From Clostridia bacterium (GTDB lineage: Bacteria > Bacillota > Clostridia > Oscillospirales > Acutalibacteraceae): a DNA stretch of 64,000 nucleotides. Location: assembly GCA_017522225.1 (NCBI GenBank), contig JAFWZR010000019.1:1-64000 (forward strand), given 5' to 3'. Made by a program: the position numbers and the translations under genes. Below are positions 1 to 64,000 of the stretch, piece by piece. Within the stretch, counting starts at the first letter, position 1. Every line of letters begins with the position of its first letter. Below the pieces are notes generated by a model. The model was not told where the DNA came from, ran no database searches, and was given only the letters and a program-made list of their open reading frames with translations.

Positions 1-334
1 CCCAATCATCGGGAATGCAATCAGCAAATCTTTCAATGCGTTTTGTGAGAAAAAGAAAGGTACAGTCCTGTCGCTCTTTTATCATAGACCAACATTCATT
101 TCGCCATTCATCTGCTTCTTCTATTAAAAAATCTGTTGAAAAGCAAAGATAAACTATCCCTGCTTTCATTTTGTAGTTTCCGTTTTTTAACCGCTCAATA
201 GGTTTGTAAAAATCTTTTGTTTTTACAATGTCGTTTGTATTAATACCACGTTCGGCATCACCTTTATGAATATAGCAATGCAGACATCCTTCACTGCATT
301 TTTTACAACCTCGCCATGGATTCCACACAGCCAT
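1..334 (-). CDS. DUF5131 family protein (phage Gp37/Gp68-like), C-terminus beyond window edge
   Basis: Reading the minus strand from ATG at 334 gives an open frame of 111 codons with no stop before the window edge. It begins MAVWNPWRGCKKCSEGCLHC, the N-terminal signature of the DUF5131 (Gp37/Gp68) family. Cysteines 10, 13, 17 and 20 are spaced C-x2-C-x3-C-x2-C and contain the C-x3-C-x2-C arrangement of radical-SAM iron-sulfur enzymes. Members occur in phages and in bacterial chromosomes and their reaction is not established. The gene has its own promoter (371-400). No other phage gene is visible, so prophage context cannot be judged. Assignment is by recognised family motif; the molecular function is unknown. 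Confidence 0.8.
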   Translation of the reverse strand, partial: MAVWNPWRGCKKCSEGCLHCYIHKGDAERGINTNDIVKTKDFYKPIERLKNGNYKMKAGIVYLCFSTDFLIEEADEWRNECWSMIKERQDCTFLFLTKRIERFADCIPDDW

Positions 335-370
335 AATAAATATTTCTCCAAATTCTTATTTGTACAAATA

Positions 371-400
371 ATTATACCATCCATACCAAGAGAAGTGCAA
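371..400 (-). promoter_or_regulatory. Sigma-A type promoter of the DUF5131 gene with 16-bp palindrome at its start site
   Basis: On the minus strand TTGCAC (400-395), an 18-bp spacer and TATAAT (376-371). The perfect palindrome TTATTTGTACAAATAA at 356-371 lies directly on the expected transcription start and could be an operator. Confidence 0.55.
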
Positions 401-446
401 TAGTTTTTAGTGCTGTTGCAAGTTGTCAGGGGTGGTGATTTTTATA

Positions 447-550
447 CTCCGTACACTTTTACCCATACGCCGTACACCTTTACCCATACGCCGTACACCT
501 TTTATTTATACTCCGTTAAACGATTACACACTCCGTAAAACTATTACAAT
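447..550. repeat. Degenerate tandem repeat, about five units of 20-22 bp
   Basis: Five consecutive units begin at about 447, 468, 489, 511 and 531. The first two match at almost every position (CCGTACACYTTTACCCATA); the last two keep only CTCCGTWAAAC-x-ATTACA. The period is close to two helical turns. No protein or RNA role is evident. It lies in the intergenic region upstream of the DUF5131 promoter. Confidence 0.65.
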
Positions 551-606
551 TCCACCGGTGGTCTTAAAAACACAAAAAACACTCATTTTCAGAGTGATTT
601 TGGGCA

Positions 607-645
607 TAAAAAAGACCGAAACCCCTATGTTTCAAGGGATTTCGG
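607..645 (-). terminator. Intrinsic terminator behind the tRNA-derived element
   Basis: On the minus strand CCGAAATCCCTT and AGGGGTTTCGG pair around a short loop and are followed by TCTTTTTT. It lies downstream of the duplicated tRNA 3' end, so transcripts that pass the first terminator would stop here. Confidence 0.7.
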
Positions 646-670
646 CTGTATTACCTAAGTTGTACTTAGG

Positions 671-826
671 TGGTCGGAGTGGCGGGACACGGCTTTGCTT
701 CGCAAAACCTGCGTCCTCGGCGACCGTTGCTTCGCAACAGTACCCGCCTCAGACTTCGTTGCTAAAAACAGTCCACCGGACTGTTTTTAGCAACTCACCC
801 TCTTAGGGTTCAAATCTCGCACTTAT
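671..826. repeat. Palindromic tRNA-derived element with a duplicate of the tRNA-Pro 3' end
   Basis: Bases 671-687 are identical to 870-886, the acceptor and T-arm 3' end plus CCA of the tRNA-Pro gene (minus sense). The other end, 806-822, reads GGTTCAAATCTCGCACT on the plus strand, a T-arm-like sequence, so the two ends form an imperfect inverted repeat (AGTGGCGGGA against TCTCGCACT). Inside are small hairpins with TTC loops (694-706 and 726-738) and a perfect 17-bp stem with a 3-base loop (758-774 with 778-794). The sequence looks like a short non-coding mobile or recombinogenic repeat built on tRNA sequence. Family membership cannot be verified without a genome search. Confidence 0.55.
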
Positions 827-867
827 CAAAAACAGAAACGGACAGAACTTGAAGTCCTGTCCGTTTC
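824..867 (-). terminator. Intrinsic terminator of tRNA-Pro
   Basis: An 11-bp perfect stem (GAAACGGACAG at 867-857 on the minus strand, pairing with 845-835) starts two bases after the tRNA CCA and is followed by CTGTTTTTG on the minus strand. Confidence 0.8.
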
Positions 868-869
868 AG

Positions 870-945
870 TGGTCGGAGTGGCGGGATTTGAACCCACGGC
901 CTCTTGGTCCCGAACCAAGCACGCTACCATCTGCGCTACACCCCG
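870..945 (-). tRNA. tRNA-Pro, anticodon CGG
   Basis: The 76-base minus-strand sequence folds as a standard cloverleaf. The acceptor stem is CGGGGTG with CACTCCG, the D-arm carries TGGTAG, the anticodon stem is CTTGG/CCAAG around the loop TTCGGGA, and the T-loop is GTTCAAATC. The anticodon is CGG (plus-strand 910-912), decoding CCG proline codons, with G37 following it as expected for proline tRNAs. CCA is encoded. A promoter (960-988) and a terminator (824-867) make it a single-gene transcription unit. Confidence 0.95.
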
Positions 946-959
946 TTGATTGCTGAATA

Positions 960-988
960 ATTATATACTATATCTTTTGTAAAATCAA
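960..988 (-). promoter_or_regulatory. Promoter of tRNA-Pro
   Basis: Minus strand TTGATT (988-983), 17-bp spacer, TATAAT (965-960), with the tRNA 5' end 15 bases further on. Confidence 0.75.
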
Positions 989-1065
989 GTCTTTTTTGAA
1001 AAAACTTTATCATTATTTACAAATTTTTTTATCGAATCTTGTTTATTTGTTTATTGCAGATTTAC

Positions 1066-1094
1066 TTGCACTTTTTTTGTAAATACATTATAAT
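1066..1094 (+). promoter_or_regulatory. Promoter of the large GLUG/dockerin protein
   Basis: TTGCAC (1066-1071), 17-bp spacer, TATAAT (1089-1094). The start codon follows after a leader of about 60 bases. Confidence 0.75.
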
Positions 1095-1162
1095 ATAATA
1101 GTTAAATTATACTTGGAGAATAGTATCTTTTTATATAGGCTTTTCAGAAGGAGTTGTTGACT

Positions 1163-4100
1163 GTGAAACGCAGAATACTTTCAATTATTGTTACTTTAAT
1201 GTTGACTATGGGAGTGGTTTATCCGGCTTTAACGGTCGCCACTAATGCTGCAATATGGGGAGGTACAGCAGTAATCCCGTCGCTTTTGGGAGATGTATAT
1301 CAGATTGCTACTGCGGAGAATCTTGCGTGGTTTGCAAACGCGGTAAACTCGGGTAATACGGGAATTAACGCTATTCTTACTGCAGATATACAACTCAATG
1401 AAACAGGTGCAGCCGATCACGAGTGGACTCCTATCGGTACGATTGACAATCCTTTTGAGGGTATTTTTGACGGTGCAGGTTATACGGTCAGCGGACTTTA
1501 CATAAACTCAACAGAAAACTACATCGGTCTTTTCGGAGTGGTTAACGATACAACGGATTCTGACACAATCAGCGTAACTCCTGAGTTTATCGAACAGTCG
1601 AGAACTGTTCGTGTCAAGAATCTTAAGGTTACTGATGCCAACGTAACAGGTAATCAGAATGTCGGCGGTATTGTCGGTTACAGTATCGGCGGCGGCATCA
1701 AGGATTGTTATTTCTCAGGTTCCGTAACAGGCACCTTTAACAGCGTCGGCGGTGTGCTTGGTTGGGGTAGCTCCCAGACTGTTGTTGCAAGATGTCAGAC
1801 CACAGGTACAGTTACAGGTAAGCAGCGTACAGGCGGTATTGTCGGATACTGCAGCAGTAATACTGTTGTATCAAAGTGTTACAGCGATGCTTCTATAAAG
1901 GGTACGCAGAATGTCGGCGGTATTGTCGGCACTCTGGCGGGCAGCAACCTTGTGGGTTGCTTCTTTCTCGGTGAAGTTACTGCAGATAATGCTGTCGGCG
2001 GAATAGTAGGTTACACTACTGTTAGTCTTATCCGCGGCGTTTATGCAATTCCGATTATTACAAGTGCAGGCACACAAAAGGGCGGTGCTGTCGGTAAGGT
2101 TTTCGGCGGTGATTACACAAGTATTTTCTACTGCTACGAAACAGCTCACTGTGACGGACCTCTCGGTATTGCAAGAACGGTTGAAGAAATGCAGACCTCA
2201 GGCTTTGTAAGAGAGCTTAACAAGGCAATGGTTTATTTCTCCTTTGACTATACAAACATAAACAATGGTTATCCCGTGCTTGTCTGGATGCTTGAAACAG
2301 ATGTATGGACAGGTGAAATGGAAATTCCTTCACAGAATGATTCTGGTATTTATCTTATTTATACACCGGCAGAGCTTGCGTGGTTTGCGGCTCTTGTAAA
2401 CGGAACTGTCCCGGGAATAGACGCTAACCCTGCTGCAAGCGCAGAGGTTAAGAATGATCTTCTTTTCAACATCAATGTTTATGACGATTCATTCGGTCTC
2501 AGAGAATGGACTCCTATCGGAAATCTCGAGCATCCCTATACAGGTAAATTTATAGGTAACGGATTTAATATTGCGGGTATTTATACAACTGCAACAGCAG
2601 GTGACAACGGTAATAACGTCGGTTTTTTCGGATATGTCGGAAAGGGCGCTGAAATAGATAATTTCCTTGTTATTGACGGTCTTATCTGCGGTGTAGAGAA
2701 TGTCGGCGGTGTTGCAGGCTTTGTCAATGGCGGTAAGATTGTTAATGCTGTATGTGCAAGTGAGGTTCGCGGTGACAAGGCTGTCGGCGGTGTTGCAGGT
2801 AACATCCTTGGCGGAGCAACCGTTCACTCCTGCGGTATGATCGGTTCAATTAACGGAACAAATGTTACAGATGAGCTTTCATTCCTTATGAATGTCGGTG
2901 GTGTTGTAGGCTACAACAACCGTTCAACTATTGAAAGAAGCTTCTGCTATGCAAATATCAATGCCCCCGATGCACGAAATGTCGGCGGTATTGTAGGTAA
3001 TAACGGTGTCGGAACAATCAAGAATAGCTATAGTACATCAACTGTTGTCGGTAACACGCTTTGCGGTGGTATTGTGGGTAACAATAATAACGGCACAGTA
3101 CAGAAGTGCTACACAGCAGGTAAAATAACTGCATTTTCACAGTCAGGTATCGCATTCGGTCAGACTTCAGGTGCAAATGTTTCGGAGTGTTACTACGATT
3201 CTGCATATCTGACTATTGCCAATACAATTGCTGGTGCAACAGCAAAAACAACTGAAGAAATGTCCGGTACACGAGCAATTTCAGGTATGGGACTTTCCAC
3301 GGGTGAGTGGAGATTCCTTAACGATGACGACTATTTCTATTACTATCCGCAGATTAATACAATGGCTTACTCTGCGTCCAGAACAATCCGTACAACATCG
3401 AAGGAGAGCGTAAAGCGAGTTCAGTCACAGTATGTTGCAAGAGTTGAGATTGACGGACGAATTGATACATACTATGAAACCCTTTCCGCTGCACTTGATT
3501 ATGCATCAACAACAGAGTCATCAGTTTTGCCTACTGTTTATCTTGTACGCGATGCCGAGCTTTCACAGACTCTTGTTGTTTCATCACAAATCGGTATTTT
3601 TGCCGATAACGGCGCTTCGCTTAAAAGAGCGGCAGGATTTACAGGAACGATGATTAATGTTACAGGCAACCTTACACTCGGCTCGTCTGTATACGGCGAT
3701 GATGATGCTCCGGGCTTCCGTTTTGACGGTAATCAGATTGAGGGCGTTGCGTCAGGCGTTACGGTGCAGAAGGGTGCAACACTTAACATTGAATCAGGTG
3801 TTGAGATTGTAGGCTTCAACACAGTTTCACTTGCAACCGCTACCGTAAGAGGTGCTGTTATCAGCACAGTAGGCGGTAAGATCAATGTTAACGGAGGTAT
3901 CTTCAACGGTAATGTTTCAAAAACCGTTGGCGGTGCGATTTATAACGAAGACGGTGAAGTCAATATCAAGGGTGGTATCTTCAAGAACAACGAAGCTACC
4001 CAGGGCTCGGCAATATATAACAATGACGGTACTGTTAATATTACAGGCGGTACATTTACAGGCAATATTGCAAGAGATTCAGGCGGTGCGTGTGCAACAT

Positions 4101-6100
4101 ACGGCCTTTACGGCAAGATTATTGTTTCAGACAGTGCAGTGTTCAATGCAAACCAGTCCACAAACGGCGGTGCAATCAGTGCTAACTACTACGGTGCTAT
4201 CGAAATCAACGGTGGTACATTCACAGGCAACGTTGCTTATGCTGCGGGCGGTGCTATTTATGTTCCCGAGGCAACAAGTGTAACCATCACAAAGTGCTAT
4301 ATCGCTGAAAATGTTTCAAATCATACACAGGGCGGAGCTATATACAGTGCAGGCACCTTTATTATGAAGGGTGAAGCACAGATTGATTCCACAAACGATG
4401 TATATCTTAAGAAAAACGCTTATATCACAATAACCGAACAGTTGAGCTGTTCAGGATATGCGGCTATCTTAACTCCTGAGGCTTACAGCGAGGGTCAGCA
4501 GGTACTCAACGGTGCGGTAATGGGTACAAGTTTTGCAAAATTCGGCTTGGCAAACACAAACTGGTATATCCTTGCAAACGGTAAGATGACAAGCCTTGCC
4601 ACAACGACGGTAGCAATGGTTAGTAAAAATAACGCATATTCTGTTCCGTTCACGTCACTTTATGATGCTTTTGAATCTGTAGGCGAGGGTGAAGAGGCTA
4701 ACATTACCGTTGTTGCAAACAACTCGGTTACTAAGCCGATCACCGTAAGAGGTGACATTACTCTTACCTGCGATGAAGAGACCTTTGTTACAATGCGCGG
4801 CGGTGCGTTTACGGGAATTATGTTTGACATTCAGTCAGGTGCAAAGCTTCGCTTGGGTGATACTGTTGAAAACGTTAAACAGCAGGCACAGTCTGATTAT
4901 GCTACAGGTACACGCACAACAGGTCAGATGATTCTTGACGGCGGTTACGGCCATACCGAGGTTATCGGTGCAGCGGCAATCAATGTTCAGTCAGGTGCAG
5001 AATTGCATTTTTACGATGATGCTATTATCCAGAACTTTAACAACGCAACTACAAGTGTAATCACCGTATCGGGTACTATGTATATGTACGGCGGTACAAT
5101 CTGCGACAATATCTCAACATACGGCGGTGCGATATATGTCAAGTCTTCAGGACATGTAAGTCTTTCGGGCGGTGTAATTTACGGTAATACTGACAAAAAC
5201 GGCGCTGAAGCAATTTACTCTGAGGGTAAGGTAACACGAAACATCCGTACGTATAATTACTATTACAGTGAGCCTATCTATAAGTTAGATGACGAAGGTA
5301 ATTATGTCCTTAACGGTGCAGGTGATAAGATTATCGAATCATATAAGGATCCTATCCTTTACTCAACAGTCAGCACAGATGTGTTTATCAGGCAGGGTGA
5401 CAAGGTTTACCTTAAAAACAACCTTATGTACTTAGGCGAAGATTCGCAGGACATTCAGCTGATGGGCTTAAGTAATATTCCGACGGAAAATACCATGGTA
5501 ATGAAGCCGATGACACTTGATTTTGAAACTTATACTCTCGGTTCGGTTATTCTTACGGGTACTAAGGTCACAACATATTACACTGCATTTGAAACGGCAG
5601 AGTTCGGTTATTTCATTCAGAGTAACGGAACACTCGGTCTTAACAAGCTTGTTCCTAAGGCAAAATCAGGGCTTGTGATTGACAGAGAAAAGGATCTGAT
5701 TTCAGGTTTTGACCTTGATGATATGACAGTCGGCAATTATATTTCAGATTTTGAAAACAGCTCGTCTTCAATCCGTTTCTACGATAAGAACGGTAAGGTT
5801 TTAAGAAACACTTTTGAAATCACAACAGGCTGCTACATTCAGCTGCGTGACAGTAACTCAAATGTGATCGATACCGTTAAGATTGTGGTTTACGGTGATG
5901 TTAATTGTGACTATATAATTGACGGTCAGGATTCCGTGCTTATCAGCTCAATTGCAGGTGGCTTGCTTACATCGGAAAATGCCGAAAGCGCTGTGCTTGA
6001 GGCGGCAGATGTCAACTTTGACGGTAAGGTTACCTCGATTGATGCAGAGCATACCGATATGAGCGGTCTGTACCTGCAGACAATCGGTCAGAATAAATAA
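1163..6100 (+). CDS. Large secreted GLUG / parallel beta-helix protein with C-terminal dockerin
   Basis: This 1645-residue protein has an N-terminal signal peptide (KRRILSIIVTLMLTMGVVYPAL) and no membrane anchor. Two blocks of GLUG repeats (GGIVGY, GGVVGY and similar, with CY-x2-G) span roughly residues 30-380 and 390-760, each opened by a WFANAVN/WFAALVN and WTPIG-FIGLFG-like module. Two beta-helix blocks with GGAIY units follow (about 880-1120 and 1330-1410). The end (about 1585-1640) is a type I dockerin with two calcium loops, DVNCDYIIDGQD and DVNFDGKVTSID. It should therefore dock onto a cohesin or act as a surface adhesin. I start at GTG 1163, nine bases after AAGGAG; upstream TTG codons abut the ribosome binding site. 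The gene is monocistronic, with its own promoter and terminator. Confidence 0.85.
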   Translation: MKRRILSIIVTLMLTMGVVYPALTVATNAAIWGGTAVIPSLLGDVYQIATAENLAWFANAVNSGNTGINAILTADIQLNETGAADHEWTPIGTIDNPFEGIFDGAGYTVSGLYINSTENYIGLFGVVNDTTDSDTISVTPEFIEQSRTVRVKNLKVTDANVTGNQNVGGIVGYSIGGGIKDCYFSGSVTGTFNSVGGVLGWGSSQTVVARCQTTGTVTGKQRTGGIVGYCSSNTVVSKCYSDASIKGTQNVGGIVGTLAGSNLVGCFFLGEVTADNAVGGIVGYTTVSLIRGVYAIPIITSAGTQKGGAVGKVFGGDYTSIFYCYETAHCDGPLGIARTVEEMQTSGFVRELNKAMVYFSFDYTNINNGYPVLVWMLETDVWTGEMEIPSQNDSGIYLIYTPAELAWFAALVNGTVPGIDANPAASAEVKNDLLFNINVYDDSFGLREWTPIGNLEHPYTGKFIGNGFNIAGIYTTATAGDNGNNVGFFGYVGKGAEIDNFLVIDGLICGVENVGGVAGFVNGGKIVNAVCASEVRGDKAVGGVAGNILGGATVHSCGMIGSINGTNVTDELSFLMNVGGVVGYNNRSTIERSFCYANINAPDARNVGGIVGNNGVGTIKNSYSTSTVVGNTLCGGIVGNNNNGTVQKCYTAGKITAFSQSGIAFGQTSGANVSECYYDSAYLTIANTIAGATAKTTEEMSGTRAISGMGLSTGEWRFLNDDDYFYYYPQINTMAYSASRTIRTTSKESVKRVQSQYVARVEIDGRIDTYYETLSAALDYASTTESSVLPTVYLVRDAELSQTLVVSSQIGIFADNGASLKRAAGFTGTMINVTGNLTLGSSVYGDDDAPGFRFDGNQIEGVASGVTVQKGATLNIESGVEIVGFNTVSLATATVRGAVISTVGGKINVNGGIFNGNVSKTVGGAIYNEDGEVNIKGGIFKNNEATQGSAIYNNDGTVNITGGTFTGNIARDSGGACATYGLYGKIIVSDSAVFNANQSTNGGAISANYYGAIEINGGTFTGNVAYAAGGAIYVPEATSVTITKCYIAENVSNHTQGGAIYSAGTFIMKGEAQIDSTNDVYLKKNAYITITEQLSCSGYAAILTPEAYSEGQQVLNGAVMGTSFAKFGLANTNWYILANGKMTSLATTTVAMVSKNNAYSVPFTSLYDAFESVGEGEEANITVVANNSVTKPITVRGDITLTCDEETFVTMRGGAFTGIMFDIQSGAKLRLGDTVENVKQQAQSDYATGTRTTGQMILDGGYGHTEVIGAAAINVQSGAELHFYDDAIIQNFNNATTSVITVSGTMYMYGGTICDNISTYGGAIYVKSSGHVSLSGGVIYGNTDKNGAEAIYSEGKVTRNIRTYNYYYSEPIYKLDDEGNYVLNGAGDKIIESYKDPILYSTVSTDVFIRQGDKVYLKNNLMYLGEDSQDIQLMGLSNIPTENTMVMKPMTLDFETYTLGSVILTGTKVTTYYTAFETAEFGYFIQSNGTLGLNKLVPKAKSGLVIDREKDLISGFDLDDMTVGNYISDFENSSSSIRFYDKNGKVLRNTFEITTGCYIQLRDSNSNVIDTVKIVVYGDVNCDYIIDGQDSVLISSIAGGLLTSENAESAVLEAADVNFDGKVTSIDAEHTDMSGLYLQTIGQNK

Positions 6101-6110
6101 AATGAAAAAT

Positions 6111-6145
6111 TAAGCCGTCTTATAACAAGGCGGCTTAATAATTAT
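6111..6145 (+). terminator. Probable terminator after the GLUG/dockerin gene
   Basis: An 11-bp stem (one G-T pair) TAAGCCGTCTT/AAGGCGGCTTA with loop ATAAC; the T tract is weak (AATAATTATT), so some read-through into thiN is possible. Confidence 0.5.
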
Positions 6146-6161
6146 TGAAAGGCAGATTAAA

Positions 6162-6773
6162 ATGGGAATTTGCTATATTGTAGCGGCAGGGGATATGTAT
6201 GGCACGCTGCCGATGACTACCGATGATGATATGATAATTGCCGCGGATGCAGGCTTGCTTCATCTTGAAAAATCGGGAATTGAACCCGATGTTTTGCTCG
6301 GTGATTTCGATTCAATGGATTTACCCGAGGACAGGGAAGCTATCGTTTATCCTGTCCGCAAGGATGATACGGATACAATTCTTGCCGTAAAGCTCGGCTT
6401 GCAAAAAGGGTATACGGAATTTGTGATTTACGGCGGACTTGGCGGTAAACGCACAGACCATACTGTTGCGAACATCCAAACTCTTGCTTATATCGCGCAA
6501 AACGGTGGCAGGGGAACCCTGGTAGGTAACGGTGAATGCTTCACACTTATCCGTGACAGTGAGCTCGTTATTGAGTCCGGAGAAGGCAAAAACTTTTCTG
6601 TTTTTGCTTACGCAGGCAAGGCGGAGGGCGTAACGATTGAAGGCTCACATTATGATGTAAAAAACGCAGAGCTTACGCCGTTCTTCCCGCTTGGAGTAAG
6701 CAATAAATCCAAAGAAAAAGCTGTAAAAATAAAAGTTAAAAAAGGCTGTCTTCTGATAGTCTGCAACAAATAA
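6162..6773 (+). CDS. thiN: Thiamine pyrophosphokinase (thiamine diphosphokinase)
   Basis: This enzyme transfers pyrophosphate from ATP to thiamine to make thiamine diphosphate in the cytoplasm. The 203-residue length fits the ThiN/TPK family. Motifs in order are AADAG (27-31), LGDFDS (46-51, metal and nucleotide binding), KDDTD (67-71) and GGLGGKRTDHTVANI (91-105, the substrate pocket). The start follows GAAAGG. There is no TPP riboswitch in the short upstream gap, as expected for a salvage enzyme. The upstream hairpin is weak and the terminator behind it is strong and shared with the convergent prmA. Confidence 0.9.
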   Translation: MGICYIVAAGDMYGTLPMTTDDDMIIAADAGLLHLEKSGIEPDVLLGDFDSMDLPEDREAIVYPVRKDDTDTILAVKLGLQKGYTEFVIYGGLGGKRTDHTVANIQTLAYIAQNGGRGTLVGNGECFTLIRDSELVIESGEGKNFSVFAYAGKAEGVTIEGSHYDVKNAELTPFFPLGVSNKSKEKAVKIKVKKGCLLIVCNK

Positions 6774-6804
6774 AAACGGGTTGCTTTACGCAACCCATTT
6801 TTTT
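6771..6804. terminator. Bidirectional terminator between thiN and prmA
   Basis: Stem GGGTTGC/GCAACCC (6778-6784, 6790-6796) flanked by AAAAA on the left and TTTTTTT on the right, serving both convergent genes. Confidence 0.8.
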
Positions 6805-7729
6805 ATTTCTTAAGCTTGGTTTCAAAGCACAACCAACCGCAGCTCTCATGTCTGCCGATTACTTCAAAACCGTATTTGTCAAAGGCATCAAGAACATCCT
6901 GCTCTCTTGTGTCGATGATTCCCGATGTGATATATACACCGTCATCCTTGAGGAATTTGCCCACATTTTTTGTGAACATAACGATGATGTCAGCAACAAT
7001 GTTTGCTACAACAACGTCATACTTACCGCTGACCTTATCCGTGAGGTTTCCTTCCAAAACAGTGAACTTCGGCTCTGCAAAACCGTTGATGTCTCCGTTC
7101 TCTCTTGCGGTTTTAACCGCGAGAGCATCAATATCAACACCCGTTGCACTCTTAGCACCGAGCAGAAGACCTGCGATACCGAGAATACCGCTGCCGCAAC
7201 CGATGTCAAGCAGCTCTATATCGGGATTGATATGCTTTTCAAGAGTCTCAAGGCAGAGTCTTGTTGTATCGTGACCGCCGCTGCCGAATGCAAGACCGGG
7301 CTCGATGCTCAGAACAGTTCTTCCCTCAGCATCGTATTCATCTTCCCATACAGGACGGATAAGAAGCTTTTCACCGACAGGCATCGGCTTGAAGTATTCC
7401 TTCCAGTTGTTTTCCCAATCCTGATTTCTGCAAATGGAAAGGTCAATTTCGTGCTCAATTTTTTCTGCGTTGTAACGCTCAGAAAGGAACGCAACCGCCT
7501 CAGCAGGATTTTCCTCGGGTGAAATGTAAATGTGAACAACAGCCTTGTCTCTGTCCTTTTTTAACAGATCCTCGTCTATAAGGTCGATGTGTGCAATCTC
7601 CCACGCCGCCTCTTCAAGGTCGCTGTAATCTTCAATATAAATACCGTAGGGGACAACCATCTGTGCAATGTCTCCCGCCTTGTCAACGTCCTTTGCTCTC
7701 ACGTTGATTTTAACTTCTGTCCAATCCAT
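6803..7729 (-). CDS. prmA: Ribosomal protein L11 methyltransferase
   Basis: PrmA trimethylates lysine and N-terminal amino groups of ribosomal protein L11 using S-adenosylmethionine. The 308-residue protein has the PrmA N-terminal substrate-recognition region, then the family signature PGLAFGSGGHDTT (144-156), the SAM-binding motif DIGCGSG (175-181) and GVDIDALAV (197-205), and the NIVAD-type loop. Length matches the family. It begins at ATG 7729 after GAGG and lies 12 bases behind yhaM, so the two are probably one transcript read from the yhaM side. Confidence 0.93.
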   Translation of the reverse strand: MDWTEVKINVRAKDVDKAGDIAQMVVPYGIYIEDYSDLEEAAWEIAHIDLIDEDLLKKDRDKAVVHIYISPEENPAEAVAFLSERYNAEKIEHEIDLSICRNQDWENNWKEYFKPMPVGEKLLIRPVWEDEYDAEGRTVLSIEPGLAFGSGGHDTTRLCLETLEKHINPDIELLDIGCGSGILGIAGLLLGAKSATGVDIDALAVKTARENGDINGFAEPKFTVLEGNLTDKVSGKYDVVVANIVADIIVMFTKNVGKFLKDDGVYITSGIIDTREQDVLDAFDKYGFEVIGRHESCGWLCFETKLKK

Positions 7730-7741
7730 ATTTTAATAACC

Positions 7742-8713
7742 TCACAATAAATCAGCTTTCGGCTTGATATCTTTTAAACCGTGGTTGTAGATTTTTCTGT
7801 TTTCGAGTGCCCACTGACGGGGTGTGAATTCACCTGATTCCACCTCGGATACAGCCTGAGAAATCTCATAAATTCTTGCATCCAGAAGGTCGAGCTGAGA
7901 AAGAATCTCAGCCTCAAGGAACATCGGTCTTACAGCTGCCCCGAACTCGGGCTCACCATGGTGAGAAAGCACCATATGCTCAACAAGCATCAACAGCTCC
8001 TTGTCGATGCCAAGCTCTTCACCTGTTTTTTCAATGTTCATAGCACCCTTTACAAGGTGACCGATAAGCGTACCCTCTACCGTGTATGACGAAACAACAC
8101 CTGTTTCGCTCACTTCAAATTCCTGAATCTTAGCTACGTCGTGCAGGATAACACCTGTAAAAAGAAGCTCTTTTTCAAGACTCGGATAAATATCGCAGAC
8201 AGCCTGTGCAAGCTTAAGAATTGAAAGTGTGTGATAAAGCAGACCGCCGCGGATAGCGTGGTGAAGCTTGAATGCTGCAGGCCAATAGAGAAGCTTGTCT
8301 TTATTGCTTTCAAGAATTGTAAGGGTAAGTTTTTTAAGCTGTGCATTTTCAAAACGGGTTACCGTGTCAAAAAGATAGTTGTACATATCTTCTCCGCTGT
8401 AATCTGCACTCGGAACAAAATCTTCCATACGCACACCGTCAGACTCCATTGCAGGACGCACACGCTCAACGCGTAACTGCAATGCATCATTGAACATGGA
8501 AACAGTACCGCGGACCTTGATAAGTGAATTTACTTTGATTCCGCAGTGAATTTCTTCCTTGTAGTCCCAGAGTTTTGCACCGATTTCACCTGAGCTGTCC
8601 GTCAGAATAAGATCGAGGAAGGGGACACCCTTTGCAGTCTTTTTAACCTCAAGACTTTTAACAAGGCAGAATCCTTCAACTGCACCGTTTTTATTGATTT
8701 CTGTAAAATTCAA
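7742..8713 (-). CDS. yhaM: YhaM-type 3'-5' exoribonuclease (OB-fold plus HD domain)
   Basis: YhaM is a metal-dependent 3'-5' exonuclease acting on RNA and single-stranded DNA. In this 323-residue form an N-terminal OB-fold (about 10-90: EGFCLVKS, GVPFLDLILTD, GEIGAKLWD) precedes an HD phosphohydrolase domain with LLYHT, LHDVAK, LIGH, LSHHG and LLDARI. I choose TTG at 8713: it follows GAGG by a normal spacing and matches where the family starts. The open frame extends 19 codons further to 8770, but that segment reads through a TATAAT-like promoter element and has no ribosome binding site. It is followed by prmA. Confidence 0.85.
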   Translation of the reverse strand: MNFTEINKNGAVEGFCLVKSLEVKKTAKGVPFLDLILTDSSGEIGAKLWDYKEEIHCGIKVNSLIKVRGTVSMFNDALQLRVERVRPAMESDGVRMEDFVPSADYSGEDMYNYLFDTVTRFENAQLKKLTLTILESNKDKLLYWPAAFKLHHAIRGGLLYHTLSILKLAQAVCDIYPSLEKELLFTGVILHDVAKIQEFEVSETGVVSSYTVEGTLIGHLVKGAMNIEKTGEELGIDKELLMLVEHMVLSHHGEPEFGAAVRPMFLEAEILSQLDLLDARIYEISQAVSEVESGEFTPRQWALENRKIYNHGLKDIKPKADLL

Positions 8714-8848
8714 ACCGAATCCCTCACAATCTATGAGAATATTAAATATTATATCATACATATACTGCAAATAAAAGAGATTTTTCTTGCAAAAACAGGT
8801 GCTGTATGATAAAATTTTTTTAGAGTTTAAATTGGAGATGTTTCAGAT

Positions 8849-9439
8849 ATGGCAAAAAAGAAGAATCATTTTTTTGCAATGCTTTCAAGAATGAAATATA
8901 TCAACCGTTGGGCGCTTATGCGTAACACCCATACGGAAAATATCAGTGAGCATTCGCTTGAGGTTGCTACTGTTGCACACGCACTGGCTGTTATTCACAA
9001 CACACGCTTCGGCGGTAATGTCAACGCTGACAGGGCAGCAGTTCTCGGTGTTTTTCACGATGCTCCCGAGATTATAACAGGTGATATGCCTACTCCTGTC
9101 AAGTATTACAGTCAGCAGATAAAAGAGGCATACGACCAGGTTGAGGATGATGCTTGTCAGGCTCTTCTTAAAATGCTTCCCGAGGACCTTCGGACAGAGT
9201 ATGCTCCGTATTTTATCAAGCAGGATGCGGACCGTCAGCTCTGGAAATTTGTTAAGGCTGCGGATAAAATCTGCGCTTATACAAAATGTCTCGAAGAGGC
9301 GAAGGCGGGCAACCGTGACTTTGACAAGGCAGCAAAAACGAACCTTAAGAATCTTGAAGAAATTGATATGCCCGAGGTCAAGGCTTTTATGGAAGATTTC
9401 CTTGCGAGCTACAACCTGACTCTTGATGAAATGAACTGA
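8849..9439 (+). CDS. yfbR: HD-domain 5'-deoxynucleotidase, YfbR-like
   Basis: E. coli YfbR hydrolyses deoxyribonucleoside 5'-monophosphates in a cobalt-dependent way. This 196-residue protein keeps all the active-site positions, shifted by two residues from E. coli: R20-W21, H35, H70-D71, E74, D79 and D139. The motif EHSLEVATVAHAL is typical. It probably takes part in nucleotide salvage or removal of aberrant dNMPs. It is transcribed away from yhaM, and an independent promoter precedes the next gene, glnA. Confidence 0.85.
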   Translation: MAKKKNHFFAMLSRMKYINRWALMRNTHTENISEHSLEVATVAHALAVIHNTRFGGNVNADRAAVLGVFHDAPEIITGDMPTPVKYYSQQIKEAYDQVEDDACQALLKMLPEDLRTEYAPYFIKQDADRQLWKFVKAADKICAYTKCLEEAKAGNRDFDKAAKTNLKNLEEIDMPEVKAFMEDFLASYNLTLDEMN

Positions 9440-9455
9440 TTATATAAAGAATTGG

Positions 9456-9483
9456 TTGACTTTTGAGCAAAATGCTATATAAT
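9456..9483 (+). promoter_or_regulatory. Promoter of glnA
   Basis: TTGACT (9456-9461), 16-bp spacer, TATAAT (9478-9483), with a leader of about 28 bases before the glnA start. No inverted repeat resembling a GlnR or TnrA site was seen. Confidence 0.75.
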
Positions 9484-9517
9484 CTATTTATAAATTTAGC
9501 AAATGTGAGGTAATGAA

Positions 9518-10855
9518 ATGAGTAAGTACACAAAGGAAGATATTCTCCGACTTGCAAAAGAACAGAACGTCCGTTTTGTAAGACTTCAGTTTACAGACAT
9601 TCTCGGCTGTATGAAGAACGTTGCTATTACCATCAACCAACTTGAAAAAGCACTTAACAACGAATGTATGGCAGACGGTTCATCAATCGAGGGCTTTGTC
9701 CGTGTTGAAGAGTCGGATATGTACCTTTATCCCGATTACGACTCCTTTGTTGTGCTTCCCTGGGATCACGAAAGATACGGCTCAACAGCAAGACTTATCT
9801 GTGACGTTTACAATGCCGACAGAACACCCTTCATTGGTGACCCGAGAAATGTTCTCAAGCGTGCAATTGAAAAAGCAGACAAGATGGGCTATAAGTTCAA
9901 TGTAGGTCCCGAACTCGAATTTTTCCTCTTCCATACAGATGACGAGGGCAGACCCACAACCAAGACACACGATAAGGCAGGCTACTTTGACCTTGACAAT
10001 GTTGACCTCGGCGGTAACTGCCGCAGAGATATGTGTATCGCACTTGAGGAAATGGGCTTTGAGATTGAAGCATCTCACCACGAGTGTGCAGAGGGTCAGC
10101 ACGAAATCGACTTCAAATACGGCGATGTTCTCGATATTGCCGATAAGGTTATGACATTCAAGTATGTTGTCAAAAAGTATGCACAGATGCACGGCCTTTA
10201 TGCTACTTTCCTTCCGAAGCCGATTTACGGTATCGCAGGCTCAGGTATGCATACAAATATGTCACTCTTTGATAAAGAGGGTAACAATGTTTTCTACGAT
10301 CCCGACGGAGAGTTCGGACTTTCAAAAATTGCGCTTCAGTTTATCGCAGGTATTATGAAGCACATCAAGGCAACAACAGCTATCAACAATCCGCTTGTAA
10401 ACTCATATAAGCGTCTTGTTCCGGGTTATGAAGCACCTGTTTATATTGCTTGGTCAGCTTCAAACCGTTCTGCACTTGTCCGCGTACCGAAGGCAAGAGG
10501 CAAGGGAACAAGAGTTGAGCTTCGTAGTGCAGACCCCGCTTGCAACCCGTATCTTGAAATGGCACTTTGTCTTCTTGCAGGTCTTGACGGTATCGAAAAG
10601 GGCTATATGCCTCCGAAGTCAACCGTTAAGAATATCTTTGATATGACACCCGAAGAGAGAGAAGCAGACGGCATCACATCACTTCCCGGCTCACTTGAGG
10701 AAGCAGTTGATGAGTTTGAGAAGAGCGACTTCATCAAGGAAGCTCTCGGCGAACACGTTTATACAAAGTTCATCGAAGCAAAGCGCAAGGAGTGGGAAGG
10801 CTATCGCACATCAATTTCTCAGTGGGAAATCGACAACTACCTTGCTAAATATTAA
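9518..10855 (+). CDS. glnA: Glutamine synthetase, type I
   Basis: GlnA joins ammonia to glutamate with ATP, the main ammonia-assimilation step. At 445 residues it is a GSI-alpha size. Visible motifs are [17 protein letters not shown] (metal ligands), [20 protein letters not shown] (ammonia and glutamate site), [17 protein letters not shown] (the latch signature) and [18 protein letters not shown]. As in GSI-alpha enzymes, the ~25-residue insertion and adenylylation tyrosine of the beta type are absent, so regulation is probably by feedback inhibition and not covalent. Start ATG follows GTGAGG. It has its own promoter and terminator and no glnR next to it. Confidence 0.96.
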
Positions 10856-10860
10856 GAGAC

Positions 10861-10894
10861 AAAAAAACCTCCCGATTGCTCGGGAGGTTTTTTG
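10861..10894. terminator. Bidirectional terminator between glnA and the M28 peptidase
   Basis: Stem CCTCCCGA/TCGGGAGG with loop TTGC, flanked by seven A and followed by TTTTTTG. Confidence 0.9.
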
Positions 10895-10900
10895 TTAGCC

Positions 10901-12157
10901 TTATTTACACTTCGTAAGCTTATAGCCGTTTTTCTTGTGATGTTCGTGAATCTGCTCTGTTACGTCGATGATGATGTCAACGCTCTTTTCAAGAGTGTTC
11001 ATATCAAGTCCGTCGCAGGTATCACGGTAGGTATGGTAATAGTCAGTAACATCAGGCTTCTGTGCGGCAAAGGTGATTGTCTTGTAGCCTGCACGGCAGA
11101 TAGGTGTACTGTCGCAGCCGCCTACGGGGTTAACGATGATGTTCGGCTTAACACCTGCATTTTCAAATGCCTTGACAAGCATATTCTTCATATCGTCGTC
11201 AAACTTTGACATAAGCCAGGAGTCACCCTTGACTGCATTGAAATGCTCATAGTCGCGAAGACTGTCAATGTTGAAGAAGTACGGGTTGATAAGCAGATCC
11301 TTATCGCCTGCGTGAGCCTTCATAAATGCCTCTGAGCCCTTGAGACCTGCCTCTTCACTACCGAGTGAAGCAATGATAACACGGCAGTTATCGGGAAGCT
11401 TGTCGGGATTCTCCTTGAAATACTTACCCATAAAGATGGAAGCACCTACGCCTGTAAGGTTATCCATAGCGCCGGGTGATGCCTTCTTCTTGTCGTGTGA
11501 AAGATAGATGCAGAGTGAATAAAGTCCGTATACGAAAAGAAGGGGAGTAATAAGAAGGAAAAGATAAAGCGGTGTAGCCATATCTTCAGGTCTGATAACG
11601 CTCGGCATACCGAGGATAAGACGAAGGAGTGAGCCGATAATAATCGAAACAACACCAACAACACCGAGCACTGTACGGAGAATCATCGTCTTCGGATTCT
11701 TAGCTGCCATCTGCCACAGCCAGCTGCTGTCTGCGTGACCGCTGAAAACGATTGTGTGGTCGATTTCGCCCTTACCGTCCATTACGGAGTAAACGTTACA
11801 GCTTTCCTCCTGCTTGAAGAACTTGTCAAACCAGCCCTTGTATGTGAAAACCTGAACAACTGCAAAAAGCAATGTGCACAAAGAAACAATGAATGCGGGA
11901 ATGGGATGAATGTAATAAAGAACAAGTGCAACAAATCCTGCATAGCCAAGGTAGGGGATAGCACCGATACTTGCTCTGGGTGCAAGCTTGAACTTTTCGA
12001 CGGTCGGCTTAACTCCCGTAGCCTCTTCCATTATTTTGGCAATGTCAGCCTGAGCTGCTTTTTCCTCTGCACTGCCGGGAAGACGAGGACCGTGCTTGTC
12101 GATAATAGTTTTGCAAAAATCAAAAATCATTTTTGCACCAATTTTTGCGGTTGTCAT
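10901..12157 (-). CDS. Membrane-embedded M28-family zinc metallopeptidase
   Basis: A 418-residue protein with the M28 aminopeptidase fold interrupted by membrane segments. Metal ligands are recognisable: SGHADSSW (H141), GAMDNLTGVG (D232), SLGSEEAG (catalytic E268-E269), the following NIDS aspartate (D298), and a late YYHTYRDT histidine. Four hydrophobic helices are predicted: two at about 66-105 and two between 160 and 220, so the catalytic parts are split around them. It probably acts as an aminopeptidase at the membrane; substrate unknown. Start ATG follows GAGGGA. It is monocistronic. Confidence 0.75.
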   Translation of the reverse strand: MTTAKIGAKMIFDFCKTIIDKHGPRLPGSAEEKAAQADIAKIMEEATGVKPTVEKFKLAPRASIGAIPYLGYAGFVALVLYYIHPIPAFIVSLCTLLFAVVQVFTYKGWFDKFFKQEESCNVYSVMDGKGEIDHTIVFSGHADSSWLWQMAAKNPKTMILRTVLGVVGVVSIIIGSLLRLILGMPSVIRPEDMATPLYLFLLITPLLFVYGLYSLCIYLSHDKKKASPGAMDNLTGVGASIFMGKYFKENPDKLPDNCRVIIASLGSEEAGLKGSEAFMKAHAGDKDLLINPYFFNIDSLRDYEHFNAVKGDSWLMSKFDDDMKNMLVKAFENAGVKPNIIVNPVGGCDSTPICRAGYKTITFAAQKPDVTDYYHTYRDTCDGLDMNTLEKSVDIIIDVTEQIHEHHKKNGYKLTKCK

Positions 12158-12218
12158 AAAATCCCTCCGAAAATCTTTTTGGATAATAAAAATATATCAC
12201 AATAAATATTTGCAGTCA

Positions 12219-12248
12219 AGAAAAAACAGACGACCGAAGCCGTCTGTT
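12219..12248 (-). terminator. Terminator of the threonine-rich lipoprotein gene
   Basis: Minus-strand stem AACAGACG/CGTCTGTT followed by TTTTCTTG, lying just after the stop codon at 12255. Confidence 0.75.
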
Positions 12249-12254
12249 TAAAGA

Positions 12255-12800
12255 TTATTTTGAAATAACTTCATAGAGTGTTTCATAGCTGATAAGCGAG
12301 AACTTACCATCCTTCTTAGGTGTTGCCTGATAGTCGGAAAGTGAAAGCTCGTGCGAATCCTCACCCTTTATGATTTTTCTTGCAATGTAATCAATTTCTG
12401 CAAGATTTTCTTCATAAATCAGCTTCTGCGTATCGCTTAGAGTGTTGAGGAAGTTTTCGTAATCGTGCTTTACTTCATTGATGTCAAAACCACTGTGCTC
12501 GGTGAAGTTGACAAGTCTGTTTGCAATGTTTGCTGCCTTTACGGAAGAACCTGCAGTGCCCATCGGGAAATCCTTGATAAGGTTGAGTATTGTATCAAGG
12601 CTGTCTGTTTCAACCTTCTTCTCAGTAGTTGTTGTGGTTGTTGAAGTAGTTTCACCAGGAGCTTGTGTTGTGGTAGTAGTTGCAGTGGTTGTGGTAGTGG
12701 TGGTTGTCGACTCGCCGCCGAAGGTAATTTCACACGCACACAGAGTTGATATGATTAAAATAAAAACGCAAACCGATGCAATAATTCTGCTTTTTTTCAT
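12255..12800 (-). CDS. Predicted lipoprotein with threonine-rich linker
   Basis: 181 residues. The start is a lipoprotein signal peptide, with a hydrophobic core and lipobox STLCAC (acylated cysteine near residue 23). A low-complexity threonine linker follows (about 32-60), then a soluble C-terminal domain of about 115 residues beginning VETDSLDTILNLIKDFP. I do not recognise that domain. The linker probably holds it away from the membrane through the cell wall, as in other Ruminococcaceae lipoproteins. It has its own promoter (12829-12856) and terminator. Confidence 0.7.
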   Translation of the reverse strand: MKKSRIIASVCVFILIISTLCACEITFGGESTTTTTTTTATTTTTQAPGETTSTTTTTTEKKVETDSLDTILNLIKDFPMGTAGSSVKAANIANRLVNFTEHSGFDINEVKHDYENFLNTLSDTQKLIYEENLAEIDYIARKIIKGEDSHELSLSDYQATPKKDGKFSLISYETLYEVISK

Positions 12801-12828
12801 AATATGCGCTCCTTTCCTTGTTTACTAT

Positions 12829-12856
12829 ATTATATCAGCATTCTGCTTTTTTGCAA
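12829..12856 (-). promoter_or_regulatory. Promoter of the lipoprotein gene
   Basis: Minus strand TTGCAA (12856-12851), 16-bp spacer, TATAAT (12834-12829), then AAGGAG before the start codon. Confidence 0.65.
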
Positions 12857-12868
12857 GTCAAATATAAT

Positions 12869-12897
12869 TTGCTTTTTTTCTTATTTTCAAGTATAAT
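12869..12897 (+). promoter_or_regulatory. Promoter of the glycosyltransferase gene
   Basis: TTGCTT (12869-12874), 17-bp spacer, TATAAT (12892-12897). The GTG start chosen at 12920 lies 22 bases beyond, which excludes the longer frame beginning at 12818. Confidence 0.6.
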
Positions 12898-12919
12898 ATT
12901 TTCAAGTGAGGTGCTGAAA

Positions 12920-13933
12920 GTGAAGATCAGTTTCATTGTTCCTGTTTACAATGTTGAAAAATATCTTGATGAATGTGTGCAATCGATACTCAATCAGAGC
13001 TTTGACGATTACGAGATTATTCTTGTAAATGACGGTTCACCCGACAATTGCCCCGCAATGTGTGTCGGCTATGAGGTGCGTTATCCTAAGAAGATACGTG
13101 TTGTGCATAAGAAAAACGAGGGTCCATCAAAAGCGAGAAACTATGGTATGGATATCGCTAAAGGTGAGTATCTTTTCTTTATGGACGGTGACGATTTCCT
13201 TTGTGAAGACAGGCTTGCGGAGTTGTATGAAAAAGCAGTCAGCTACAATGCAGATATCGTACACACCGGATATTTTTCTTTCGATGAAGCAAGCGGAAAA
13301 ATGATAAGGTGTAAACCTGCCTTTGAAACAGAAAAACTTTATTTTCATCAGGATATGGAAAAAGAATTGTGCTATACCTCAAGCAAGAGTTTGATTACAT
13401 TTATGTGGAGAAATTTATATAAAAAAGAGTTTTTATATAAGAATCATATCCGACTTGATGAAAATTTGCGGCGAGTTGAAGATCCTCCATTTAATATGGA
13501 AGCGTTTTCCAAGGCGGAACGCTTTGTTGCGGTGGATATTCCTGTTTTGTGCTATCGCATACGCGACAACAGTCTTCAGCGGCAGGAATATGTTCCTGAT
13601 TATGATAAGTGGTTATATATGCAGTGGGGGCTTAAATTAAAGCATTATTCAGAAAACTGTACGCAGTCTCCCATATTTTACGAGGACATCGGAGAATACA
13701 CAATCAAAGCAATATTCCCTATGCTGCTTGGTAACGTGTATAAAAATAAGCGCAAGGAAAGCTTTGAGGTGCTCAAACGCCTGGGTGAATCCGATATGAT
13801 GCGACGTTCATTCAGGGATTATGATATTCAGAAGTTCAAATCAAAGTCTCTTGACTGGCGAATGACGTGGTTTGTGAAAAACAAAATGTACCTTCCCGCA
13901 CATCTGATGTGTAAATATATACTTTATAAATGA
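12920..13933 (+). CDS. Family 2 glycosyltransferase
   Basis: 337 residues with a GT-A fold start: KISFIVPVYNVEKYLDECVQSIL, then LVNDGSPDN (nucleotide-sugar binding), KNEGPSKARNYG and FMDGDDF (the metal-binding D-x-D). These are hallmarks of GT2 enzymes that add sugars to surface polysaccharides or proteins. There is no transmembrane helix, so it would act at the inner face of the membrane. I start at GTG 12920 after GTGAGG and downstream of a consensus promoter. It stands alone with its own terminator and not in a polysaccharide cluster, so donor and acceptor cannot be inferred. Confidence 0.85.
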   Translation: MKISFIVPVYNVEKYLDECVQSILNQSFDDYEIILVNDGSPDNCPAMCVGYEVRYPKKIRVVHKKNEGPSKARNYGMDIAKGEYLFFMDGDDFLCEDRLAELYEKAVSYNADIVHTGYFSFDEASGKMIRCKPAFETEKLYFHQDMEKELCYTSSKSLITFMWRNLYKKEFLYKNHIRLDENLRRVEDPPFNMEAFSKAERFVAVDIPVLCYRIRDNSLQRQEYVPDYDKWLYMQWGLKLKHYSENCTQSPIFYEDIGEYTIKAIFPMLLGNVYKNKRKESFEVLKRLGESDMMRRSFRDYDIQKFKSKSLDWRMTWFVKNKMYLPAHLMCKYILYK

Positions 13934-13937
13934 TTTA

Positions 13938-13972
13938 AACACCGAAGGAAACTTCGGTGTTTTATTTTTTAC
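13938..13972 (+). terminator. Terminator of the glycosyltransferase gene
   Basis: Perfect 10-bp stem AACACCGAAG/CTTCGGTGTT with loop GAAA followed by TTATTTTTT. Confidence 0.9.
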
Positions 13973-14033
13973 CCACCCATTTGTGACAAAAATTTCCGTT
14001 TGTTTTTGCAATAATATACTCGAGGTGGTTAAG

Positions 14034-14909
14034 GTGACGGTGTATGCGGATGTTCTGCTTGTAATTAATCTGTTTGTAAATTATGCGCTGCTTTTATGCT
14101 CGTCAATGATAATGAAAAATACGGCATCGCGTCTGCGGATACTGTTGGGTGCATCAATCGGAGCTTTTTACGGACTGGTTATTTTTCTTCCCGAGATTCC
14201 TAAAACAATTGAACTTGCTTTGCGCCTTGCTGTAACAGGTCTGATTGTTGTCAGTACTTTCGGATTTAAAAACATCAGATATTTTCTCCGTTGCTTTTTT
14301 ACTTTTTTTGCAGTCAGCTTTGCCTTTGGAGGGATTATGCTTGTGCTTTGGGTGACGGTTGCGCCTGTGGGAATGGTTTATAATAACGGTGCTGTTTATT
14401 TCGATATTGATCTTGCAGTGCTTGCAGTTTCTACGGTCTTCAGCTTCGCAGCGGTCAGCCTGATTTCTCACTTTACTTCACGCCGTGCACCGAAGGAAAG
14501 TCTTGCACTTGTAGAAATTGCCTACCGCAACAAAACCGTAAAAGCAACCGCCTTGATAGATACGGGCAATTCACTTTGCGAAGCCTTTAGCGGATACCCC
14601 GTGGTTCTGGGGGAATACGGAGCTTTTCAAAAAGTTCTGCCGCCGCCCATTACGGACTTCCTTGACGGAAAGGAAATTGAACCATCCGCGGATTTCAGGG
14701 TAGTTACACACAAAACGGTTTCGGGTACGGGTATCCTGCCTGTTTTCAGACCCGATTACATAGAAGTAAAAACGGCTTCGCGTACCGTCAGGACGGATAA
14801 AGTATACCTGGCCATAACCAAAAATAATCTTGCACGGGGAGAGTTTTCTGTCATACTCAATCCCGAGCTGCTCAGTGAGGAGAAAAACTATGCTAAAGCT
14901 ATTCAGTAA
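14034..14909 (+). CDS. spoIIGA: Sigma-E processing peptidase SpoIIGA
   Basis: SpoIIGA is the membrane-bound aspartic protease that removes the pro-sequence of sigma-E in the mother cell after engulfment signalling. In this 291-residue protein the first half holds about five transmembrane helices (from [18 protein letters not shown] on), and the second half is a cytoplasmic protease domain with ALIDTGNSL, the D-T-G active-site motif. I start at GTG 14034 after GAGGTGG; the frame continues upstream to 13983 but without a ribosome binding site. The gene overlaps sigE by 20 bases, the usual translational coupling of protease and substrate. Confidence 0.9.
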
Positions 14910-15600
14910 AATCAAAGAGCTTCTGCTGAAAATCAGAAACTCTCAGACGAATACGGTTTATTATGTCAACGGACCCGAAACACTTCCGCCGCCGCTGAGT
15001 AAGGAAGAGGAAAACGAACTTATGGAAATGCTCGGCACAGGCGATGAATCCGTGCGGGAAAAACTGATAGTTCACAATCTTCGGCTTGTTGTATACATAG
15101 CTAAAAAATTTGAAAATTCGGGTGTCGGCATTGAGGATCTCGTATCAATCGGAACAATCGGACTCATCAAGGCGGTCAACACCTTCAAAACAGATAAAAA
15201 CATCAAGCTTGCAACCTATGCCTCAAGGTGCATCGAGAATGAAATATTGATGTATCTCCGTAAGTCCAGTCAGCTCAGGAATGAGGTTTCCATTGATGAG
15301 CCTTTGAATGTTGACTGGGACGGCAATGAGCTTCTCTTATCGGACATTCTCGGCAGTGAGCCGGATACGGTAAACCGCAATATCGAGTTTGAGGATGAGA
15401 AGAATCTGTTGATAAAAACTATAAATTCCATGGGCGAGCGTGAGCGTATGATTATGTCTATGCGTTTTGGTCTTGACGGCGAAAAAGAGCACACTCAAAA
15501 GGAGGTTGCTGACCTTTTGGGCATATCGCAAAGTTATATTTCCCGTCTGGAAAAAAGGATAATAGAAAGGCTCCGAAAAGAGATAGAAAAAGTGTCCTGA
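14890..15600 (+). CDS. sigE: RNA polymerase sporulation sigma factor sigma-E (pro-form)
   Basis: Sigma-E directs early mother-cell transcription in sporulation. This 236-residue protein keeps the family's pro-sequence: about 25 amphipathic residues ([17 protein letters not shown]) before [14 protein letters not shown], where processing is expected close to the YY pair. Region 2 includes [37 protein letters not shown] and [15 protein letters not shown]; region 4 has the helix-turn-helix [26 protein letters not shown] 14890 follows GTGAGGAG and lies inside the end of spoIIGA. The sigG gene that follows sigE in Bacillus is not here; the next gene is an exonuclease. Confidence 0.95.
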
Positions 15601-15675
15601 AAACAAAAATATTGTTGAAATCCTGAACCTTATAATGTATACTAGTTGTAACCTTTATTGAGGAAAGGAGAAACG

Positions 15676-16542
15676 ATGCACTACATTATAATGGACCTCG
15701 AGTGGAATAACACCTATGCCAGACGCATCAAAGGCTTCATAAACGAAGTTATTGAAGTCGGTGCAGTTATGCTTGACGATGATCTTAATTATGTTGATGA
15801 GTTTTCGCGCATTGTCCGTGCTCAGATCGGCAAAAAGCTTCGCGGCAAAGTCAAGCAGCTCACACACATCACTAATGACGAAGTTCGTCACGGTGATCCG
15901 TTCACTAAGGTTATGAGTGAATTTAAGGCGTGGATCGGCGACGAGGAGAATGTTATTCTCACCTGGGGAGACGGGGACATCAGAGTGCTTATTGAAAATT
16001 ACCGTTACCTTAACGGGTTACAGGTTTTACCGTTTCTCACAAATTATATGGATATTCAGCACTATTTCCAGCTTAAAAAGGAAATTCCGAAATCAAAACA
16101 GATCGGTCTTTTTGCTGCAGCAGAGCTTGTTGGAATTGATGCTGAGGTTTTTGCACATCACAGAGCGTTGGATGACAGCATCATGACGGCTGAATGTATG
16201 CGCAGGATTTTTGATAAAAACGACTTCTTTAATTATGTTGTTAAGTGCGACGATGCATTTTATCAGAAGCTGCAGTTCAAGCCGCATGCAATCGGTAATA
16301 TCAACCATCCGTTGGTTGATAAGTCGTTGCTTTCCTTCACCTGTGACAAATGCGGAACAAAAGGCGAACAGCTTACCGATTGGCGTTACGGTAATCAGTT
16401 CTTCCGTGCAAACTTCCATTGTCCCGTGTGTGATTACGATGTTCGTGTAGCAGTGAGATTCAAAAAGTACTTTGATCGATTGGAAACGAAGAAAAACGTT
16501 TCTATAATAAGCGGCGACAAAGTAGCAAACACAGCCGAATAA
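15676..16542 (+). CDS. DEDDh-family 3'-5' exonuclease with C-terminal zinc-knuckle segment
   Basis: 288 residues. The first ~180 form a DnaQ-like exonuclease domain: IIMDLEWN (catalytic D7 and E9), a central TWGDGDI aspartate, and HHRALDDSIMTAE supplying the histidine and last aspartate of the DEDDh set. The C-terminal part has CDKC (about 223-226) and CPVC (about 252-255), suggesting a zinc ribbon that may bind nucleic acid. It resembles KapD-type proteins found near sporulation genes, but the substrate is not evident. Start ATG 15676 follows AAAGGAG. It lies downstream of sigE by 75 bases. Confidence 0.8.
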   Translation: MHYIIMDLEWNNTYARRIKGFINEVIEVGAVMLDDDLNYVDEFSRIVRAQIGKKLRGKVKQLTHITNDEVRHGDPFTKVMSEFKAWIGDEENVILTWGDGDIRVLIENYRYLNGLQVLPFLTNYMDIQHYFQLKKEIPKSKQIGLFAAAELVGIDAEVFAHHRALDDSIMTAECMRRIFDKNDFFNYVVKCDDAFYQKLQFKPHAIGNINHPLVDKSLLSFTCDKCGTKGEQLTDWRYGNQFFRANFHCPVCDYDVRVAVRFKKYFDRLETKKNVSIISGDKVANTAE

Positions 16543-16549
16543 GCAGATA

Positions 16550-16586
16550 AGCCTTGGATATAAAATCCAAGGCTGCTTTTTTGTTT
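16550..16586 (+). terminator. Terminator of the exonuclease gene
   Basis: Perfect 10-bp stem AGCCTTGGAT/ATCCAAGGCT with loop ATAAA followed by GCTTTTTTG. Confidence 0.9.
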
Positions 16587-16622
16587 AAAAGATAGAAAAT
16601 CCTACTTTTACACTATATCTTG

Positions 16623-16651
16623 TTGACAACCGTCGGTCGGTGTTATAAAAT
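16623..16651 (+). promoter_or_regulatory. Promoter of uraA
   Basis: TTGACA (16623-16628), 17-bp spacer, TAAAAT (16646-16651). Transcription would begin near 16658 and pass through the attenuator. Confidence 0.7.
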
Positions 16652-16656
16652 TGACT

Positions 16657-16748
16657 AAGAAGGATCTTAAAGCAGTGTAATTATGCCGACAAGATTATGA
16701 CTATATCAGTATTATTGTCTTGTCAGCGTCAGTTGACAAGGCTTTTTT
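16657..16748 (+). promoter_or_regulatory. Transcription attenuator in the uraA leader
   Basis: The leader holds an intrinsic terminator (GTCTTGTCA 16717-16725 pairing with TGACAAGGC 16734-16742, then six T). An upstream segment, GACAAGA (16688-16694), can pair with TCTTGTC (16718-16724) and so take away the 5' arm of that terminator. These exclusive pairings are the layout of an attenuator or riboswitch. Uracil permease genes in Firmicutes are often controlled by PyrR binding to RNA, but I do not see the conserved PyrR-binding loop, so the ligand or protein involved is open. Confidence 0.65.
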
Positions 16749-16784
16749 CTTCGGAAAAATCAAATAATTGAAGGGATGGTCTTA

Positions 16785-18191
16785 ATGGCTAAAAAAGAAA
16801 AAGTTGTTATCGGCGATCAGGGTATTCATGATGCTTCTGTCCTCGGTAAACCAAGAATGCTTGTGCTCGGTGTTCAGCACACATTCGCAATGTTCGGTGC
16901 AACTGTTCTCGTTCCGCTTCTTACGGGACTTAATGTTGCAACAACACTTCTTATGGCTGGTCTCGGAACATTGTTCTTCCACCTTGTAACAAAGGGTAAG
17001 GTTCCTGCGTTCCTCGGTTCTTCATTCGCATTCCTCGGCGGTTATGCCGCTGTTGCTCCTCTTCAGGACGGTATGCCCAATAAAGAAATGCTTCCGTACG
17101 CAGGTCTCGGTGTTGCGGTTGCCGGTCTTGTGTATCTTGTTTTTGCATTGCTTATCAAGGTTGTCGGCGTAACAAAGGTTATGAAGTTCTTCCCGCCTGT
17201 TGTTACAGGACCGATCATCATTGCAATCGGTCTCAGCCTTGCAGGTTCAGCAGTTAACAACTGTAAAGCTTGCTGGCCTCTTGCACTTGTTGCTCTTGCA
17301 ATCGTTATTGTTTTCAATATCTGGGGTAAGGGTATGGCAAAGATTATCCCGATTCTTCTCGGTGTTGTAGGTTCATATCTTGTTGCAGTTGTTGTTGGTA
17401 ACATTATCGGATACGAGCCGATGGCAGTTGATTTCTCAGGTGTTCAGGCTATCATCAATAATATTGCTGAGGGCAACATTTACGGTCCTCAGGGTCTTAT
17501 CTATATTCCTGTTGTTAAGGATGCAACAATTCTTGCTGTTGACTGGAACGAATCCTCAAAGATTGTCAGCTCAATCATTGCTATTGCACCTATCGCTCTT
17601 GCAACAATGATGGAGCACATCGGTGACATTTCAGCTATCAGTGCAACATGCGGCAGAAACTTTATCGCAGATCCCGGTCTTCATAAGACACTCATCGGTG
17701 ACGGTGTTGCAACTTCTCTTGCAGCTCTTGTAGGCGGTCCTGCAAACACAACCTACGGTGAGAATACAGGTGTTCTTGCTCTTTCAAAAGTTTATGACCC
17801 GAAGGTTGTAAGAATTGCAGCTGTTTTTGCAGTTGGCATTTCATTCTTCCCGATCGTTTCTGCAATCATCAGCTCAATTCCGACAGCTATCATCGGCGGT
17901 ATCTCATTCATACTTTACGGTATGATTTCAGGTATCGGTGTAAGAAACGTTGTTGAAAATAAGGTTGACTTCTCAAAGAGCCGTAACCTTATCGTTGCAG
18001 CAGTTATCCTTGTTTGTGCTCTCGGTCTTGGCAGCGTAAGCTTCACAATCGGCAAGGTTGGCATCACACTTACAGCTCTTGCAGTTGCTGCTCTCGCAGG
18101 TATTCTTCTTAACGCTATCCTCCCGGGTAACGACTATGTTTTCAAAGCAGAATCCTACGATAATGCAAAGAAATCAAAGGGTGACAAATAA
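16785..18191 (+). CDS. uraA: Uracil permease (NCS2 / nucleobase:cation symporter-2)
   Basis: A 468-residue integral membrane transporter that imports uracil (or a related nucleobase) with protons. The NCS2 pattern is clear: LGVQHTFAMFGATVLVPLLTGLN at the start, FLGSSFAFLGGYAA, then HIGDISAISATCGRNF and GGPANTTYGENTGVLALSKV in the second inverted repeat, which carries the substrate-binding residues. About 12-14 membrane helices are predicted. I start at ATG 16785, nine bases after AAGGG; the in-frame ATG at 16776 abuts the ribosome binding site. Expression is probably set by the leader attenuator. UraA/PyrP is favoured over xanthine permease by the motif set and the attenuated leader. Confidence 0.9.
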   Translation: MAKKEKVVIGDQGIHDASVLGKPRMLVLGVQHTFAMFGATVLVPLLTGLNVATTLLMAGLGTLFFHLVTKGKVPAFLGSSFAFLGGYAAVAPLQDGMPNKEMLPYAGLGVAVAGLVYLVFALLIKVVGVTKVMKFFPPVVTGPIIIAIGLSLAGSAVNNCKACWPLALVALAIVIVFNIWGKGMAKIIPILLGVVGSYLVAVVVGNIIGYEPMAVDFSGVQAIINNIAEGNIYGPQGLIYIPVVKDATILAVDWNESSKIVSSIIAIAPIALATMMEHIGDISAISATCGRNFIADPGLHKTLIGDGVATSLAALVGGPANTTYGENTGVLALSKVYDPKVVRIAAVFAVGISFFPIVSAIISSIPTAIIGGISFILYGMISGIGVRNVVENKVDFSKSRNLIVAAVILVCALGLGSVSFTIGKVGITLTALAVAALAGILLNAILPGNDYVFKAESYDNAKKSKGDK

Positions 18192-18202
18192 ACAAAAAAT
18201 TT

Positions 18203-18230
18203 AAGGGACTGTGAAAACAGTCCCTTTTTG
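18203..18230 (+). terminator. Terminator of uraA
   Basis: Perfect 10-bp stem AAGGGACTGT/ACAGTCCCTT with loop GAAA, then TTTG. Confidence 0.85.
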
Positions 18231-18247
18231 TGTCATAAAACAAACAG

Positions 18248-18272
18248 TAAAGCCTTGCCGTCAGGCAAGGCT
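18248..18272 (-). terminator. Hairpin downstream of guaB, probable terminator
   Basis: Perfect 9-bp stem AGCCTTGCC/GGCAAGGCT. On the minus strand it is followed by TTACTGTTTG, a weak T tract. Confidence 0.6.
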
Positions 18273-18281
18273 TTTGATATC

Positions 18282-19760
<1,479 letters not shown>

Positions 19761-19801
19761 CTAAACTGTATCTGTTTTTTGTTTATTTTTTGAATTACAT
19801 T

Positions 19802-19830
19802 ATTATAACGCGTATTATTAAAAAATGCAA
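19802..19830 (-). promoter_or_regulatory. Promoter of guaB
   Basis: Minus strand TTGCAT (19830-19825), 17-bp spacer, TATAAT (19807-19802). Confidence 0.75.
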
Positions 19831-19898
19831 TCACTTAAACAATAAAATTTTAAGTTTCAAGCGTGAATATTACCGTGTTTTATCACTGTAATGTCAGC

Positions 19899-20495
19899 TT
19901 ATATGTCTGTTTCGCTTTGTGGTATGTACCAGTATGAATTAAATTGATATAAGTATGTCCGTGCTCCTTTGGGCATCTGTGTCAAAGCGTTAAATATATT
20001 TAAATAATCACCTGCACCCATTCCTGTTGCAAGGATACCCAGTGACAATAAAAATATTTTTTCAGGGAATAACATCCCTATAAGGTACGGTATAATACCA
20101 AAAATAAGATTCGGCAATAAAGACATAAATACGAAACGACAACGACTCATAGTTTCCGGACCGACAACAAACATCATTCCTTGTGAAAGATTGGTGTACA
20201 TATACACATCTTTCTTGAAACAGATTGCGTGCATAAATTCGTGAGGAAAGAGAGTGAGCAGAGAAAGAATGATGCCAAGATAAAATTCTAAAAGCTTATC
20301 CGCTATAAGTTCTCCGCATCTGAAAAAAGCAGGAACTGCCAATACTATCATTATAACAATGGAGGCTGCATTTGCAATCAGTGCTAGCTTTTTAGGGTTT
20401 TCCGGTTCTTTGAATTTAACCGCATTTGGTTTGTGTTCTCCGTGCGGAAGAGTTTCGGTTTCTTTATTGAATTTGCCCATATAATGAAGTGTCAT
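19899..20495 (-). CDS. DUF3267 family putative zincin membrane peptidase
   Basis: 198 residues with about four to five transmembrane helices. The motif PHEFMHA (H85-E86-x2-H89) inside the second hydrophobic region is the H-E-x2-H zinc site of the DUF3267 zincin family, whose substrates are unknown. It follows mltG on the same strand with an 11-base gap and GAGGTG before its ATG, so the two are probably co-transcribed from the promoter at 21389-21417. A membrane or envelope role is likely from this pairing, but no direct evidence links it to peptidoglycan. Confidence 0.75.
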   Translation of the reverse strand: MTLHYMGKFNKETETLPHGEHKPNAVKFKEPENPKKLALIANAASIVIMIVLAVPAFFRCGELIADKLLEFYLGIILSLLTLFPHEFMHAICFKKDVYMYTNLSQGMMFVVGPETMSRCRFVFMSLLPNLIFGIIPYLIGMLFPEKIFLLSLGILATGMGAGDYLNIFNALTQMPKGARTYLYQFNSYWYIPQSETDI

Positions 20496-20506
20496 TTAAT
20501 CACCTC

Positions 20507-21358
20507 TTAAAACAGACCTGCTTCTCTGCCGTTTTTCTGATGCTGTGAAAGTGTGCTTGCATAGTAGAAGTCCTCACCTGTCGGGTCAGTCAGGAAGTAA
20601 TAATAATCTGTATCGGCAGGGTTAACAGCAGCGTTGATTGCCTTGATTCCGGGGTTGCAGATAGGTCCTGCAGAAAGCCCCTTGCAATAATATGTGCTGT
20701 AAAGTGCCATATAACGCTTTATATCCTCGTTCTGATTGTCGAGCTTGACATCCTTCTGATAACCGAGATGGTCGCCAAGCTTCTGTGTGATATAAAAGGT
20801 TGTTACATCGCTCTGTAAAAGCGGGAATGACGGACTTCTGAGTCTGTTATGAAAAACAGAAGAAACCGTTTCACATTCTGCAATGTCCTCGTCACATTCC
20901 TTTTGAATGATTGATGCGAGTGTGAGCATCTCATCCATTGTGTAACCTAGTGCTTCTGCCTTGGCTCTGATTTCATCGGTTACCTGCTTGTTGTAATTAT
21001 CTATAAACTTATCAAGAACAGCCTTAGGGTCAGAGTTGAAATAGAATTCATAAGTATCGGGGAAGATATAGCCTTCAAGAAGAAAAACTCTCTCGTCCGC
21101 ATTTTTAATTTCAATTCCCTCGTACGGCTGATTGCAGATTTCAAGGAATTCAGTGCGCGAGCAGACATTGTTTTCGGCAAGCCTGTCAGCAATTTCAAGG
21201 ATGGTAAAACCCTCAGGGAAAGTAACGGTAACAGTATTTTTAACGGTTGTGGTTGAGCTTTTGGTTGTCAGAAAGGGTACGCCCTCACCCTTGTCACAGG
21301 CAGAAAGGCTGAGCATTATCAAAATACAACAAATTATGGCGGAAACAGTTTTTTTCAT
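20507..21358 (-). CDS. mltG: Endolytic transglycosylase MltG, lipoprotein form
   Basis: MltG cleaves nascent glycan strands within the chain and sets their length. This version has 283 residues. It opens with a lipoprotein signal peptide with lipobox LSAC (C21) instead of the usual single transmembrane helix. The catalytic (YceG-like) domain has LEGYIFPDTYEF (94-105), LASIIQKE (catalytic Glu at 154), FHNRL and the closing NPGIKAINAAVNPADTDYYYF. A LysM-like subdomain of about 50 residues (44-90) precedes it. It is shorter than the ~340-residue E. coli protein because the anchor region is compact. Confidence 0.9.
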   Translation of the reverse strand: MKKTVSAIICCILIMLSLSACDKGEGVPFLTTKSSTTTVKNTVTVTFPEGFTILEIADRLAENNVCSRTEFLEICNQPYEGIEIKNADERVFLLEGYIFPDTYEFYFNSDPKAVLDKFIDNYNKQVTDEIRAKAEALGYTMDEMLTLASIIQKECDEDIAECETVSSVFHNRLRSPSFPLLQSDVTTFYITQKLGDHLGYQKDVKLDNQNEDIKRYMALYSTYYCKGLSAGPICNPGIKAINAAVNPADTDYYYFLTDPTGEDFYYASTLSQHQKNGREAGLF

Positions 21359-21388
21359 ACAATACCTCTGTAAAAATTACTTTTTATA

Positions 21389-21417
21389 ATGATACCTTAA
21401 AAATATTACCATGTCAA
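21389..21417 (-). promoter_or_regulatory. Promoter of mltG
   Basis: Minus strand TTGACA (21417-21412), 17-bp spacer, TATCAT (21394-21389). Confidence 0.65.
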
Positions 21418-21459
21418 TAAATCATACCTTCTGCAAACAATAATACAGGAGGTGAGACA

Positions 21460-21630
21460 ATGAATAAAAATAAGAAAAACAAAAACGAAAAGAAAAAGAT
21501 AAAATTGTCACCGCTTGTTGAGTCGATAATTGCTGATTGGGAAACTGCATCCGAAAGTGATGTGCTAGGCAGCTATACGGGTAATCCCGAAGAGGACGAA
21601 ATGCCTGTCCAGGACGCAGACGATTTATAA
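21460..21630 (+). CDS. Small conserved acidic protein ending in VQDADDL
   Basis: A 56-codon gene with a near-perfect ribosome binding site (AGGAGGTG, five bases before ATG). The protein starts with a lysine-rich run (MNKNKKNKNEKKKIK) and ends acidic, with SDVLGSYTGNPEEDEMPVQDADDL. The pattern G-S-Y-T-G followed by a C-terminal VQDADDL resembles small uncharacterised proteins I recall from Clostridia. No domain or function is known to me. It is too short to contain a globular domain and may be a disordered adaptor. A good terminator (21634-21668) follows directly, so it is a discrete unit. Confidence 0.75.
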   Translation: MNKNKKNKNEKKKIKLSPLVESIIADWETASESDVLGSYTGNPEEDEMPVQDADDL

Positions 21631-21633
21631 AGA

Positions 21634-21668
21634 AAATGTGGGGTAATTTTAGTTTACCCCACATTTAA
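21634..21668. terminator. Bidirectional terminator
   Basis: Perfect 13-bp stem AAATGTGGGGTAA/TTACCCCACATTT with loop TTTTAGT, between the small acidic protein gene and the convergent membrane protein gene. Confidence 0.85.
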
Positions 21669-21678
21669 TATTATTTAA

Positions 21679-23031
21679 TTATTTGCTGTTCATTTTTTTA
21701 ATTTGCATAAAGCTCCAAATCATAACACATACAACAGATACCGTAACACAAATGTTGTGAATCATACCGATGCTTCTGAAATTCTGATACTCTGCATTGC
21801 CTATAAACATATATGCAATGTAAGTGAAAATAACAAAGCAGGGGAGTGCAACGGTGCAGAATTTTTCGTATGTTGTTTTCTGTAAAGCACAACCGCATTT
21901 CTTTGCTGTTACAGCAACAATTGACAACGCAACAACTACGGAAATTGCAGTGAATACAAGCTGTAGGTCAGTTTTATCAAAACGCTCAAGAACAGGTCTT
22001 ACGATAGTTACACCCATCATACCGATATATCCGAGCAGGAAGGTGAATACGGTTTTTACTTTCTCAGGCAGCTTGTCAAAGGTGATTTCGGGAATATTTT
22101 CCTTCTTTTTTAACAATACAACAAAAGCAGTGATTATTCCGCCTGCGATAAAGCCTGTAAAGAACTCCCAGAGTGACCACGCTGCGTAGGTGTCAGGCAC
22201 AGCGTATCCCTTGCCCTCGTACCAGAAGAAGAGATCGGCGAGTGTAATTGCAACGGCAAATGCACCGCAGGTAACTGTACCTGTAAGAGCAGCAACCTTA
22301 TCCTTGATTACGAATCTTGTTGTAATAAGTGCTGCAACAGCGCTGAACGCTGAAGAGATTGTCATAATTTCCTGGAAATAGTTTCTGCCTGCAGAGCTCT
22401 GTCTGCCGAGCACGTCCATAGTGAATTTCTTTGCCCACGCATCGTTGTCAAAGTGCTGCATATATGTCTTGTAAACATCATCGCCGAGTCCGACAGCCTT
22501 CAGGTCATCGGCGAAAGCAGAAATTGCTTCGGGCTGTACAAGCTGAATAACCAGATGTGAAACGGTTGCCTTGGTAATATAATTAACCGCGTAGAAAACA
22601 CCGAGAAGAATAAGTATATGATGAAATTTCCATTGCTTGTCACTGTACGATCTGCCGAGCATAATGCCAAAGAGCGATGCAAGACCAAAGCCGAGGCAAA
22701 GCATCATAAAAACACCCGACCACGGTGAAATGCTGACTAATCTGTCATTGCAGTTAAGAACGCCCGTTATCTGATTCAGAAGTGTTCCCCAGGCAGGGGT
22801 TGTCAGCATAAACGAAAGTGCTGTCAGTGCCGTCCAGGAGATATTCATCTTCTTTCTTTCACCGAGTGCGACGGTCAGGAACAGAACAAAAATAATACCT
22901 GCGTTAAGCAGTCCCCAAGATGAGCCCCATCCGTGAGTACCACGTACACGCCACAACATACCCATCAGCATTGCACCGAGGATAACTATAACGGCGTTGT
23001 AAAGCTTTGATTGTGAGTTATTCTTTACCAT
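21679..23031 (-). CDS. Unrecognised polytopic membrane protein, 450 residues
   Basis: I do not recognise this family. About 12 hydrophobic segments are visible, arranged in two halves around a soluble loop (about 185-225: AISAFADDLKAVGLGDDVYKTYMQ). The N-terminus has a striking WRVRGTHGWGSSWGLLNAG motif immediately after the first helix; a second glycine-rich stretch, SLWEFFTGFIAGGIITAF, occurs in the second half. Both suggest a transport or lipid-linked function, but there is no transporter signature. It has its own promoter (23052-23080), divergent from tarI, and a terminator. Confidence 0.65.
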   Translation of the reverse strand: MVKNNSQSKLYNAVIVILGAMLMGMLWRVRGTHGWGSSWGLLNAGIIFVLFLTVALGERKKMNISWTALTALSFMLTTPAWGTLLNQITGVLNCNDRLVSISPWSGVFMMLCLGFGLASLFGIMLGRSYSDKQWKFHHILILLGVFYAVNYITKATVSHLVIQLVQPEAISAFADDLKAVGLGDDVYKTYMQHFDNDAWAKKFTMDVLGRQSSAGRNYFQEIMTISSAFSAVAALITTRFVIKDKVAALTGTVTCGAFAVAITLADLFFWYEGKGYAVPDTYAAWSLWEFFTGFIAGGIITAFVVLLKKKENIPEITFDKLPEKVKTVFTFLLGYIGMMGVTIVRPVLERFDKTDLQLVFTAISVVVALSIVAVTAKKCGCALQKTTYEKFCTVALPCFVIFTYIAYMFIGNAEYQNFRSIGMIHNICVTVSVVCVMIWSFMQIKKMNSK

Positions 23032-23051
23032 ATAATCCCTCCTATAATGGG

Positions 23052-23080
23052 ATTATAGCACAATAATCACAAGATATCAA
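23052..23080 (-). promoter_or_regulatory. Promoter of the 450-residue membrane protein gene
   Basis: Minus strand TTGATA (23080-23075), 17-bp spacer, TATAAT (23057-23052). It lies back to back with the tarI promoter. Confidence 0.75.
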
Positions 23081-23093
23081 TAACCGAGTTTTA

Positions 23094-23122
23094 TTGACAA
23101 AGGGTGTACAGTATAGTATAAT
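23094..23122 (+). promoter_or_regulatory. Promoter of tarI-tarJ
   Basis: Consensus TTGACA (23094-23099), 17-bp spacer, TATAAT (23117-23122), 35 bases before the tarI start. Confidence 0.85.
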
Positions 23123-23157
23123 TTTGTAGGTAAAATTTTAAAGTGAGGTAATGTTTT

Positions 23158-23865
23158 ATGAATATAGCTGTTGTTCTTGCAGGCGGTTCAGGCAGCCGTA
23201 TGGGTATGGTTGACAGACCGAAGCAGTTTATCGACATTTACGGCAAACCCGTAATCATCCATACACTTGAAGCTTTTGAAATAAACGAAAAAATTGACGC
23301 TATCTGCGTTGTATGTGTCAAGGAGTGGCAGGATGACCTTGCACTCTGGCTCAAGGAGTACGATATCCGCAAGGTGCGTTGGATTGCTGACGCAGGTGCA
23401 TCGCGACAGGAATCTTCACTCAACGCTCTTGATGCAATCAAGGATGTCTGCAGCGATGATGATTATGTTATCATCCACGATGCTGCAAGACCTCTTATTT
23501 CACAGAAGATTATCAACGACAACATTATAAAGGTGCGCGAATTCGGTGCTTGTGATACTGTTGTACCTGCACACGATACAATCATCAGAAGTGTTGACGG
23601 TGAAAGCCTTGACTCAATTCCTGCCCGTAAGGAGCTTTACATGGGTCAGACACCTCAGTCATTTAAGTATTCAATCGTCAGAAAGGCTTATGATGATTAC
23701 TTCGCTATGCCTGAAAACGAGCGTCCCGAAATGACAGATGACTGCGGACTTGTTCTTCACAGCGGTGTTAAAATCGGAATGGCTATGGGCGATAAGCTTA
23801 ATATGAAAATCACAACTATGGAAGATTTGCTTCTTGTCAAGTCAATCGTAAGAACAGGCAGATAA
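23158..23865 (+). CDS. tarI: D-ribitol-5-phosphate cytidylyltransferase (IspD/TarI family)
   Basis: TarI makes CDP-ribitol from CTP and ribitol 5-phosphate. The 235-residue protein has the IspD/TarI fold: VVLAGGSGSRMG (nucleotide loop), DRPKQFIDIYGKPVIIHTLEAF, ASRQESSLNAL, YVIIHDAARPL and the closing DKLNMKITTMEDLLL. The D-x-PKQF variant and the adjacent tarJ favour TarI over IspD. Start ATG follows GTGAGG. The gene is 34 bases ahead of tarJ, clearly an operon. No teichoic acid polymerase, flippase or glycosyltransferase gene neighbours the pair. Confidence 0.85.
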   Translation: MNIAVVLAGGSGSRMGMVDRPKQFIDIYGKPVIIHTLEAFEINEKIDAICVVCVKEWQDDLALWLKEYDIRKVRWIADAGASRQESSLNALDAIKDVCSDDDYVIIHDAARPLISQKIINDNIIKVREFGACDTVVPAHDTIIRSVDGESLDSIPARKELYMGQTPQSFKYSIVRKAYDDYFAMPENERPEMTDDCGLVLHSGVKIGMAMGDKLNMKITTMEDLLLVKSIVRTGR

Positions 23866-23899
23866 ACGGGCTAATTCTCCCAAGGAAGGATGAAGTGTT

Positions 23900-24946
23900 T
23901 TGTTCGCAAAAAGTTACAAAATAACCGAGCCTAAGAGGTTTGAAATATTTGTTGAGGATATTCAGAATAACGATGTGCTTGTCCGTCCCGAATATCTTGC
24001 TGTGTGCAAGGCGGATATCCGTTACTATCTCGGCAACCGCAGTCTTAACGTGCTTAAGAGAAAGTTCCCGATGAGCCTTATCCACGAGGCGACAGGCGTT
24101 GTTGTTAAGGATAAGAACGGAGTTTTTGCACCGGGTCAGCGTGTTGTTATGCTTCCGTGCAGACGTGCCGATGATTGTGACGGTACAAAGTGTGACGAGT
24201 GTGTACGCAATAATCCTCATCTTCTTGATAACTACTGTCCCGATTCCAAGTTCTGCTCAAGTAACTTTGACGGATTCAGTAAGGAGCTTATGGACATCAG
24301 CTCTGACTATCTTGTTCCCATTCCCGACGAGGTCGGTGCAGAGGCAGTATTCTCTGAGCTTATTTCAGTCGGCTGCTGTGCTCTTCGCCGTGCAGGTCTC
24401 ACCAAGGCTAACGCACCAAAGAACATTGCTGTCTGGGGCGACGGAATTATGGGTTACATCATTGCCCTTGTTGCTAAGTACAGTCTTGAGTGTGAGGTTG
24501 ATGTAATCGGTCTTAATAAAGAAAAGCTTGAAGCTTTTGATTTTGCAAACATTTACTATGCAAACGATATCGAGGATTTACCGCGTATGACTGTTGCTAT
24601 TGAGGCAGTCGGTGGAAGTGCATCAGGAATTGCCGCCAATCAGGCAATTGATAAGCTTTATTCAGGCGGTAAGCTTATTCTTTGCGGTGTTGCAAACGAT
24701 AATATTCCGCTTAACACAAGAATGATTCTTGAACACGGTCTTTCGCTCAGAGGCACCACACGAAGCACACGCTGTGACTTTGAGGAAGCACTCGAGCTTC
24801 TTAAAATTAAGGATTTCCGCGAGCGTGTACTCAGACTTCTTCTTTCAACCGTTGAGGTTGATGATATCAAGAAGTATTATGCGGTGTTTGAAAAAGAATC
24901 AAAGTCCACCGCACTCGGCAAAAATATAATGAAAATTTCATTCTGA
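23900..24946 (+). CDS. tarJ: Ribulose-5-phosphate reductase / zinc-type alcohol dehydrogenase TarJ
   Basis: TarJ reduces ribulose 5-phosphate to ribitol 5-phosphate with NADPH, feeding TarI. At 348 residues it is a zinc-dependent medium-chain dehydrogenase: catalytic-domain CKADIRYYLGNR, LIHEATGVV, and a cysteine-rich loop with C-x-G-T-K-C-x2-C (structural zinc-type region), then a Rossmann-like part beginning NIAVWGDGIMGYIIALVAKY (about 170-190). The start is TTG 23900 after AAGGAAGG; no better in-frame ATG exists. Confidence that it is TarJ and not another polyol dehydrogenase rests on its pairing with tarI. Confidence 0.85.
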   Translation: MFAKSYKITEPKRFEIFVEDIQNNDVLVRPEYLAVCKADIRYYLGNRSLNVLKRKFPMSLIHEATGVVVKDKNGVFAPGQRVVMLPCRRADDCDGTKCDECVRNNPHLLDNYCPDSKFCSSNFDGFSKELMDISSDYLVPIPDEVGAEAVFSELISVGCCALRRAGLTKANAPKNIAVWGDGIMGYIIALVAKYSLECEVDVIGLNKEKLEAFDFANIYYANDIEDLPRMTVAIEAVGGSASGIAANQAIDKLYSGGKLILCGVANDNIPLNTRMILEHGLSLRGTTRSTRCDFEEALELLKIKDFRERVLRLLLSTVEVDDIKKYYAVFEKESKSTALGKNIMKISF

Positions 24947-24949
24947 ATA

Positions 24950-24985
24950 AAAACATCGGTTCGTTAATGAACCGATGTTTTTTCT
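24950..24985. terminator. Bidirectional terminator between tarJ and the esterase
   Basis: Perfect 11-bp stem AACATCGGTTC/GAACCGATGTT with AAAA before and TTTTC after. Confidence 0.9.
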
Positions 24986-26052
24986 TGCTCTGCTGTGTAG
25001 TTTTCAACGGCATATTTAAAGCCGTCAATCAGAAATTGTCTTGCTTGCTTTGCGGGTGTGGAGTACGACAGCAGGTCGAATCCGTGGAAGCAACCCTCAA
25101 AGGTTTTAAAGTGCACCTCAACGCCCGCGGCTTCTAAGTTGTTTACATATTCAATGGTTTCGTCCGTAAAAGGCTCAATTGTTCCGACATAGGTGAGAGT
25201 GGGCGGAAGGTCCGAATAATCCGTCTCACGGGCAGGAGCGGCATATTTTGACACATTATCCGTACGGTATGCGTCGCTAAGATAAAGTTCCCACGCAATT
25301 TCGTTTGACTTTGTGTTCCAGATAGGTGCATCGTTGTTTTGTGACGATTCGGTAATCATTCTGTCATCAATCATCGGATACAGAGGCATCTGAAAAGCAA
25401 TATTAACATCGCCCGTATCTCTGGCTTTCAGCGTCACTGCTGCACACAGTCCTCCGCCTGCGCTGTTACCTCCGACAAAAATCTGACTGTCGTTCATACC
25501 GTAGTCTTTTCCGTTTTCCTTAAGCCATAAAAGTGCAGAATAACAATCGTCAAGAGCGGCAGGGTAGGGCGCTGTGGGAGAGTTTGTGTAGTCGGGTGCG
25601 ACAATAACACAGCCTGATGCATCAATAAAGCTCTGGATAAAGCTGAAATCCTGCTCAGGACAGCCGAGACCGTAGCCGCCGCCGTGAATCCACAGAAGTC
25701 CGGGAACATTTTCTTTCGCTTCCTTTGGCGAATAAACGCATAACCTCAGCTGACTGCCGTCCTCACGGGGGATATATATTTCCTCCCTGTTTATTCCTCT
25801 TGTAAGGTCGGGAAGACCGATGTTATCGAGGAACAGATTTGCGATTTTAAAGAATCCGACAGTAAAATTCGGCATTATAATTCGTATAATATTTCCGACT
25901 GTTCTTATTTCAGGATGAATTTCACTTGATTTTACGTTCCAGCTGTCGAACATACCGAGAGTCCTGCTTTCGTTATTATTTGCTGAGGCACAAACCGTGA
26001 GCGGCGTACATATAAAAATAAGACATAAAAGTAATGCTAAAAATCTTTTCAT
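24964..26052 (-). CDS. Secreted alpha/beta-hydrolase esterase (HSL family)
   Basis: A 362-residue hydrolase with a signal peptide (MKRFLALLLCLIFICTPLTVCASA). HSL-family signatures are WIHGGGYGLG (oxyanion hole, 121-130) and GNSAGGG (nucleophile S197). The acid position reads GTIEPFTDE, so the residue usually Asp is Glu here, and the histidine is in GCFHGFD. It should hydrolyse short acyl or acetyl esters outside the membrane, for example on xylan or drugs; substrate unknown. I start at ATG 26052, eight bases after GGAAAGG; the ATG at 26061 abuts that site. Confidence 0.8.
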   Translation of the reverse strand: MKRFLALLLCLIFICTPLTVCASANNNESRTLGMFDSWNVKSSEIHPEIRTVGNIIRIIMPNFTVGFFKIANLFLDNIGLPDLTRGINREEIYIPREDGSQLRLCVYSPKEAKENVPGLLWIHGGGYGLGCPEQDFSFIQSFIDASGCVIVAPDYTNSPTAPYPAALDDCYSALLWLKENGKDYGMNDSQIFVGGNSAGGGLCAAVTLKARDTGDVNIAFQMPLYPMIDDRMITESSQNNDAPIWNTKSNEIAWELYLSDAYRTDNVSKYAAPARETDYSDLPPTLTYVGTIEPFTDETIEYVNNLEAAGVEVHFKTFEGCFHGFDLLSYSTPAKQARQFLIDGFKYAVENYTAEQEKTSVH

Positions 26053-26074
26053 ACAAATCATCCTTTCCGTTTAT

Positions 26075-26103
26075 ATAATAGCAGAAAAAACAGATTAAAA
26101 CAA
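26075..26103 (-). promoter_or_regulatory. Probable promoter of the esterase gene
   Basis: Minus strand TTGTTT (26103-26098), 17-bp spacer, TATTAT (26080-26075). Confidence 0.45.
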
Positions 26104-26104
26104 G

Positions 26105-26143
26105 AAAAAAACTGATATAAACCTCGGCTTATATCAGTTTTTT
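26105..26143 (-). terminator. Terminator of the hydrogenase-sensor operon
   Basis: Perfect 13-bp stem AAAACTGATATAA/TTATATCAGTTTT. The upstream arm includes the last codons of the PHP gene; the minus strand continues TTTTTTCTTG. Confidence 0.85.
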
Positions 26144-26863
26144 CATTTTAGGCAAACTTTTAATATATTCGATAACCGCTTTGGCGCTGTTTTCAGGCAG
26201 GCTTATTTTATTCTGAGCGTCTTTGATGTTTTCGAGATAATGAGCATCAGAATCCACAAAAACCGTTACACCGTCAAGTATCGGATGACCCTTTATAAGT
26301 GCGTCTTTGTCGGCATCTGCAGTCATTTCAACTGCAGAAAAGCCCATATCCTCCGTAATCATACCGAGATTTGAAAGAACACTGTACGAGCTGCGGTCGA
26401 TGTGAGCGGGGTAGCACACCCCGCCATAGTCTTCAACAAGACTGCACACATTACTTATGCTTACCGAGCTTGCAAGAGTCAGAAGAATATCTTCTGTTCC
26501 GATAACATTGTCACGCTCGTCCATAACGAGCTGCTCACCAAAAATGTCGGGCCTGTTTTTAACGGGCGGCATTGTTGAATGAATGTAATCGGAAAAACGC
26601 ATTGCACTTTCTGTGTCGGGGAAAAGGCAGACAACGTGAACCTCCTCTGCCGTGCACAGCTCCATTCCGGGGATAACCGTCAGTCCTGCTTCCTTGCCGA
26701 CCTTTATTGCCGATTCACAGTTTCTGCAGGTGTTGTGGTCGGTCAGTGCAATGATGTCAAGTCCGAGGAGCTTTGACATATTGACAAGATTATACGGTGT
26801 CATATCCTTGTCACCGCAGGGAGAAAGACACGAGTGTGTATGAAAATCGTAATAAAGCTCCAT
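26129..26863 (-). CDS. PHP-domain metal-dependent phosphoesterase
   Basis: 244 residues with the PHP fold: DFHTHSCLSPCGD (first metal motif), IIALTDHNTCRN (second), PGMELCTAEEVHVVCLF (third), CYPAHIDRSSYS and VDSDAHYLENI (last). These are the metal ligands of PHP phosphoesterases, whose substrates include nucleotides and nucleic acid ends. It starts one base after the DRTGG gene stop, so it is translationally coupled and is the last gene of the operon. Its co-location with a sensory hydrogenase and a RsbW-like kinase suggests a signalling role, possibly on a nucleotide messenger; this is inference. Confidence 0.85.
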   Translation of the reverse strand: MELYYDFHTHSCLSPCGDKDMTPYNLVNMSKLLGLDIIALTDHNTCRNCESAIKVGKEAGLTVIPGMELCTAEEVHVVCLFPDTESAMRFSDYIHSTMPPVKNRPDIFGEQLVMDERDNVIGTEDILLTLASSVSISNVCSLVEDYGGVCYPAHIDRSSYSVLSNLGMITEDMGFSAVEMTADADKDALIKGHPILDGVTVFVDSDAHYLENIKDAQNKISLPENSAKAVIEYIKSLPKMKKLI

Positions 26864-26864
26864 T

Positions 26865-27191
26865 TTAAATCATTTGTGAAATGGCAACAGCCATCTGATA
26901 TGAATTTTTCTCGGTCTGCAGAATGATAACATCGTTCTGCTTTGCACGGTTGAGAGCGTCACCGTCAAGTGCAGCGTTTTCTGTCAGAATTATACAGGCA
27001 ACATCCGCAAGAACGGCAACTCCGACGGAGTTGATGTTACCCATAACCGTCAGCCACGCATCGCCCTCCTGAGCACGGGACATAACCCAACTCAGCAGAT
27101 CACCGCAGTAGCAACCGCTTATTTTCTTATCAAGATTTTCACCACAAAGTACTTTAAGCCCGAGCTTTTCGACAAGTTCTTTTACGTCCAT
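26865..27191 (-). CDS. DRTGG-domain protein (second of the operon)
   Basis: 108 residues matching the DRTGG domain fold: LVEKLGLKVLCGENLDKKISGCYCGDLLSWVMSRAQEGDAWLTVMGNINSVGVAVLADVACIILTE. The domain is associated with CBS-type regulatory proteins and with hydrogenase operons; a ligand-binding role is presumed, and no enzyme motif is present. Its ATG lies within the end of the hydrogenase gene (10-base overlap, GAGGAG upstream). It is a paralogue of the first gene of the operon (28957-29307); both keep a Cys/Gly-rich G-C/S-D-M/L-L-S turn. Confidence 0.75.
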   Translation of the reverse strand: MDVKELVEKLGLKVLCGENLDKKISGCYCGDLLSWVMSRAQEGDAWLTVMGNINSVGVAVLADVACIILTENAALDGDALNRAKQNDVIILQTEKNSYQMAVAISQMI

Positions 27192-28516
27192 TTCAGTTTC
27201 TCCTCGTCAATACCTCTGAAGGGTACAGGTATAAGTTTATCAATATCGTTATCCTTGAGTTCGGTGGAAGCCGCCATTTCATTTTTAATACGGAAAATAC
27301 AGTCATCAACACTTGCATAACCGCGGACAATATCCTCAGCAAGAGCACGGCAGGTCGGGGCACCGCAGGTACCGCAGTCGAGACCGGGGAAGCTCTTGAC
27401 CATTTCAGAAACCTGATTCATAAGCTTCATCGAATCCGTAACATTGTCAGCAAGCTTAAGTACGGAAAGCGGCTCAAGAGGATAATCCCATCCGAGCTCT
27501 TTAGGGATGTCAGCTTCTATATGATTGCACGAAATGGGCAGATACTTTTTGAGTGCGCTGAGTCGTGTCTTGGCAACAAAATTATTTGCAACCGTCAGAC
27601 AGCCGCCGACGCAACCGCCCGTACACGCATTAAGCTCGATAAACTCAATGTCGCTGAGCTTCTCATCCTCAACCTCTTCAAGGATTTTGATAACGTTTTC
27701 AATTCCGTCTGCAGCTATGTATTTTTCGGTAAGAGAAGCCGAAGCTTCACCGCCGCTTGCTGCCCAGCCTACACCGATTTTGCCTGACTGCTCAAGTGAA
27801 AGCAGTCTTTCAGGTTCAAGCTTATCCATCTTTTGCACAAGCAACGGGTAAACCTCACTTATTGCAATTGCACCGTTAACATCAGTATGATCAGCGGCAA
27901 GCGGAGACTTGATTGCCGTAATTTTAGCGGGGCAGGGTGTGATAAAGAATACACCGATTTCCTCATCGGAAAGTCCTGTCTTTTCTTTTGCTTCAATTCG
28001 TGCAAGTCTTGCAGACTCATCCATCGGAGTTTTCAGAGTTATAAGGTTGTCAATAAGCTCAGGATAGCGGACACGGATAAGTCTTATAACGGCAGGACAA
28101 GCTGTTGAAATAACGGGTTTAATAAGATCCTGAGTTTTAAGCATCTTTCTTGTTGCGTCAGAAACAATTTCTGCACCCTTCGCAACCTCAAAAACACTGT
28201 CAAATCCGATTTCAAGCAGTGCCGTCAGCACATAGTTTACATCGTCAAGGTTGTTGAACTGACCGTAAAGTGACGGTGCAGGCAAAGCGATTTTATATTT
28301 ATAGCCCTCGATTACCGACAGAGGGTCGCTCATTGCAGATTTTGCGTGGTGCGGACAGATGCGGATACATTCACCGCAGTCGATGCAACGCTCAGATATG
28401 ATGGTTGCTTTGCCGCGACGTACTCGGATTGCCTGAGTAGGACAACGTTTGATACAGTTCATACAGCCGAGACACTTGTCTTTATCAAGGCTAACTGAAT
28501 GAAAAACAGTATTCAT
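27182..28516 (-). CDS. Sensory-type [FeFe]-hydrogenase-like protein with two ferredoxin clusters and C-terminal 4Fe-4S domain
   Basis: 444 residues in three parts. An N-terminal bacterial ferredoxin carries two C-x2-C-x2-C-x3-C sets (C15-18-21-25 and C44-47-50-54). The middle is the hydrogenase H-cluster domain: STACP (C140), TPCPAK (C195, K198) and ELNACTGGCVGG (C298, C302), which are the four cluster ligands. A C-terminal cluster has C381, C384, C389 and C406 in the order CGTCGAPTC then C. The cysteine before the first ligand, the proton-relay residue of catalytic hydrogenases, is Ala139. This substitution is known in putative sensory [FeFe]-hydrogenases, so a hydrogen- or redox-sensing role is more likely than bulk H2 production. 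It is preceded by an anti-sigma kinase gene and followed by DRTGG and PHP genes. No maturase genes are in the window. Confidence 0.85.
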   Translation of the reverse strand: MNTVFHSVSLDKDKCLGCMNCIKRCPTQAIRVRRGKATIISERCIDCGECIRICPHHAKSAMSDPLSVIEGYKYKIALPAPSLYGQFNNLDDVNYVLTALLEIGFDSVFEVAKGAEIVSDATRKMLKTQDLIKPVISTACPAVIRLIRVRYPELIDNLITLKTPMDESARLARIEAKEKTGLSDEEIGVFFITPCPAKITAIKSPLAADHTDVNGAIAISEVYPLLVQKMDKLEPERLLSLEQSGKIGVGWAASGGEASASLTEKYIAADGIENVIKILEEVEDEKLSDIEFIELNACTGGCVGGCLTVANNFVAKTRLSALKKYLPISCNHIEADIPKELGWDYPLEPLSVLKLADNVTDSMKLMNQVSEMVKSFPGLDCGTCGAPTCRALAEDIVRGYASVDDCIFRIKNEMAASTELKDNDIDKLIPVPFRGIDEEKLKWT

Positions 28517-28534
28517 GTTGCTCCTCCTTTAAGA

Positions 28535-28957
28535 TTATTTATTGTAGATTTTAAGTGTGATTGTAGTACCGACACCGATTTCGGTATCGATTGTCATTTC
28601 GTCTGTGTACTTTTTGATATTCGGAAGACCCATACCGGCTCCGAAACCGAGAGAACGTACATTTTCGGGAGCCGTCGAGTATCCCTCTTTCATTGCAAGC
28701 TCAACGTCGGGGATACCGGGTCCCTTATCGGCAAGCACAACTGTGATGCACTCGGGAGTAATTGTAGCATCAATAATACCGCCCTCAGCGTGAATAACCA
28801 TATTGATTTCTGCCTCATAAACGGCAATGGCAACATTCCTCACAAGTGAGGCGTCAAAGCCGAGATCCTTGAGAGAACGCTTAAGCTTGCCCGATGCTTC
28901 ACCCGCACAAGTGAAATCATAGGCATTGACATCATAATGCAGTTTTACCTCTTCCAT
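28535..28957 (-). CDS. RsbW/SpoIIAB-like ATP-binding anti-sigma (serine kinase) protein
   Basis: 140 residues of the HATPase_c_2 type. The N box is YEAEINMVIHA, the G1 box DKGPGI and the G2 box GFGAGMGLPNIKKYTD; the closing beta-strands read GVGTTITLKIYN. Such proteins bind ATP and either phosphorylate an anti-anti-sigma protein or sequester a sigma factor. No partner STAS protein or sigma factor lies next to it. Its ATG overlaps the stop of the upstream DRTGG gene (TAATG). Sitting immediately before the hydrogenase-like sensor, it is the probable output partner of that sensor (inference). Confidence 0.85.
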   Translation of the reverse strand: MEEVKLHYDVNAYDFTCAGEASGKLKRSLKDLGFDASLVRNVAIAVYEAEINMVIHAEGGIIDATITPECITVVLADKGPGIPDVELAMKEGYSTAPENVRSLGFGAGMGLPNIKKYTDEMTIDTEIGVGTTITLKIYNK

Positions 28958-29307
28958 TACTTTCCGCTGCCTCCTCTGAGACCGTGAGCGTAAAGCTTAC
29001 CGCAAGAGGTAAACATTTCAAGGTCAGTTTTAATCAGAACAATTTCGCGCTCCTCGGCAAGGTTAATCATACCTATATCAGGTGACTTACCGCGCACGAA
29101 AACGATACATTTCATATCCATCATTTCAGCGGTACGGACAACCTGAGGATTAACAAGTCCTGTCAGAAGAACCGCCTGCTCTTTTACATAAGCAAGAACG
29201 TCACTCATCATATCGCTGCCGCAAGCCTTGTAAACCTCGCGGTTGAGAAATTCTTCACCGTAAACGATAGTGCCGTCCAGAATTTCAATAATTTCTTTTA
29301 CCGTCAT
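28957..29307 (-). CDS. DRTGG-domain protein (first gene of the hydrogenase-sensor operon)
   Basis: 116 residues: VKEIIEILDGTIVYGEEFLNREVYKACGSDMMSDVLAYVKEQAVLLTGLVNPQVVRTAEMMDMKCIVFVRGK, a DRTGG-type domain followed by a short tail ending GLRGGSGK. No catalytic motif. It is the first gene of five on the minus strand, with GGAGGG before ATG. A TATAAT at 29344-29339 may be its -10 element, but the -35 is poor. Relationship to 26865-27191 suggests the pair forms a heteromeric regulatory unit. Confidence 0.7.
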   Translation of the reverse strand: MTVKEIIEILDGTIVYGEEFLNREVYKACGSDMMSDVLAYVKEQAVLLTGLVNPQVVRTAEMMDMKCIVFVRGKSPDIGMINLAEEREIVLIKTDLEMFTSCGKLYAHGLRGGSGK

Positions 29308-29818
29308 TTTTAACCCTCCATGAGAATTATTACATTACATTATAACATACAACAAGGTAAAAATCTACATAAATTTATATAAACATAGCTAAAAAATGTT
29401 AAAAAGTAATAAAATGTTAATTATGTTCGAAAGATAATCAGTTTATATCTTGTTGGACAACTTATTGTTTTATAATTTGTACCCATTATCGTGTACAGCA
29501 CTTCATTGGTATACATAATTGTGACCTTATTTATATATTAAAGGACAAGGTGGAAGGCTGTGAGAAAAATTGTGTATTTGAATATATAAAAAGAGTGGCT
29601 TTCGAGCCACTCTGATTGCTTATAAGATATTCGCAGGCAAGGCTTGGATGAATAAAGACGGACTCAATGAAATTCGCGTATACATACGTCGTGACAACGT
29701 CTGGAAGATTGTCGGCACAATGAAATATACAGTTGAATAAAAAAATGGGGCGGATTAAAATCCGTCCCATTTTTGCCTATATATTTCAGTAGCTTATGAA
29801 TTTGTTTGTTAATACAGT
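29308..29818. other. Gene-free stretch of 511 bases with a UUCG hairpin and a terminator; possible RNA or gene remnant
   Basis: AT-rich from 29308 to about 29530. A TATAAT occurs at 29471-29476 on the plus strand, but without a well-spaced -35. At 29592-29613 a perfect 9-bp stem AGAGTGGCT/AGCCACTCT closes the stable loop TTCG. A reading frame of about 31 codons (29652-29741, MNKDGLNEIRVYIRRDNVWK and so on) has no ribosome binding site and stays open upstream through the hairpin, which looks like the relic of a gene. A strong terminator follows at 29741-29775. No complete gene is supported. Confidence 0.5.
29741..29775. terminator. Terminator behind the hairpin region, also facing trpS
   Basis: Stem ATGGGGCGGAT/ATCCGTCCCAT with one G-T pair, AAAAAA before and TTTTTG after. 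Confidence 0.75.
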
Positions 29819-30829
29819 TTACTTCTTAATCTGCCAAAAGCCGACCTTCTTCATAACCTTTGAGAGTGTTTTGTTAGCAACGTAAGAAGCCTTCATTGCA
29901 CCTTCCGCAGCACACTTTTCAATGTAGGCCTTGTCGTCCATAAGCTCATAGTATTTTTCCTGTACGGGTCTGATGCTTTCAATAACGCTTTCAGCAACAG
30001 CAAGCTTGAAATCACCGTAGCCCTTGCCGTCAAATTCCTTTTCGATTGCATCGTAATCAAGACCTGTGCAGCAGGAATAAATACCCATAAGGTTATTGAT
30101 TCCGTCCTTGCCGTCAGCATAGCGTACCTTTGCTTCGGAGTCTGTAACAGCAGACTTGAACTTCTTGCGGATATCGTCGGGAGTGTCGAGCAAAGAAACA
30201 GATGCCTTCGGATTCGGATCAGACTTTGACATCTTCTTTGTCGGATCCTGAAGAGACATAATCCTTGCACCTGCCTTGCCGATGAACGGCTGCGGAATGG
30301 TGAAGGTGGGGGAGTAGATACCGTTAAAGCGTTCTGCGATGTCTCTTGCAAGCTCAAGATGCTGCTTCTGGTCAGCACCGATAGGCACATAGTCTGCCTG
30401 ATAAAGAAGAATATCAGCAGCCATAAGTGTCGGGTAAGAGAAAAGACCGACATTGATGTTGTCTGCATGCTTGGCAGACTTATCCTTGAACTGTGTCATT
30501 CTTGCAGCTTCGCCAAACTGTGTGTAGCAGTTAAGCACCCATGCAAGCTCAGCGTGCTGAGGTACGTGAGACTGAACAAAAATTATATTCTCTTCGGGGT
30601 CAAGACCGATAGCAAGAAGCAGAGCATACATCTCAAGTGTCTGCTTGCGAAGCTTTGCGGGCTCCTGACGCACTGTGATTGCGTGAAGGTCTGCAACGGC
30701 ATAAATACAGTCGTTATCCTTACTCATTGATGCCCAGTTCTTGAGCGCTCCGAGGTAGTTGCCGAGCGTGGGAACACTTGTCGGCTGAATTGCGCTGAGA
30801 ACTCTTGCTTTCTTTTCTGTGTTTTCCAT
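29819..30829 (-). CDS. trpS: Tryptophanyl-tRNA synthetase
   Basis: TrpRS charges tRNA-Trp. The 336-residue enzyme is a class I synthetase: the HIGH equivalent is PTLGNYLGAL (20-29), GQDQ-type GADQKQHLELARDIAERFN in the middle, and DPTKKMSKSDPN carries KMSKS. Length is standard. Start follows CGGAGG. The upstream gap to the divergent HAD gene is too short for a T-box leader and none is seen. The promoter (30860-30887) shares its -35 hexamer with that of the divergent gene. Confidence 0.96.
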   Translation of the reverse strand: MENTEKKARVLSAIQPTSVPTLGNYLGALKNWASMSKDNDCIYAVADLHAITVRQEPAKLRKQTLEMYALLLAIGLDPEENIIFVQSHVPQHAELAWVLNCYTQFGEAARMTQFKDKSAKHADNINVGLFSYPTLMAADILLYQADYVPIGADQKQHLELARDIAERFNGIYSPTFTIPQPFIGKAGARIMSLQDPTKKMSKSDPNPKASVSLLDTPDDIRKKFKSAVTDSEAKVRYADGKDGINNLMGIYSCCTGLDYDAIEKEFDGKGYGDFKLAVAESVIESIRPVQEKYYELMDDKAYIEKCAAEGAMKASYVANKTLSKVMKKVGFWQIKK

Positions 30830-30859
30830 AATGATACCTCCGATGTGTAACTGCAGACT

Positions 30860-30887
30860 ATTCTAACACATTTAAACGGGATTGTAA
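30860..30887 (-). promoter_or_regulatory. Promoter of trpS
   Basis: Minus strand TTACAA (30887-30882), 16-bp spacer, TAGAAT (30865-30860). The -35 hexamer is the reverse complement of the -35 of the divergent promoter. Confidence 0.6.
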
Positions 30888-30910
30888 ATCATAAATATTT
30901 GTGATACAAT
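30882..30910 (+). promoter_or_regulatory. Promoter of the HAD phosphatase gene
   Basis: TTGTAA (30882-30887), 17-bp spacer, TACAAT (30905-30910). It uses the same six base pairs as the trpS -35, so only one polymerase should bind at a time. Confidence 0.65.
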
Positions 30911-30935
30911 ACTTTTTATGATTGGAGTGATAATT

Positions 30936-31589
30936 TTGGCAAAGTTTGACTGTGTTTTATTCGATTTTGACGGCACTGTTGCCGATACAAGCGAGGGCAT
31001 CTTTGAAGGTATCCGATACGGTATAAGGATGGAGGGACTGCCGATGCCGCATCCCGACGAAATGCGTACATTCATCGGACCTCCTCTTAATGTCGGCTTC
31101 CGCAATCATTTTCCCGATATCAGCGACGAGCAGGTTGAACAGCTCATAATTCACTACCGTGCAAGATATTCCGTTGACGGTTATTATAAATTCAGACTCT
31201 ATGACGGTATGGAGGATTTGCTTCTGACTCTTCGTGAAAACGGAATCAAAACAGGCGTTGCAACCTCAAAGCCGCAGGTTTTCATTGACCATATTGTAAA
31301 GACCTGTGACCTTTCACATTTGTTTGATGTTGTTGTGGGTGCAGAAACTGACGTGCTTCACGGTGGCAAAAAGCAGATTATCGAAAAGGCTATGGAGCTT
31401 CTCGGACCTCACGGCTGTCAAAAACCGCTTATGGTCGGTGACACAAAGTATGATATCCTCGGTGCGGTTGATGCAGGTGTACCGAGTGTTGCTGTAACAT
31501 TTGGCTTCGGCAGCGTTGACGAGATGATTGTTGCAGGTGCAACCTATGTCGCAAAGAATTGCGAAGAGATAAAGAATATCGTTCTATAA
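30936..31589 (+). CDS. HAD-superfamily phosphatase (phosphoglycolate phosphatase-like)
   Basis: 217 residues. HAD motifs in order: DFDGTVADTSE (nucleophile Asp and acid Asp), GVATSKPQVF (motif II Thr/Ser), KKQIIEKA (motif III Lys) and MVGDTKYDILGA (motif IV acidic pair). A helical cap (about 15-80) makes it subfamily IA, as in Gph, pyrophosphatase PpaX and beta-phosphoglucomutase. The exact substrate cannot be set. I start at TTG 30936 after GGAG with an eight-base spacing; the ATG at 30918 lies within eight bases of the -10 and lacks a binding site. Confidence 0.8.
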   Translation: MAKFDCVLFDFDGTVADTSEGIFEGIRYGIRMEGLPMPHPDEMRTFIGPPLNVGFRNHFPDISDEQVEQLIIHYRARYSVDGYYKFRLYDGMEDLLLTLRENGIKTGVATSKPQVFIDHIVKTCDLSHLFDVVVGAETDVLHGGKKQIIEKAMELLGPHGCQKPLMVGDTKYDILGAVDAGVPSVAVTFGFGSVDEMIVAGATYVAKNCEEIKNIVL

Positions 31590-31595
31590 ACACTA

Positions 31596-31628
31596 AACCC
31601 CACAGATTTCTCTGTGGGGTTGTTTTTA
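31596..31628. terminator. Terminator of the HAD gene
   Basis: Perfect 10-bp stem ACCCCACAGA/TCTGTGGGGT with loop TTTC followed by TGTTTTTATG. Confidence 0.85.
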
Positions 31629-32012
31629 TGCTTTGCTTCTGAATAAAATGTAATCTATAACAGCCGTGATTATGCATCCGACAGCGTAGCACGCAATGTC
31701 TGCCCACGCAAACGATGTGCCCATCATCGTGACAAGAATCGGATTGGTGATACCGAGAAGCTCAGTGTAATGAAAATACTGACCTATCTCAACGAGTATA
31801 GCAAAAATCATAACATAAAGACTCATCAGCCTGAATCTGTCGGGGAAGACAATTCTCGCAAAGCACCATACAACGGCAGTGACAATCATATCACCGACAT
31901 ACGGTCTGACAAAATCATCGTGAATATAAATTGCAATAAGTGCTTCAACTGCAAAAAGCAATATAAAGGCTGACAGAAACATAAGACGGGATTTAAGCTT
32001 TTTATTCATCAT
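31626..32012 (-). CDS. DUF2809 family small membrane protein
   Basis: 128 residues with about four transmembrane helices. The stretch ALIAIYIHDDFVRPYVGDMIVTAVVWCFARIVFP is characteristic of DUF2809; the rest includes EIGQYFHY. The function of the family is unknown. It lies between the HAD gene terminator and the rnf operon terminator as an independent unit on the minus strand. No neighbour relation suggests a role. Confidence 0.75.
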   Translation of the reverse strand: MMNKKLKSRLMFLSAFILLFAVEALIAIYIHDDFVRPYVGDMIVTAVVWCFARIVFPDRFRLMSLYVMIFAILVEIGQYFHYTELLGITNPILVTMMGTSFAWADIACYAVGCIITAVIDYILFRSKA

Positions 32013-32066
32013 ATCTCCTACTTGTTTTTATAATATCACAGACAATACAATTTGGTAAACGAAAAA

Positions 32067-32092
32067 GCTTACGGATTTACCGTAAGCCTTTT
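32067..32092. terminator. Terminator of the rnf operon
   Basis: Stem GCTTACGG/CCGTAAGC with loop ATTTA, AAAAA on one side and CTTTTTTG on the other, ten bases beyond rnfB. Confidence 0.85.
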
Positions 32093-32096
32093 TTGT

Positions 32097-32903
32097 TTAA
32101 TCTTCAAGTGTAATAAGGTTAATACATTTAACCGGGCAGACATCTGTACATTTGCCGCAGCCTGTGCACTTGTTGAAATCAACCTTAGCACAGAAGTTCT
32201 CAACCTTAACTGCATCAAATTCACAAGCCTTGACGCATTTCATACAGCCGATACAGCCGAGCTGACACTCCTTCTTTGTAACAGCACCCTTGTCCTTGTT
32301 GACACAAAGAACAGCCGCCTTAGCTTCGTGAAGAGGCATCATCTTGATAAGGCTGTTGGGACAGGTCTTGACACACATCTTACAAGCCTTACACATTGCG
32401 GGGTTAACACGGGCAACACCGTCACAGATGTGAATAGCTTCGTACGGACAAGCCTTTACGCAGTCACCAAGACCGATACAGCCGTAAATACACTCCTTCG
32501 GGCCGCCGAAAAGCTGTTTTGCCATCTGGCAGGATTCAACACCGTTGTAAATCATTTTGGTGTTTGCCTTTTCACAGAAGCCCTGACACATTACAACCGC
32601 CGCTGAGGGTTTAACGCTGCCTGCTGCAAGGCCTGCAATTTCAGCGATCTGTGCAGAAACATCGTTACCGCCGGGGGCACAGAGAGCAGTGTTTTTTGTA
32701 ATACCCTTTGAAAGTGCAGAAGCATAACCGTCACAGCCTGAAAAACCGCACGCACCGCAGTTTGCACCGGGAAGACATTCACGGATTGCCTCAGCCTTTT
32801 TATCCACGGGAACAGCCATTACGATTGATGCCACAGCAAGGGCAAGACCGAGAACGAGACCAATTACGGCAACAATTAATACCGCTAAAATAATAGGATT
32901 CAT
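32097..32903 (-). CDS. rnfB: Rnf complex subunit B (Fe-S electron carrier)
   Basis: RnfB takes electrons from reduced ferredoxin into the membrane-bound Rnf complex, which passes them to NAD+ while pumping Na+ or H+. This 268-residue subunit has an N-terminal membrane helix (ILAVLIVAVIGLVLGLALAVAS), the characteristic four-cysteine motif CLPGANCGACGFSGC, then four ferredoxin-type repeats (starting CIYGCIGLGDCVKACP, CKACKMCVKTCP, CQLGCIGCMKCVKAC and CTGCGKCTDVCP). It is the last gene of the operon. Confidence 0.95.
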   Translation of the reverse strand: MNPIILAVLIVAVIGLVLGLALAVASIVMAVPVDKKAEAIRECLPGANCGACGFSGCDGYASALSKGITKNTALCAPGGNDVSAQIAEIAGLAAGSVKPSAAVVMCQGFCEKANTKMIYNGVESCQMAKQLFGGPKECIYGCIGLGDCVKACPYEAIHICDGVARVNPAMCKACKMCVKTCPNSLIKMMPLHEAKAAVLCVNKDKGAVTKKECQLGCIGCMKCVKACEFDAVKVENFCAKVDFNKCTGCGKCTDVCPVKCINLITLED

Positions 32904-32917
32904 TTTTCAGCCCTCCC

Positions 32918-33517
32918 TTATGCAAAGATGTTTTCAACAAGTCCCGCAAATCCGAGGAAGGAAAGCGAAACGAGTGAAGCTGCAACAAGCGTTATCGGAA
33001 GTCCCTTGAGGAATTTCGGAATGTCGCAGGATTCAAGTCTTGAGCGTACACCTGCAAACATAATCATAGCAACGAGGAAGCCGATACCGCCGCCGATAGA
33101 GCAAACCATTGATTCAACAAAGTTATATCCGTTGTCAATGTTGAGTGTTACAACACCGAGAACTGCGCAGTTTGTTGTAATAAGCGGAAGATAAATTCCA
33201 AGTGAATTGTAAAGTGCAGGTATATATTTCTTAAGAACGATTTCAACCATCTGAACAAGTGCAGCAATAACGAGGATAAACACGATTGTCTGCAGATATT
33301 CGAGACCGTTTGCAACAAGAAGATACTTGTTGATTGGGTAGGTAACTGCCGTGGAAAGTGCCATAACGAAGATAACTGCAAGCGACATGCCGAAAGCAGT
33401 ATTAACCTTCTTTGAAACACCGAGGAAGGGACAGATACCGAGGAATTTAGAAAGAATAAAGTTCTGCGTAAGAATCATTGTAAGAAGGATGCTTAATAAA
33501 CCTTTGGTAAGTTCCAT
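32918..33517 (-). CDS. rnfA: Rnf complex subunit A
   Basis: RnfA is an integral membrane subunit that, with RnfE, forms the inverted-topology core of the Rnf pump and holds a membrane iron-sulfur centre. The 199-residue protein has six helices and the signature NFILSKFLGICPFLGVSKK (with the conserved Cys) and PLITTNCAVLGV (second conserved Cys). It overlaps rnfE by one base and precedes rnfB by 14 bases. Confidence 0.95.
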   Translation of the reverse strand: MELTKGLLSILLTMILTQNFILSKFLGICPFLGVSKKVNTAFGMSLAVIFVMALSTAVTYPINKYLLVANGLEYLQTIVFILVIAALVQMVEIVLKKYIPALYNSLGIYLPLITTNCAVLGVVTLNIDNGYNFVESMVCSIGGGIGFLVAMIMFAGVRSRLESCDIPKFLKGLPITLVAASLVSLSFLGFAGLVENIFA

Positions 33518-34260
33518 TATGCTTCAACCTCCTTTTTGTCACAGGCTGCGTCTGTTGTTCTGATTGAACAGGATTTAGCCATCGGACACTTCTCACAGCC
33601 TTGAAGCTCTGCTTTGGGCTTGCCCTTTGACTCGGAAAGCTTGTTGGCAAGAGCCATAACAAGACCGAAAACAAAGAAGCCGCCGGGTGCGAGTATGAAA
33701 ATGAGCATCGGATTTTCGTTAAGAAACGGGATTTTGAAGCCGTCAAAATGACCGCCGATAAGACCGCTGATACCCGCCATAAATGTACCTGCACCGAGGA
33801 TTTCACGTATTGTAGCCATTACGAACAATGCAACGGTGAAGCCGATACCCATTCCTAGACCGTCAACCGCAGATGCGAGAACACCGTTTTTGCCTGCAAA
33901 AGCTTCTGCTCTGCCGAGGATGATACAGTTAACAACGATAAGCGGAAGGTAAACACCAAGCTGTTCGTCAAGCACGGGAACAAATGCCTTGACAAGCATC
34001 TGAACAATTGTAACGAATGATGCGATAACAACAACGTAAGCAGGAATACGGACTTTGTTCGGAATAACCTTACGGAGTGCTGAAATAACAATGTTTGAAC
34101 AGATAAGAACTATCGAAGCGGAGATGCCCATGCCGATAGCACTTGTAACGGAAGTTGTGGTAGCAAGCGTCGGGCAAGTACCGAGAACAAGTCTTAAGAC
34201 AGGGTTTTCAGCGATAATACCTTTGGTAAGCTCTTTACCGAGAGATTTTTTCTCTGCCAT
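33517..34260 (-). CDS. rnfE: Rnf complex subunit E with cysteine-rich C-terminal extension
   Basis: RnfE pairs with RnfA in the membrane core. The 247-residue protein shows VLGTCPTLATTTS and PLIVVNCIILGRAEAF, the two cysteine motifs matching RnfA. After the last helix there is an extra cytoplasmic tail of about 30 residues with five cysteines (GCEKCPMAKSC and a later C), not needed for the core fold and possibly a metal or Fe-S site. The gene is between rnfG and rnfA with stop-start contact on both sides. Confidence 0.92.
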   Translation of the reverse strand: MAEKKSLGKELTKGIIAENPVLRLVLGTCPTLATTTSVTSAIGMGISASIVLICSNIVISALRKVIPNKVRIPAYVVVIASFVTIVQMLVKAFVPVLDEQLGVYLPLIVVNCIILGRAEAFAGKNGVLASAVDGLGMGIGFTVALFVMATIREILGAGTFMAGISGLIGGHFDGFKIPFLNENPMLIFILAPGGFFVFGLVMALANKLSESKGKPKAELQGCEKCPMAKSCSIRTTDAACDKKEVEA

Positions 34261-34820
34261 CAGTTTGCACCTGCCTTTCCTGTAACTGCTTCAAAGTCTG
34301 CAAGTGCAGCGTTAACTGCATCTGTAACAGCCTGTGATGTGATTGTAGCACCTGTAAGTGCCGTGATTTCGTTATTGTCGGGGTTAGAAGAATTCTTCAT
34401 AACCTTGATGCCGTTCACAAGTCCGTGGAACTGCATTCTGAAATCATCCTTTGTAGCGTTCATACCAAGACCCGCAGTATCATTGATGCTCAGAAGCTCA
34501 ACACCTGAAACCTTGCCGTCCATATCAACGCCTGTCATAACGAGGATTTCACCGCCGTAGCTCTTTGCTGTTGTTGTGAAAACCATACCGAGCTCTTTGC
34601 CGTCTTTATCAACACCGACAGCGTATGAAATTCCGTTTTCTTTTTTGTCAACGAATTCTTCTGCAAGAATACAGACTTTTTTTCTTGATTCCATTTCTGT
34701 CTTGACAGCAAGCTCATCAATAATCGGAGCCGTTACACTGTTGGCAAAAGCAAGAAGTGTTGTTGCGACAAGGCAGATAACAAAAAGAGCGATTGTAGGA
34801 ACTAAAATGTTCTTTTTCAT
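34260..34820 (-). CDS. rnfG: Rnf complex subunit G (covalent flavin subunit)
   Basis: RnfG carries a covalently attached FMN on the outer side of the membrane. The 186-residue protein has one N-terminal helix and the flavinylation motif LTGATITS (T156-G157-A158-T159), the target of the ApbE enzyme encoded upstream in the same operon. It overlaps rnfD by four bases. Confidence 0.94.
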   Translation of the reverse strand: MKKNILVPTIALFVICLVATTLLAFANSVTAPIIDELAVKTEMESRKKVCILAEEFVDKKENGISYAVGVDKDGKELGMVFTTTAKSYGGEILVMTGVDMDGKVSGVELLSINDTAGLGMNATKDDFRMQFHGLVNGIKVMKNSSNPDNNEITALTGATITSQAVTDAVNAALADFEAVTGKAGAN

Positions 34821-35809
34821 TTTGCCTTAGCCTCCTTTTCTTTTTTAGGAGTACCGAAGGGCTTGGGAAGAGTTATGTTCTCAATAAGCGGAACAAGAAT
34901 GTTCATAATAAGGATTGAGTATGAAACACCCTCGGGAAGGTTACCGAAAATACGGATAAGTGATGTTATAACACCGCAGCCTACTGCGAAGATGATCTTA
35001 CCCTTGAATGTAATCGGTGATGTTGTATAGTCAGTTGCCATAAATACAGCACCGAGAAGAAGACCGCCGCCAAGAAGCTCATAGGCAACAAATTCAAGGT
35101 TGCCCTTGCCTACAAACAGCATAATTGCTGCTACAGTGCCTATGTAAATAAGCGGAATAGTGGGGGAGATAACCTTTCTTGCAACAAGGTAGATACCGCC
35201 GAGGATAATTGCGATTGCGCAAGTTTCACCGAGACATCCTGCACGCCAGCCGATGAGCATCTCAACAAGAGTTGCATCAGGTGTGGTACCCTGAGAAACC
35301 ATTGTGTGAATTGAAGCAAGGGGAGAAGCGGATGTAAGTCCGTCAAGGTTACTCATACTCCATGTAAGCGGAGCGGTCCATGTTGACATTGCAACGGGGA
35401 ACGATGTAAGAAGAACAATTCGTCCTGCAAGTGCAGGGTTAACGAAGTTCTGACCGATACCGCCGAAGAACTGCTTAGCAACGACGATAGCAATAACTGC
35501 ACCGATCATAACCATCCAGAGAGGAACATTAACAGGAAGATTGAATGCAAGAAGAAGACCTGTGATAACTGCGCTCAGGTCACCGATTGTCTGACTGCGC
35601 TTCATAACAACACGGCTGATAAATTCTGCAATAACGCAAGTGCCGACTGAAACACATTCAACAAGCAGCGCACGGGGACCGAAGAAGATTACAGAAGCAA
35701 CAAGTGCGGGTACCATAGCGATGATAACATCAAGCATAATGCTGCGCACTGTTTTGTGTGAACGGTCGTGCGGAGAAGCACTGACCACAAGTTTATTGTT
35801 TAATGTCAT
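34817..35809 (-). CDS. rnfD: Rnf complex subunit D (membrane flavin subunit)
   Basis: RnfD is a polytopic membrane subunit homologous to NqrB, with a covalent FMN. The 330-residue protein has the NqrB/RnfD helices (SPHDRSHKTVRSIMLDVIIAM, NFVNPALAGR, YLVARKVISPTIPLIYIG). The flavinylation sequence reads DGLTSAS (156-162), so serine 162 sits where most relatives have threonine. It overlaps rnfC by four bases. Confidence 0.94.
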   Translation of the reverse strand: MTLNNKLVVSASPHDRSHKTVRSIMLDVIIAMVPALVASVIFFGPRALLVECVSVGTCVIAEFISRVVMKRSQTIGDLSAVITGLLLAFNLPVNVPLWMVMIGAVIAIVVAKQFFGGIGQNFVNPALAGRIVLLTSFPVAMSTWTAPLTWSMSNLDGLTSASPLASIHTMVSQGTTPDATLVEMLIGWRAGCLGETCAIAIILGGIYLVARKVISPTIPLIYIGTVAAIMLFVGKGNLEFVAYELLGGGLLLGAVFMATDYTTSPITFKGKIIFAVGCGVITSLIRIFGNLPEGVSYSILIMNILVPLIENITLPKPFGTPKKEKEAKAK

Positions 35810-37158
35810 TTCTTAGCACCTGCCTCTCTGATGACTGCCTTTGCAAGGCGCATGTGCTGAACGAGCGGTTTCTTTGCGGGGCAGGAGTAAGCACAGCTGC
35901 CGCATTCCATACAAACCATAACGCCGTCCTTGAGCAGAGCGTCAGCATCGCCTGCCTTTGTGTTGCGGACAATTCTTGTGGGCACAAGGCTCATAGGACA
36001 AGCACTTGCACACTTACCGCAACGGATACAGTCTGTTTCCGTAAATACCTTTGCATCATCCTTTGAGAAGGCAAGCAAGGCATTGTTGCTCTTTGAAAGA
36101 GGATGATCAAGGCTGGTGATAGCGGCACCCATCATAGGACCGCCTGTGATAATCTTAACGGGATCTTCTCTGAATCCGCCACAGAAGTCGATGATATCGC
36201 TGATGCTTGTACCGATAGGTACACGGATATTCTTCGGCTCTTTGATTGCCATACCGTCAACAGTAAGTGAACGGCTGACAAGAGGCTTACCCGTCTTAAG
36301 ATAGCGTGAAATAAATGCAACGGATGCAACGTTCATAACCATACAGCCTACATCAGCAGGAAGCTTGCCCGGAGGCACCTGTCTGCCTGTTGCTGACTGT
36401 ACCATCATCTTCTCAGCACCCTGCGGGTAGCGTGATTCAAGCTGCATAATCTTGATTGCGCCGCCTGCACTTGAGTCACCGTCAACAATCTGTTCAAGGA
36501 TTTTGAAAGCCTCAGGCTTGTTGTCTTCAACAGCTATAACAACATTGGGAATTTCAAGGAATTCCATAATTGTTCTGATACCTGAGTAAATATCCCATGA
36601 ATTTTCGATACATTCACGGTAGTCTACGGTAATGTAAGGCTCACACTCTGCCGCATTGATAACGAGCGTGTCGATGTGCTTATCGGGCGGAACATTGAGC
36701 TTGACGTGTGTCGGAAAGCCTGCACCGCCAAGACCCACAAGACCCGAAGCGCGTATTGCCTTGATAAAGTCTTCCTTTGTCTCGACGTGAGGAGCCTCAA
36801 TGCCCTCGTACAACTGCATTTCGCCGTCAGATTCAATGGTAACTCCCTGTGCCATTGCACCGCCGGGGAGCTTGACATTACCGATAGCGGTAACTGTACC
36901 TGAAACCGAAGCGTGAATCGGTGCACTTACGAAAGCCTCGCTGTCACCGATTACCTGGCCGACCTTTACTGTGTCACCGACCTTCACTGTCGGTGTACAG
37001 GGTGCGCCGATGTGTTGCTGCATAGGTAAAATAACCTGTTTGGGTTCCGGCATACGCACTACTTCAAGCTCGGCGGTGTTTTTGTGGTGAGCCACCTTAA
37101 CTCCGCCTCTGACTTTCTTTACTGCTTTAATTACGCCGGGGATGTGAATTTTACCCAT
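35806..37158 (-). CDS. rnfC: Rnf complex subunit C (NADH-binding)
   Basis: RnfC is the peripheral subunit that binds NAD(H) and flavin. The 450-residue protein has an N-terminal biotinyl-lipoyl-like region (VKVGDTVKVGQVIGD), the flavin/NAD loop GLVGLGGAGFPTHVKL (Nuo51-type), the SLBB region, and two 4Fe-4S sets, CIRCGKCASACP and CMECGSCAYSCP. The C-terminus is short compared with proteobacterial RnfC, as is usual in Clostridia. It is the first of the six rnf genes (order C-D-G-E-A-B). Confidence 0.95.
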   Translation of the reverse strand: MGKIHIPGVIKAVKKVRGGVKVAHHKNTAELEVVRMPEPKQVILPMQQHIGAPCTPTVKVGDTVKVGQVIGDSEAFVSAPIHASVSGTVTAIGNVKLPGGAMAQGVTIESDGEMQLYEGIEAPHVETKEDFIKAIRASGLVGLGGAGFPTHVKLNVPPDKHIDTLVINAAECEPYITVDYRECIENSWDIYSGIRTIMEFLEIPNVVIAVEDNKPEAFKILEQIVDGDSSAGGAIKIMQLESRYPQGAEKMMVQSATGRQVPPGKLPADVGCMVMNVASVAFISRYLKTGKPLVSRSLTVDGMAIKEPKNIRVPIGTSISDIIDFCGGFREDPVKIITGGPMMGAAITSLDHPLSKSNNALLAFSKDDAKVFTETDCIRCGKCASACPMSLVPTRIVRNTKAGDADALLKDGVMVCMECGSCAYSCPAKKPLVQHMRLAKAVIREAGAKK

Positions 37159-37188
37159 TTATTCAACCCCTTTCAATAATATACAAAT

Positions 37189-37710
37189 TTATAACCTGTT
37201 AATAATTCTGTTCAGAGCAGGAAGCACCAGCTTAAGAACAGTGCCTGTAACACAGCCTGTTACTATGGCAAATAATAACAACAGCGGTCCGTAGCCGAAA
37301 ACAAGCGACCAGGTGCCTGAAATAAGACACGCACTTACAAGCTGACCGATATTGTGACAAACGGCACAGATAATACCTATACCGATGTATCCTGAATTGA
37401 ATTTTTTGCTGCGCAGAAGAATACACGCAACCGCTGTGCTTAACAGTCCGCCCGAGGCACTCATAAGCATTGCTGTTGAGCCTCGTGTGATTCCTGCAAA
37501 CAGAGCCTTTAATATTGTAATAAAAAACGCATCGGCAACCGAATAAGAGGATGCCATAAACATTGTTACTATATTTGAAAGTCCGGGCTTTGCACCGGGC
37601 GGGAGACCGGGAAGGGCAGGGATGAGCGATTCCAGAAAGGAAAGCGCCAGTGCCAATGCACCCATAATTCCGAGCAGTGCAACCCGTTTTGTGTATTTAT
37701 TGTTTTTCAT
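37189..37710 (-). CDS. Gx transporter family membrane protein (heptaprenyl diphosphate synthase component I-like)
   Basis: 173 residues, about five transmembrane helices. The segment ALALSFLESLIPALPGLPPGAKPGLSNIVTMF is typical of the Gx transporter family, an S-component-like fold often annotated HepT or heptaprenyl diphosphate synthase component I. In many Clostridia it accompanies ApbE and NusG_II genes; its cargo is unknown. I prefer ATG 37710, nine bases after CGGA, to the ATG at 37719. It sits between the NusG_II gene and rnfC and is probably part of the operon. Confidence 0.8.
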   Translation of the reverse strand: MKNNKYTKRVALLGIMGALALALSFLESLIPALPGLPPGAKPGLSNIVTMFMASSYSVADAFFITILKALFAGITRGSTAMLMSASGGLLSTAVACILLRSKKFNSGYIGIGIICAVCHNIGQLVSACLISGTWSLVFGYGPLLLLFAIVTGCVTGTVLKLVLPALNRIINRL

Positions 37711-37726
37711 ATCAAACATTCCGTTT

Positions 37727-38092
37727 TTAATATGTCATCATATCTGTTTTGTCTGTGCCCTTGATTGTTATAACAATTCTTTCGGGCAGGCAGGCGGCCG
37801 TCTGCCCTTTCTTGGAAAGCCAGCCGCTTCCGATACACAGCTCATCCTTGCAGCACGCAGCCGAAAACCGTATCCGATCCTTTTCTACTGTAATTTCAGT
37901 GCCGTCCTTCGGAGAAAAAGTGCGCGGGACTTCGACCTCATTCAGATTGATTTCTTCAATTATTTCACCGTCAGAGTAGACGGTTGCAATCAGATTATTG
38001 TTATTAAAAATGCCGGGAATAAAAAGCAAAAGACTTAAAACCAGAACGGATATTATAATGAAAATATCCGCTTTACCAAAGAGTTTTTTCAT
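37727..38092 (-). CDS. NusG domain II-containing membrane-anchored protein
   Basis: 121 residues: one N-terminal membrane helix (ADIFIIISVLVLSLLLFIPGIF) and an extracytoplasmic NusG_II domain with the family motif RIRFSAACCKDELCIGSGWLSKKGQTAACLPERIVI. Such proteins are regularly encoded next to ApbE and electron-transfer systems. The domain's cysteine pair CCKDELC and a later Cys may bind or exchange thiols. The start codon overlaps the apbE stop (ATGA). Function unproven. Confidence 0.8.
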   Translation of the reverse strand: MKKLFGKADIFIIISVLVLSLLLFIPGIFNNNNLIATVYSDGEIIEEINLNEVEVPRTFSPKDGTEITVEKDRIRFSAACCKDELCIGSGWLSKKGQTAACLPERIVITIKGTDKTDMMTY

Positions 38093-39123
38093 TCTGCCAT
38101 CACAAAACTTTCATCCGTAAGTGTGAATTTCTTTTCTAAACCGTCAGTCACGCGGACTGTTTTATCTTTGAATACAAACACAGCTTCTGCATCGAATTCC
38201 TTAAGCAGCACAAGGCTGTCGTTGTAGCCGAGTATAAAACACGCAGTTGAAAGTGCGTCACTGAGTGTACCTGATCCGCAGACCACCGTTACGCTTGAAA
38301 GATTGCTTTCGGCAGGATAACCTGTCCGGGCATTTAAAATATGATGATAGGTTTTATCGCCTTCAACAAAGAATCTTTCATAATCGCCTGAGGTGGAAAC
38401 ACAGGTGTCGGAGAGCTTAAGTGTACCCATCGACTCTGTGTCATTTTCAGGATTAACTATACCTATATTAAAGCTTCTGTTACCGTAAAGAAGCAGACTT
38501 CCTCCAACGGAAATAACTGCAGAATCCGTACGGGTAGCAGAGAGGTAATTTCTGATTCTGTCGCAAGCCGCGCCCTTACCGACTGCACCGAGATCAAGGC
38601 TCTGGCCGTTAGCGGTTATAACCGTGGTATCGGTAATTTTAACGGAAGAGTGGCTGACGGTTTCAATTGCTTTGGCAATTTCTTCCTCATCGGGAATACG
38701 CTGATTGTCACCGCCGAAGTCCCAGAGCTTTGTAAGGTTGCCGACGGTAATGTCAAATACACCGCCGCATTTTTTTGAAACCTCAAGCGCCGTAGCAATA
38801 AAGTCAACAGTCTCCTTTGAAACGGAAACCGCACTTCCTGATGCAGCGTTTACTCTGTAAATGTCTGAGTTTTCTTTTCTGTGAGAAAGAAGAGCCTCCT
38901 CAGTTTCAGTAAGGTTTTCTTTTAAACCGAGCTCAGTCTGTTCACCGTCAGAGCCGAAAAGACGGAAATTGACAACCGTACCCATTGCTATAGTTGTTGA
39001 GCTGTATTCGGAGCGGCTTTGCACAAGATCGGTGAGCACGATACATATTAACAGTACGGCACAGACAGTAACGGCAATAAGAGCTTTTGTATTCAGTTTA
39101 TTTCCGTTATTTGTGTTTCTCAA
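38089..39123 (-). CDS. apbE: FAD:protein FMN transferase
   Basis: ApbE uses FAD to attach FMN covalently to threonine or serine of target proteins such as RnfG and RnfD, both encoded downstream. About 344 residues: an N-terminal membrane helix (KALIAVTVCAVLLICIVLTDLVQ), then TTIAMGTVVNFRLFG, GGVFDITVGNLTKLWDFGG, DLGAVGKGAACDRI, SVGGSLLLYG and HHILNARTGYPA, the usual ApbE motifs. I favour TTG 39123 after AGGTG; ATG at 39147 would start only about a dozen bases from the transcription start and adds MCRNRCSA. It heads the operon apbE-NusG_II-Gx-rnfCDGEAB. Confidence 0.9.
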   Translation of the reverse strand: MRNTNNGNKLNTKALIAVTVCAVLLICIVLTDLVQSRSEYSSTTIAMGTVVNFRLFGSDGEQTELGLKENLTETEEALLSHRKENSDIYRVNAASGSAVSVSKETVDFIATALEVSKKCGGVFDITVGNLTKLWDFGGDNQRIPDEEEIAKAIETVSHSSVKITDTTVITANGQSLDLGAVGKGAACDRIRNYLSATRTDSAVISVGGSLLLYGNRSFNIGIVNPENDTESMGTLKLSDTCVSTSGDYERFFVEGDKTYHHILNARTGYPAESNLSSVTVVCGSGTLSDALSTACFILGYNDSLVLLKEFDAEAVFVFKDKTVRVTDGLEKKFTLTDESFVMAE

Positions 39124-39165
39124 CGCACTACACCTATTTCTGCACATAATTGTCTATTCTCAATA

Positions 39166-39194
39166 ATTATATACTGAAATCAGCTTTAATTCAA
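39166..39194 (-). promoter_or_regulatory. Promoter of the apbE-rnf operon
   Basis: Minus strand TTGAAT (39194-39189), 17-bp spacer, TATAAT (39171-39166). Confidence 0.7.
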
Positions 39195-39249
39195 TAGCAA
39201 AACCACTAATTAAAAAATTAACAAAGAATGAAAAATCTTTAACAAACAG

Positions 39250-39280
39250 AAAAAAACCTGTTCGAAAACAGGTTTTTTTG
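39250..39280 (-). terminator. Terminator of the cohesin-like/CxxC-repeat protein gene
   Basis: Perfect 11-bp stem AAAAACCTGTT/AACAGGTTTTT with loop CGAA; the minus strand continues with TTTCTG. It lies 20 bases after the stop codon. Confidence 0.8.
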
Positions 39281-39300
39281 AGTTGTATTAAGTTTAAGAA

Positions 39301-41175
39301 TTAAAGATACCAGATCCAACCGAAGAGGACGTAAACGATGATCCACTGGATGATTGAATACTTAACAGTAACAGTACAAGTGTCTGACTTGCCGTTTGCA
39401 GTTTTTGCTGTAATTGTTGCAGTACCAACACCTGTAGCGTGTACCTGACCTTCTTCGTCAACAGTAGCAACGTCGGGATTTGATGATTCCCAATAGATAA
39501 CTGTTGAATAAGCAGCATCTTCGGGAAGAACGTTTGCAAAGAGTCTCAATGTCTGGTCATAGTTCATTGAAACTTCTTCTGTTGTAAGAACAACTTCCTT
39601 AGCGTTAACAACAAGCTTCGGAATTGACTTTTCTTCATCAGCACCGCAATTGTCACAAATTCTTCTCTTGATACCTTCGGCACTTACTGTGGGCTCTTTG
39701 ATTGTTGTCCATGCAAGCCACTTGTGACCTGTTGCAGGAGAAGTTGTGCCGGGCTGAATATCCTGACAGTAACGGCAAACCTTTCTTCTGTAGCCATCCT
39801 CTGTACATGTTGCAGGATGGATATCGTCATAGTAGTTATGTCCTGTTGCTTCAAGAACTTTTTCTGTAATAATATGTCCGCAAGAGCAAACTGTACGTAC
39901 ATAACCATCTTCAAGACACTCTGCATCCTTGATTACTGTATCAACAGCCTTATGGGGGAGAACAGGAATATCCTGCTTTGATACTTCAGCACCGCAATCG
40001 TTACAGATAACCTTATCATAACCTGCTTCTGTACAAGTGGGATCCTTGTGCTCTGTTTTTGTATTCTTGTGGTTTGTTGCGGGAAGAACATCAGTGGAAA
40101 GAACAGTTTTACAATCAGTACAGAAAGTCTTTACATAGCCTGCTTCTGTACAAGTAGGTTCTTTGCGTTCAACATCCTTGTTTTTGTGCTCAGTCACAGG
40201 AATTTCATCTGAAGAAATAACTGCACCGCAGTCTTCACATACTATTCTGTCGTAACCGGGCTCTGCACAAGTAGGATCCTTATGCTCATTCTTTTGGTTG
40301 CGGTGACCTGTTTCTGCTGTTTCTGAATATGAAACAACCACGCCGCAGTCATTACAGGTTTCCTTATGGTAACCTTTTTCTGTACATGTAGGAGGTACGT
40401 CTTCTTTAGTTGTGTTTTTGTGATTTGTTGCAGGGATCTCTACATCAGAAACAACTGCACCGCAATCGTTACAGGTTTCCTTGTCGAAGCCTGCCTCTGT
40501 ACAAGTAGCGTCCTTGTGATCCTTTACGATGTTCTTGTGTTCTGTTTTGTCTACAGGCTCGGTCTCAGCGACTTCACCGCACTCTGTGCAATAGCGTACA
40601 ACTGTGCCTTCAGCACCGCAGGTCGGCTGAACTGTCATAACCCAACTGCCGCCGGGAACATGAATGTGCTCTGCGGGAAGATCCACTGTAATGGTAACTC
40701 CTTCAGTAACATCTGTTTCGTTGTCCTCTTCACCTACATAGCAGGTAGCAACACTGAGGTTGAAATCACCGGAAAGAACGCTGATTTTGTTGAGCTTATC
40801 ATAGGTATATGTAGCAACGGTGAAGGGAGCTGTGCAAGCTTCGAGAGTTGCGATAGCAATCATACCGTTGTCACAGTTGCTTGTTTTTGAAGAGAAAGAA
40901 GAATCAACATCGATTGCCTTCAATACGAGCTCGTCTTTTGTAGTGATCTGAAGCTCAAAACAATTAAAAGAATTTTCCTTAAGATTGAGAGCCATAACTA
41001 CTTCTGTTTCAGTTTCGCTGACCTTCTCAAACACGAAGGAAGGAGCGGGGGCACCCTCAACCGCAACTTCACCCTCAACAACCTCATCTGCAGCAAAAGC
41101 GAAAGCGGGAGCTACAGAGAAGATCATAAGAGCAGAAAGAAGAAGAGAAAGAGAGCTTTTAAATATCTTTTTCAT
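39301..41175 (-). CDS. Secreted cohesin-like / CxxC-repeat / Ig-like protein with C-terminal FGWIWY tail
   Basis: 624 residues. A signal peptide (to about 28) leads into a cohesin-like beta-sandwich (about 45-170; VVMALNLKENSFNCFELQI, NGMIAIATLEACTAPFTVATYTY). Nine tandem units of about 43 residues follow, most reading PTCTEAGY-x2-x-C-x-DCG-x-IPATNHK, i.e. one Cys plus a CxxC pair; the last lacks its first Cys. A bacterial Ig-like (Big_2) domain (about 530-605) precedes the end QWIIVYVLFGWIWYL. That tail is shared with the genes at 45387 and 54604. There is no LPxTG and no charged terminal run. The protein is probably exported to the surface and may bind dockerins and metal or disulfides. Its promoter is divergent from a PBP gene. 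Confidence 0.8.
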   Translation of the reverse strand: MKKIFKSSLSLLLSALMIFSVAPAFAFAADEVVEGEVAVEGAPAPSFVFEKVSETETEVVMALNLKENSFNCFELQITTKDELVLKAIDVDSSFSSKTSNCDNGMIAIATLEACTAPFTVATYTYDKLNKISVLSGDFNLSVATCYVGEEDNETDVTEGVTITVDLPAEHIHVPGGSWVMTVQPTCGAEGTVVRYCTECGEVAETEPVDKTEHKNIVKDHKDATCTEAGFDKETCNDCGAVVSDVEIPATNHKNTTKEDVPPTCTEKGYHKETCNDCGVVVSYSETAETGHRNQKNEHKDPTCAEPGYDRIVCEDCGAVISSDEIPVTEHKNKDVERKEPTCTEAGYVKTFCTDCKTVLSTDVLPATNHKNTKTEHKDPTCTEAGYDKVICNDCGAEVSKQDIPVLPHKAVDTVIKDAECLEDGYVRTVCSCGHIITEKVLEATGHNYYDDIHPATCTEDGYRRKVCRYCQDIQPGTTSPATGHKWLAWTTIKEPTVSAEGIKRRICDNCGADEEKSIPKLVVNAKEVVLTTEEVSMNYDQTLRLFANVLPEDAAYSTVIYWESSNPDVATVDEEGQVHATGVGTATITAKTANGKSDTCTVTVKYSIIQWIIVYVLFGWIWYL

Positions 41176-41203
41176 TATTATAACCTCCGATTATAAATAT
41201 ACT

Positions 41204-41231
41204 ATTGTATATAATAATCCTTTTCCGTCAA
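41204..41231 (-). promoter_or_regulatory. Promoter of the cohesin-like/CxxC-repeat gene
   Basis: Minus strand TTGACG (41231-41226), 16-bp spacer, TACAAT (41209-41204). Its -35 lies in one arm of the palindrome at 41227-41252. Confidence 0.65.
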
Positions 41232-41252
41232 AAGGTCAATGCACCTTTTGAC
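41227..41252. promoter_or_regulatory. Perfect 10-bp inverted repeat between two divergent promoters
   Basis: GTCAAAAGGT (41227-41236), loop CAATGC, ACCTTTTGAC (41243-41252). Each arm overlaps the -35 box of one of the two divergent promoters (41226-41231 minus; 41248-41253 plus), so one regulator bound here could control both genes. Confidence 0.55.
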
Positions 41253-41276
41253 AAAAATTAAAGCTCTGTATTGTAT
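41248..41276 (+). promoter_or_regulatory. Promoter of the class B PBP gene
   Basis: TTGACA (41248-41253), 17-bp spacer, TTGTAT (41271-41276). Confidence 0.55.
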
Positions 41277-41326
41277 GTTTTTACATATTTATGTTAATTT
41301 GCAAAGAATAAGAAGGGGTGATAGTT

Positions 41327-42931
41327 TTGAATACTCGTTTAATTGCGGTTTTTACTGCTTTTTGCCTTGCATTCGGATGCATCTGTCTTCGACTATATGT
41401 TCTTGCTACAGGCGGAGCAGATATGGTATCGGTCGGTAACCACGACTTCACGATTGAGGCGGACAGGCTGCGAGGGGACATTCTTGATATAAACGGTGAA
41501 AAGCTTGTTTCGGCTGACTATGAAAATATTGTGATAGCAAAGCCTACCTATAAGGCACTCGAAGAAATCAGAAAGGTTGTTGATTCTCAGCTTTTTGCCG
41601 ATATCGAAAAGCGTATGCAGAATGGCAGCGCAATCTCGGTTAATATAGGAAAGCTTGAAATAACACAGAATTCAGATGCCGTAATGCTTAAAAAATACAG
41701 CCGTTATACCGATAAACAGCTCGCCTGTCACATAACAGGCTATCTTAACGGTGAGGGGCGAGGAGTATCGGGGATTGAAAAAAGCTTTGACAGTATGCTT
41801 TATACGGGCAAAAGCCTGACTGCAGGCTTTGATGCCGATGTTTACGGCAGAATACTCAGCGGTACACAGATTAAAATAAAAAACAGTACCCTTAAAATGC
41901 CGTCGGTTACACTCACTATCGATCTGCGGATTCAGCAGGCGGTTGAGAATGCTCTTGATATCAGCGATGTTATCTGCGGCGGTGCGGTTGTTATTGATGT
42001 CCGAAACGGAGCAATCCGTGCAATTGCGTCAAGACCTGTTTTTGATCCGCGTGATGTTGCCGGATGCCTTGATGACGCTGATTCTCCGCTGTTAAACAGA
42101 ACACTCGGTGCTTATGCGGTCGGCTCTGTTTTCAAGGTTGCGGTGACTGCCGCGGCTCTCGAAAACGGGATAAATGAGTTCTATTATAAATGTAACGGAA
42201 GCTGTGAGATTGACGGTGTGACATTCAGCTGTAATAACCGCACTGCACACGGTGAACTGAATATGACAACAGCGCTTGAATGCTCGTGCAATACGTTCTT
42301 TATCGAGCTTGCAAAAAAAACAGGTGCCGATAAAATCCTGGAAACTGCATCGCTTCTCGGCTTCGGTCAGGAGACAGTTCTCGCAGAAGGTATTGTCGCG
42401 CGGTCAGGTGTATTGCCTTCGACAGACCGTCTGTCATCCTCGGGGGCACTTGCTAATTTTTCTTTCGGACAGGGTGAATTTACTGCAACGATGCTGCAAC
42501 TTGCGACAATGATGTCTGCTGTTGCAGGGGAGGGAAGCTATGTAACACCTTACCTTGTTGAACGGGTGACGGATGCGGACGGCAGTATTATCAGTCAGAA
42601 AGATAAAAGCTATCCCGTAAATGCACTCAGCAAAAAAACTGCAGCAAGAATTACGGGAATGCTGATGAGCGTTGTTGAAAACGGCAATGCACAAAAGGCA
42701 CGGCTAAAAAATGAAATTACGGCAGCAGGTAAAACCGCAACGGCACAGACGGGCACCTTCAGAAACGGCAGGGAGCTTTATAACACATGGTTTGCAGGAT
42801 TTTTCCCTGCTGATAATCCGAGGTATACCGTCATTGTTTTTAAGGAAGACGGAGGGTCGGGTGCGACTGATTGTGCACCTATATTCAAAAGGATAGCAGA
42901 CAAAATTACGGATATCGAAAAAATTTCATAA
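41327..42931 (+). CDS. Class B penicillin-binding protein (D,D-transpeptidase)
   Basis: Cross-links peptidoglycan outside the membrane. 534 residues from TTG 41327 (nine bases after AGGGG; GTG 41318 is too close). An N-terminal membrane anchor (about 3-27) is followed by a short dimerisation/pedestal region (about 45-190) with RGDILDINGEKL. The transpeptidase domain has the active-site motifs SVFK (S267, K270), SCN (S320-C321-N322) and GKTATAQTG, where the usual KTG is KTA (469-471). The small size and lack of a PASTA domain resemble PbpA or elongation-type PBPs of Clostridia. It is alone, next to a surface-protein gene, so a sporulation role is not shown. Confidence 0.88.
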   Translation: MNTRLIAVFTAFCLAFGCICLRLYVLATGGADMVSVGNHDFTIEADRLRGDILDINGEKLVSADYENIVIAKPTYKALEEIRKVVDSQLFADIEKRMQNGSAISVNIGKLEITQNSDAVMLKKYSRYTDKQLACHITGYLNGEGRGVSGIEKSFDSMLYTGKSLTAGFDADVYGRILSGTQIKIKNSTLKMPSVTLTIDLRIQQAVENALDISDVICGGAVVIDVRNGAIRAIASRPVFDPRDVAGCLDDADSPLLNRTLGAYAVGSVFKVAVTAAALENGINEFYYKCNGSCEIDGVTFSCNNRTAHGELNMTTALECSCNTFFIELAKKTGADKILETASLLGFGQETVLAEGIVARSGVLPSTDRLSSSGALANFSFGQGEFTATMLQLATMMSAVAGEGSYVTPYLVERVTDADGSIISQKDKSYPVNALSKKTAARITGMLMSVVENGNAQKARLKNEITAAGKTATAQTGTFRNGRELYNTWFAGFFPADNPRYTVIVFKEDGGSGATDCAPIFKRIADKITDIEKIS

Positions 42932-42947
42932 AATATGAAAAAAATGC

Positions 42948-42976
42948 TTGATTTAGAAAAAGCCTTGTGCTATAAT
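42948..42976 (+). promoter_or_regulatory. Promoter of rpsB-tsf
   Basis: TTGATT (42948-42953), 17-bp spacer, TATAAT (42971-42976). The leader of nearly 100 bases includes a short hairpin CCGC/GCGG (43036-43055) that may serve autoregulation by S2. Confidence 0.75.
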
Positions 42977-43079
42977 CTATCGGCAATCATTACACACGTA
43001 GAGTGTTTTGAGCGAAGTGCATTACAAAAAATGTCCGCTTATTAAGCTCTGCGGAGGCAAAAACTAAGGAGGAAAATTT

Positions 43080-43811
43080 ATGCCAGTAGTATCAATGAAG
43101 CAATTACTCGAAGCAGGTGTTCACTTCGGACACCAGACAAGAAGATGGAACCCGAAAATGGCTCAGTACATTTTCACAGAGCGTAACGGTATCTACATCA
43201 TCGACCTTCAGAAGACAGTAGGTAAGCTTGAAGAAGCTTACATGTTCATCCGTGAGGTTGCTGCAAACGGAGACGAAGTTCTCTTCGTAGGTACAAAGAA
43301 GCAGGCTCAGGATTCTGTTAAGGAAGAAGCAATCCGTTGCGGTATGCCTTACGTTAACGCACGTTGGCTCGGCGGTATGCTCACAAACTTCAACACAATC
43401 AAGAAGAGAATCAAGAGACTTGAGCAGCTCAAGAAGATGGAAGCTGACGGAACATTCGACCTTCTTCCGAAGAAGGAAGTTATCAAGCTTAACCTCGAAA
43501 TCGAGAAGCTTGAGAAGTTCATGGGCGGTATCGTTAACATGAAGAAGCAGCCCGCTGCTATGTTCATCGTTGACCCCCGCAAGGAAAGAATCGCTGTTCA
43601 GGAAGCAAAGAAGCTTGGTATTCCCCTTGTAGCAGTTGTTGACACAAACTGTGACCCCGATGAAATCGACTACGTTATCCCCGGTAACGATGACGCTATC
43701 CGTGCTGTTCGTCTTATCGCAGGTGCAATGGCAGACGCTATCATCGAAGGCCGTCAGGGCGAGCAGACAGAAACTGCTCCTGCTGAAGCTGAAGAAGCAG
43801 TTGCTGAATAA
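43080..43811 (+). CDS. rpsB: 30S ribosomal protein S2
   Basis: S2 joins late in 30S assembly and is needed for S1 association. The 243-residue protein has the start [49 protein letters not shown] and [23 protein letters not shown], which are the S2 signatures. The ribosome binding site AAGGAGG is strong. The acidic end ([13 protein letters not shown]) is common. It is followed by tsf, the usual rpsB-tsf operon, with a hairpin in between. Confidence 0.98.
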
Positions 43812-43826
43812 TTAATCTATACACTT

Positions 43827-43857
43827 AATAAGTCCGTGCAAAATGTGCGGACTTATT
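43827..43857 (+). terminator. Intercistronic hairpin between rpsB and tsf
   Basis: Perfect 10-bp stem AATAAGTCCG/CGGACTTATT with an 11-base loop but no T tract. It probably stabilises or attenuates the transcript between the two genes and is not a full terminator. Confidence 0.5.
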
Positions 43858-43895
43858 CCAAATTAAATTAAAAATTTCGATTGGAGGAAATTAAA

Positions 43896-44996
43896 ATGGC
43901 ATTTACAGCTAAAGACGTTCAGGCTCTTCGTGAGAAGACAGGCGTTGGTATGATGGATTGTAAGAAGGCTCTTGTTGAGACAGATGGCGACATCGACAAG
44001 GCTATTGATATTCTTAGAGAAAAGGGTCTTGCTTCTGCAGCTAAGAAGGCAAGCCGTGTTGCAGCTGAAGGTGTTGTTGCAGCATATAACGATGCTAATG
44101 CAGGTGCTCTCGTTGAGATCAACTGTGAAACAGACTTCGTTGCTAAGGGTGCTCCGTTTGTAGAGCTTGCTGCTAAGGTTGTTAAGACTGTTGTTGCTGC
44201 AAAGCCTGCTGATGTTGAGGCTCTCCTTGCTACAAAGGCAGTTGATTCAGACAAGACAGTTGACGAAGAGGTTCAGGAGGTATTCCTTGCTCTTCGTGAG
44301 AATATGAAGGTCCGCAGATTTGCTCTTGTTGAAGGCCACACCGTATCTTACATCCATGCAGGCGGTTCAGTCGGCGTTCTTGTTGCATTTGATGTTGATG
44401 ATGCAACAGCAGCTAATGACGAGTTCGTAGCAATGGGTAAGAACGTTGCAATGCAGATTGCAGCTATGAGCCCTGAGTACCTTGGCAAGGCTGACATTTC
44501 AGCTGAAGAGCTTGCAAAGATGCAGTCAATCACAGTTGACAGTGCTCTCAATAAGCCCGAATCACTTCCCGTACCCATCCTCAACAGCATCATTGAAGAA
44601 GCAATCAATGACAAGAAGTGGAGCGATGAGGACGCAGAAATCTACAAGGGTCTTGATCAGAAGCAGAGAAAGAACTTCCCGAACTTCATTTCAAAGGAAG
44701 CAATGGCTACTCTTGCAGAAATCGCAGTTTCACGCAAGGCTGAAATTTCTGAGAACAAGATCTTCACAGGCCTTGTTCAGGGTCGTCTTTCAAAGCAGAT
44801 CAAGGAAGTTTGTCTCCTTGAGCAGGCATTTGTTCGTTCAGACCTCTTCGAGGGCGACGTTAACGGCTACATTAACTCAGTATCTAAGGCTATCGGCGCA
44901 GACATCAAGCTTAAGAGCTTTGTTCGTTTTGCAAAGGGCGAAGGCATTGAGAAGAAAGTTGACAACTTCGCAGCAGAAATTGCAAGTATGATGTAA
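43896..44996 (+). CDS. tsf: Translation elongation factor Ts
   Basis: EF-Ts exchanges GDP for GTP on EF-Tu. The start is [24 protein letters not shown], the UBA-like N-terminal domain, followed by [13 protein letters not shown]. The core has a duplicated subdomain. At 366 residues it is longer than the ~280-300 usual; the extra length is an inserted segment (about 195-275, including [27 protein letters not shown]) before [14 protein letters not shown] 43896 follows TTGGAGG. Second gene of the rpsB operon. Confidence 0.95.
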
Positions 44997-45020
44997 TCAA
45001 CCGCAAGGTTAATAAAAATG

Positions 45021-45054
45021 AAGAGCTGATCCGCAAGGGTCAGCTCTTTTTTAT
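45021..45054. terminator. Bidirectional terminator after tsf
   Basis: Stem AGAGCTGATCC/GGGTCAGCTCT with loop GCAA and TTTTTT tract. It also closes the XRE gene transcribed from the other side. Confidence 0.85.
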
Positions 45055-45278
45055 GTGTTTTTTCTTGGGTATGGCTCGACAACATCTGTCAGCTCTGCTA
45101 GGTAGTCCATGCTTGTTCCCAAAGCGGTTGCAATTTTCTTGCATTGCTCAAAAGTATAATATCTTTTACCATTTTCAATTTTAGAGTAATCGCTTTGATC
45201 AATACCAGTTAACAATTGCATTTTAACCTGTGTGTATCCTTTTTCCTTTCGTAGTTGCTTTAATCGCGAGTCTGCCAT
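45051..45278 (-). CDS. XRE-family DNA-binding regulator (first divergent pair)
   Basis: 75 residues. The HTH is RLKQLRKEKGYTQVKMQLLTGIDQSDYSKIENGKRYYTFEQCKKIATALGTSMDYLAELTD, a typical XRE/Cro domain filling the protein. ATG 45278 follows GAGGTG; the frame extends upstream to 45395 but that part overlaps the divergent promoter. It is transcribed away from the LRR gene at 45387, with direct repeats AATTGACCTAT (45306 and 45331) in the shared promoter region, so it probably represses itself and the LRR gene. It and the second XRE protein (47185-47397) share this layout. Confidence 0.85.
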   Translation of the reverse strand: MADSRLKQLRKEKGYTQVKMQLLTGIDQSDYSKIENGKRYYTFEQCKKIATALGTSMDYLAELTDVVEPYPRKNT

Positions 45279-45305
45279 AATAATCACCTCAGTAATATTA
45301 TGTCG

Positions 45306-45341
45306 AATTGACCTATTGACATTAGGGTGAAATTGACCTAT
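45306..45341. promoter_or_regulatory. Probable operator of the first XRE regulator: direct repeats
   Basis: AATTGACCTAT occurs at 45306-45316 and again at 45331-45341, a 25-bp spacing (about 2.4 helical turns). The first copy ends at the -35 box and the second enters the -10 box of the LRR promoter. Confidence 0.6.
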
Positions 45342-45344
45342 AAT
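45316..45344 (+). promoter_or_regulatory. Promoter of the first LRR surface protein
   Basis: Consensus TTGACA (45316-45321), 17-bp spacer, TATAAT (45339-45344). Confidence 0.8.
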
Positions 45345-45386
45345 TTGGTTTACAAAATAGTTTTTGTAACAGAAAGGATGAAAATT

Positions 45387-47108
45387 ATGAAACAAAGTAT
45401 TAAAACGATTATTTCAATTGTAATGGTTCTTACGATTGCAATAATCTGCATGCCAATGTCAATGGCATCAGAAGTCTATAGCGGCACTTGCGGAGATAAT
45501 CTCACTTGGACTCTTGACACCGAAACCGGTGAACTTGTTATCAGTGGTGAGGGTGAGATGTATGATTATTCTTCCGAAGAAACACCATGGTTCGAAAATC
45601 GGTTAAAAATAAATAGTATAGTGGTTAATGATGGGGTAAGTCGTTTAGGTGATTGGTCTTTTATGGATTGCGATAGCCTGACTAATGTTGTAATTCCTGA
45701 AAGTGTAATTGAAATTGGATCGGCTGCTTTTTATGATTGTGATAGTCTTACTATAATTGTTATACCTGATAGCGTTGAATCGATAGCTTTTGCAACTTTC
45801 CGGTTTTGTGATCAGTTAGAATCTGTTTCTATTGGTGAGTGTGTTACATATATAGGTAGCAACGCTTTCGAGGAATGTGTTAATCTTGAAAGCGTAAATA
45901 TTCCAGATAGTGTTACAGAAATAGGTATGGCTGCTTTTTATAGCTGCGAGAGCTTGAAAAGTCTAGAGTTCGGTAAAGGCTTATCGTATATATATGCTTG
46001 GGCATTTGAAGGTTGCTCAAGTTTAGTTGAATTATCTTTCTATAGCAAGTTGAATACTATAGGTGAATCCGCGTTTAATGCTTGTAATATAAAAAGCATT
46101 TATTTCTTTGGCACTCAAGAAACATGGAATAATATTTTTATCGACAGAAAAAATGACGCTATTATTAATGCTACAATCCATTTCCTTGGCGAATCAGAAC
46201 ACAAGCATGATCTCGCTCACCGAACAGTTGCATCCACTTGCACGGTTGCAGGTATGGAATATGATATATGCTTGGAGTGCGGTGAGAGCTTCAATATCGT
46301 TACACTTCCGCTTGCGGCTCATAGTTGGAGCAAGTGGATGACCCGAACAGAAGCTACTGGCTCTGCCTATGGTGAAAAATACAGAACTTGTACAGTCTGC
46401 GGAAAGGAAGAAACAGATTCAATCCCTAAGCTCAATGTTATTGAAGATGAGAAAACAGGTATTGAAATCGAATTTGATAACGAGTACAATTCAGATGTCG
46501 AAATAAAAGTTGAAGAAGTATTTGACGGTAGCTCGTTTGAACTTCTTGAAAAGGCTTACGGTGGGGTAAAATCAAAAGTTTTTGATATTTCAACAATCAA
46601 AGACGGAATAAAAGTTCAGCCTGACGGCAAGGTAAAGGTAAGAATACCTCTCCCAAACGGTTTCGGCAAGAATTCAGTATGGGTTAATTATATCGATTCA
46701 GTAAACGGTACGGTTACAAAAATTCCTTCAACAGTTGTTAACGGTTATGTAGAGTTTGAAACAGACCATTTCAGCTATTATGCAGTTGTTGAAGAGCTTA
46801 GCAAAGTCAACTCAGTTTCAATCGACAACATTTCAATGAGCTACAAGGATTCAACAACTATAACGCCGACAATCAATGCTGATGAAGGTGTCGGATATAC
46901 AGTTTCTTATAGCTCGTCAGACACGGGTGTTGCACAGGTTGATGAAAAAGGAAAAGTAACTGCAACAGGCAAGGGTAGTGCTGAAATCACCTGCACGGTT
47001 ACTGATGAATACGGAAATACTGTAACGGATACCTGCAATGTTGAAGTTAAGTACACCTTCTGGCAGTGGATTATTGTTATCGTTCTCTTCGGTTGGATCT
47101 GGTATTGA
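45387..47108 (+). CDS. BspA-like leucine-rich repeat surface protein with CxxC units, Ig-like domain and FGWIWY tail
   Basis: 573 residues. A signal peptide (about 1-27) leads to a BspA-type start GTCGDNLTWTLDTETGELVISGEGEMYDY, about seven LRRs (SAAFYDCDSLTIIVIPDSVESI and so on, to about 260) ending FFGTQETWNNI. Two CxxC units follow (CTVAGMEYDICLECG; RTCTVCGKEE), a beta-rich region (about 345-470), a Big_2 domain (about 478-555; SSDTGVAQVDEKGKVTATGKGSAEITC) and the tail FWQWIIVIVLFGWIWY at the very end. BspA-type LRRs bind host or polysaccharide ligands. Start ATG 45387 follows AAAGG. The gene is more A+T-rich than its neighbours. It is divergent from an XRE gene. Confidence 0.85.
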   Translation: MKQSIKTIISIVMVLTIAIICMPMSMASEVYSGTCGDNLTWTLDTETGELVISGEGEMYDYSSEETPWFENRLKINSIVVNDGVSRLGDWSFMDCDSLTNVVIPESVIEIGSAAFYDCDSLTIIVIPDSVESIAFATFRFCDQLESVSIGECVTYIGSNAFEECVNLESVNIPDSVTEIGMAAFYSCESLKSLEFGKGLSYIYAWAFEGCSSLVELSFYSKLNTIGESAFNACNIKSIYFFGTQETWNNIFIDRKNDAIINATIHFLGESEHKHDLAHRTVASTCTVAGMEYDICLECGESFNIVTLPLAAHSWSKWMTRTEATGSAYGEKYRTCTVCGKEETDSIPKLNVIEDEKTGIEIEFDNEYNSDVEIKVEEVFDGSSFELLEKAYGGVKSKVFDISTIKDGIKVQPDGKVKVRIPLPNGFGKNSVWVNYIDSVNGTVTKIPSTVVNGYVEFETDHFSYYAVVEELSKVNSVSIDNISMSYKDSTTITPTINADEGVGYTVSYSSSDTGVAQVDEKGKVTATGKGSAEITCTVTDEYGNTVTDTCNVEVKYTFWQWIIVIVLFGWIWY

Positions 47109-47141
47109 TGAAATTTAAGAAAAAGATGATATAAACAAATT

Positions 47142-47168
47142 AAGGATGGCGGATTCGCCATCCTTTTA
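47142..47168. terminator. Terminator of the first LRR gene
   Basis: Perfect 10-bp stem AAGGATGGCG/CGCCATCCTT with loop GATT then TTATA. Confidence 0.75.
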
Positions 47169-47184
47169 TAATATATTATTGTTT

Positions 47185-47397
47185 TTATCGGTTTATCTCG
47201 GGATTATCCGTGCGGCAGAGGATATAGTCAATGCTCACATTGTAAAAGTCGGCAAGTATAAGCAGTGTTTCTGTCGGCGGTATGCGTTCACCACTTTCAA
47301 ATTTTGAAATCAATGATTGTTCTATTCCTGTCTGCATCTGTAATGCAATCTGCGTTACACCTTTACTTTTTCTTATTTCTCTTAATCTGGTCTGCAT
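47185..47397 (-). CDS. XRE-family DNA-binding regulator (second divergent pair)
   Basis: 70 residues, all HTH: MQTRLREIRKSKGVTQIALQMQTGIEQSLISKFESGERIPPTETLLILADFYNVSIDYILCRTDN. ATG 47397 follows GGGGTG; the frame open to 47448 runs into operator sequence. It is divergent from the dockerin-LRR gene at 47568, with two palindromes in between. The regulator and operator layout match the first pair, but the sequence recognised differs (ATGACA-N3-TGTCAT against AATTGACCTAT), so the two regulators probably do not cross-talk. Confidence 0.85.
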   Translation of the reverse strand: MQTRLREIRKSKGVTQIALQMQTGIEQSLISKFESGERIPPTETLLILADFYNVSIDYILCRTDNPEINR

Positions 47398-47409
47398 ACA
47401 ATCACCCCT

Positions 47410-47458
47410 ATGACATTGTGTCATATTTTGTGTTGACAAATATGACAACTTGTCATAT
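47410..47458. promoter_or_regulatory. Probable operators of the second XRE regulator: two palindromes
   Basis: ATGACA-TTG-TGTCAT (47410-47424) and the longer ATATGACA-ACT-TGTCATAT (47440-47458), centres 32 bp apart (three helical turns). The second fills the spacer of the LRR promoter and the first lies near the start codon of the XRE gene, a textbook autorepressor arrangement. Confidence 0.75.
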
Positions 47459-47461
47459 AAT
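47433..47461 (+). promoter_or_regulatory. Promoter of the dockerin-LRR gene
   Basis: Consensus TTGACA (47433-47438), 17-bp spacer, TATAAT (47456-47461), with the operator palindrome in the spacer. The ~100-base leader can form an 11-bp stem AGCCGATTTTA/TAAAATCGGCT (47494-47504 with 47528-47538). Confidence 0.85.
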
Positions 47462-47567
47462 TAGCGTAGGGAAGAGTAAATATTCATTAATTAAGCCGAT
47501 TTTATTTACATTATGGGCGTGATGTGCTAAAATCGGCTCAGTTAAACAAAAAGTAAAGGTGATTTGA

Positions 47568-48740
47568 ATGAAAGCTACGAAAAAACTGTGTGCAATAATT
47601 CTATCGGCAGTTATGTTGCTGATGATCGTTCCTCTTTCAAGTTTAGCAACAGACGGTCTGAAATATGGTGTTTTCTCTTACGAAATTATCGACGGAGGGG
47701 TTGTTATCACGGATTGTGATGACACCGCAAGCGGAAAAATTGAGATTCCAAAAGAAATAGATTCTTGTCAGGTTACTGCAGTAGCACAGGATGCTTTCAG
47801 TATGTGTATGTCAATTACTGAAATTGTTATCCCAGAAAGTGTGCAGACAATCGGAGCGAGTGCATTTTATTACTGTCGTACGCTTGAAACAATAAATCTT
47901 CCGGACGGTTTGACAGAGATTCCGTTTTATGCGTTTCATCATTGCCAGGCACTTAAATCAATAGATATTCCTGACAGTGTTACTAAGATAGGTGACAGAG
48001 CATTTCAGAGCTGTTACAGTTTGACTGAAGTCAGGATGAGCGAAAACATAACTTCAATTGGTAAAAGTGCATTTGATGAATGTGTTTTAATTGAAGAAAT
48101 CAGTCTCGGTGATAAATTGACCTTTATTGGTTTCGGTGCTTTTAATTCGTGCAGAAATCTCAAATCAATCAGCATCCCGAAAGGACCGGAACGTCTTGAC
48201 GCTGCTTTTTCTTCATGCAGTTCTTTAACAAATATTACTGTTCCGTCAAATATTAAAATTGTAGGCCGTCATTCTTTTTACGGCTGCAGAGTGCTTGAAG
48301 CAATAGTATTTGAAGAGGGTGTAACTGAAATATGTGATTTAGCTTTAGCACAGTGCAACGAATTAAAAAGTGTTACATTACCGTCAACTCTTAAAAGTAT
48401 CGGTTATTCTGCCTTTGCATTGGACAATCAGCTTACAGATGTTTACTTTAATGGTACTCAGGAACAGTGGAATGCAATTACGATAGGTGTTGACAACGAA
48501 CCTTTACTTAATGCAACAATTCATTTTGTAACAGCACCGACACACGAACGCGGTGATATAAATGGTGACAATGAGGTTAACTCCACCGATGCACTTATGG
48601 TTTTGCATCATACGGTTGAAAAAACACTTTTGACAGGTGAGGCAGCAATACAGGCTGATGTTACTAAGGATAATGAGATCAATTCTGTTGATGCTTTGAT
48701 GATTCTTAGATATTCGGTAGGTAAAATTGATAAAATCTGA
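47568..48740 (+). CDS. BspA-like leucine-rich repeat protein with C-terminal dockerin
   Basis: 390 residues. Signal peptide (1 to about 27), about ten BspA-type LRRs (ITEIVIPESVQTIGASAFYYCRTLETINLPDG and similar) closing with FNGTQEQWNAITIG, then a type I dockerin (about 327-388) with loops GDINGDNEVNSTDAL and ADVTKDNEINSVDAL. It lacks the FGWIWY tail of the other LRR proteins, so it is probably retained on the surface by docking to a cohesin. Start follows AAAGGTG. Controlled by the adjacent XRE operator. Confidence 0.88.
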   Translation: MKATKKLCAIILSAVMLLMIVPLSSLATDGLKYGVFSYEIIDGGVVITDCDDTASGKIEIPKEIDSCQVTAVAQDAFSMCMSITEIVIPESVQTIGASAFYYCRTLETINLPDGLTEIPFYAFHHCQALKSIDIPDSVTKIGDRAFQSCYSLTEVRMSENITSIGKSAFDECVLIEEISLGDKLTFIGFGAFNSCRNLKSISIPKGPERLDAAFSSCSSLTNITVPSNIKIVGRHSFYGCRVLEAIVFEEGVTEICDLALAQCNELKSVTLPSTLKSIGYSAFALDNQLTDVYFNGTQEQWNAITIGVDNEPLLNATIHFVTAPTHERGDINGDNEVNSTDALMVLHHTVEKTLLTGEAAIQADVTKDNEINSVDALMILRYSVGKIDKI

Positions 48741-48751
48741 GTTTAAAGCAA

Positions 48752-48793
48752 AAAGAAAAACCGTGAGGATTGCTCCTCACGGTTTCTTTTTTT
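48752..48793. terminator. Bidirectional terminator between dockerin-LRR gene and rpmA
   Basis: Perfect 11-bp stem AAACCGTGAGG/CCTCACGGTTT, with A-rich sequence before and TCTTTTTTT after. Confidence 0.9.
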
Positions 48794-48801
48794 AATAAAG
48801 A

Positions 48802-49086
48802 TTACTGCTCAACGGGATATACGCTGACCTTTTTGCGGTCCTTACCCATACGCTCGAACTTAACTGTACCGTCAATAAGAGCGAAGAGAGAATCGTCCTT
48901 GCCTCTGCCAACGTTGTTGCCCGGATGGATGTGTGTTCCACGCTGCTTGTAAAGGATGTTGCCTGCAAGAACAAACTGTCCGTCAGCACGCTTTGCACCA
49001 AGTCTCTTTGACTCAGAGTCACGGCCGTTACGTGTAGAACCCATACCTTTCTTATGAGCGAAAAGCTGAATGTTTAACTTAAGCAT
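48802..49086 (-). CDS. rpmA: 50S ribosomal protein L27 with cleavable N-terminus
   Basis: L27 supports the peptidyl-transferase centre. 94 residues, with [28 protein letters not shown] and [28 protein letters not shown]. The start is MLKLNIQLF before AHKKG: this nine-residue extension ending in LF is the form removed by the protease Prp, whose gene is directly upstream. Last gene of the rplU-prp-rpmA operon. Confidence 0.97.
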
Positions 49087-49102
49087 TTTGACACCTCCGT
49101 AG

Positions 49103-49405
49103 TTAAATAACTTTAATGTTGTCGGGATAATCCCCAGCCAGACTTCCGAGATGAAGTCTCAGGCCTTCAAGAATTTGCTGCGCTTCGGATAAATCTGAAA
49201 CCACTTTAATTTTCATAAAGCCGTCAGATACTTCTGCTTCAATCGTCGAACCGACAATTTCACTCAGCGTATTGGCTGCCATATAAGCTGCCGACGAAAC
49301 AAAGGCACATATAATGTCCTGTCCCGCTTCTGCCGAGCCTGAATGTCCGCTGATTTCATAGCCGCAGATTTTGTCATCCTCAGTGAAAAATCTTGCTTTA
49401 ATCAT
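49103..49405 (-). CDS. prp: Ribosomal-processing cysteine protease Prp
   Basis: Prp cuts the N-terminal extension from L27 before assembly. 100 residues with the family motif [33 protein letters not shown], giving catalytic His (about 21) and Cys (about 33). It lies between rplU and rpmA, the conserved Firmicutes order. The L27 here has the target N-terminus, so enzyme and substrate are both present. Confidence 0.93.
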
Positions 49406-49410
49406 AGCAA

Positions 49411-49722
49411 TTATGCGTTGATTGCAGAAATTTCAACCTTAGTGTAGGGCTGTCTGTGGCCCATCTTGCGCTTCTCGTTCTTCTTCGGCTTGTAAGTAAA
49501 TACTGTTACCTTCTTAGCCTTACCATTCTTGATAGCCTTTGCTGTTACTGTTGCGCCGTCAACATAAGGAGCGCCTACAACAATGCCATCTTCCTTACCA
49601 ACAGCTACTACCTTGTCAAAAACAACTTCGCTGTCAGCCTCAACGTCAAGCTTCTCGATGAAGAGAGTATCTCCTGCTTCAACCTTGTACTGCTTGCCGC
49701 CTGTAACGATGATTGCGTACAT
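49411..49722 (-). CDS. rplU: 50S ribosomal protein L21
   Basis: 103 residues with [42 protein letters not shown] and the RNA-binding end [22 protein letters not shown]. First gene of the rplU-prp-rpmA operon. It is preceded by a structured leader (L21 leader) that probably gives autogenous control. Confidence 0.97.
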
Positions 49723-49734
49723 TCTAACTAACCT

Positions 49735-49810
49735 TCCTTTATTATGGACTCGCTACCTGGGGCGGATAAAATCACTTATGTCACAAATGTGACGCCCGTA
49801 ATATGCGGTA
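49735..49810 (-). ncRNA. L21 leader RNA (autoregulatory 5' UTR of rplU)
   Basis: The minus-strand leader holds GGGCGTCACATTTGTGAC and, near the end, GCCCCAGGTAGCGAGTCC, where GGGCG and CGCCCC can pair across a small hairpin (GTCACATTTGTGAC). The CAGGTAGCGAGTCC core matches what I recall of the L21 leader class of Firmicutes. Boundaries are approximate. Confidence 0.55.
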
Positions 49811-49816
49811 TTTCGA

Positions 49817-49845
49817 ATTATAACACAATAGTCAACAGTTGTCAA
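49817..49845 (-). promoter_or_regulatory. Promoter of the rplU operon
   Basis: Consensus TTGACA (49845-49840 on the minus strand), 17-bp spacer, TATAAT (49822-49817). It abuts the end of the PspC gene (49854). Confidence 0.8.
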
Positions 49846-49853
49846 CTATTATT

Positions 49854-50084
49854 TTATTCTTTTGTAATGTCGTCTGCATCTGTATCTACGTAGCCCTTAT
49901 CCTCATCCATAACGAATGCAAGAATGATATAAAGCACTACAAACGGGAAACCGGACGTACATACCGCAAGAAGAGCATAAACTACTCTTACAAGTGTCGG
50001 ATCCCATCCGAAATAATTCGCCACACCGGCACAGACGCCGCTGATTTTCTGATCTGTTGAACTTCTGTAAAGCTTCTTTTTCAT
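49854..50084 (-). CDS. PspC-domain small membrane protein
   Basis: 76 residues: [59 protein letters not shown]. This is a single PspC domain with two close membrane segments, related to the phage-shock/stress family. ATG 50084 has the better spacing from AAGGAG (which overlaps the folD stop); 50090 is too close. It follows folD without a gap and is probably co-transcribed. Confidence 0.85.
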
Positions 50085-50089
50085 TTTCA

Positions 50090-50944
50090 TTACTCCTTTG
50101 TGTTCTGGATTTTTGTTGCAGTAACCGTGTTATGCATAAGGGTTGCTATGGTCATCGGACCAACTCCGCCCGGTACGGGGGTTATGTAGCTTGCCTTGTC
50201 CTTGCAAGCTTCAAAATCGACGTCACCGCAAAGCTTACCGTCGTCCATTCTGTTGATGCCGACATCGATAATGACCGCACCTTCTTTAATCATATCTGCC
50301 GTAACAAAATTCGGTCTGCCGACTGCAGCAACAACAACATCTGCACCTGCAACAATTTCCTTAAGGTTCTTTGTTCTTGAATGGCAGATTGTAACGGTTG
50401 CATTTTCCTTGAGCATAAGCATTGCCATAGGCTTGCCTACGATGTTGCTTCTGCCGATTACAACACAGTTTTTGCCGTCAAGGCTGATGTTTTCGTAGCG
50501 GAGCATTTCCATAATTCCTGCAGGGGTGCAGGGGAGGAAATTGAAATCTCCGATCATAATGTGTCCTACATTTTCGGGATGAAAAGCATCAACATCCTTT
50601 TCAGGTCTGATAAGGTTAAGCACTGCCTTCTCGTCAAGATGCTTCGGCAGGGGAAGCTGACAGAGAATGCCGTTGACACTTTTATCCTTGTTCAATTTTT
50701 CAATAAGCTCAATAAGCTCATCCTGAGTTGTTTCTGCGGGTAAAACATACTCGAGTGAGCGTATACCGCAGAATTCACAGGCCTTCTTCTTATTGTTGAC
50801 ATAAACCCTTGATGCGGGGTCGTCACCGACAAGAATTACTGCAAGGCAGGATTCGATGCCTTCGGACTGAAGTGCCTTTATTTCGTCTGCTACGCGACAT
50901 TTTACAGCCTGAGAAACCTCTTTGCCGCTTATGATTTTATACAT
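50090..50944 (-). CDS. folD: Bifunctional methylenetetrahydrofolate dehydrogenase/cyclohydrolase
   Basis: FolD interconverts methylene-, methenyl- and 10-formyl-tetrahydrofolate. 284 residues with the signatures [48 protein letters not shown] and [11 protein letters not shown], and the NADP loop [18 protein letters not shown]; the end has [18 protein letters not shown] 50944 follows AAGGAGG and sits inside the lgt end. Operon lgt-folD-PspC is likely. Confidence 0.95.
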
Positions 50945-51881
50945 TGCTTTCAGCCTCCTTTTTCTTGAGCTCCTCCTCAAGGAAGTAGTCCACACCGTCA
51001 ATCGGCTTCGGATTTTTGGTATACCTTACTGTCAGAACAATCAGAAGCACAAGGCACACAATCGCGAGTGCGGCTGAGAGCACCTGAGACACTCTGAACG
51101 GTGTACCTGCAATGTAGAGGCTGTCTGTGCGCAGTCCCTCAACCACGGCACGCTCAATGCCGTACCATAAGCCGTAACAAAGGAAAATCTGACCGCTGAA
51201 CTTTCTTGCCTTCTGACAGATTGCAAAAAGCACAAAAAAGCCTAAAATACACCAGATTGATTCGTAGAGAAAAGTTGGATGAACTGCCTTGTTCGGATCC
51301 ATTATAATGCCGTTTTCGGCAAATTCGTCCATATGTGCTGTTATGTAAGTGGAGACCTTACTGCTCCACATACCCCAGGGAAGATCGGTATTTGTTCCGA
51401 ATGCCTCCTGGTTGGCAAAATTGCCCCAACGTCCGATGCCCTGACCGATAAGAAGGCTCATACCCACCATATCAAGCAGATTCCAGAAGTTGAGCTTACG
51501 CACCTTGCACACAACATAAGCTGCCGCGATGCCGCCTATGATACCGCCGTAAATTGCAAGTCCGCCCTCCCATATTGCAAAGATGTCAAGCGGATTGTCC
51601 TTATAAACATCCCATTTGAAGATGCAATAGTAAAGTCTTGCACCTATGATTGCAAAAATTGTGCCGTAAATAAGAACATCGAGCATTTTGTCAAGGCTGA
51701 TTTTCCACTTGTAAGCCATTCGACCGCCAAAAAGGACGGCAAGCAAAAAGCCGAATGCTATAATCGCACCGTACCAGCGTATTGTGATTTCGTGGCCGAA
51801 AACGCTGAACTGTGCAAGAATCGACGAAACATTGATACTGCCGTCAAGACCGTTAAAATATACTGCTACTGTATCGCTCAT
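50937..51881 (-). CDS. lgt: Prolipoprotein diacylglyceryl transferase
   Basis: Lgt adds diacylglycerol to the lipobox cysteine of prelipoproteins, such as MltG and the threonine-rich lipoprotein in this window. 314 residues, seven helices; signatures are IRWYGAIIAFGFLL, WEGGLAIYGGIIGG, GQGIGRWGNFANQEAFG and FLYESIWCILGF. ATG 51881 follows GAGGTG; 51890 would be too close. Confidence 0.94.
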   Translation of the reverse strand: MSDTVAVYFNGLDGSINVSSILAQFSVFGHEITIRWYGAIIAFGFLLAVLFGGRMAYKWKISLDKMLDVLIYGTIFAIIGARLYYCIFKWDVYKDNPLDIFAIWEGGLAIYGGIIGGIAAAYVVCKVRKLNFWNLLDMVGMSLLIGQGIGRWGNFANQEAFGTNTDLPWGMWSSKVSTYITAHMDEFAENGIIMDPNKAVHPTFLYESIWCILGFFVLFAICQKARKFSGQIFLCYGLWYGIERAVVEGLRTDSLYIAGTPFRVSQVLSAALAIVCLVLLIVLTVRYTKNPKPIDGVDYFLEEELKKKEAESNV

Positions 51882-51891
51882 CGGTATCACC

Positions 51892-53163
51892 TCAATTCGG
51901 CATAATTACTGAAAGTGTGCTGTATCTTTCGTCGAGTGTCTTATCAAGCATTTCCTTGATATCCTCAACGGTAACCGTCTTATAGGTTTCAAAGTCGGTG
52001 AAAACATCCTCACCGGCAAAATATGAAACAGCCATATTGTTTGCAAGACCGTCAACGTCATTCATACCCATAATCATTCTGCCGTAAAGCTTTTTCTTTG
52101 TGCGTTCAAAAACCTTTTCATCAAAACCGTTTTCTCTGAAACGCTTAATTTCTTTCTTTACTTCCTCGCTTACCTTCTTCGGGTCATTGCTTTCACCTGC
52201 GAACAGTACGCACGAATAGCCGAAGCCCGTGAAATATTCAAAGCCGAAGTTTCCGTTGATAAGGTCCGCGTCAAAAAGTCTCTTGTAAAGATCGGTTGAT
52301 GGGCCTGAAATCATATCTAGAAGAATCTCCATTGTGATTTCTTCCTTTGCAGTTCTTTTTGGAGTGTCCCACTCTTCTTTGAAGCCGAGCATAAACTGCG
52401 GTGTCGCAACAGAAAGCTTTTTCTCGCAGTAATCCGAACGCACCTCACGCGGCTCATCTATAATCTTGCGCTGTGCCATCTTACCCTCGACAGGCTTAAG
52501 CACTCTGTCAGCAACCTCAAGCACTTCTTCAACGGTTGTGTTACCTGCAACAGCAAGCACCATATTGTTAAGGTTGTAGAAGTTGTGATAGCAATCGTAA
52601 AGCATATCCGCCGTAATCTGTGCAATCGACTCCTGTGTACCTGCTATATCGATTCTTACGGGCAGATTGTGGTACATATTACGCAGACAGTTGAACATAA
52701 CCTCCCAGTCGGGAATATCCTTGTACATATCAATTTCCTGACCGATGATGCCCTGCTCTTTTTCAACAGTTGCCTGAGTGAAATAAGGATTCTGAACAAA
52801 GTCGAGCAGAATTTCAAGATTTTCTTTAAAGTTGTCTGAGCAGGAGAAAAGATAACCTGTTCTGTCAAAGCTTGTATAAGCGTTAGCGGAAGCACCTGTT
52901 TTTGCAAAGCGCTCAAAAGCGTCAAGGTCCTCGCTCTCAAAAAGCTTGTGCTCAAGGAAATGAGCCGTACCCTCGGGAATTTCTCTGAAGGTACCGTCCT
53001 TCATTTCAATCATTGTATCGATTGAGCCGTACTTTGTTGCAAAAATAGCGTAGGTGCTTGCGTATCCTGCCTTGGGCATAATAAGAATCTTAAGTCCCGA
53101 CGGGTGATCGATGTCATAATACATCTCGCCGAGCAACTCATTGCGGATTTCATTAATCTTCAT
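51892..53163 (-). CDS. M16-family zinc metallopeptidase (active subunit)
   Basis: 423 residues with the inverted zinc motif H-x2-E-H in TAHFLEHKLFE and a downstream E in ESIAQITADMLYDCYHNFYNLNNMVLAVAGN; a second M16 domain follows. It belongs with the YmfH-like proteins of Firmicutes. The next gene upstream encodes a partner without the metal motif, the usual pair of one active and one inactive M16 subunit. ATG 53163 follows GAGG; the TTG at 53172 is too close. Substrate not known. Confidence 0.85.
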   Translation of the reverse strand: MKINEIRNELLGEMYYDIDHPSGLKILIMPKAGYASTYAIFATKYGSIDTMIEMKDGTFREIPEGTAHFLEHKLFESEDLDAFERFAKTGASANAYTSFDRTGYLFSCSDNFKENLEILLDFVQNPYFTQATVEKEQGIIGQEIDMYKDIPDWEVMFNCLRNMYHNLPVRIDIAGTQESIAQITADMLYDCYHNFYNLNNMVLAVAGNTTVEEVLEVADRVLKPVEGKMAQRKIIDEPREVRSDYCEKKLSVATPQFMLGFKEEWDTPKRTAKEEITMEILLDMISGPSTDLYKRLFDADLINGNFGFEYFTGFGYSCVLFAGESNDPKKVSEEVKKEIKRFRENGFDEKVFERTKKKLYGRMIMGMNDVDGLANNMAVSYFAGEDVFTDFETYKTVTVEDIKEMLDKTLDERYSTLSVIMPN

Positions 53164-54430
53164 CTTCGGCAACCTCCCCGTTGGATTTTAACATAAAGAC
53201 TGTATCAAGTCTGATTGTTTTTGCTGCAGCGATAACCTGCTGACGGTCAACTGTCTTAATCTCTTCAACATACTCCTCGGGAGTCTTGAGACTGTCTCTG
53301 AAAAGCTGAGTTGAATACCATGCACAGATGCTCTCGGGAGTATCGTTGTTGCTGATTATCGAATCCGTGATGCTCTTGATTGATGATGAAAAATCGTCAT
53401 CGGAGAATTCACCGTCTGCAACGAGTGAAAGCTGGTTGATGATTTCTGTCTTTGCTTTTTCTTCGTTAGCATCCTCAATACCGCTCTGCACCATAACAAT
53501 ACCCTTTGAAGAGAAAAGTGCAGCTGAGCAGTAATAACAAAGACTCATTTTTTCACGCACAACGGAGAAAAGCTTTGAATAAGTTCCGCCGCCGAAAATA
53601 TCTGTGGCAATACGCATTGCAACGGAATTATCGTCTTCGTCACGCATACCCGTACGGAATCCCATAACAAGCTTACCTTGCTTGATGGGCATCTCTTCGC
53701 AGATGTAATCGGGCTTCGGCTCTGCGGTGATGAACTGAGTTTTGATTGTTGCAGGCTTTCTGTCAATGGCAGAAAATCTTTCTTTAAGCATATCGACAAC
53801 GGGTTTTACATCCATACTGCCGACCATAGTGATTTGAACAACTGCCTCACGGAGTTCTTCTTCCCAGGCATAATATATATCATCGGGAGTAAGCCTTTTT
53901 ACATCCTCAACAGTGCCGAGGCGGTTGATTGAATATGCTTCATCTCTGAACATTAACTCCTCGCAACGCATAAGAGCATAACGGCGCTTGTCGTTCATCT
54001 CATTTTCGATTGCCTCGATAAGAAGTCTCTTTTCCTGCTCGATGATATCAGCAGGGAAGGAGTTGCCGTCCTTAAGCGGATCAAAAATCATATCGCAAAG
54101 AAGCTGAACGCATTCGAGAGCGACGGTATCTCCGCCAAGTGCAAAGCGGTCATCGATTGCGGTAAGGTTGAAGGAAAGAATCTGTGACTCACCGCGTTTT
54201 AACACGCCTGCAGAAACAGTTGCGCCGTAGAGCTCATCAAGCACACGGTTGAGTGTGATATAATCGGGATATTTTGCGCATCTTCTCTGAAGAATAAACG
54301 GCAGAATTGCCCTTGCAGCTGCATTGGAGTCAAGGGGCATAGCCATACTGATATTGATATGGCAGGTTTTGAATTTATCGGTGCTTTGTGCACACAGACG
54401 CACACCTTCCGCTATGTTTTCAAAATGCAT
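53153..54430 (-). CDS. M16-family peptidase homologue lacking the zinc motif
   Basis: 425 residues with M16 fold features (VLDELYGATVSAGVLKRGESQILSFNLTAID, then SLCYYCSAALFSSKGIVMVQSGIEDANEEKA), but the region where H-x2-E-H should be reads MPLDSNAAARAILPFILQRRCAKYPD, so it has no metal ligands. It resembles YmfF-type partners. It overlaps the active subunit by 11 bases, consistent with a heterodimer that needs both. It has its own upstream promoter region; the divergent gene is the third LRR protein. Confidence 0.82.
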   Translation of the reverse strand: MHFENIAEGVRLCAQSTDKFKTCHINISMAMPLDSNAAARAILPFILQRRCAKYPDYITLNRVLDELYGATVSAGVLKRGESQILSFNLTAIDDRFALGGDTVALECVQLLCDMIFDPLKDGNSFPADIIEQEKRLLIEAIENEMNDKRRYALMRCEELMFRDEAYSINRLGTVEDVKRLTPDDIYYAWEEELREAVVQITMVGSMDVKPVVDMLKERFSAIDRKPATIKTQFITAEPKPDYICEEMPIKQGKLVMGFRTGMRDEDDNSVAMRIATDIFGGGTYSKLFSVVREKMSLCYYCSAALFSSKGIVMVQSGIEDANEEKAKTEIINQLSLVADGEFSDDDFSSSIKSITDSIISNNDTPESICAWYSTQLFRDSLKTPEEYVEEIKTVDRQQVIAAAKTIRLDTVFMLKSNGEVAEDED

Positions 54431-54542
54431 AAATACACAACCTTAAATAAAATTTGCTATATTTAATTTAGTATATCACATTATAAGCGAAAATAAAAGT
54501 ATAAATATGAAAAATATAATAACAATATGAAAGTGAAAAACA

Positions 54543-54571
54543 TTGACTTTTTAATGATAAAATGACATAAT
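54543..54571 (+). promoter_or_regulatory. Promoter of the third LRR surface protein
   Basis: TTGACT (54543-54548), 17-bp spacer, CATAAT (54566-54571). No operator palindrome or XRE gene is next to this one. Confidence 0.65.
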
Positions 54572-54603
54572 TGTATTATAAAATAACTGAAGGAGGGAAA
54601 AAT

Positions 54604-56664
54604 ATGTACAAAATGCTCAAAAAAATTCTTGCGGCCTTTATGGTAACGGTGATGCTGTTTACGGCGATACCTGCTGTCGGTATTACGGCGTCGGCTGCAG
54701 GGGAAGCGGAAATTCATCTTAATCTGATTGAAGAAACAAACTCCGAAGTGGTTATTGCGGTTATTCTGTCTCCTGACGGTATAAGTGTAGGTGCCATCGA
54801 ATTTACGGTCAGGGCAAAAACAGAAAAAATCGGTGGCTGCACAAAAATCGAAATCAACAAGGGCCTTTTTGATATGTCCGTTCAGAATATCGAAAACGGT
54901 ATGGTTGCGGCAAACTCCGATAACGGAATAAACAATATATGCATCGTTGCAACTTATACCTTCCGAAAGCTTTCCGCGGATAAAATCAACTGTAAAGATT
55001 TTGAATTAATACCGGAAAACTGCGCAACATCAGATGCGGTAACCGTCGGCTGCAGTGCTAAAAACAATCTTCCCGGCGCACCTGAGCCTGAGCTTGAAAT
55101 CTATATAATTTCATATGATGCAAACGGCGGCAGCAAGGCTCCTGAACAGCATAAAAAAATAGAAACAGCCGATGTTTATCTTTCCGAATCTATACCGACG
55201 AGAGACGGATTTGAGTTTATAGGCTGGAATACCAAGGCTGACGGAAGCGGTGATAAATATTCATCGGGCGCATTATATACTTTGGATCAGAGCATAACTT
55301 TATATGCACTCTGGCAGGATTCGGGAAATGTGGAAATTCCTGAATCGGCAGTTGACGGCGGACGATGCGGTGACGGCTTATACTGGGCATTGTATGACAA
55401 TACCGAGCTTGTGATTTTCGGCTCGGGTAAAATGGATAATTATTCCTCAAAGCATCCCGCACCGTGGAAAAAGTACAAGGATACAATCAGTAAGATAACA
55501 ATAAAGGATACGGTAGGCAGTATCGGAAAATCGGCATTTGAGGATTGCTCGCAGGCAACTGAGCTGTTTATTCCTGCTTCGATAGGAATGTATAACAGTC
55601 CGTATGTTTTTGCAAACTGCACAGGTCTTGAAAAAATCACCATAACCAAAGGTAACGGTACGATGCGTGATTTCGGTACGGATGCAGATGCTGACGCAGA
55701 TAAGGTCTATTACAAATGCACGCCGTGGTATGTCAGCAAATGCCCGACAGTGGTAATTGAAGACGGCGTAGACAACATCGGTGAGTACGCATTTGCTTAT
55801 TGCTCAACACTTTCAGATATCTCAATTCCCGACAGTGTAAAAGCGATTGATAACTATGCTTTTTATAACTGCTCGGGTCCGCAGGATATTGCACTTCCCG
55901 ATTCGGTAAAGTCAATCGGAAGCTACGCGTTTTATAAATGCGGTAATTTAAAAACCTTCTCCTTATCGGTGAATGTTATTGATATCGGAAAAGCAGCATT
56001 CAGATACAGTACGGCACTCGAAAAGGTGTATTTCAACGGAACTGAGTATGAGTGGAATCAGCTCGGATACAAAGACTGGTCAGAGCCTGCACCGGAAATA
56101 ATCTTCCTTGTTGTGCACGGTGATGACGACCACGAATTCAGACTGACAGATGAAAAGAAGGAAACCTGCACAACTGACGGATACAAAAATTACTTTTGCC
56201 GTTGCGGTCAGACACATACAGACGTGTTCAAAGCAACGGGGCACACCTTTGGTGATTGGGTTATAATAAAAGAACCCACCTGCACAAAGGACGGCTCCAA
56301 AGTTCGTATATGTTCTGTGTGTAAAGCAAAGGAGACTGAAATAATTCCCGCATTGGGTATGGTTAAATCTGTAGCCGTAAATGATATTTCTTTGAAATAC
56401 AAGGAATCAGGAAAGCTTGAAGCAAAAGTCAATGCGGATAAGGGTGTTGATTACACGGTTGAGTATTCTTCATCAGATCCGACCGTTGCTCAGGTGGACG
56501 AAAACGGAAATATCTATGCGTCAGGCAAGGGCAGTGCTGCAATCACCTGCACCGTAACCGATGAGTACGGAAATGTTGTTGAAGATGTAAGCAACATTGA
56601 AGTGAATTACAGCTTCGGTCAATGGCTGCTGGTTATATTTCTTTTCGGCTGGATCTGGTACTGA
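54604..56664 (+). CDS. Cohesin-like / InlB-repeat / BspA-LRR surface protein with CxxC units, Ig-like domain and FGWIWY tail
   Basis: 686 residues. After the signal peptide (about 1-32) comes a cohesin-like domain (about 35-160; VVIAVILSPDGISVGAIEFTVRA, NGMVAANSDNGINNICIVATYTF), close in pattern to that of the protein at 39301. An InlB/Listeria-Bacteroides repeat (about 175-250; ISYDANGG, GWNTKADGSGDKY, LYALW), a BspA start (GGRCGDGLYWALYDNTELVIFGSG), LRRs (to about 485), two CxxC units, a Big_2 domain and the tail QWLLVIFLFGWIWY follow. ATG 54604 lies after GAAGGAGG. It combines all modules seen separately in the other surface proteins. Confidence 0.85.
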   Translation: MYKMLKKILAAFMVTVMLFTAIPAVGITASAAGEAEIHLNLIEETNSEVVIAVILSPDGISVGAIEFTVRAKTEKIGGCTKIEINKGLFDMSVQNIENGMVAANSDNGINNICIVATYTFRKLSADKINCKDFELIPENCATSDAVTVGCSAKNNLPGAPEPELEIYIISYDANGGSKAPEQHKKIETADVYLSESIPTRDGFEFIGWNTKADGSGDKYSSGALYTLDQSITLYALWQDSGNVEIPESAVDGGRCGDGLYWALYDNTELVIFGSGKMDNYSSKHPAPWKKYKDTISKITIKDTVGSIGKSAFEDCSQATELFIPASIGMYNSPYVFANCTGLEKITITKGNGTMRDFGTDADADADKVYYKCTPWYVSKCPTVVIEDGVDNIGEYAFAYCSTLSDISIPDSVKAIDNYAFYNCSGPQDIALPDSVKSIGSYAFYKCGNLKTFSLSVNVIDIGKAAFRYSTALEKVYFNGTEYEWNQLGYKDWSEPAPEIIFLVVHGDDDHEFRLTDEKKETCTTDGYKNYFCRCGQTHTDVFKATGHTFGDWVIIKEPTCTKDGSKVRICSVCKAKETEIIPALGMVKSVAVNDISLKYKESGKLEAKVNADKGVDYTVEYSSSDPTVAQVDENGNIYASGKGSAAITCTVTDEYGNVVEDVSNIEVNYSFGQWLLVIFLFGWIWY

Positions 56665-56676
56665 TAAATAAAAGCA

Positions 56677-56705
56677 AAAGGTTGGCAAATGCCAACCTTT
56701 TTTGT
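56677..56705. terminator. Terminator between third LRR gene and DUF6514 gene
   Basis: Perfect 10-bp stem AAAGGTTGGC/GCCAACCTTT with loop AAAT, then TTTTG. Confidence 0.85.
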
Positions 56706-56707
56706 AT

Positions 56708-56935
56708 CTATCTGTTTAATTCATCAACCACTACATCGTAAAAGTGACACAAATCCACCTTGCACAGGTTAAGTAAATCTACGATTTGCTGAGTAAAATC
56801 CTTATTGACGGAAACATCGTTGAAACAAGAGAGAATATCCCCGCTTTCTGTATCGGAAGCCTGTATGCCGTATGTCGGAATAAAACCGTCATCCAGCAGC
56901 AGAATATCGTTTGTAAGTTTGTATTCAATCGTCAT
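56708..56935 (-). CDS. DUF6514 family small protein
   Basis: 75 residues: TIEYKLTNDILLLDDGFIPTYGIQASDTESGDILSCFNDVSVNKDFTQQIVDLLNLCKVDLCHFYDVVVDELNR. The Y-G-I-x-A motif followed by an aspartate- and serine-rich loop and the closing H-F-x-DVVxD resemble DUF6514, small Clostridial proteins of unknown function. It has its own promoter (56983-57011). Confidence 0.65.
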   Translation of the reverse strand: MTIEYKLTNDILLLDDGFIPTYGIQASDTESGDILSCFNDVSVNKDFTQQIVDLLNLCKVDLCHFYDVVVDELNR

Positions 56936-56982
56936 AAGCGCACCTGAATCAATGAGTGTGAATTTTTTTCACCTTTTATAGT

Positions 56983-57011
56983 ATCATACACCGATACACT
57001 GATAAAGTCAA
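56983..57011 (-). promoter_or_regulatory. Promoter of the DUF6514 gene with a palindrome over the -10
   Basis: Minus strand TTGACT (57011-57006), 17-bp spacer, TATGAT (56988-56983). GTATC-N7-GATAC (56981-56997) overlaps the -10 element. Confidence 0.65.
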
Positions 57012-57130
57012 TATAAAAATGCACCTTTTTGCTTATTATTAAGATAATCTTTTGCAAAAAATCAGGATTCTTGTCTTATTGTGTAAAATCCGAATGCTGA
57101 GTCTGCGTATTCAACAAAAATTTTTAAAAC

Positions 57131-57159
57131 TTGCAATCTTGTCTGATTTATGTTATTGT
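57131..57159 (+). promoter_or_regulatory. Promoter of the DtxR-like regulator gene
   Basis: TTGCAA (57131-57136), 17-bp spacer, TATTGT (57154-57159). Confidence 0.55.
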
Positions 57160-57176
57160 ATCAGTGAGGTGTAATT

Positions 57177-57548
57177 ATGTTTTTACAGGAATCAGGCGAG
57201 ATGTATCTCGAAACAATATATGTGTTAACAAAAAACAGCGACGCTGTCCGTTCAATTGATGTCTGTGAGCATATGGGTTATTCAAAGCCGAGTGTCAGCA
57301 GAGCAATCGGTCTTCTTAAAAACGGCGGATATGTTACAGTAGACGGTGAGGGTCATCTTTCACTTACCGCTGAGGGTAAAGAGGTTGCGGAAAAGATTTA
57401 TGAACGGCACACCGTAATTACCGAGTTTCTTATCAGTCTCGGTGTCAGCAGGGATGTTGCTTCGGAAGATGCCTGCAAAATGGAGCATGTTATCAGCGAC
57501 GATTCAGTCGAAGCAATCAAGAGCTTTGTTGAAAAAGACAGGGGTTGA
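57177..57548 (+). CDS. DtxR/MntR-family metal-dependent transcriptional regulator
   Basis: 123 residues. The N-terminal winged helix (ESGEMYLETIYVLTKNSDAVRSIDVCEHMGYSKPSVSRAIGLLKNGGYVTVDGEGHLSLTAEGKEVAEKIYERH) is followed by the metal-binding and dimer region TVITEFLISLGVSRDVASEDACKMEHVIS, with the E-x2-K-x-E-H pattern of DtxR relatives. There is no C-terminal SH3-like domain, so it is MntR-like in size. It probably regulates Mn or Fe uptake elsewhere; no transporter is adjacent. It ends just before the DUF3006 gene. Confidence 0.85.
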   Translation: MFLQESGEMYLETIYVLTKNSDAVRSIDVCEHMGYSKPSVSRAIGLLKNGGYVTVDGEGHLSLTAEGKEVAEKIYERHTVITEFLISLGVSRDVASEDACKMEHVISDDSVEAIKSFVEKDRG

Positions 57549-57552
57549 TTTT

Positions 57553-57777
57553 GTGAAATATTCTGTAGACAGAATTGAGGAAGCTTTTGCAGTCTGTGAG
57601 GACGAGAACGGCGCCTTTGAAAATATCGGACTTGCAGCTTTACCCGAAAACGTCAGAGAAGGGGATATTCTGCTGAAGACGGATGACGGATATACAATAC
57701 TTGCTGACGAAACCGAAGAACGCAGGCAGAGACTTGCGAAGCTTCAGAAAAGTATATTTACAAAGAACAACGGATGA
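57553..57777 (+). CDS. DUF3006-domain protein
   Basis: 74 residues: KYSVDRIEEAFAVCEDENGAFENIGLAALPENVREGDILLKTDDGYTILADETEERRQRLAKLQKSIF. This is the DUF3006 beta-barrel-like domain, which elsewhere is found beside DNA-uptake (ComEC-type) hydrolases and DtxR genes. The start is GTG 57553 after AGGGG near the regulator's stop. Function unknown; co-transcription with the regulator is likely. Confidence 0.75.
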   Translation: MKYSVDRIEEAFAVCEDENGAFENIGLAALPENVREGDILLKTDDGYTILADETEERRQRLAKLQKSIFTKNNG

Positions 57778-57801
57778 CAGAAAGCCTGTCATCCGTTTTG
57801 T
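57771..57801. terminator. Terminator after the DUF3006 gene
   Basis: Perfect 10-bp stem CGGATGACAG/CTGTCATCCG with loop AAAGC, then TTTTG. Confidence 0.85.
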
Positions 57802-58190
57802 TATACTGCAAATTTTGATAAAAAAGAGAAAACATATGCGATTACGGTTAATATACCGATTATCAGAAGAATTTTCTGTATAAACTTCTTTTCGTTAAAA
57901 ACCTTGGAGTTTGCACCGCAAGCAGGGCAGAAGCCCGCTTTGTTTCTTGATCTTGAGCCGCAGGCAGGGCATATTTTTTCTTTTGAGATTTGTTTAAGTG
58001 CATAGATGAACGGTATCAGCACTACGATATTCAGCACATATGCTGCAATTGTCCACCACAGAACACTCATTTTGAGCTTATGGGTAACAAAAGCTGTTGA
58101 CACAACCATTACTATGGATATTGCCAGGCAGGAATATACAATTATCATTGCAGGAATACCGGTTATCAATCCCACAAGCATTGCTCCCAT
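57801..58190 (-). CDS. Membrane protein with zinc-ribbon segment
   Basis: 129 residues: about three N-terminal helices (GAMLVGLITGIPAMIIVYSCLAISIVMVV and following), then a cytoplasmic CPACGSRSRNKAGFCPACGA zinc ribbon (two CxxC pairs) and one C-terminal helix. I do not recognise a named family. ATG 58190 follows GGAGG; the upstream ATG lies before the binding site. Third gene from the promoter side of a minus-strand group with the YdcF-like and EEP genes. Confidence 0.6.
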   Translation of the reverse strand: MGAMLVGLITGIPAMIIVYSCLAISIVMVVSTAFVTHKLKMSVLWWTIAAYVLNIVVLIPFIYALKQISKEKICPACGSRSRNKAGFCPACGANSKVFNEKKFIQKILLIIGILTVIAYVFSFLSKFAV

Positions 58191-58206
58191 AGGACTTACC
58201 TCCAAT

Positions 58207-58815
58207 TTATCTTTTGTCTTTTTTCAGAAGCTCGTAGGCAACAAAATATTCTCTTGTATAGTTTTTGAGAATGTTGCTTTTATTCGGACAGCTGACCTTG
58301 CCTATGCTTGTAAAACCGCAACGCTTTGCAATTATCCCTGCCCTGTGAAGATGGTAGTCGGACGAAAGAAAAGCAATTTTCAGTTCATTAGGATTTTTGC
58401 CCGAATGCTCTTCTACAATTTTAAATGCATTTTCAAAATTTTCAAATGTGGTTGTCGATTTGTCCTCAAGTACAAATCTGCTTTCTTCAATACCGAGGCC
58501 TACAAGATGCTCCTTGATTATAAGTGCCTCGCTCTTTTTCTGTCCGTCACGGAAGCAGCCTCCGCAGGGCATAACAAAGCAGTGTGTATTTTCTTTAAGG
58601 TATTGCGCTGCCGCATTTATTCTTTCAAGCAGATGCTCACTCGGAGTTTCTTCACCTATAACCAGACCGCCCAGAACAAGCAGATAATCGCAGTCGTCGC
58701 GGTAGCCCTTTCTTGCATCTCTTACAACAAACGGCAGATACGCACCTGCAGTCACACCGAGGTAGCCTGCAATGCCGCAAACGGTACCGAGTAAAATTTT
58801 TGGTATGATATTCAT
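58207..58815 (-). CDS. YdcF/DUF218 family protein
   Basis: 202 residues: an N-terminal helix (ILLGTVCGIAGYLGVTAG), then DYLLVLGGLVIGEETPSEHLLERINAAAQYLKEN, VMPCGGCFRDGQKKSEALIIKEHLVGLGIEESRFVLEDKSTTTFENFENA and LSSDYHLHRAGIIAKR. This is the DUF218 (YdcF/SanA) fold, linked to envelope barrier functions and SAM binding. ATG 58815 follows AAGGTG. It overlaps the end region of the EEP gene by none and is separated by 10 bases, so a single transcript is likely. Confidence 0.8.
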   Translation of the reverse strand: MNIIPKILLGTVCGIAGYLGVTAGAYLPFVVRDARKGYRDDCDYLLVLGGLVIGEETPSEHLLERINAAAQYLKENTHCFVMPCGGCFRDGQKKSEALIIKEHLVGLGIEESRFVLEDKSTTTFENFENAFKIVEEHSGKNPNELKIAFLSSDYHLHRAGIIAKRCGFTSIGKVSCPNKSNILKNYTREYFVAYELLKKDKR

Positions 58816-58825
58816 AATCGTCACC

Positions 58826-59893
58826 TTATTTCAGTTTAAATTTCAGCACAACGGGATTATGGTCGGAGTATACAAATTCCGTGCTGATATTTTCTGTGCT
58901 TACGACCTCAACATTGTCTGTGACAAGAAATCCGTCAACAATGATTGTAAAGTTGCCCGGCTTATACGGGATGTCACAGTTCCTGCAGGTCGGCACAAGC
59001 TGAGTGTAACCGTCGCAACGGATGATGCAATCGGGCAAAAGCACTATCGGGAATGGCTGTGCCCAACCGAAATCAACCTCCTGACCGCCGTTCAGCTTCT
59101 GGGTAGAATCGCCTGTGAAATCGTGGTTGAAGTCACCGCCACAGACACAGTAGTTGCCCTTGTCATATTCCTTTTTCATATCCTCAAAAAGCATTGTCAT
59201 CTGTGCCGTTCTTATCTCGTCACTTCCGCCGTAAGCAGAAAGATGAACGTTGAAAATAACAAGCTCTTTTCCGCCGTCAACGGGAACTCTTGAGATTGAA
59301 TAGCAACGGTCAAGGTCGAGAAACTTGCTGAAGCTTTCCGAAATCGGAAGACTTCTTCTGAGTGAAGCGGTTATGTTGTATCTGCTCAGCGTCAGAATAC
59401 CGCTGTTGGATGCCCCGTGAGGTTGAGTAAACGGGTAGGCGAGGAAGGATGAGTGATAATTCACGGCAAAAGCACTGCTGTAGAAAGCAAATCTCTTTTC
59501 GAGAATTTCACGCTGATTTATATGGTAGCTTCTTGTCGAATCAAAGTCCACTTCCTGAAAAAGAATAAAATCGGGGTCGTGCTTTTCAGCCTCAAAAGCA
59601 GCGTTATTGATACAGTTTTTGACGCTTTCTTCACTTTCAGCCCAGGATTGCGTACCGCCGTCCATAAAGAATGTGAAATCCTGAGTGTAAGCACCGAAGC
59701 CGAGATTCTGAATCAGAGCGGTATATTCCTTACCAAGCTCAAGCTTCTCGTCGGAGCCTGATTTTATCGGCTCGATTTCAATGTTGTCATCGAGCCTCGA
59801 ATAGCTTGCGAGAACATAAACAACATATCCGCCGACAGCAAGCACAAGGGCGAGAAGGACACACAAAAAACCTTTCAGAGCTTTCTTTACCAT
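58826..59893 (-). CDS. Membrane-anchored endonuclease/exonuclease/phosphatase family protein
   Basis: 355 residues: an N-terminal helix (KGFLCVLLALVLAVGGYVVYVL), then an extracytoplasmic EEP domain with LIQNLGFG (metal Asn), FQEVD (catalytic Glu), FNVHLSAYG, CGGDFNHDF and YSDHNPVVLKF. EEP enzymes cut phosphodiesters of DNA or lipids (sphingomyelinase, DNase I) or inositol phosphates. Being exported, it may act on extracellular DNA or phospholipid. ATG 59893 follows AAGGTGG. Substrate unknown. Confidence 0.8.
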   Translation of the reverse strand: MVKKALKGFLCVLLALVLAVGGYVVYVLASYSRLDDNIEIEPIKSGSDEKLELGKEYTALIQNLGFGAYTQDFTFFMDGGTQSWAESEESVKNCINNAAFEAEKHDPDFILFQEVDFDSTRSYHINQREILEKRFAFYSSAFAVNYHSSFLAYPFTQPHGASNSGILTLSRYNITASLRRSLPISESFSKFLDLDRCYSISRVPVDGGKELVIFNVHLSAYGGSDEIRTAQMTMLFEDMKKEYDKGNYCVCGGDFNHDFTGDSTQKLNGGQEVDFGWAQPFPIVLLPDCIIRCDGYTQLVPTCRNCDIPYKPGNFTIIVDGFLVTDNVEVVSTENISTEFVYSDHNPVVLKFKLK

Positions 59894-59980
59894 AAAAATC
59901 CCACCTTTCATATTTCAAGTATATATTAAAAGAAGGCTATTTGCAACACTGCTTTTTAACAAAACCTTAATGGAATTTTA

Positions 59981-60009
59981 TTGACAATTATTTGTGATAA
60001 CTATATAAT
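59981..60009 (+). promoter_or_regulatory. Promoter of the FHA-domain gene
   Basis: Consensus TTGACA (59981-59986), 17-bp spacer, TATAAT (60004-60009). Confidence 0.85.
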
Positions 60010-60044
60010 CTTTTTGTAAGATTTTTTGTCAGGAGGTGTGACTT

Positions 60045-60434
60045 ATGGAAGAAATGATGTCTGTTTTTAGATATCTTATTCCTGCGCTGTGCTTTATTAT
60101 CGTTGCATATTGCGTTAAGCATCTTCTGCAAAGCAAAGCACCAAAGGTTACACCTGCGTGCCTTATTGACGAAATGACGGGTGAGGAGTATCTTATCACA
60201 AACTGGGAAACCTCCGTGGGCAGAAGCAATGCCTGCGATATAGTGCTTAATTATTCAACGGTTTCTCGTTTTCACGCAGTTATTTCCAAGCATAAAAAGG
60301 GCTGGGTGCTTACCGACACAAATTCAAGTGCAGGTACATACGTCGGCTCAACACAGGTCGAAAAAAATGTTGTCATCAATGACGGAGATGAAATATCCTT
60401 CGGGGGAATTCACCTTCGTTTCAGAATCAAATAG
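60045..60434 (+). CDS. Membrane-anchored FHA-domain protein
   Basis: 129 residues: one helix (RYLIPALCFIIVAYCVKHLL), then a forkhead-associated domain with TSVGRSNACDIVLNYSTVSRFHAVISKHKKGWVLTDTNSSAGTYVGSTQVEKNVVINDGDEISFGGIHLRFRI. FHA domains bind phosphothreonine peptides; the GRS, SRFHA and NSSAGT residues that do so are all present. With its cytoplasmic FHA it would be a docking platform for Ser/Thr kinase targets at the membrane. No kinase gene is nearby. Confidence 0.88.
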   Translation: MEEMMSVFRYLIPALCFIIVAYCVKHLLQSKAPKVTPACLIDEMTGEEYLITNWETSVGRSNACDIVLNYSTVSRFHAVISKHKKGWVLTDTNSSAGTYVGSTQVEKNVVINDGDEISFGGIHLRFRIK

Positions 60435-60529
60435 CAGGAAGCTGTTTTTTGCTGTGGGCAAAAGGCGGCTTCTTATGTTTTTTGACAAAAAGTACGGTTG
60501 ATTTTTTAACATAAATGAGTGTTTTTCTC

Positions 60530-60559
60530 TTGAATACAGATGCTTTTATATGTTAAAAT
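60530..60559 (+). promoter_or_regulatory. Possible promoter of the iol operon
   Basis: TTGAAT (60530-60535), 18-bp spacer, TAAAAT (60554-60559), 40 bases before iolC. No obvious inverted repeat for an IolR-type regulator was seen. Confidence 0.45.
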
Positions 60560-60599
60560 ATTACGAATGATTTAAAAATTGGTTTTGGAGGCTGATTTT

Positions 60600-61613
60600 A
60601 TGAAATATATCAATTTTGATGAGTCAAGAGAGCTCGACCTCATCCCCATCGGACGAGTGGCTATTGACTTCAACCCCACGGATTATTACAACACACTCGA
60701 CAAGTGCGAGAACTACAAAAAGTATGTAGGCGGTTCACCTGCCAATATCGCTGTCGGTCTTGCAAGACTCGGCAAGAAGGTCGGCTTTATCGGTAAGGTT
60801 TCCGACGATCAGTTCGGCACTTATGTTGAGAACTTCTTTAAAGACGAGGGTATCGATATTTCTCACATCACACGCACCACAGGCGGCGAGAAGCTCGGCC
60901 TTACCTTTACCGAAATCAAGTCAGAGCACGAAAGCAGCATTCTTATGTACCGTGACGGTATTGCAGACCTTATGCTTCATCCCGATGATGTTGACGAGGA
61001 TTATATCAAGAGTGCAAAGGCAATTCTCATCAGCGGTACTGCACTTTCACAGAGCCCTTCAAGAGAGGCTTGCCTAAAGGCTATGTACCTTGCAAAGAAG
61101 GTAGGCACAAAGGTTATTTTTGATATTGACTACCGTCCGTACAACTGGAAGAATGCAGACGAAATTGCTATTTATTATTCAGTTGTTGCATCAAACAGTG
61201 ATATGGTTATGGGTTCGCGTGAAGAGTTTGACCTTACCGAAGCAATCTCAGCACCCGGCAGAACAGATAAGGAAACTGCAGCTCACTGGATGAGTATGGG
61301 CAACAAGATTGTTATCATCAAGCACGGTAAGGAAGGCTCAACTGCACACACTGCAGACGGCGAGTATTCAATCAAGCCGTTCCCCGTTAAGGCATTCAAG
61401 TCCTTCGGTGGCGGTGACGGTTACGGCTCAGCATTCATTTACGGTCTTCTTGAAGAGTGGGATATTATGGACTGTCTCGAGCTCGGCTCTGCATCAGCTT
61501 CGATGCTTGTTGCTGCTCACGGCTGTTCACTCTTTATGCCCACGGTTGACGAAATCAAGGCATTTATAAAAGAAGAAAAAGAAAAATACGGCGAAATGGT
61601 CGCAAGAGCATAA
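60600..61613 (+). CDS. iolC: 5-dehydro-2-deoxygluconokinase
   Basis: IolC phosphorylates 2-deoxy-5-keto-D-gluconate in myo-inositol catabolism. 337 residues of the PfkB/ribokinase family: GRVAIDFNP, YVGGSPANIAVGLARLG (motif I), DIDYRPYNWK and KHGKEGSTAHTADG, with the catalytic SFGGGDGYGSAFIYGLL (motif II; Asp base, but GGGDGYG where most have GAGDAF). Start ATG 60600 follows GGAGG. First gene of the iol operon here. Confidence 0.9.
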   Translation: MKYINFDESRELDLIPIGRVAIDFNPTDYYNTLDKCENYKKYVGGSPANIAVGLARLGKKVGFIGKVSDDQFGTYVENFFKDEGIDISHITRTTGGEKLGLTFTEIKSEHESSILMYRDGIADLMLHPDDVDEDYIKSAKAILISGTALSQSPSREACLKAMYLAKKVGTKVIFDIDYRPYNWKNADEIAIYYSVVASNSDMVMGSREEFDLTEAISAPGRTDKETAAHWMSMGNKIVIIKHGKEGSTAHTADGEYSIKPFPVKAFKSFGGGDGYGSAFIYGLLEEWDIMDCLELGSASASMLVAAHGCSLFMPTVDEIKAFIKEEKEKYGEMVARA

Positions 61614-61626
61614 GGAGGTCAGTTTT

Positions 61627-63558
61627 ATGTCAACAGTAAGACTCACTCTCGGTGAGGCTATCGTCAGATACCTCGACAATCAGTATGTTACAATTGAGCA
61701 TAACGGTGAAATGATTGAAAGCAAGTATGTTGAATACTTCTATGCTGTTTTCGGTCACGGTTGCGTTCTCGGTGTCGGTGAAGCACTTTCACAGGCAGAG
61801 CATTCAATCAAGGTTATGCAGGGCAGAAACGAGCAGGGTATGGCTCAGGCTGCAGCCTCCTACGGTAAAATGACAAACAGAATGAAGATTATACCCTGTA
61901 TGTCTTCAATCGGACCGGGTGCCGCAAATATGGTTACCGCAGCAGCAATGGCTACCGTTAACAATATGCCTCTGCTTCTGTTTATGGGTGACACATTTGC
62001 ATCCCGTCAGCCCGACCCCGTTTTACAGCAGATTGAACAGCTTCACGACGGCACTGTTACAACAAACGATGCTTTTAAGGCTGTTACAAGATATTTTGAC
62101 AGAATCACTCGTCCTGAGCAGATTATGTCTGCACTCACAAATGCAATGCGTGTGCTTACCGATCCCGCTCACTGCGGTGCGGTTGCAATTGCACTTTCAC
62201 AGGATGTTCAGGGCGAAAGTTATGATTACCCTGAAGAATTCTTCCGAAAAAGAGTTCATTTTATTCCCAGACAGATTCCCTGCGATTACGAAGTACAGCA
62301 GGTTGCACAGAAGATTAAAGAAAGCAAGAAGCCTCTCGTTATCGTCGGCGGCGGTGTAAGATATTCACTCGCAGGCGAAACAGTAAAGGCTTTCTGCGAA
62401 AAGCATAACATTCCGTTTGCTGAGACTCAGGCGGGTAAATCGGCTATCGAGTCAAGCCACTATCTTAATGTAGGCGGTATCGGAGTAACAGGTAACTCAA
62501 GTGCAAACGTACTTGCAAAGGATGCTGATCTTATTATCGGTATCGGCTCAAAGTTTACCGATTTCACAACATCCTCAAAATGGCTGTATGCCGATAAGCA
62601 GGTTGTTACAATCAATGCGAGTGCTTTCCACGCAGGCAAGCTTGACAGTATAAAGATGGTTGCGGATGCAAACGAGGGCGTAAAGGCACTCGGTAAATAC
62701 CTTGAGGGCTATAAGACAGAATACACAACAGAAATTGCTGATGCAAAGGCTGAATGGGACAAGGAAATGGAAAGACTTTCAAACGCTTTCTATTCCGAGG
62801 ATTACAAGCCTGAAATTACGAATCATGTTGACGACGCTGTTACAGGCTTTGTTAAGGCAACGGGCGGTGTCATCACACAGACAGCTGCTCTTGCGCTTAT
62901 CCGTAAGCTTATGCCGTCAGATGCAATCGCAGTCGGTGCGGCAGGCTCACTTCCGGGTTGTATGCAGAGAATGTGGACAACCGATGCAATTGATTCCTAC
63001 AATATGGAATACGGTTACTCCTGTATGGGTTACGAGATTGCAGGTGCATTCGGCTCAAAGCTTGCTTATCCCGACCGTGAGGTTTATGCTTTCACGGGTG
63101 ACGGCAGCTACAATATGCTCCATTCCGAAATGATTACGGCCTTGCAGGAGGGTAAGAAAATCAATGTTCTTCTCTTCGATAATGCATCATTCGGCTGTAT
63201 CAACAATCTTCAGATGGGTCAGGGTATTGCGGCTCTTTGTACAGAATCGCGTTACCGTGACGGTGATAAGCCTATCCGTGAGGGCGAGTTTATGAATATA
63301 GACTATGCCGCTTGCGCAAAGGGTTACGGCTATGTTACATATACAGCAAAGACAATGGATGAGCTTGAGGCAGCGGTGCTTGATTCAATGAAGCAGACAA
63401 AGCCGACACTTATCGACATCAAGGTGCTTCCAAAGTCAATGACAGACGGCTACGGCGGATGGTGGAATGTAGGCTGCTCTGATATTCCGCGTACCGAAAA
63501 GGGTAAGGAAGCATTGAAGGAAAAACAAGAACACTTGCTTGAAGCAAGAAAATACTGA
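61627..63558 (+). CDS. iolD: 3D-(3,5/4)-trihydroxycyclohexane-1,2-dione hydrolase
   Basis: IolD is a thiamine-diphosphate enzyme that opens the ring of the diketone intermediate of inositol breakdown. 643 residues with the ThDP layout: an N-terminal PYR domain (VFGHGCVLGVGEAL, NEQGMAQAAASYGKM, IGPGAANMVTAAAMATVNNMPLLLFMGD), a central domain, and a C-terminal PP domain with GYSCMGYEIAGAFGSKLAYPDREVYAFTGDGSYNM, the GDG-N metal/diphosphate motif. It follows iolC by 13 bases with AAGGAGG before its ATG. Confidence 0.94.
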   Translation: MSTVRLTLGEAIVRYLDNQYVTIEHNGEMIESKYVEYFYAVFGHGCVLGVGEALSQAEHSIKVMQGRNEQGMAQAAASYGKMTNRMKIIPCMSSIGPGAANMVTAAAMATVNNMPLLLFMGDTFASRQPDPVLQQIEQLHDGTVTTNDAFKAVTRYFDRITRPEQIMSALTNAMRVLTDPAHCGAVAIALSQDVQGESYDYPEEFFRKRVHFIPRQIPCDYEVQQVAQKIKESKKPLVIVGGGVRYSLAGETVKAFCEKHNIPFAETQAGKSAIESSHYLNVGGIGVTGNSSANVLAKDADLIIGIGSKFTDFTTSSKWLYADKQVVTINASAFHAGKLDSIKMVADANEGVKALGKYLEGYKTEYTTEIADAKAEWDKEMERLSNAFYSEDYKPEITNHVDDAVTGFVKATGGVITQTAALALIRKLMPSDAIAVGAAGSLPGCMQRMWTTDAIDSYNMEYGYSCMGYEIAGAFGSKLAYPDREVYAFTGDGSYNMLHSEMITALQEGKKINVLLFDNASFGCINNLQMGQGIAALCTESRYRDGDKPIREGEFMNIDYAACAKGYGYVTYTAKTMDELEAAVLDSMKQTKPTLIDIKVLPKSMTDGYGGWWNVGCSDIPRTEKGKEALKEKQEHLLEARKY

Positions 63559-63574
63559 TAAAGGAGATTCCATA

Positions 63575-64000
63575 ATGAACGCAGAAAAGATTAAACTCGG
63601 TATTGCCCCCATCGGCTGGACAAACGACGATATGCCCGACCTCGGCGGTGAAATCACATTTGAGCAGTGTGTCAGCGAAATGGCACTTGCAGGCTACAAG
63701 GGCTGCGAAATCGGCAACAAATACCCCAAGACAGTTGAAGGTATGCACGAATATCTCGACATCCGCGGACTTGAGATTGCTAACCGTTGGTTCTCATCCT
63801 TCATCCTCACAAAGCCTTTTGAAGAGGTTGAAAAGGATTTCAGAGAAAACTGTGAATTCCTCAAGGGCTGCGGTGCAAAGCGTATCGGTGCTTCTGAGCA
63901 GAGCTACAGCATTCAGGGACAGATGGAAACTCCTGTTTTTGAAAAGAAGTATGTTATGAACGATGAAGAGTGGAAGAAGTTCACAGACGGTCTTTCAAAG
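63575..64000 (+). CDS. iolE: Inosose (2-keto-myo-inositol) dehydratase, C-terminus beyond window edge
   Basis: The frame from ATG 63575 (after AAGGAG, 16 bases behind iolD) is open to the window edge: 142 codons. It begins KIKLGIAPIGWTNDDMPDLGG, the IolE/xylose-isomerase-like TIM-barrel start, with ITFEQCVSEMALAGYKGCEIGNKYP and KGCGAKRIGASEQSYSIQG. IolE dehydrates 2-keto-myo-inositol, two steps before IolC. Gene order iolC-iolD-iolE fits inositol operons of Firmicutes. Only the N-terminal half is visible. Confidence 0.92.
   Translation, partial: MNAEKIKLGIAPIGWTNDDMPDLGGEITFEQCVSEMALAGYKGCEIGNKYPKTVEGMHEYLDIRGLEIANRWFSSFILTKPFEEVEKDFRENCEFLKGCGAKRIGASEQSYSIQGQMETPVFEKKYVMNDEEWKKFTDGLSK

Follow-up and report, generated by a model that had tools for sequence, protein, structure and literature searches.

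Surface proteins of the uncultured Clostridia of the rumen, the hindgut and the termite gut are mostly known from sequence, and for most of them we know of no described means of retention on the cell. The stretch of DNA analyzed here, 64,000 nucleotides from a Clostridia bacterium (contig JAFWZR010000019.1; hereafter the window), raises this question in a concrete form: three predicted secreted proteins end in a common aromatic tail, and we asked what such an end may do. As a preliminary description of this DNA had claimed, the three ORFs end in the tails QWIIVYVLFGWIWYL, QWIIVIVLFGWIWY and QWLLVIFLFGWIWY, which adjoin the stop; by inspection each ORF has a signal-peptide-like start. The features are given below; the two plus-strand ORFs have alternative 5' limits (45327/45387-47108 and 54571/54604-56664).

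39301..41175, minus strand: secreted protein with signal peptide, repeated CxxC units, Big_2 and the tail QWIIVYVLFGWIWYL (ORF; Pfam Big_2 E 7e-11)
39307..39354, minus strand: C-terminal tail helix, 16 residues, with one extra Leu before the stop (HMM, DNA pattern, open frame)
39370..39600, minus strand: Big_2 Ig-like domain abutting the tail (Pfam)
45387..47108, plus strand: secreted protein with signal peptide, LRR_5 repeats, CxxC unit, Big_2 and the tail QWIIVIVLFGWIWY (ORF, Pfam)
46833..47009, plus strand: Big_2 Ig-like domain abutting the tail (Pfam)
47058..47105, plus strand: C-terminal tail helix, 16 residues, 15 of them helical in AlphaFold2 (HMM, DNA pattern, AlphaFold2)
54604..56664, plus strand: secreted protein with signal peptide, List_Bact_rpt, LRR_5, CxxC unit, Big_2 and the tail QWLLVIFLFGWIWY (ORF, Pfam)
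56368..56562, plus strand: Big_2 Ig-like domain abutting the tail (Pfam)
56614..56661, plus strand: C-terminal tail helix, 16 residues (HMM, DNA pattern)

Pfam matches placed Big_2 before the tail in all three proteins and an LRR front half in two of them (LRR_5 in those at 45387 and 54604; List_Bact_rpt in one), in line with the preliminary description. Its cohesin-like front halves were not borne out: Pfam Cohesin was absent among the families matched by the window proteins at E<=1, and a genome search gave no Cohesin match to the window genes at E<=0.01. Directly 3' of one tail protein lies an LRR_5 protein with a C-terminal dockerin (47568-48740, plus strand). Across the host genome (1.58 Mb, 69% complete), a DNA pattern for F-G-W-x-W-Y (x = NTN) occurred at nine places, all of them ends of open frames, and the reversed control pattern at none. 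An HMM built from the three window tails recovered the same nine copies (E 1.1e-6 to 3.4e-16), a number far beyond chance.

To describe the tail, we numbered its positions backwards from the last core residue (-1). A degenerate DNA pattern matched at least 117 loci; in the 80 examined, 79 of 81 matches ended 0-1 residues before a stop, the 79 including one chance frame (L089). Eight residues follow the tail in L066 (match 4107-4145, minus strand) and five follow the chance match L099. Matches fetched by HMM ended 0-2 residues before the stop in 51 of 51 readable cases. We collected 154 non-redundant tails with a relaxed pattern whose filter restricts -14, -6, -5, -3 and -1. Their residue counts, which are partly made by these selection filters, were Q-14 152, W-13 148, I/L-12 140, I-11 138 and I-9 129 in the first half, and L-7 145, F-6 151, G-5 154, W-4 147, I/L-3 148, W-2 153 and Y-1 149 in the second. 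The DNA search pattern fixed W-13, F-6, G-5, W-4 and W-2 and left -14 free, and Q-14 was present in 132 of 134 tails mostly fetched with it. In the 51 HMM-fetched matches, to which no motif filter was applied (52 distinct rows minus the wrong stretch L325; three further loci were set aside), Q-14, G-5 and W-2 each occurred 51 times by eye, F-6 50, W-4 48, and W-13 and Y-1 46 times each, with HMMs that were built from tails having Q-14, G-5 and W-2 and may miss divergent ones.

Variants such as LLGIFWY, LLGMLWY, LFGFIWY and LFGWAWL were seen, and the loosest position is -10, with V, I, K or R. Within the 154 tails, basic residues stand only at -10 (34) and -15 (3), and E occupies -14 in two. 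That no basic residue follows the hydrophobic run, as first described, holds for all three window tails and for 148 of the 154 collected; a single K/R comes after the helix in the other six. Upstream, V-22, V-20 and Y-18 form the end of the Ig domain (V-x-V-x-Y).

We analyzed the distribution of the tail in samples of the family, order and phylum of the host, each a sample of a larger group. The family-wide search, made with a 40-row model (A5), found the tail in 37 of 398 genomes, which belong to 10 of 135 genera and have between 1 and 20 matches apiece. Among 60 relatives, host included, it was present in all 18 genomes of the host's genus plus one other. A narrower model gave 2 of 394 genomes in the order-wide sample (the host plus a single member of its family), and the phylum-wide sample gave 1 of 398, the host itself. 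In a collection of 84,980 species, a degenerate DNA pattern matched at least 117 stretches. Among the matches listed, nearly all were MAGs named Clostridia, Clostridiales, Oscillospiraceae, Ruminococcaceae or Bacillota; the titles of many of these records mention the rumen or the gut of goat, deer, sheep, cattle or horse, and some isolate names resemble what we take to be termite-gut bins. The matches in Akkermansia (L089) and Bacteroidia (L099) are probably due to chance (frames of 34 and 40 residues), and L074, labelled Dehalococcoidia and carrying a full tail, may be misbinned. The tail pattern gave 0 matches in a viral collection. Similar tails in other Oscillospirales, which the preliminary description had mentioned, are present in other genomes of the order. 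At one locus (L309; G727 C88 37605-37821), a pair of convergent tail genes, one on each strand, has its tails <80 bases apart.

Signal-peptide-like starts were found in 70 of 83 5'-complete tail ORFs vs 106 of 297 non-tail ORFs of >=250 residues, by a heuristic rule that makes no cleavage-site demand and counts any N-terminal membrane segment; such starts are thus enriched among tail ORFs, as the proposed role of the tail on exported proteins asks. The 13 tail ORFs with no such start include fragments and chance frames. We took 69 tail proteins as full-length (the 70 that begin in this way, minus one short protein) and searched them against Pfam (E<=0.001), which gave Big_2 in 47, LRR_5 in 17, Big_3 in 11, subtilase S8 in 4, ricin-type lectin in 2, and Cohesin, CHAP and GH123 in one each. 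Big_3 precedes the tail in L146 and L131. For the tail proteins of L123 and L067, Pfam gave no match at all (E<=0.01), indicating that the tail is not tied to Big_2. A dockerin, LPXTG anchor, SLH or other known anchor domain was found in none of the 69 (21 families, E<=1e-5), and no NCBIfam sorting-signal model was among the 25 families matched by tail proteins. On clustering of ectodomains, 54 of 64 merged into one component via repeats. The tail is not confined to one paralogous family; its passengers are diverse, and the shared end is, as had been proposed, a module of exported proteins whose front parts are unlike (LRR, subtilase, lectin, CHAP, GH123).

Twelve genomes of the host's genus that were searched have 15-31 dockerin and 1-5 Pfam Cohesin matches each. 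Of 30 dockerin loci, 27 gave an ORF in the correct frame, and none of these ORFs ends in the tail (two loci were left out and one was in the wrong frame); in the proteins read the tail-bearing set has no overlap with the dockerin-bearing set. At the Cohesin loci of tail-positive genomes, the tail stood at none of 24 C-termini in the right frame (30 loci, of which five run off the locus and one is in the wrong frame). In one relative, a 361-aa frame that ends in the tail (G017 C22) matches Cohesin at sub-threshold level (E 1.2e-4). The idea of the tail as a cohesin anchor for dockerin proteins is weak, with Pfam Cohesin in 1 of the 69 tail proteins.

We next consider the predicted structure of the tail. 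AlphaFold2 was given the Big_2 domain and tail of the 45387-47108 protein with 51 sequences. The resulting model (mean pLDDT 88.9) has Ig strands to residue 87 and a helix at residues 90-104 of 105, that is, a tail helix of 15 residues joined to the Ig domain by two; local pLDDT in the tail is about 70, in a method that has no membrane. Wimley-White partition sums averaged -11.6 kcal/mol at the interface (-16.0 to -7.9) and -16.4 in octanol for the last 16 residues (n=134), and +4.4 at the interface for the 16 residues from -40 to -25. The tail is weakly amphipathic (moment mu 0.18-0.31 vs 0.42-0.56 in the amphipathic ends of three relatives). With 16 residues, it is short for a bilayer span. 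It departs from a stop-transfer segment in this length (16 residues vs a span of ~20) and in its charges (37 K/R inside the tail vs 6 tails with one after it); lying mostly on the Ig-domain side, these charges do not fit a stop-transfer anchor whose end is in the cytosol. By prediction, tail proteins combine a signal peptide with a terminal membrane-active helix, the two marks of a PBP5-like protein.

To place the tail among its relatives, we classed by eye the C-termini in 40 stretches around Big_2 matches outside tail ORFs. In the host's genus and genus g19, all six proteins in which Big_2 comes last continue into a hydrophobic or amphipathic end (L274, L278, L286, L288, L300, L308), which in L308 consists of WWQ followed by a hydrophobic span of ordinary length. 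In other genera, one of seven has such an end (L290, TM plus basic residues) and six lack it (L291, L292, L299, L302, L305, L307), as do L289 and L304, whose last domain is not assigned. The remaining stretches have different ends or show none. In a joint alignment, the column of Q-14 holds Q in L274, L278, L288 and L308, and N in L286 and L248 (the L300 protein). The L288 protein likewise models as an Ig domain, with two linker residues before a helix of 23 residues (local pLDDT 82-91). From these small numbers, the tail looks like one specialised member of an exchangeable set of C-terminal membrane helices. Ordinary TM plus basic anchors occur in the same lineages (L174/L188, L182, L201, L204), which suggests that the tail must do something those do not. 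Two other ends recur: in Big_2-containing proteins, an amphipathic Phe/Ile-rich helix before the stop (e.g. IFTNIFEFIKKILSLIFSFII; L269, L271, L283, L284, L285, L287), and a hydrophobic, hairpin-like end that has no basic residues (e.g. GIVGSLLLLPVAPFILPFVGAYAVLVLL; L272, L277, L280, L301).

On balance, we lean towards reading the tail as a general-purpose, uncleaved C-terminal membrane anchor inserted from outside. Tail proteins would be exported by Sec, and their last 14-16 residues would form a short helix, very hydrophobic and flanked on either side by Trp/Tyr. This helix, we infer, would enter the cytoplasmic membrane from outside, obliquely or as a short span; it would presumably stay uncleaved and hold an adhesin, protease or lectin on the outer face of the membrane. 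The tail would then be a lineage-specific version of the C-terminal membrane helices found directly behind Big_2/Big_3 in the host's family. We prefer an anchor over a processing signal mainly because relatives carry other membrane-type helices at this place. The preliminary description had offered two possibilities, insertion in the membrane from outside or recognition by a dedicated sortase-like enzyme. The first is the better supported; for the second, nothing speaks positively except the conservation itself. Most hydrophobic residues should be acceptable in a plain anchor, but Q-14, G-5 and W-2 hardly vary; contact between helices, or a partner that is a lipid or a protein, would explain why they are fixed.

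Such conservation at the level of residues, beyond hydrophobicity, would also suit a docking signal, by which one dedicated integral membrane protein, or tail-tail pairing, gathers uncleaved tail proteins; we regard this as unlikely. The often many copies per genome are consistent with it, and so is the charge at -10, which goes by genome as if the tails of one genome follow one partner (84 same-class pairs vs a shuffle mean of 62.6, with 20 of 5000 shuffles reaching 84; 82 of 134 tails, from 39 genomes assigned neither to the host's genus nor to its set), but duplication within a genome would explain this clustering too. Moreover, no partner gene recurs widely near tail genes: when 809 ORFs around 149 tail loci were clustered, the clusters covered at most 12 loci. 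Three candidates, ApbE-like (12), NusG-like (9) and RnfC-like (5), trace one syntenic orthologue group, and a 1029-aa protein (8 loci), a penicillin-binding-like protein (7) and transporters (6) look like further syntenic groups (names by eye). Orthologues of the 39301-41175 protein stay beside the ApbE-like, NusG-like and RnfC-like genes elsewhere (window 35806-41175; names by eye), the ApbE-like neighbour at 12 loci. Twelve stretches from genomes with one to three tails held no common gene by eye; seeking partners in few-copy genomes is the strategy of PMC3237569.

Other neighbours were seen beside some tail genes. In genus g19, three tail genes each adjoin a gene for an extended ECF sigma factor of 472-572 aa (L346 8556-16648; L348 5003-10050). 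The extension consists of a Thr-rich linker followed by a small domain at the C-terminus, and a membrane segment was called in two of the three. In L163, a plain 192-aa ECF-like protein lies downstream of a tail gene. These loci were chosen for their tail, and no enrichment test applies to them.

Cleavage would turn the tail into a sorting signal: an undescribed sortase-, exosortase- or rhombosortase-like enzyme would remove the helix and fix the protein to wall or lipid. We consider this quite unlikely, although a short common C-terminus on unlike, signal-peptide-like proteins, in 1-20 copies per genome and lineage-restricted in our samples, is what such a signal would look like. Before the helix, the aligned tails have no LPXTG-like motif, just the Ig strand V-x-V-x-Y, followed by a linker of about two residues, and 148 of 154 tails lack a basic residue after it. 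Neither a PEP motif with TM segment and basic cluster nor a Gly-Gly motif before a TM segment with basic end was found in the aligned tails. Sortase PF04203 was present in 78 of 79 genomes and in all but one of the 24 without the tail (the 55 tail-positive entries include two repeats of genomes already counted), and thus sortase and tail are not present and absent together. Exosortase PF09721 was over the cut-off in 0 of 49 genomes, 36 of them tail-positive, with a positive control in Methanocaldococcus jannaschii; two sub-threshold matches came from G673 (tail-positive) and G032 (tail-negative). XrtG TIGR03110 gave 0 of 58 genomes, a result that is uninformative with its control silent. A PDB sequence search with the tail profile returned a single, meaningless match (E 1.4). 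In the host and three other genomes, two sortase genes lie behind iscS-thiI-cinA-like genes (L172, L173, L174, L175; names by eye); as a partner of the tail, these paired sortases were rejected, not being tail-specific. The aromatic last residue also brings to mind the outer-membrane beta-barrel signal; we take the host lineage to be monoderm.

Very improbable is the suggestion that the tail has no function of its own and merely results from Big_2-tail ends having been duplicated and converted in recent times: Big_2, present in 47 of 69 tail proteins, could let such ends spread as a block, but tails also stand behind Big_3 and behind proteins with no Pfam match. Two comparisons also speak against the suggestion, and the synonymous differences in the second contradict it. 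Over 1500 random pairs, mean identity was 0.73 in the tail, a value partly fixed by the search pattern, and 0.32 in the preceding 56 residues. In the 480 pairs with <25% identity upstream, the tail was still at 0.73, which indicates a module under selection. In 14 genes encoding one identical 16-residue peptide, 4.7 of 48 bases differ on average (1-8), all synonymously; the tail peptide is kept while codons drift. The tail is a real, selected, lineage-restricted C-terminal module.

A wider idea, which we hold only tentatively, is that the helix might serve these gut Clostridia as the address in a pathway of surface display that is many-to-one and so far undescribed. A dedicated membrane protein might read Q-14, G-5 and W-2 in the plane of the membrane and dock or process the passengers, and the pathway could parallel sortase and dockerin-cohesin display. 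If a partner does read the tail, this would add a new route to those by which Gram-positive bacteria sort proteins. Such a dedicated route is possible; most likely, the tail is a new sequence class of membrane anchor. In either case, the 14-residue signature marks a probably cell-bound set of LRR adhesins, subtilases and lectins, and the tail is a candidate for a compact natural membrane anchor.

The tail helix seems to be undescribed, whereas membrane-anchoring tails as such are well known. We found no paper with the tail strings in the openly licensed PMC literature, preprints excluded, and no description of the tail among the openly licensed PMC matches listed for Trp-rich anchors, new sorting signals and Oscillospirales sorting, as judged from titles and abstract starts.

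Compared with known systems, the tail shares with LPXTG sortase signals its C-terminal place on signal-peptide surface proteins and its many-to-one character, but it has no LPXTG-like motif or basic end and hardly any linker, and sortases do not track with it. A many-to-one relation is described for LPXTG, PEP-CTERM and GlyGly-CTERM in PMC3237569. Like PEP-CTERM and GlyGly-CTERM (PMC3237569), the tail is a lineage-restricted suffix on exported proteins that are otherwise unrelated, and it differs from these two in lacking their architecture of motif, TM segment and basic cluster. The short SrtB signal of AbpA, LPKTS-AVK, has no classical hydrophobic, charged tail according to PMC4974636. Both ends depart from the classical hydrophobic and charged design, in reverse ways: in AbpA a sortase motif stands without a hydrophobic helix, in the tail a helix without a sortase motif. 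The synthetic Trp-flanked model peptide WALP16, GWWLALALALALAWWA (PMC2904924), resembles the tail in its 16 residues, its hydrophobic core and its Trp at both ends. Unlike WALP, the tail is natural and has a beta-branched core, conserved Gln and Gly and often Lys/Arg at -10. PBP5/PBP6-type carboxypeptidases have a C-terminal amphipathic anchor with oblique insertion, as outlined in PMC2909392. They too are exported proteins with a C-terminal helix, a likeness of mechanism, homology apart. In contrast to their anchor, the tail is shorter, far more aromatic and weakly amphipathic, and it is conserved residue by residue and common to many unlike proteins.
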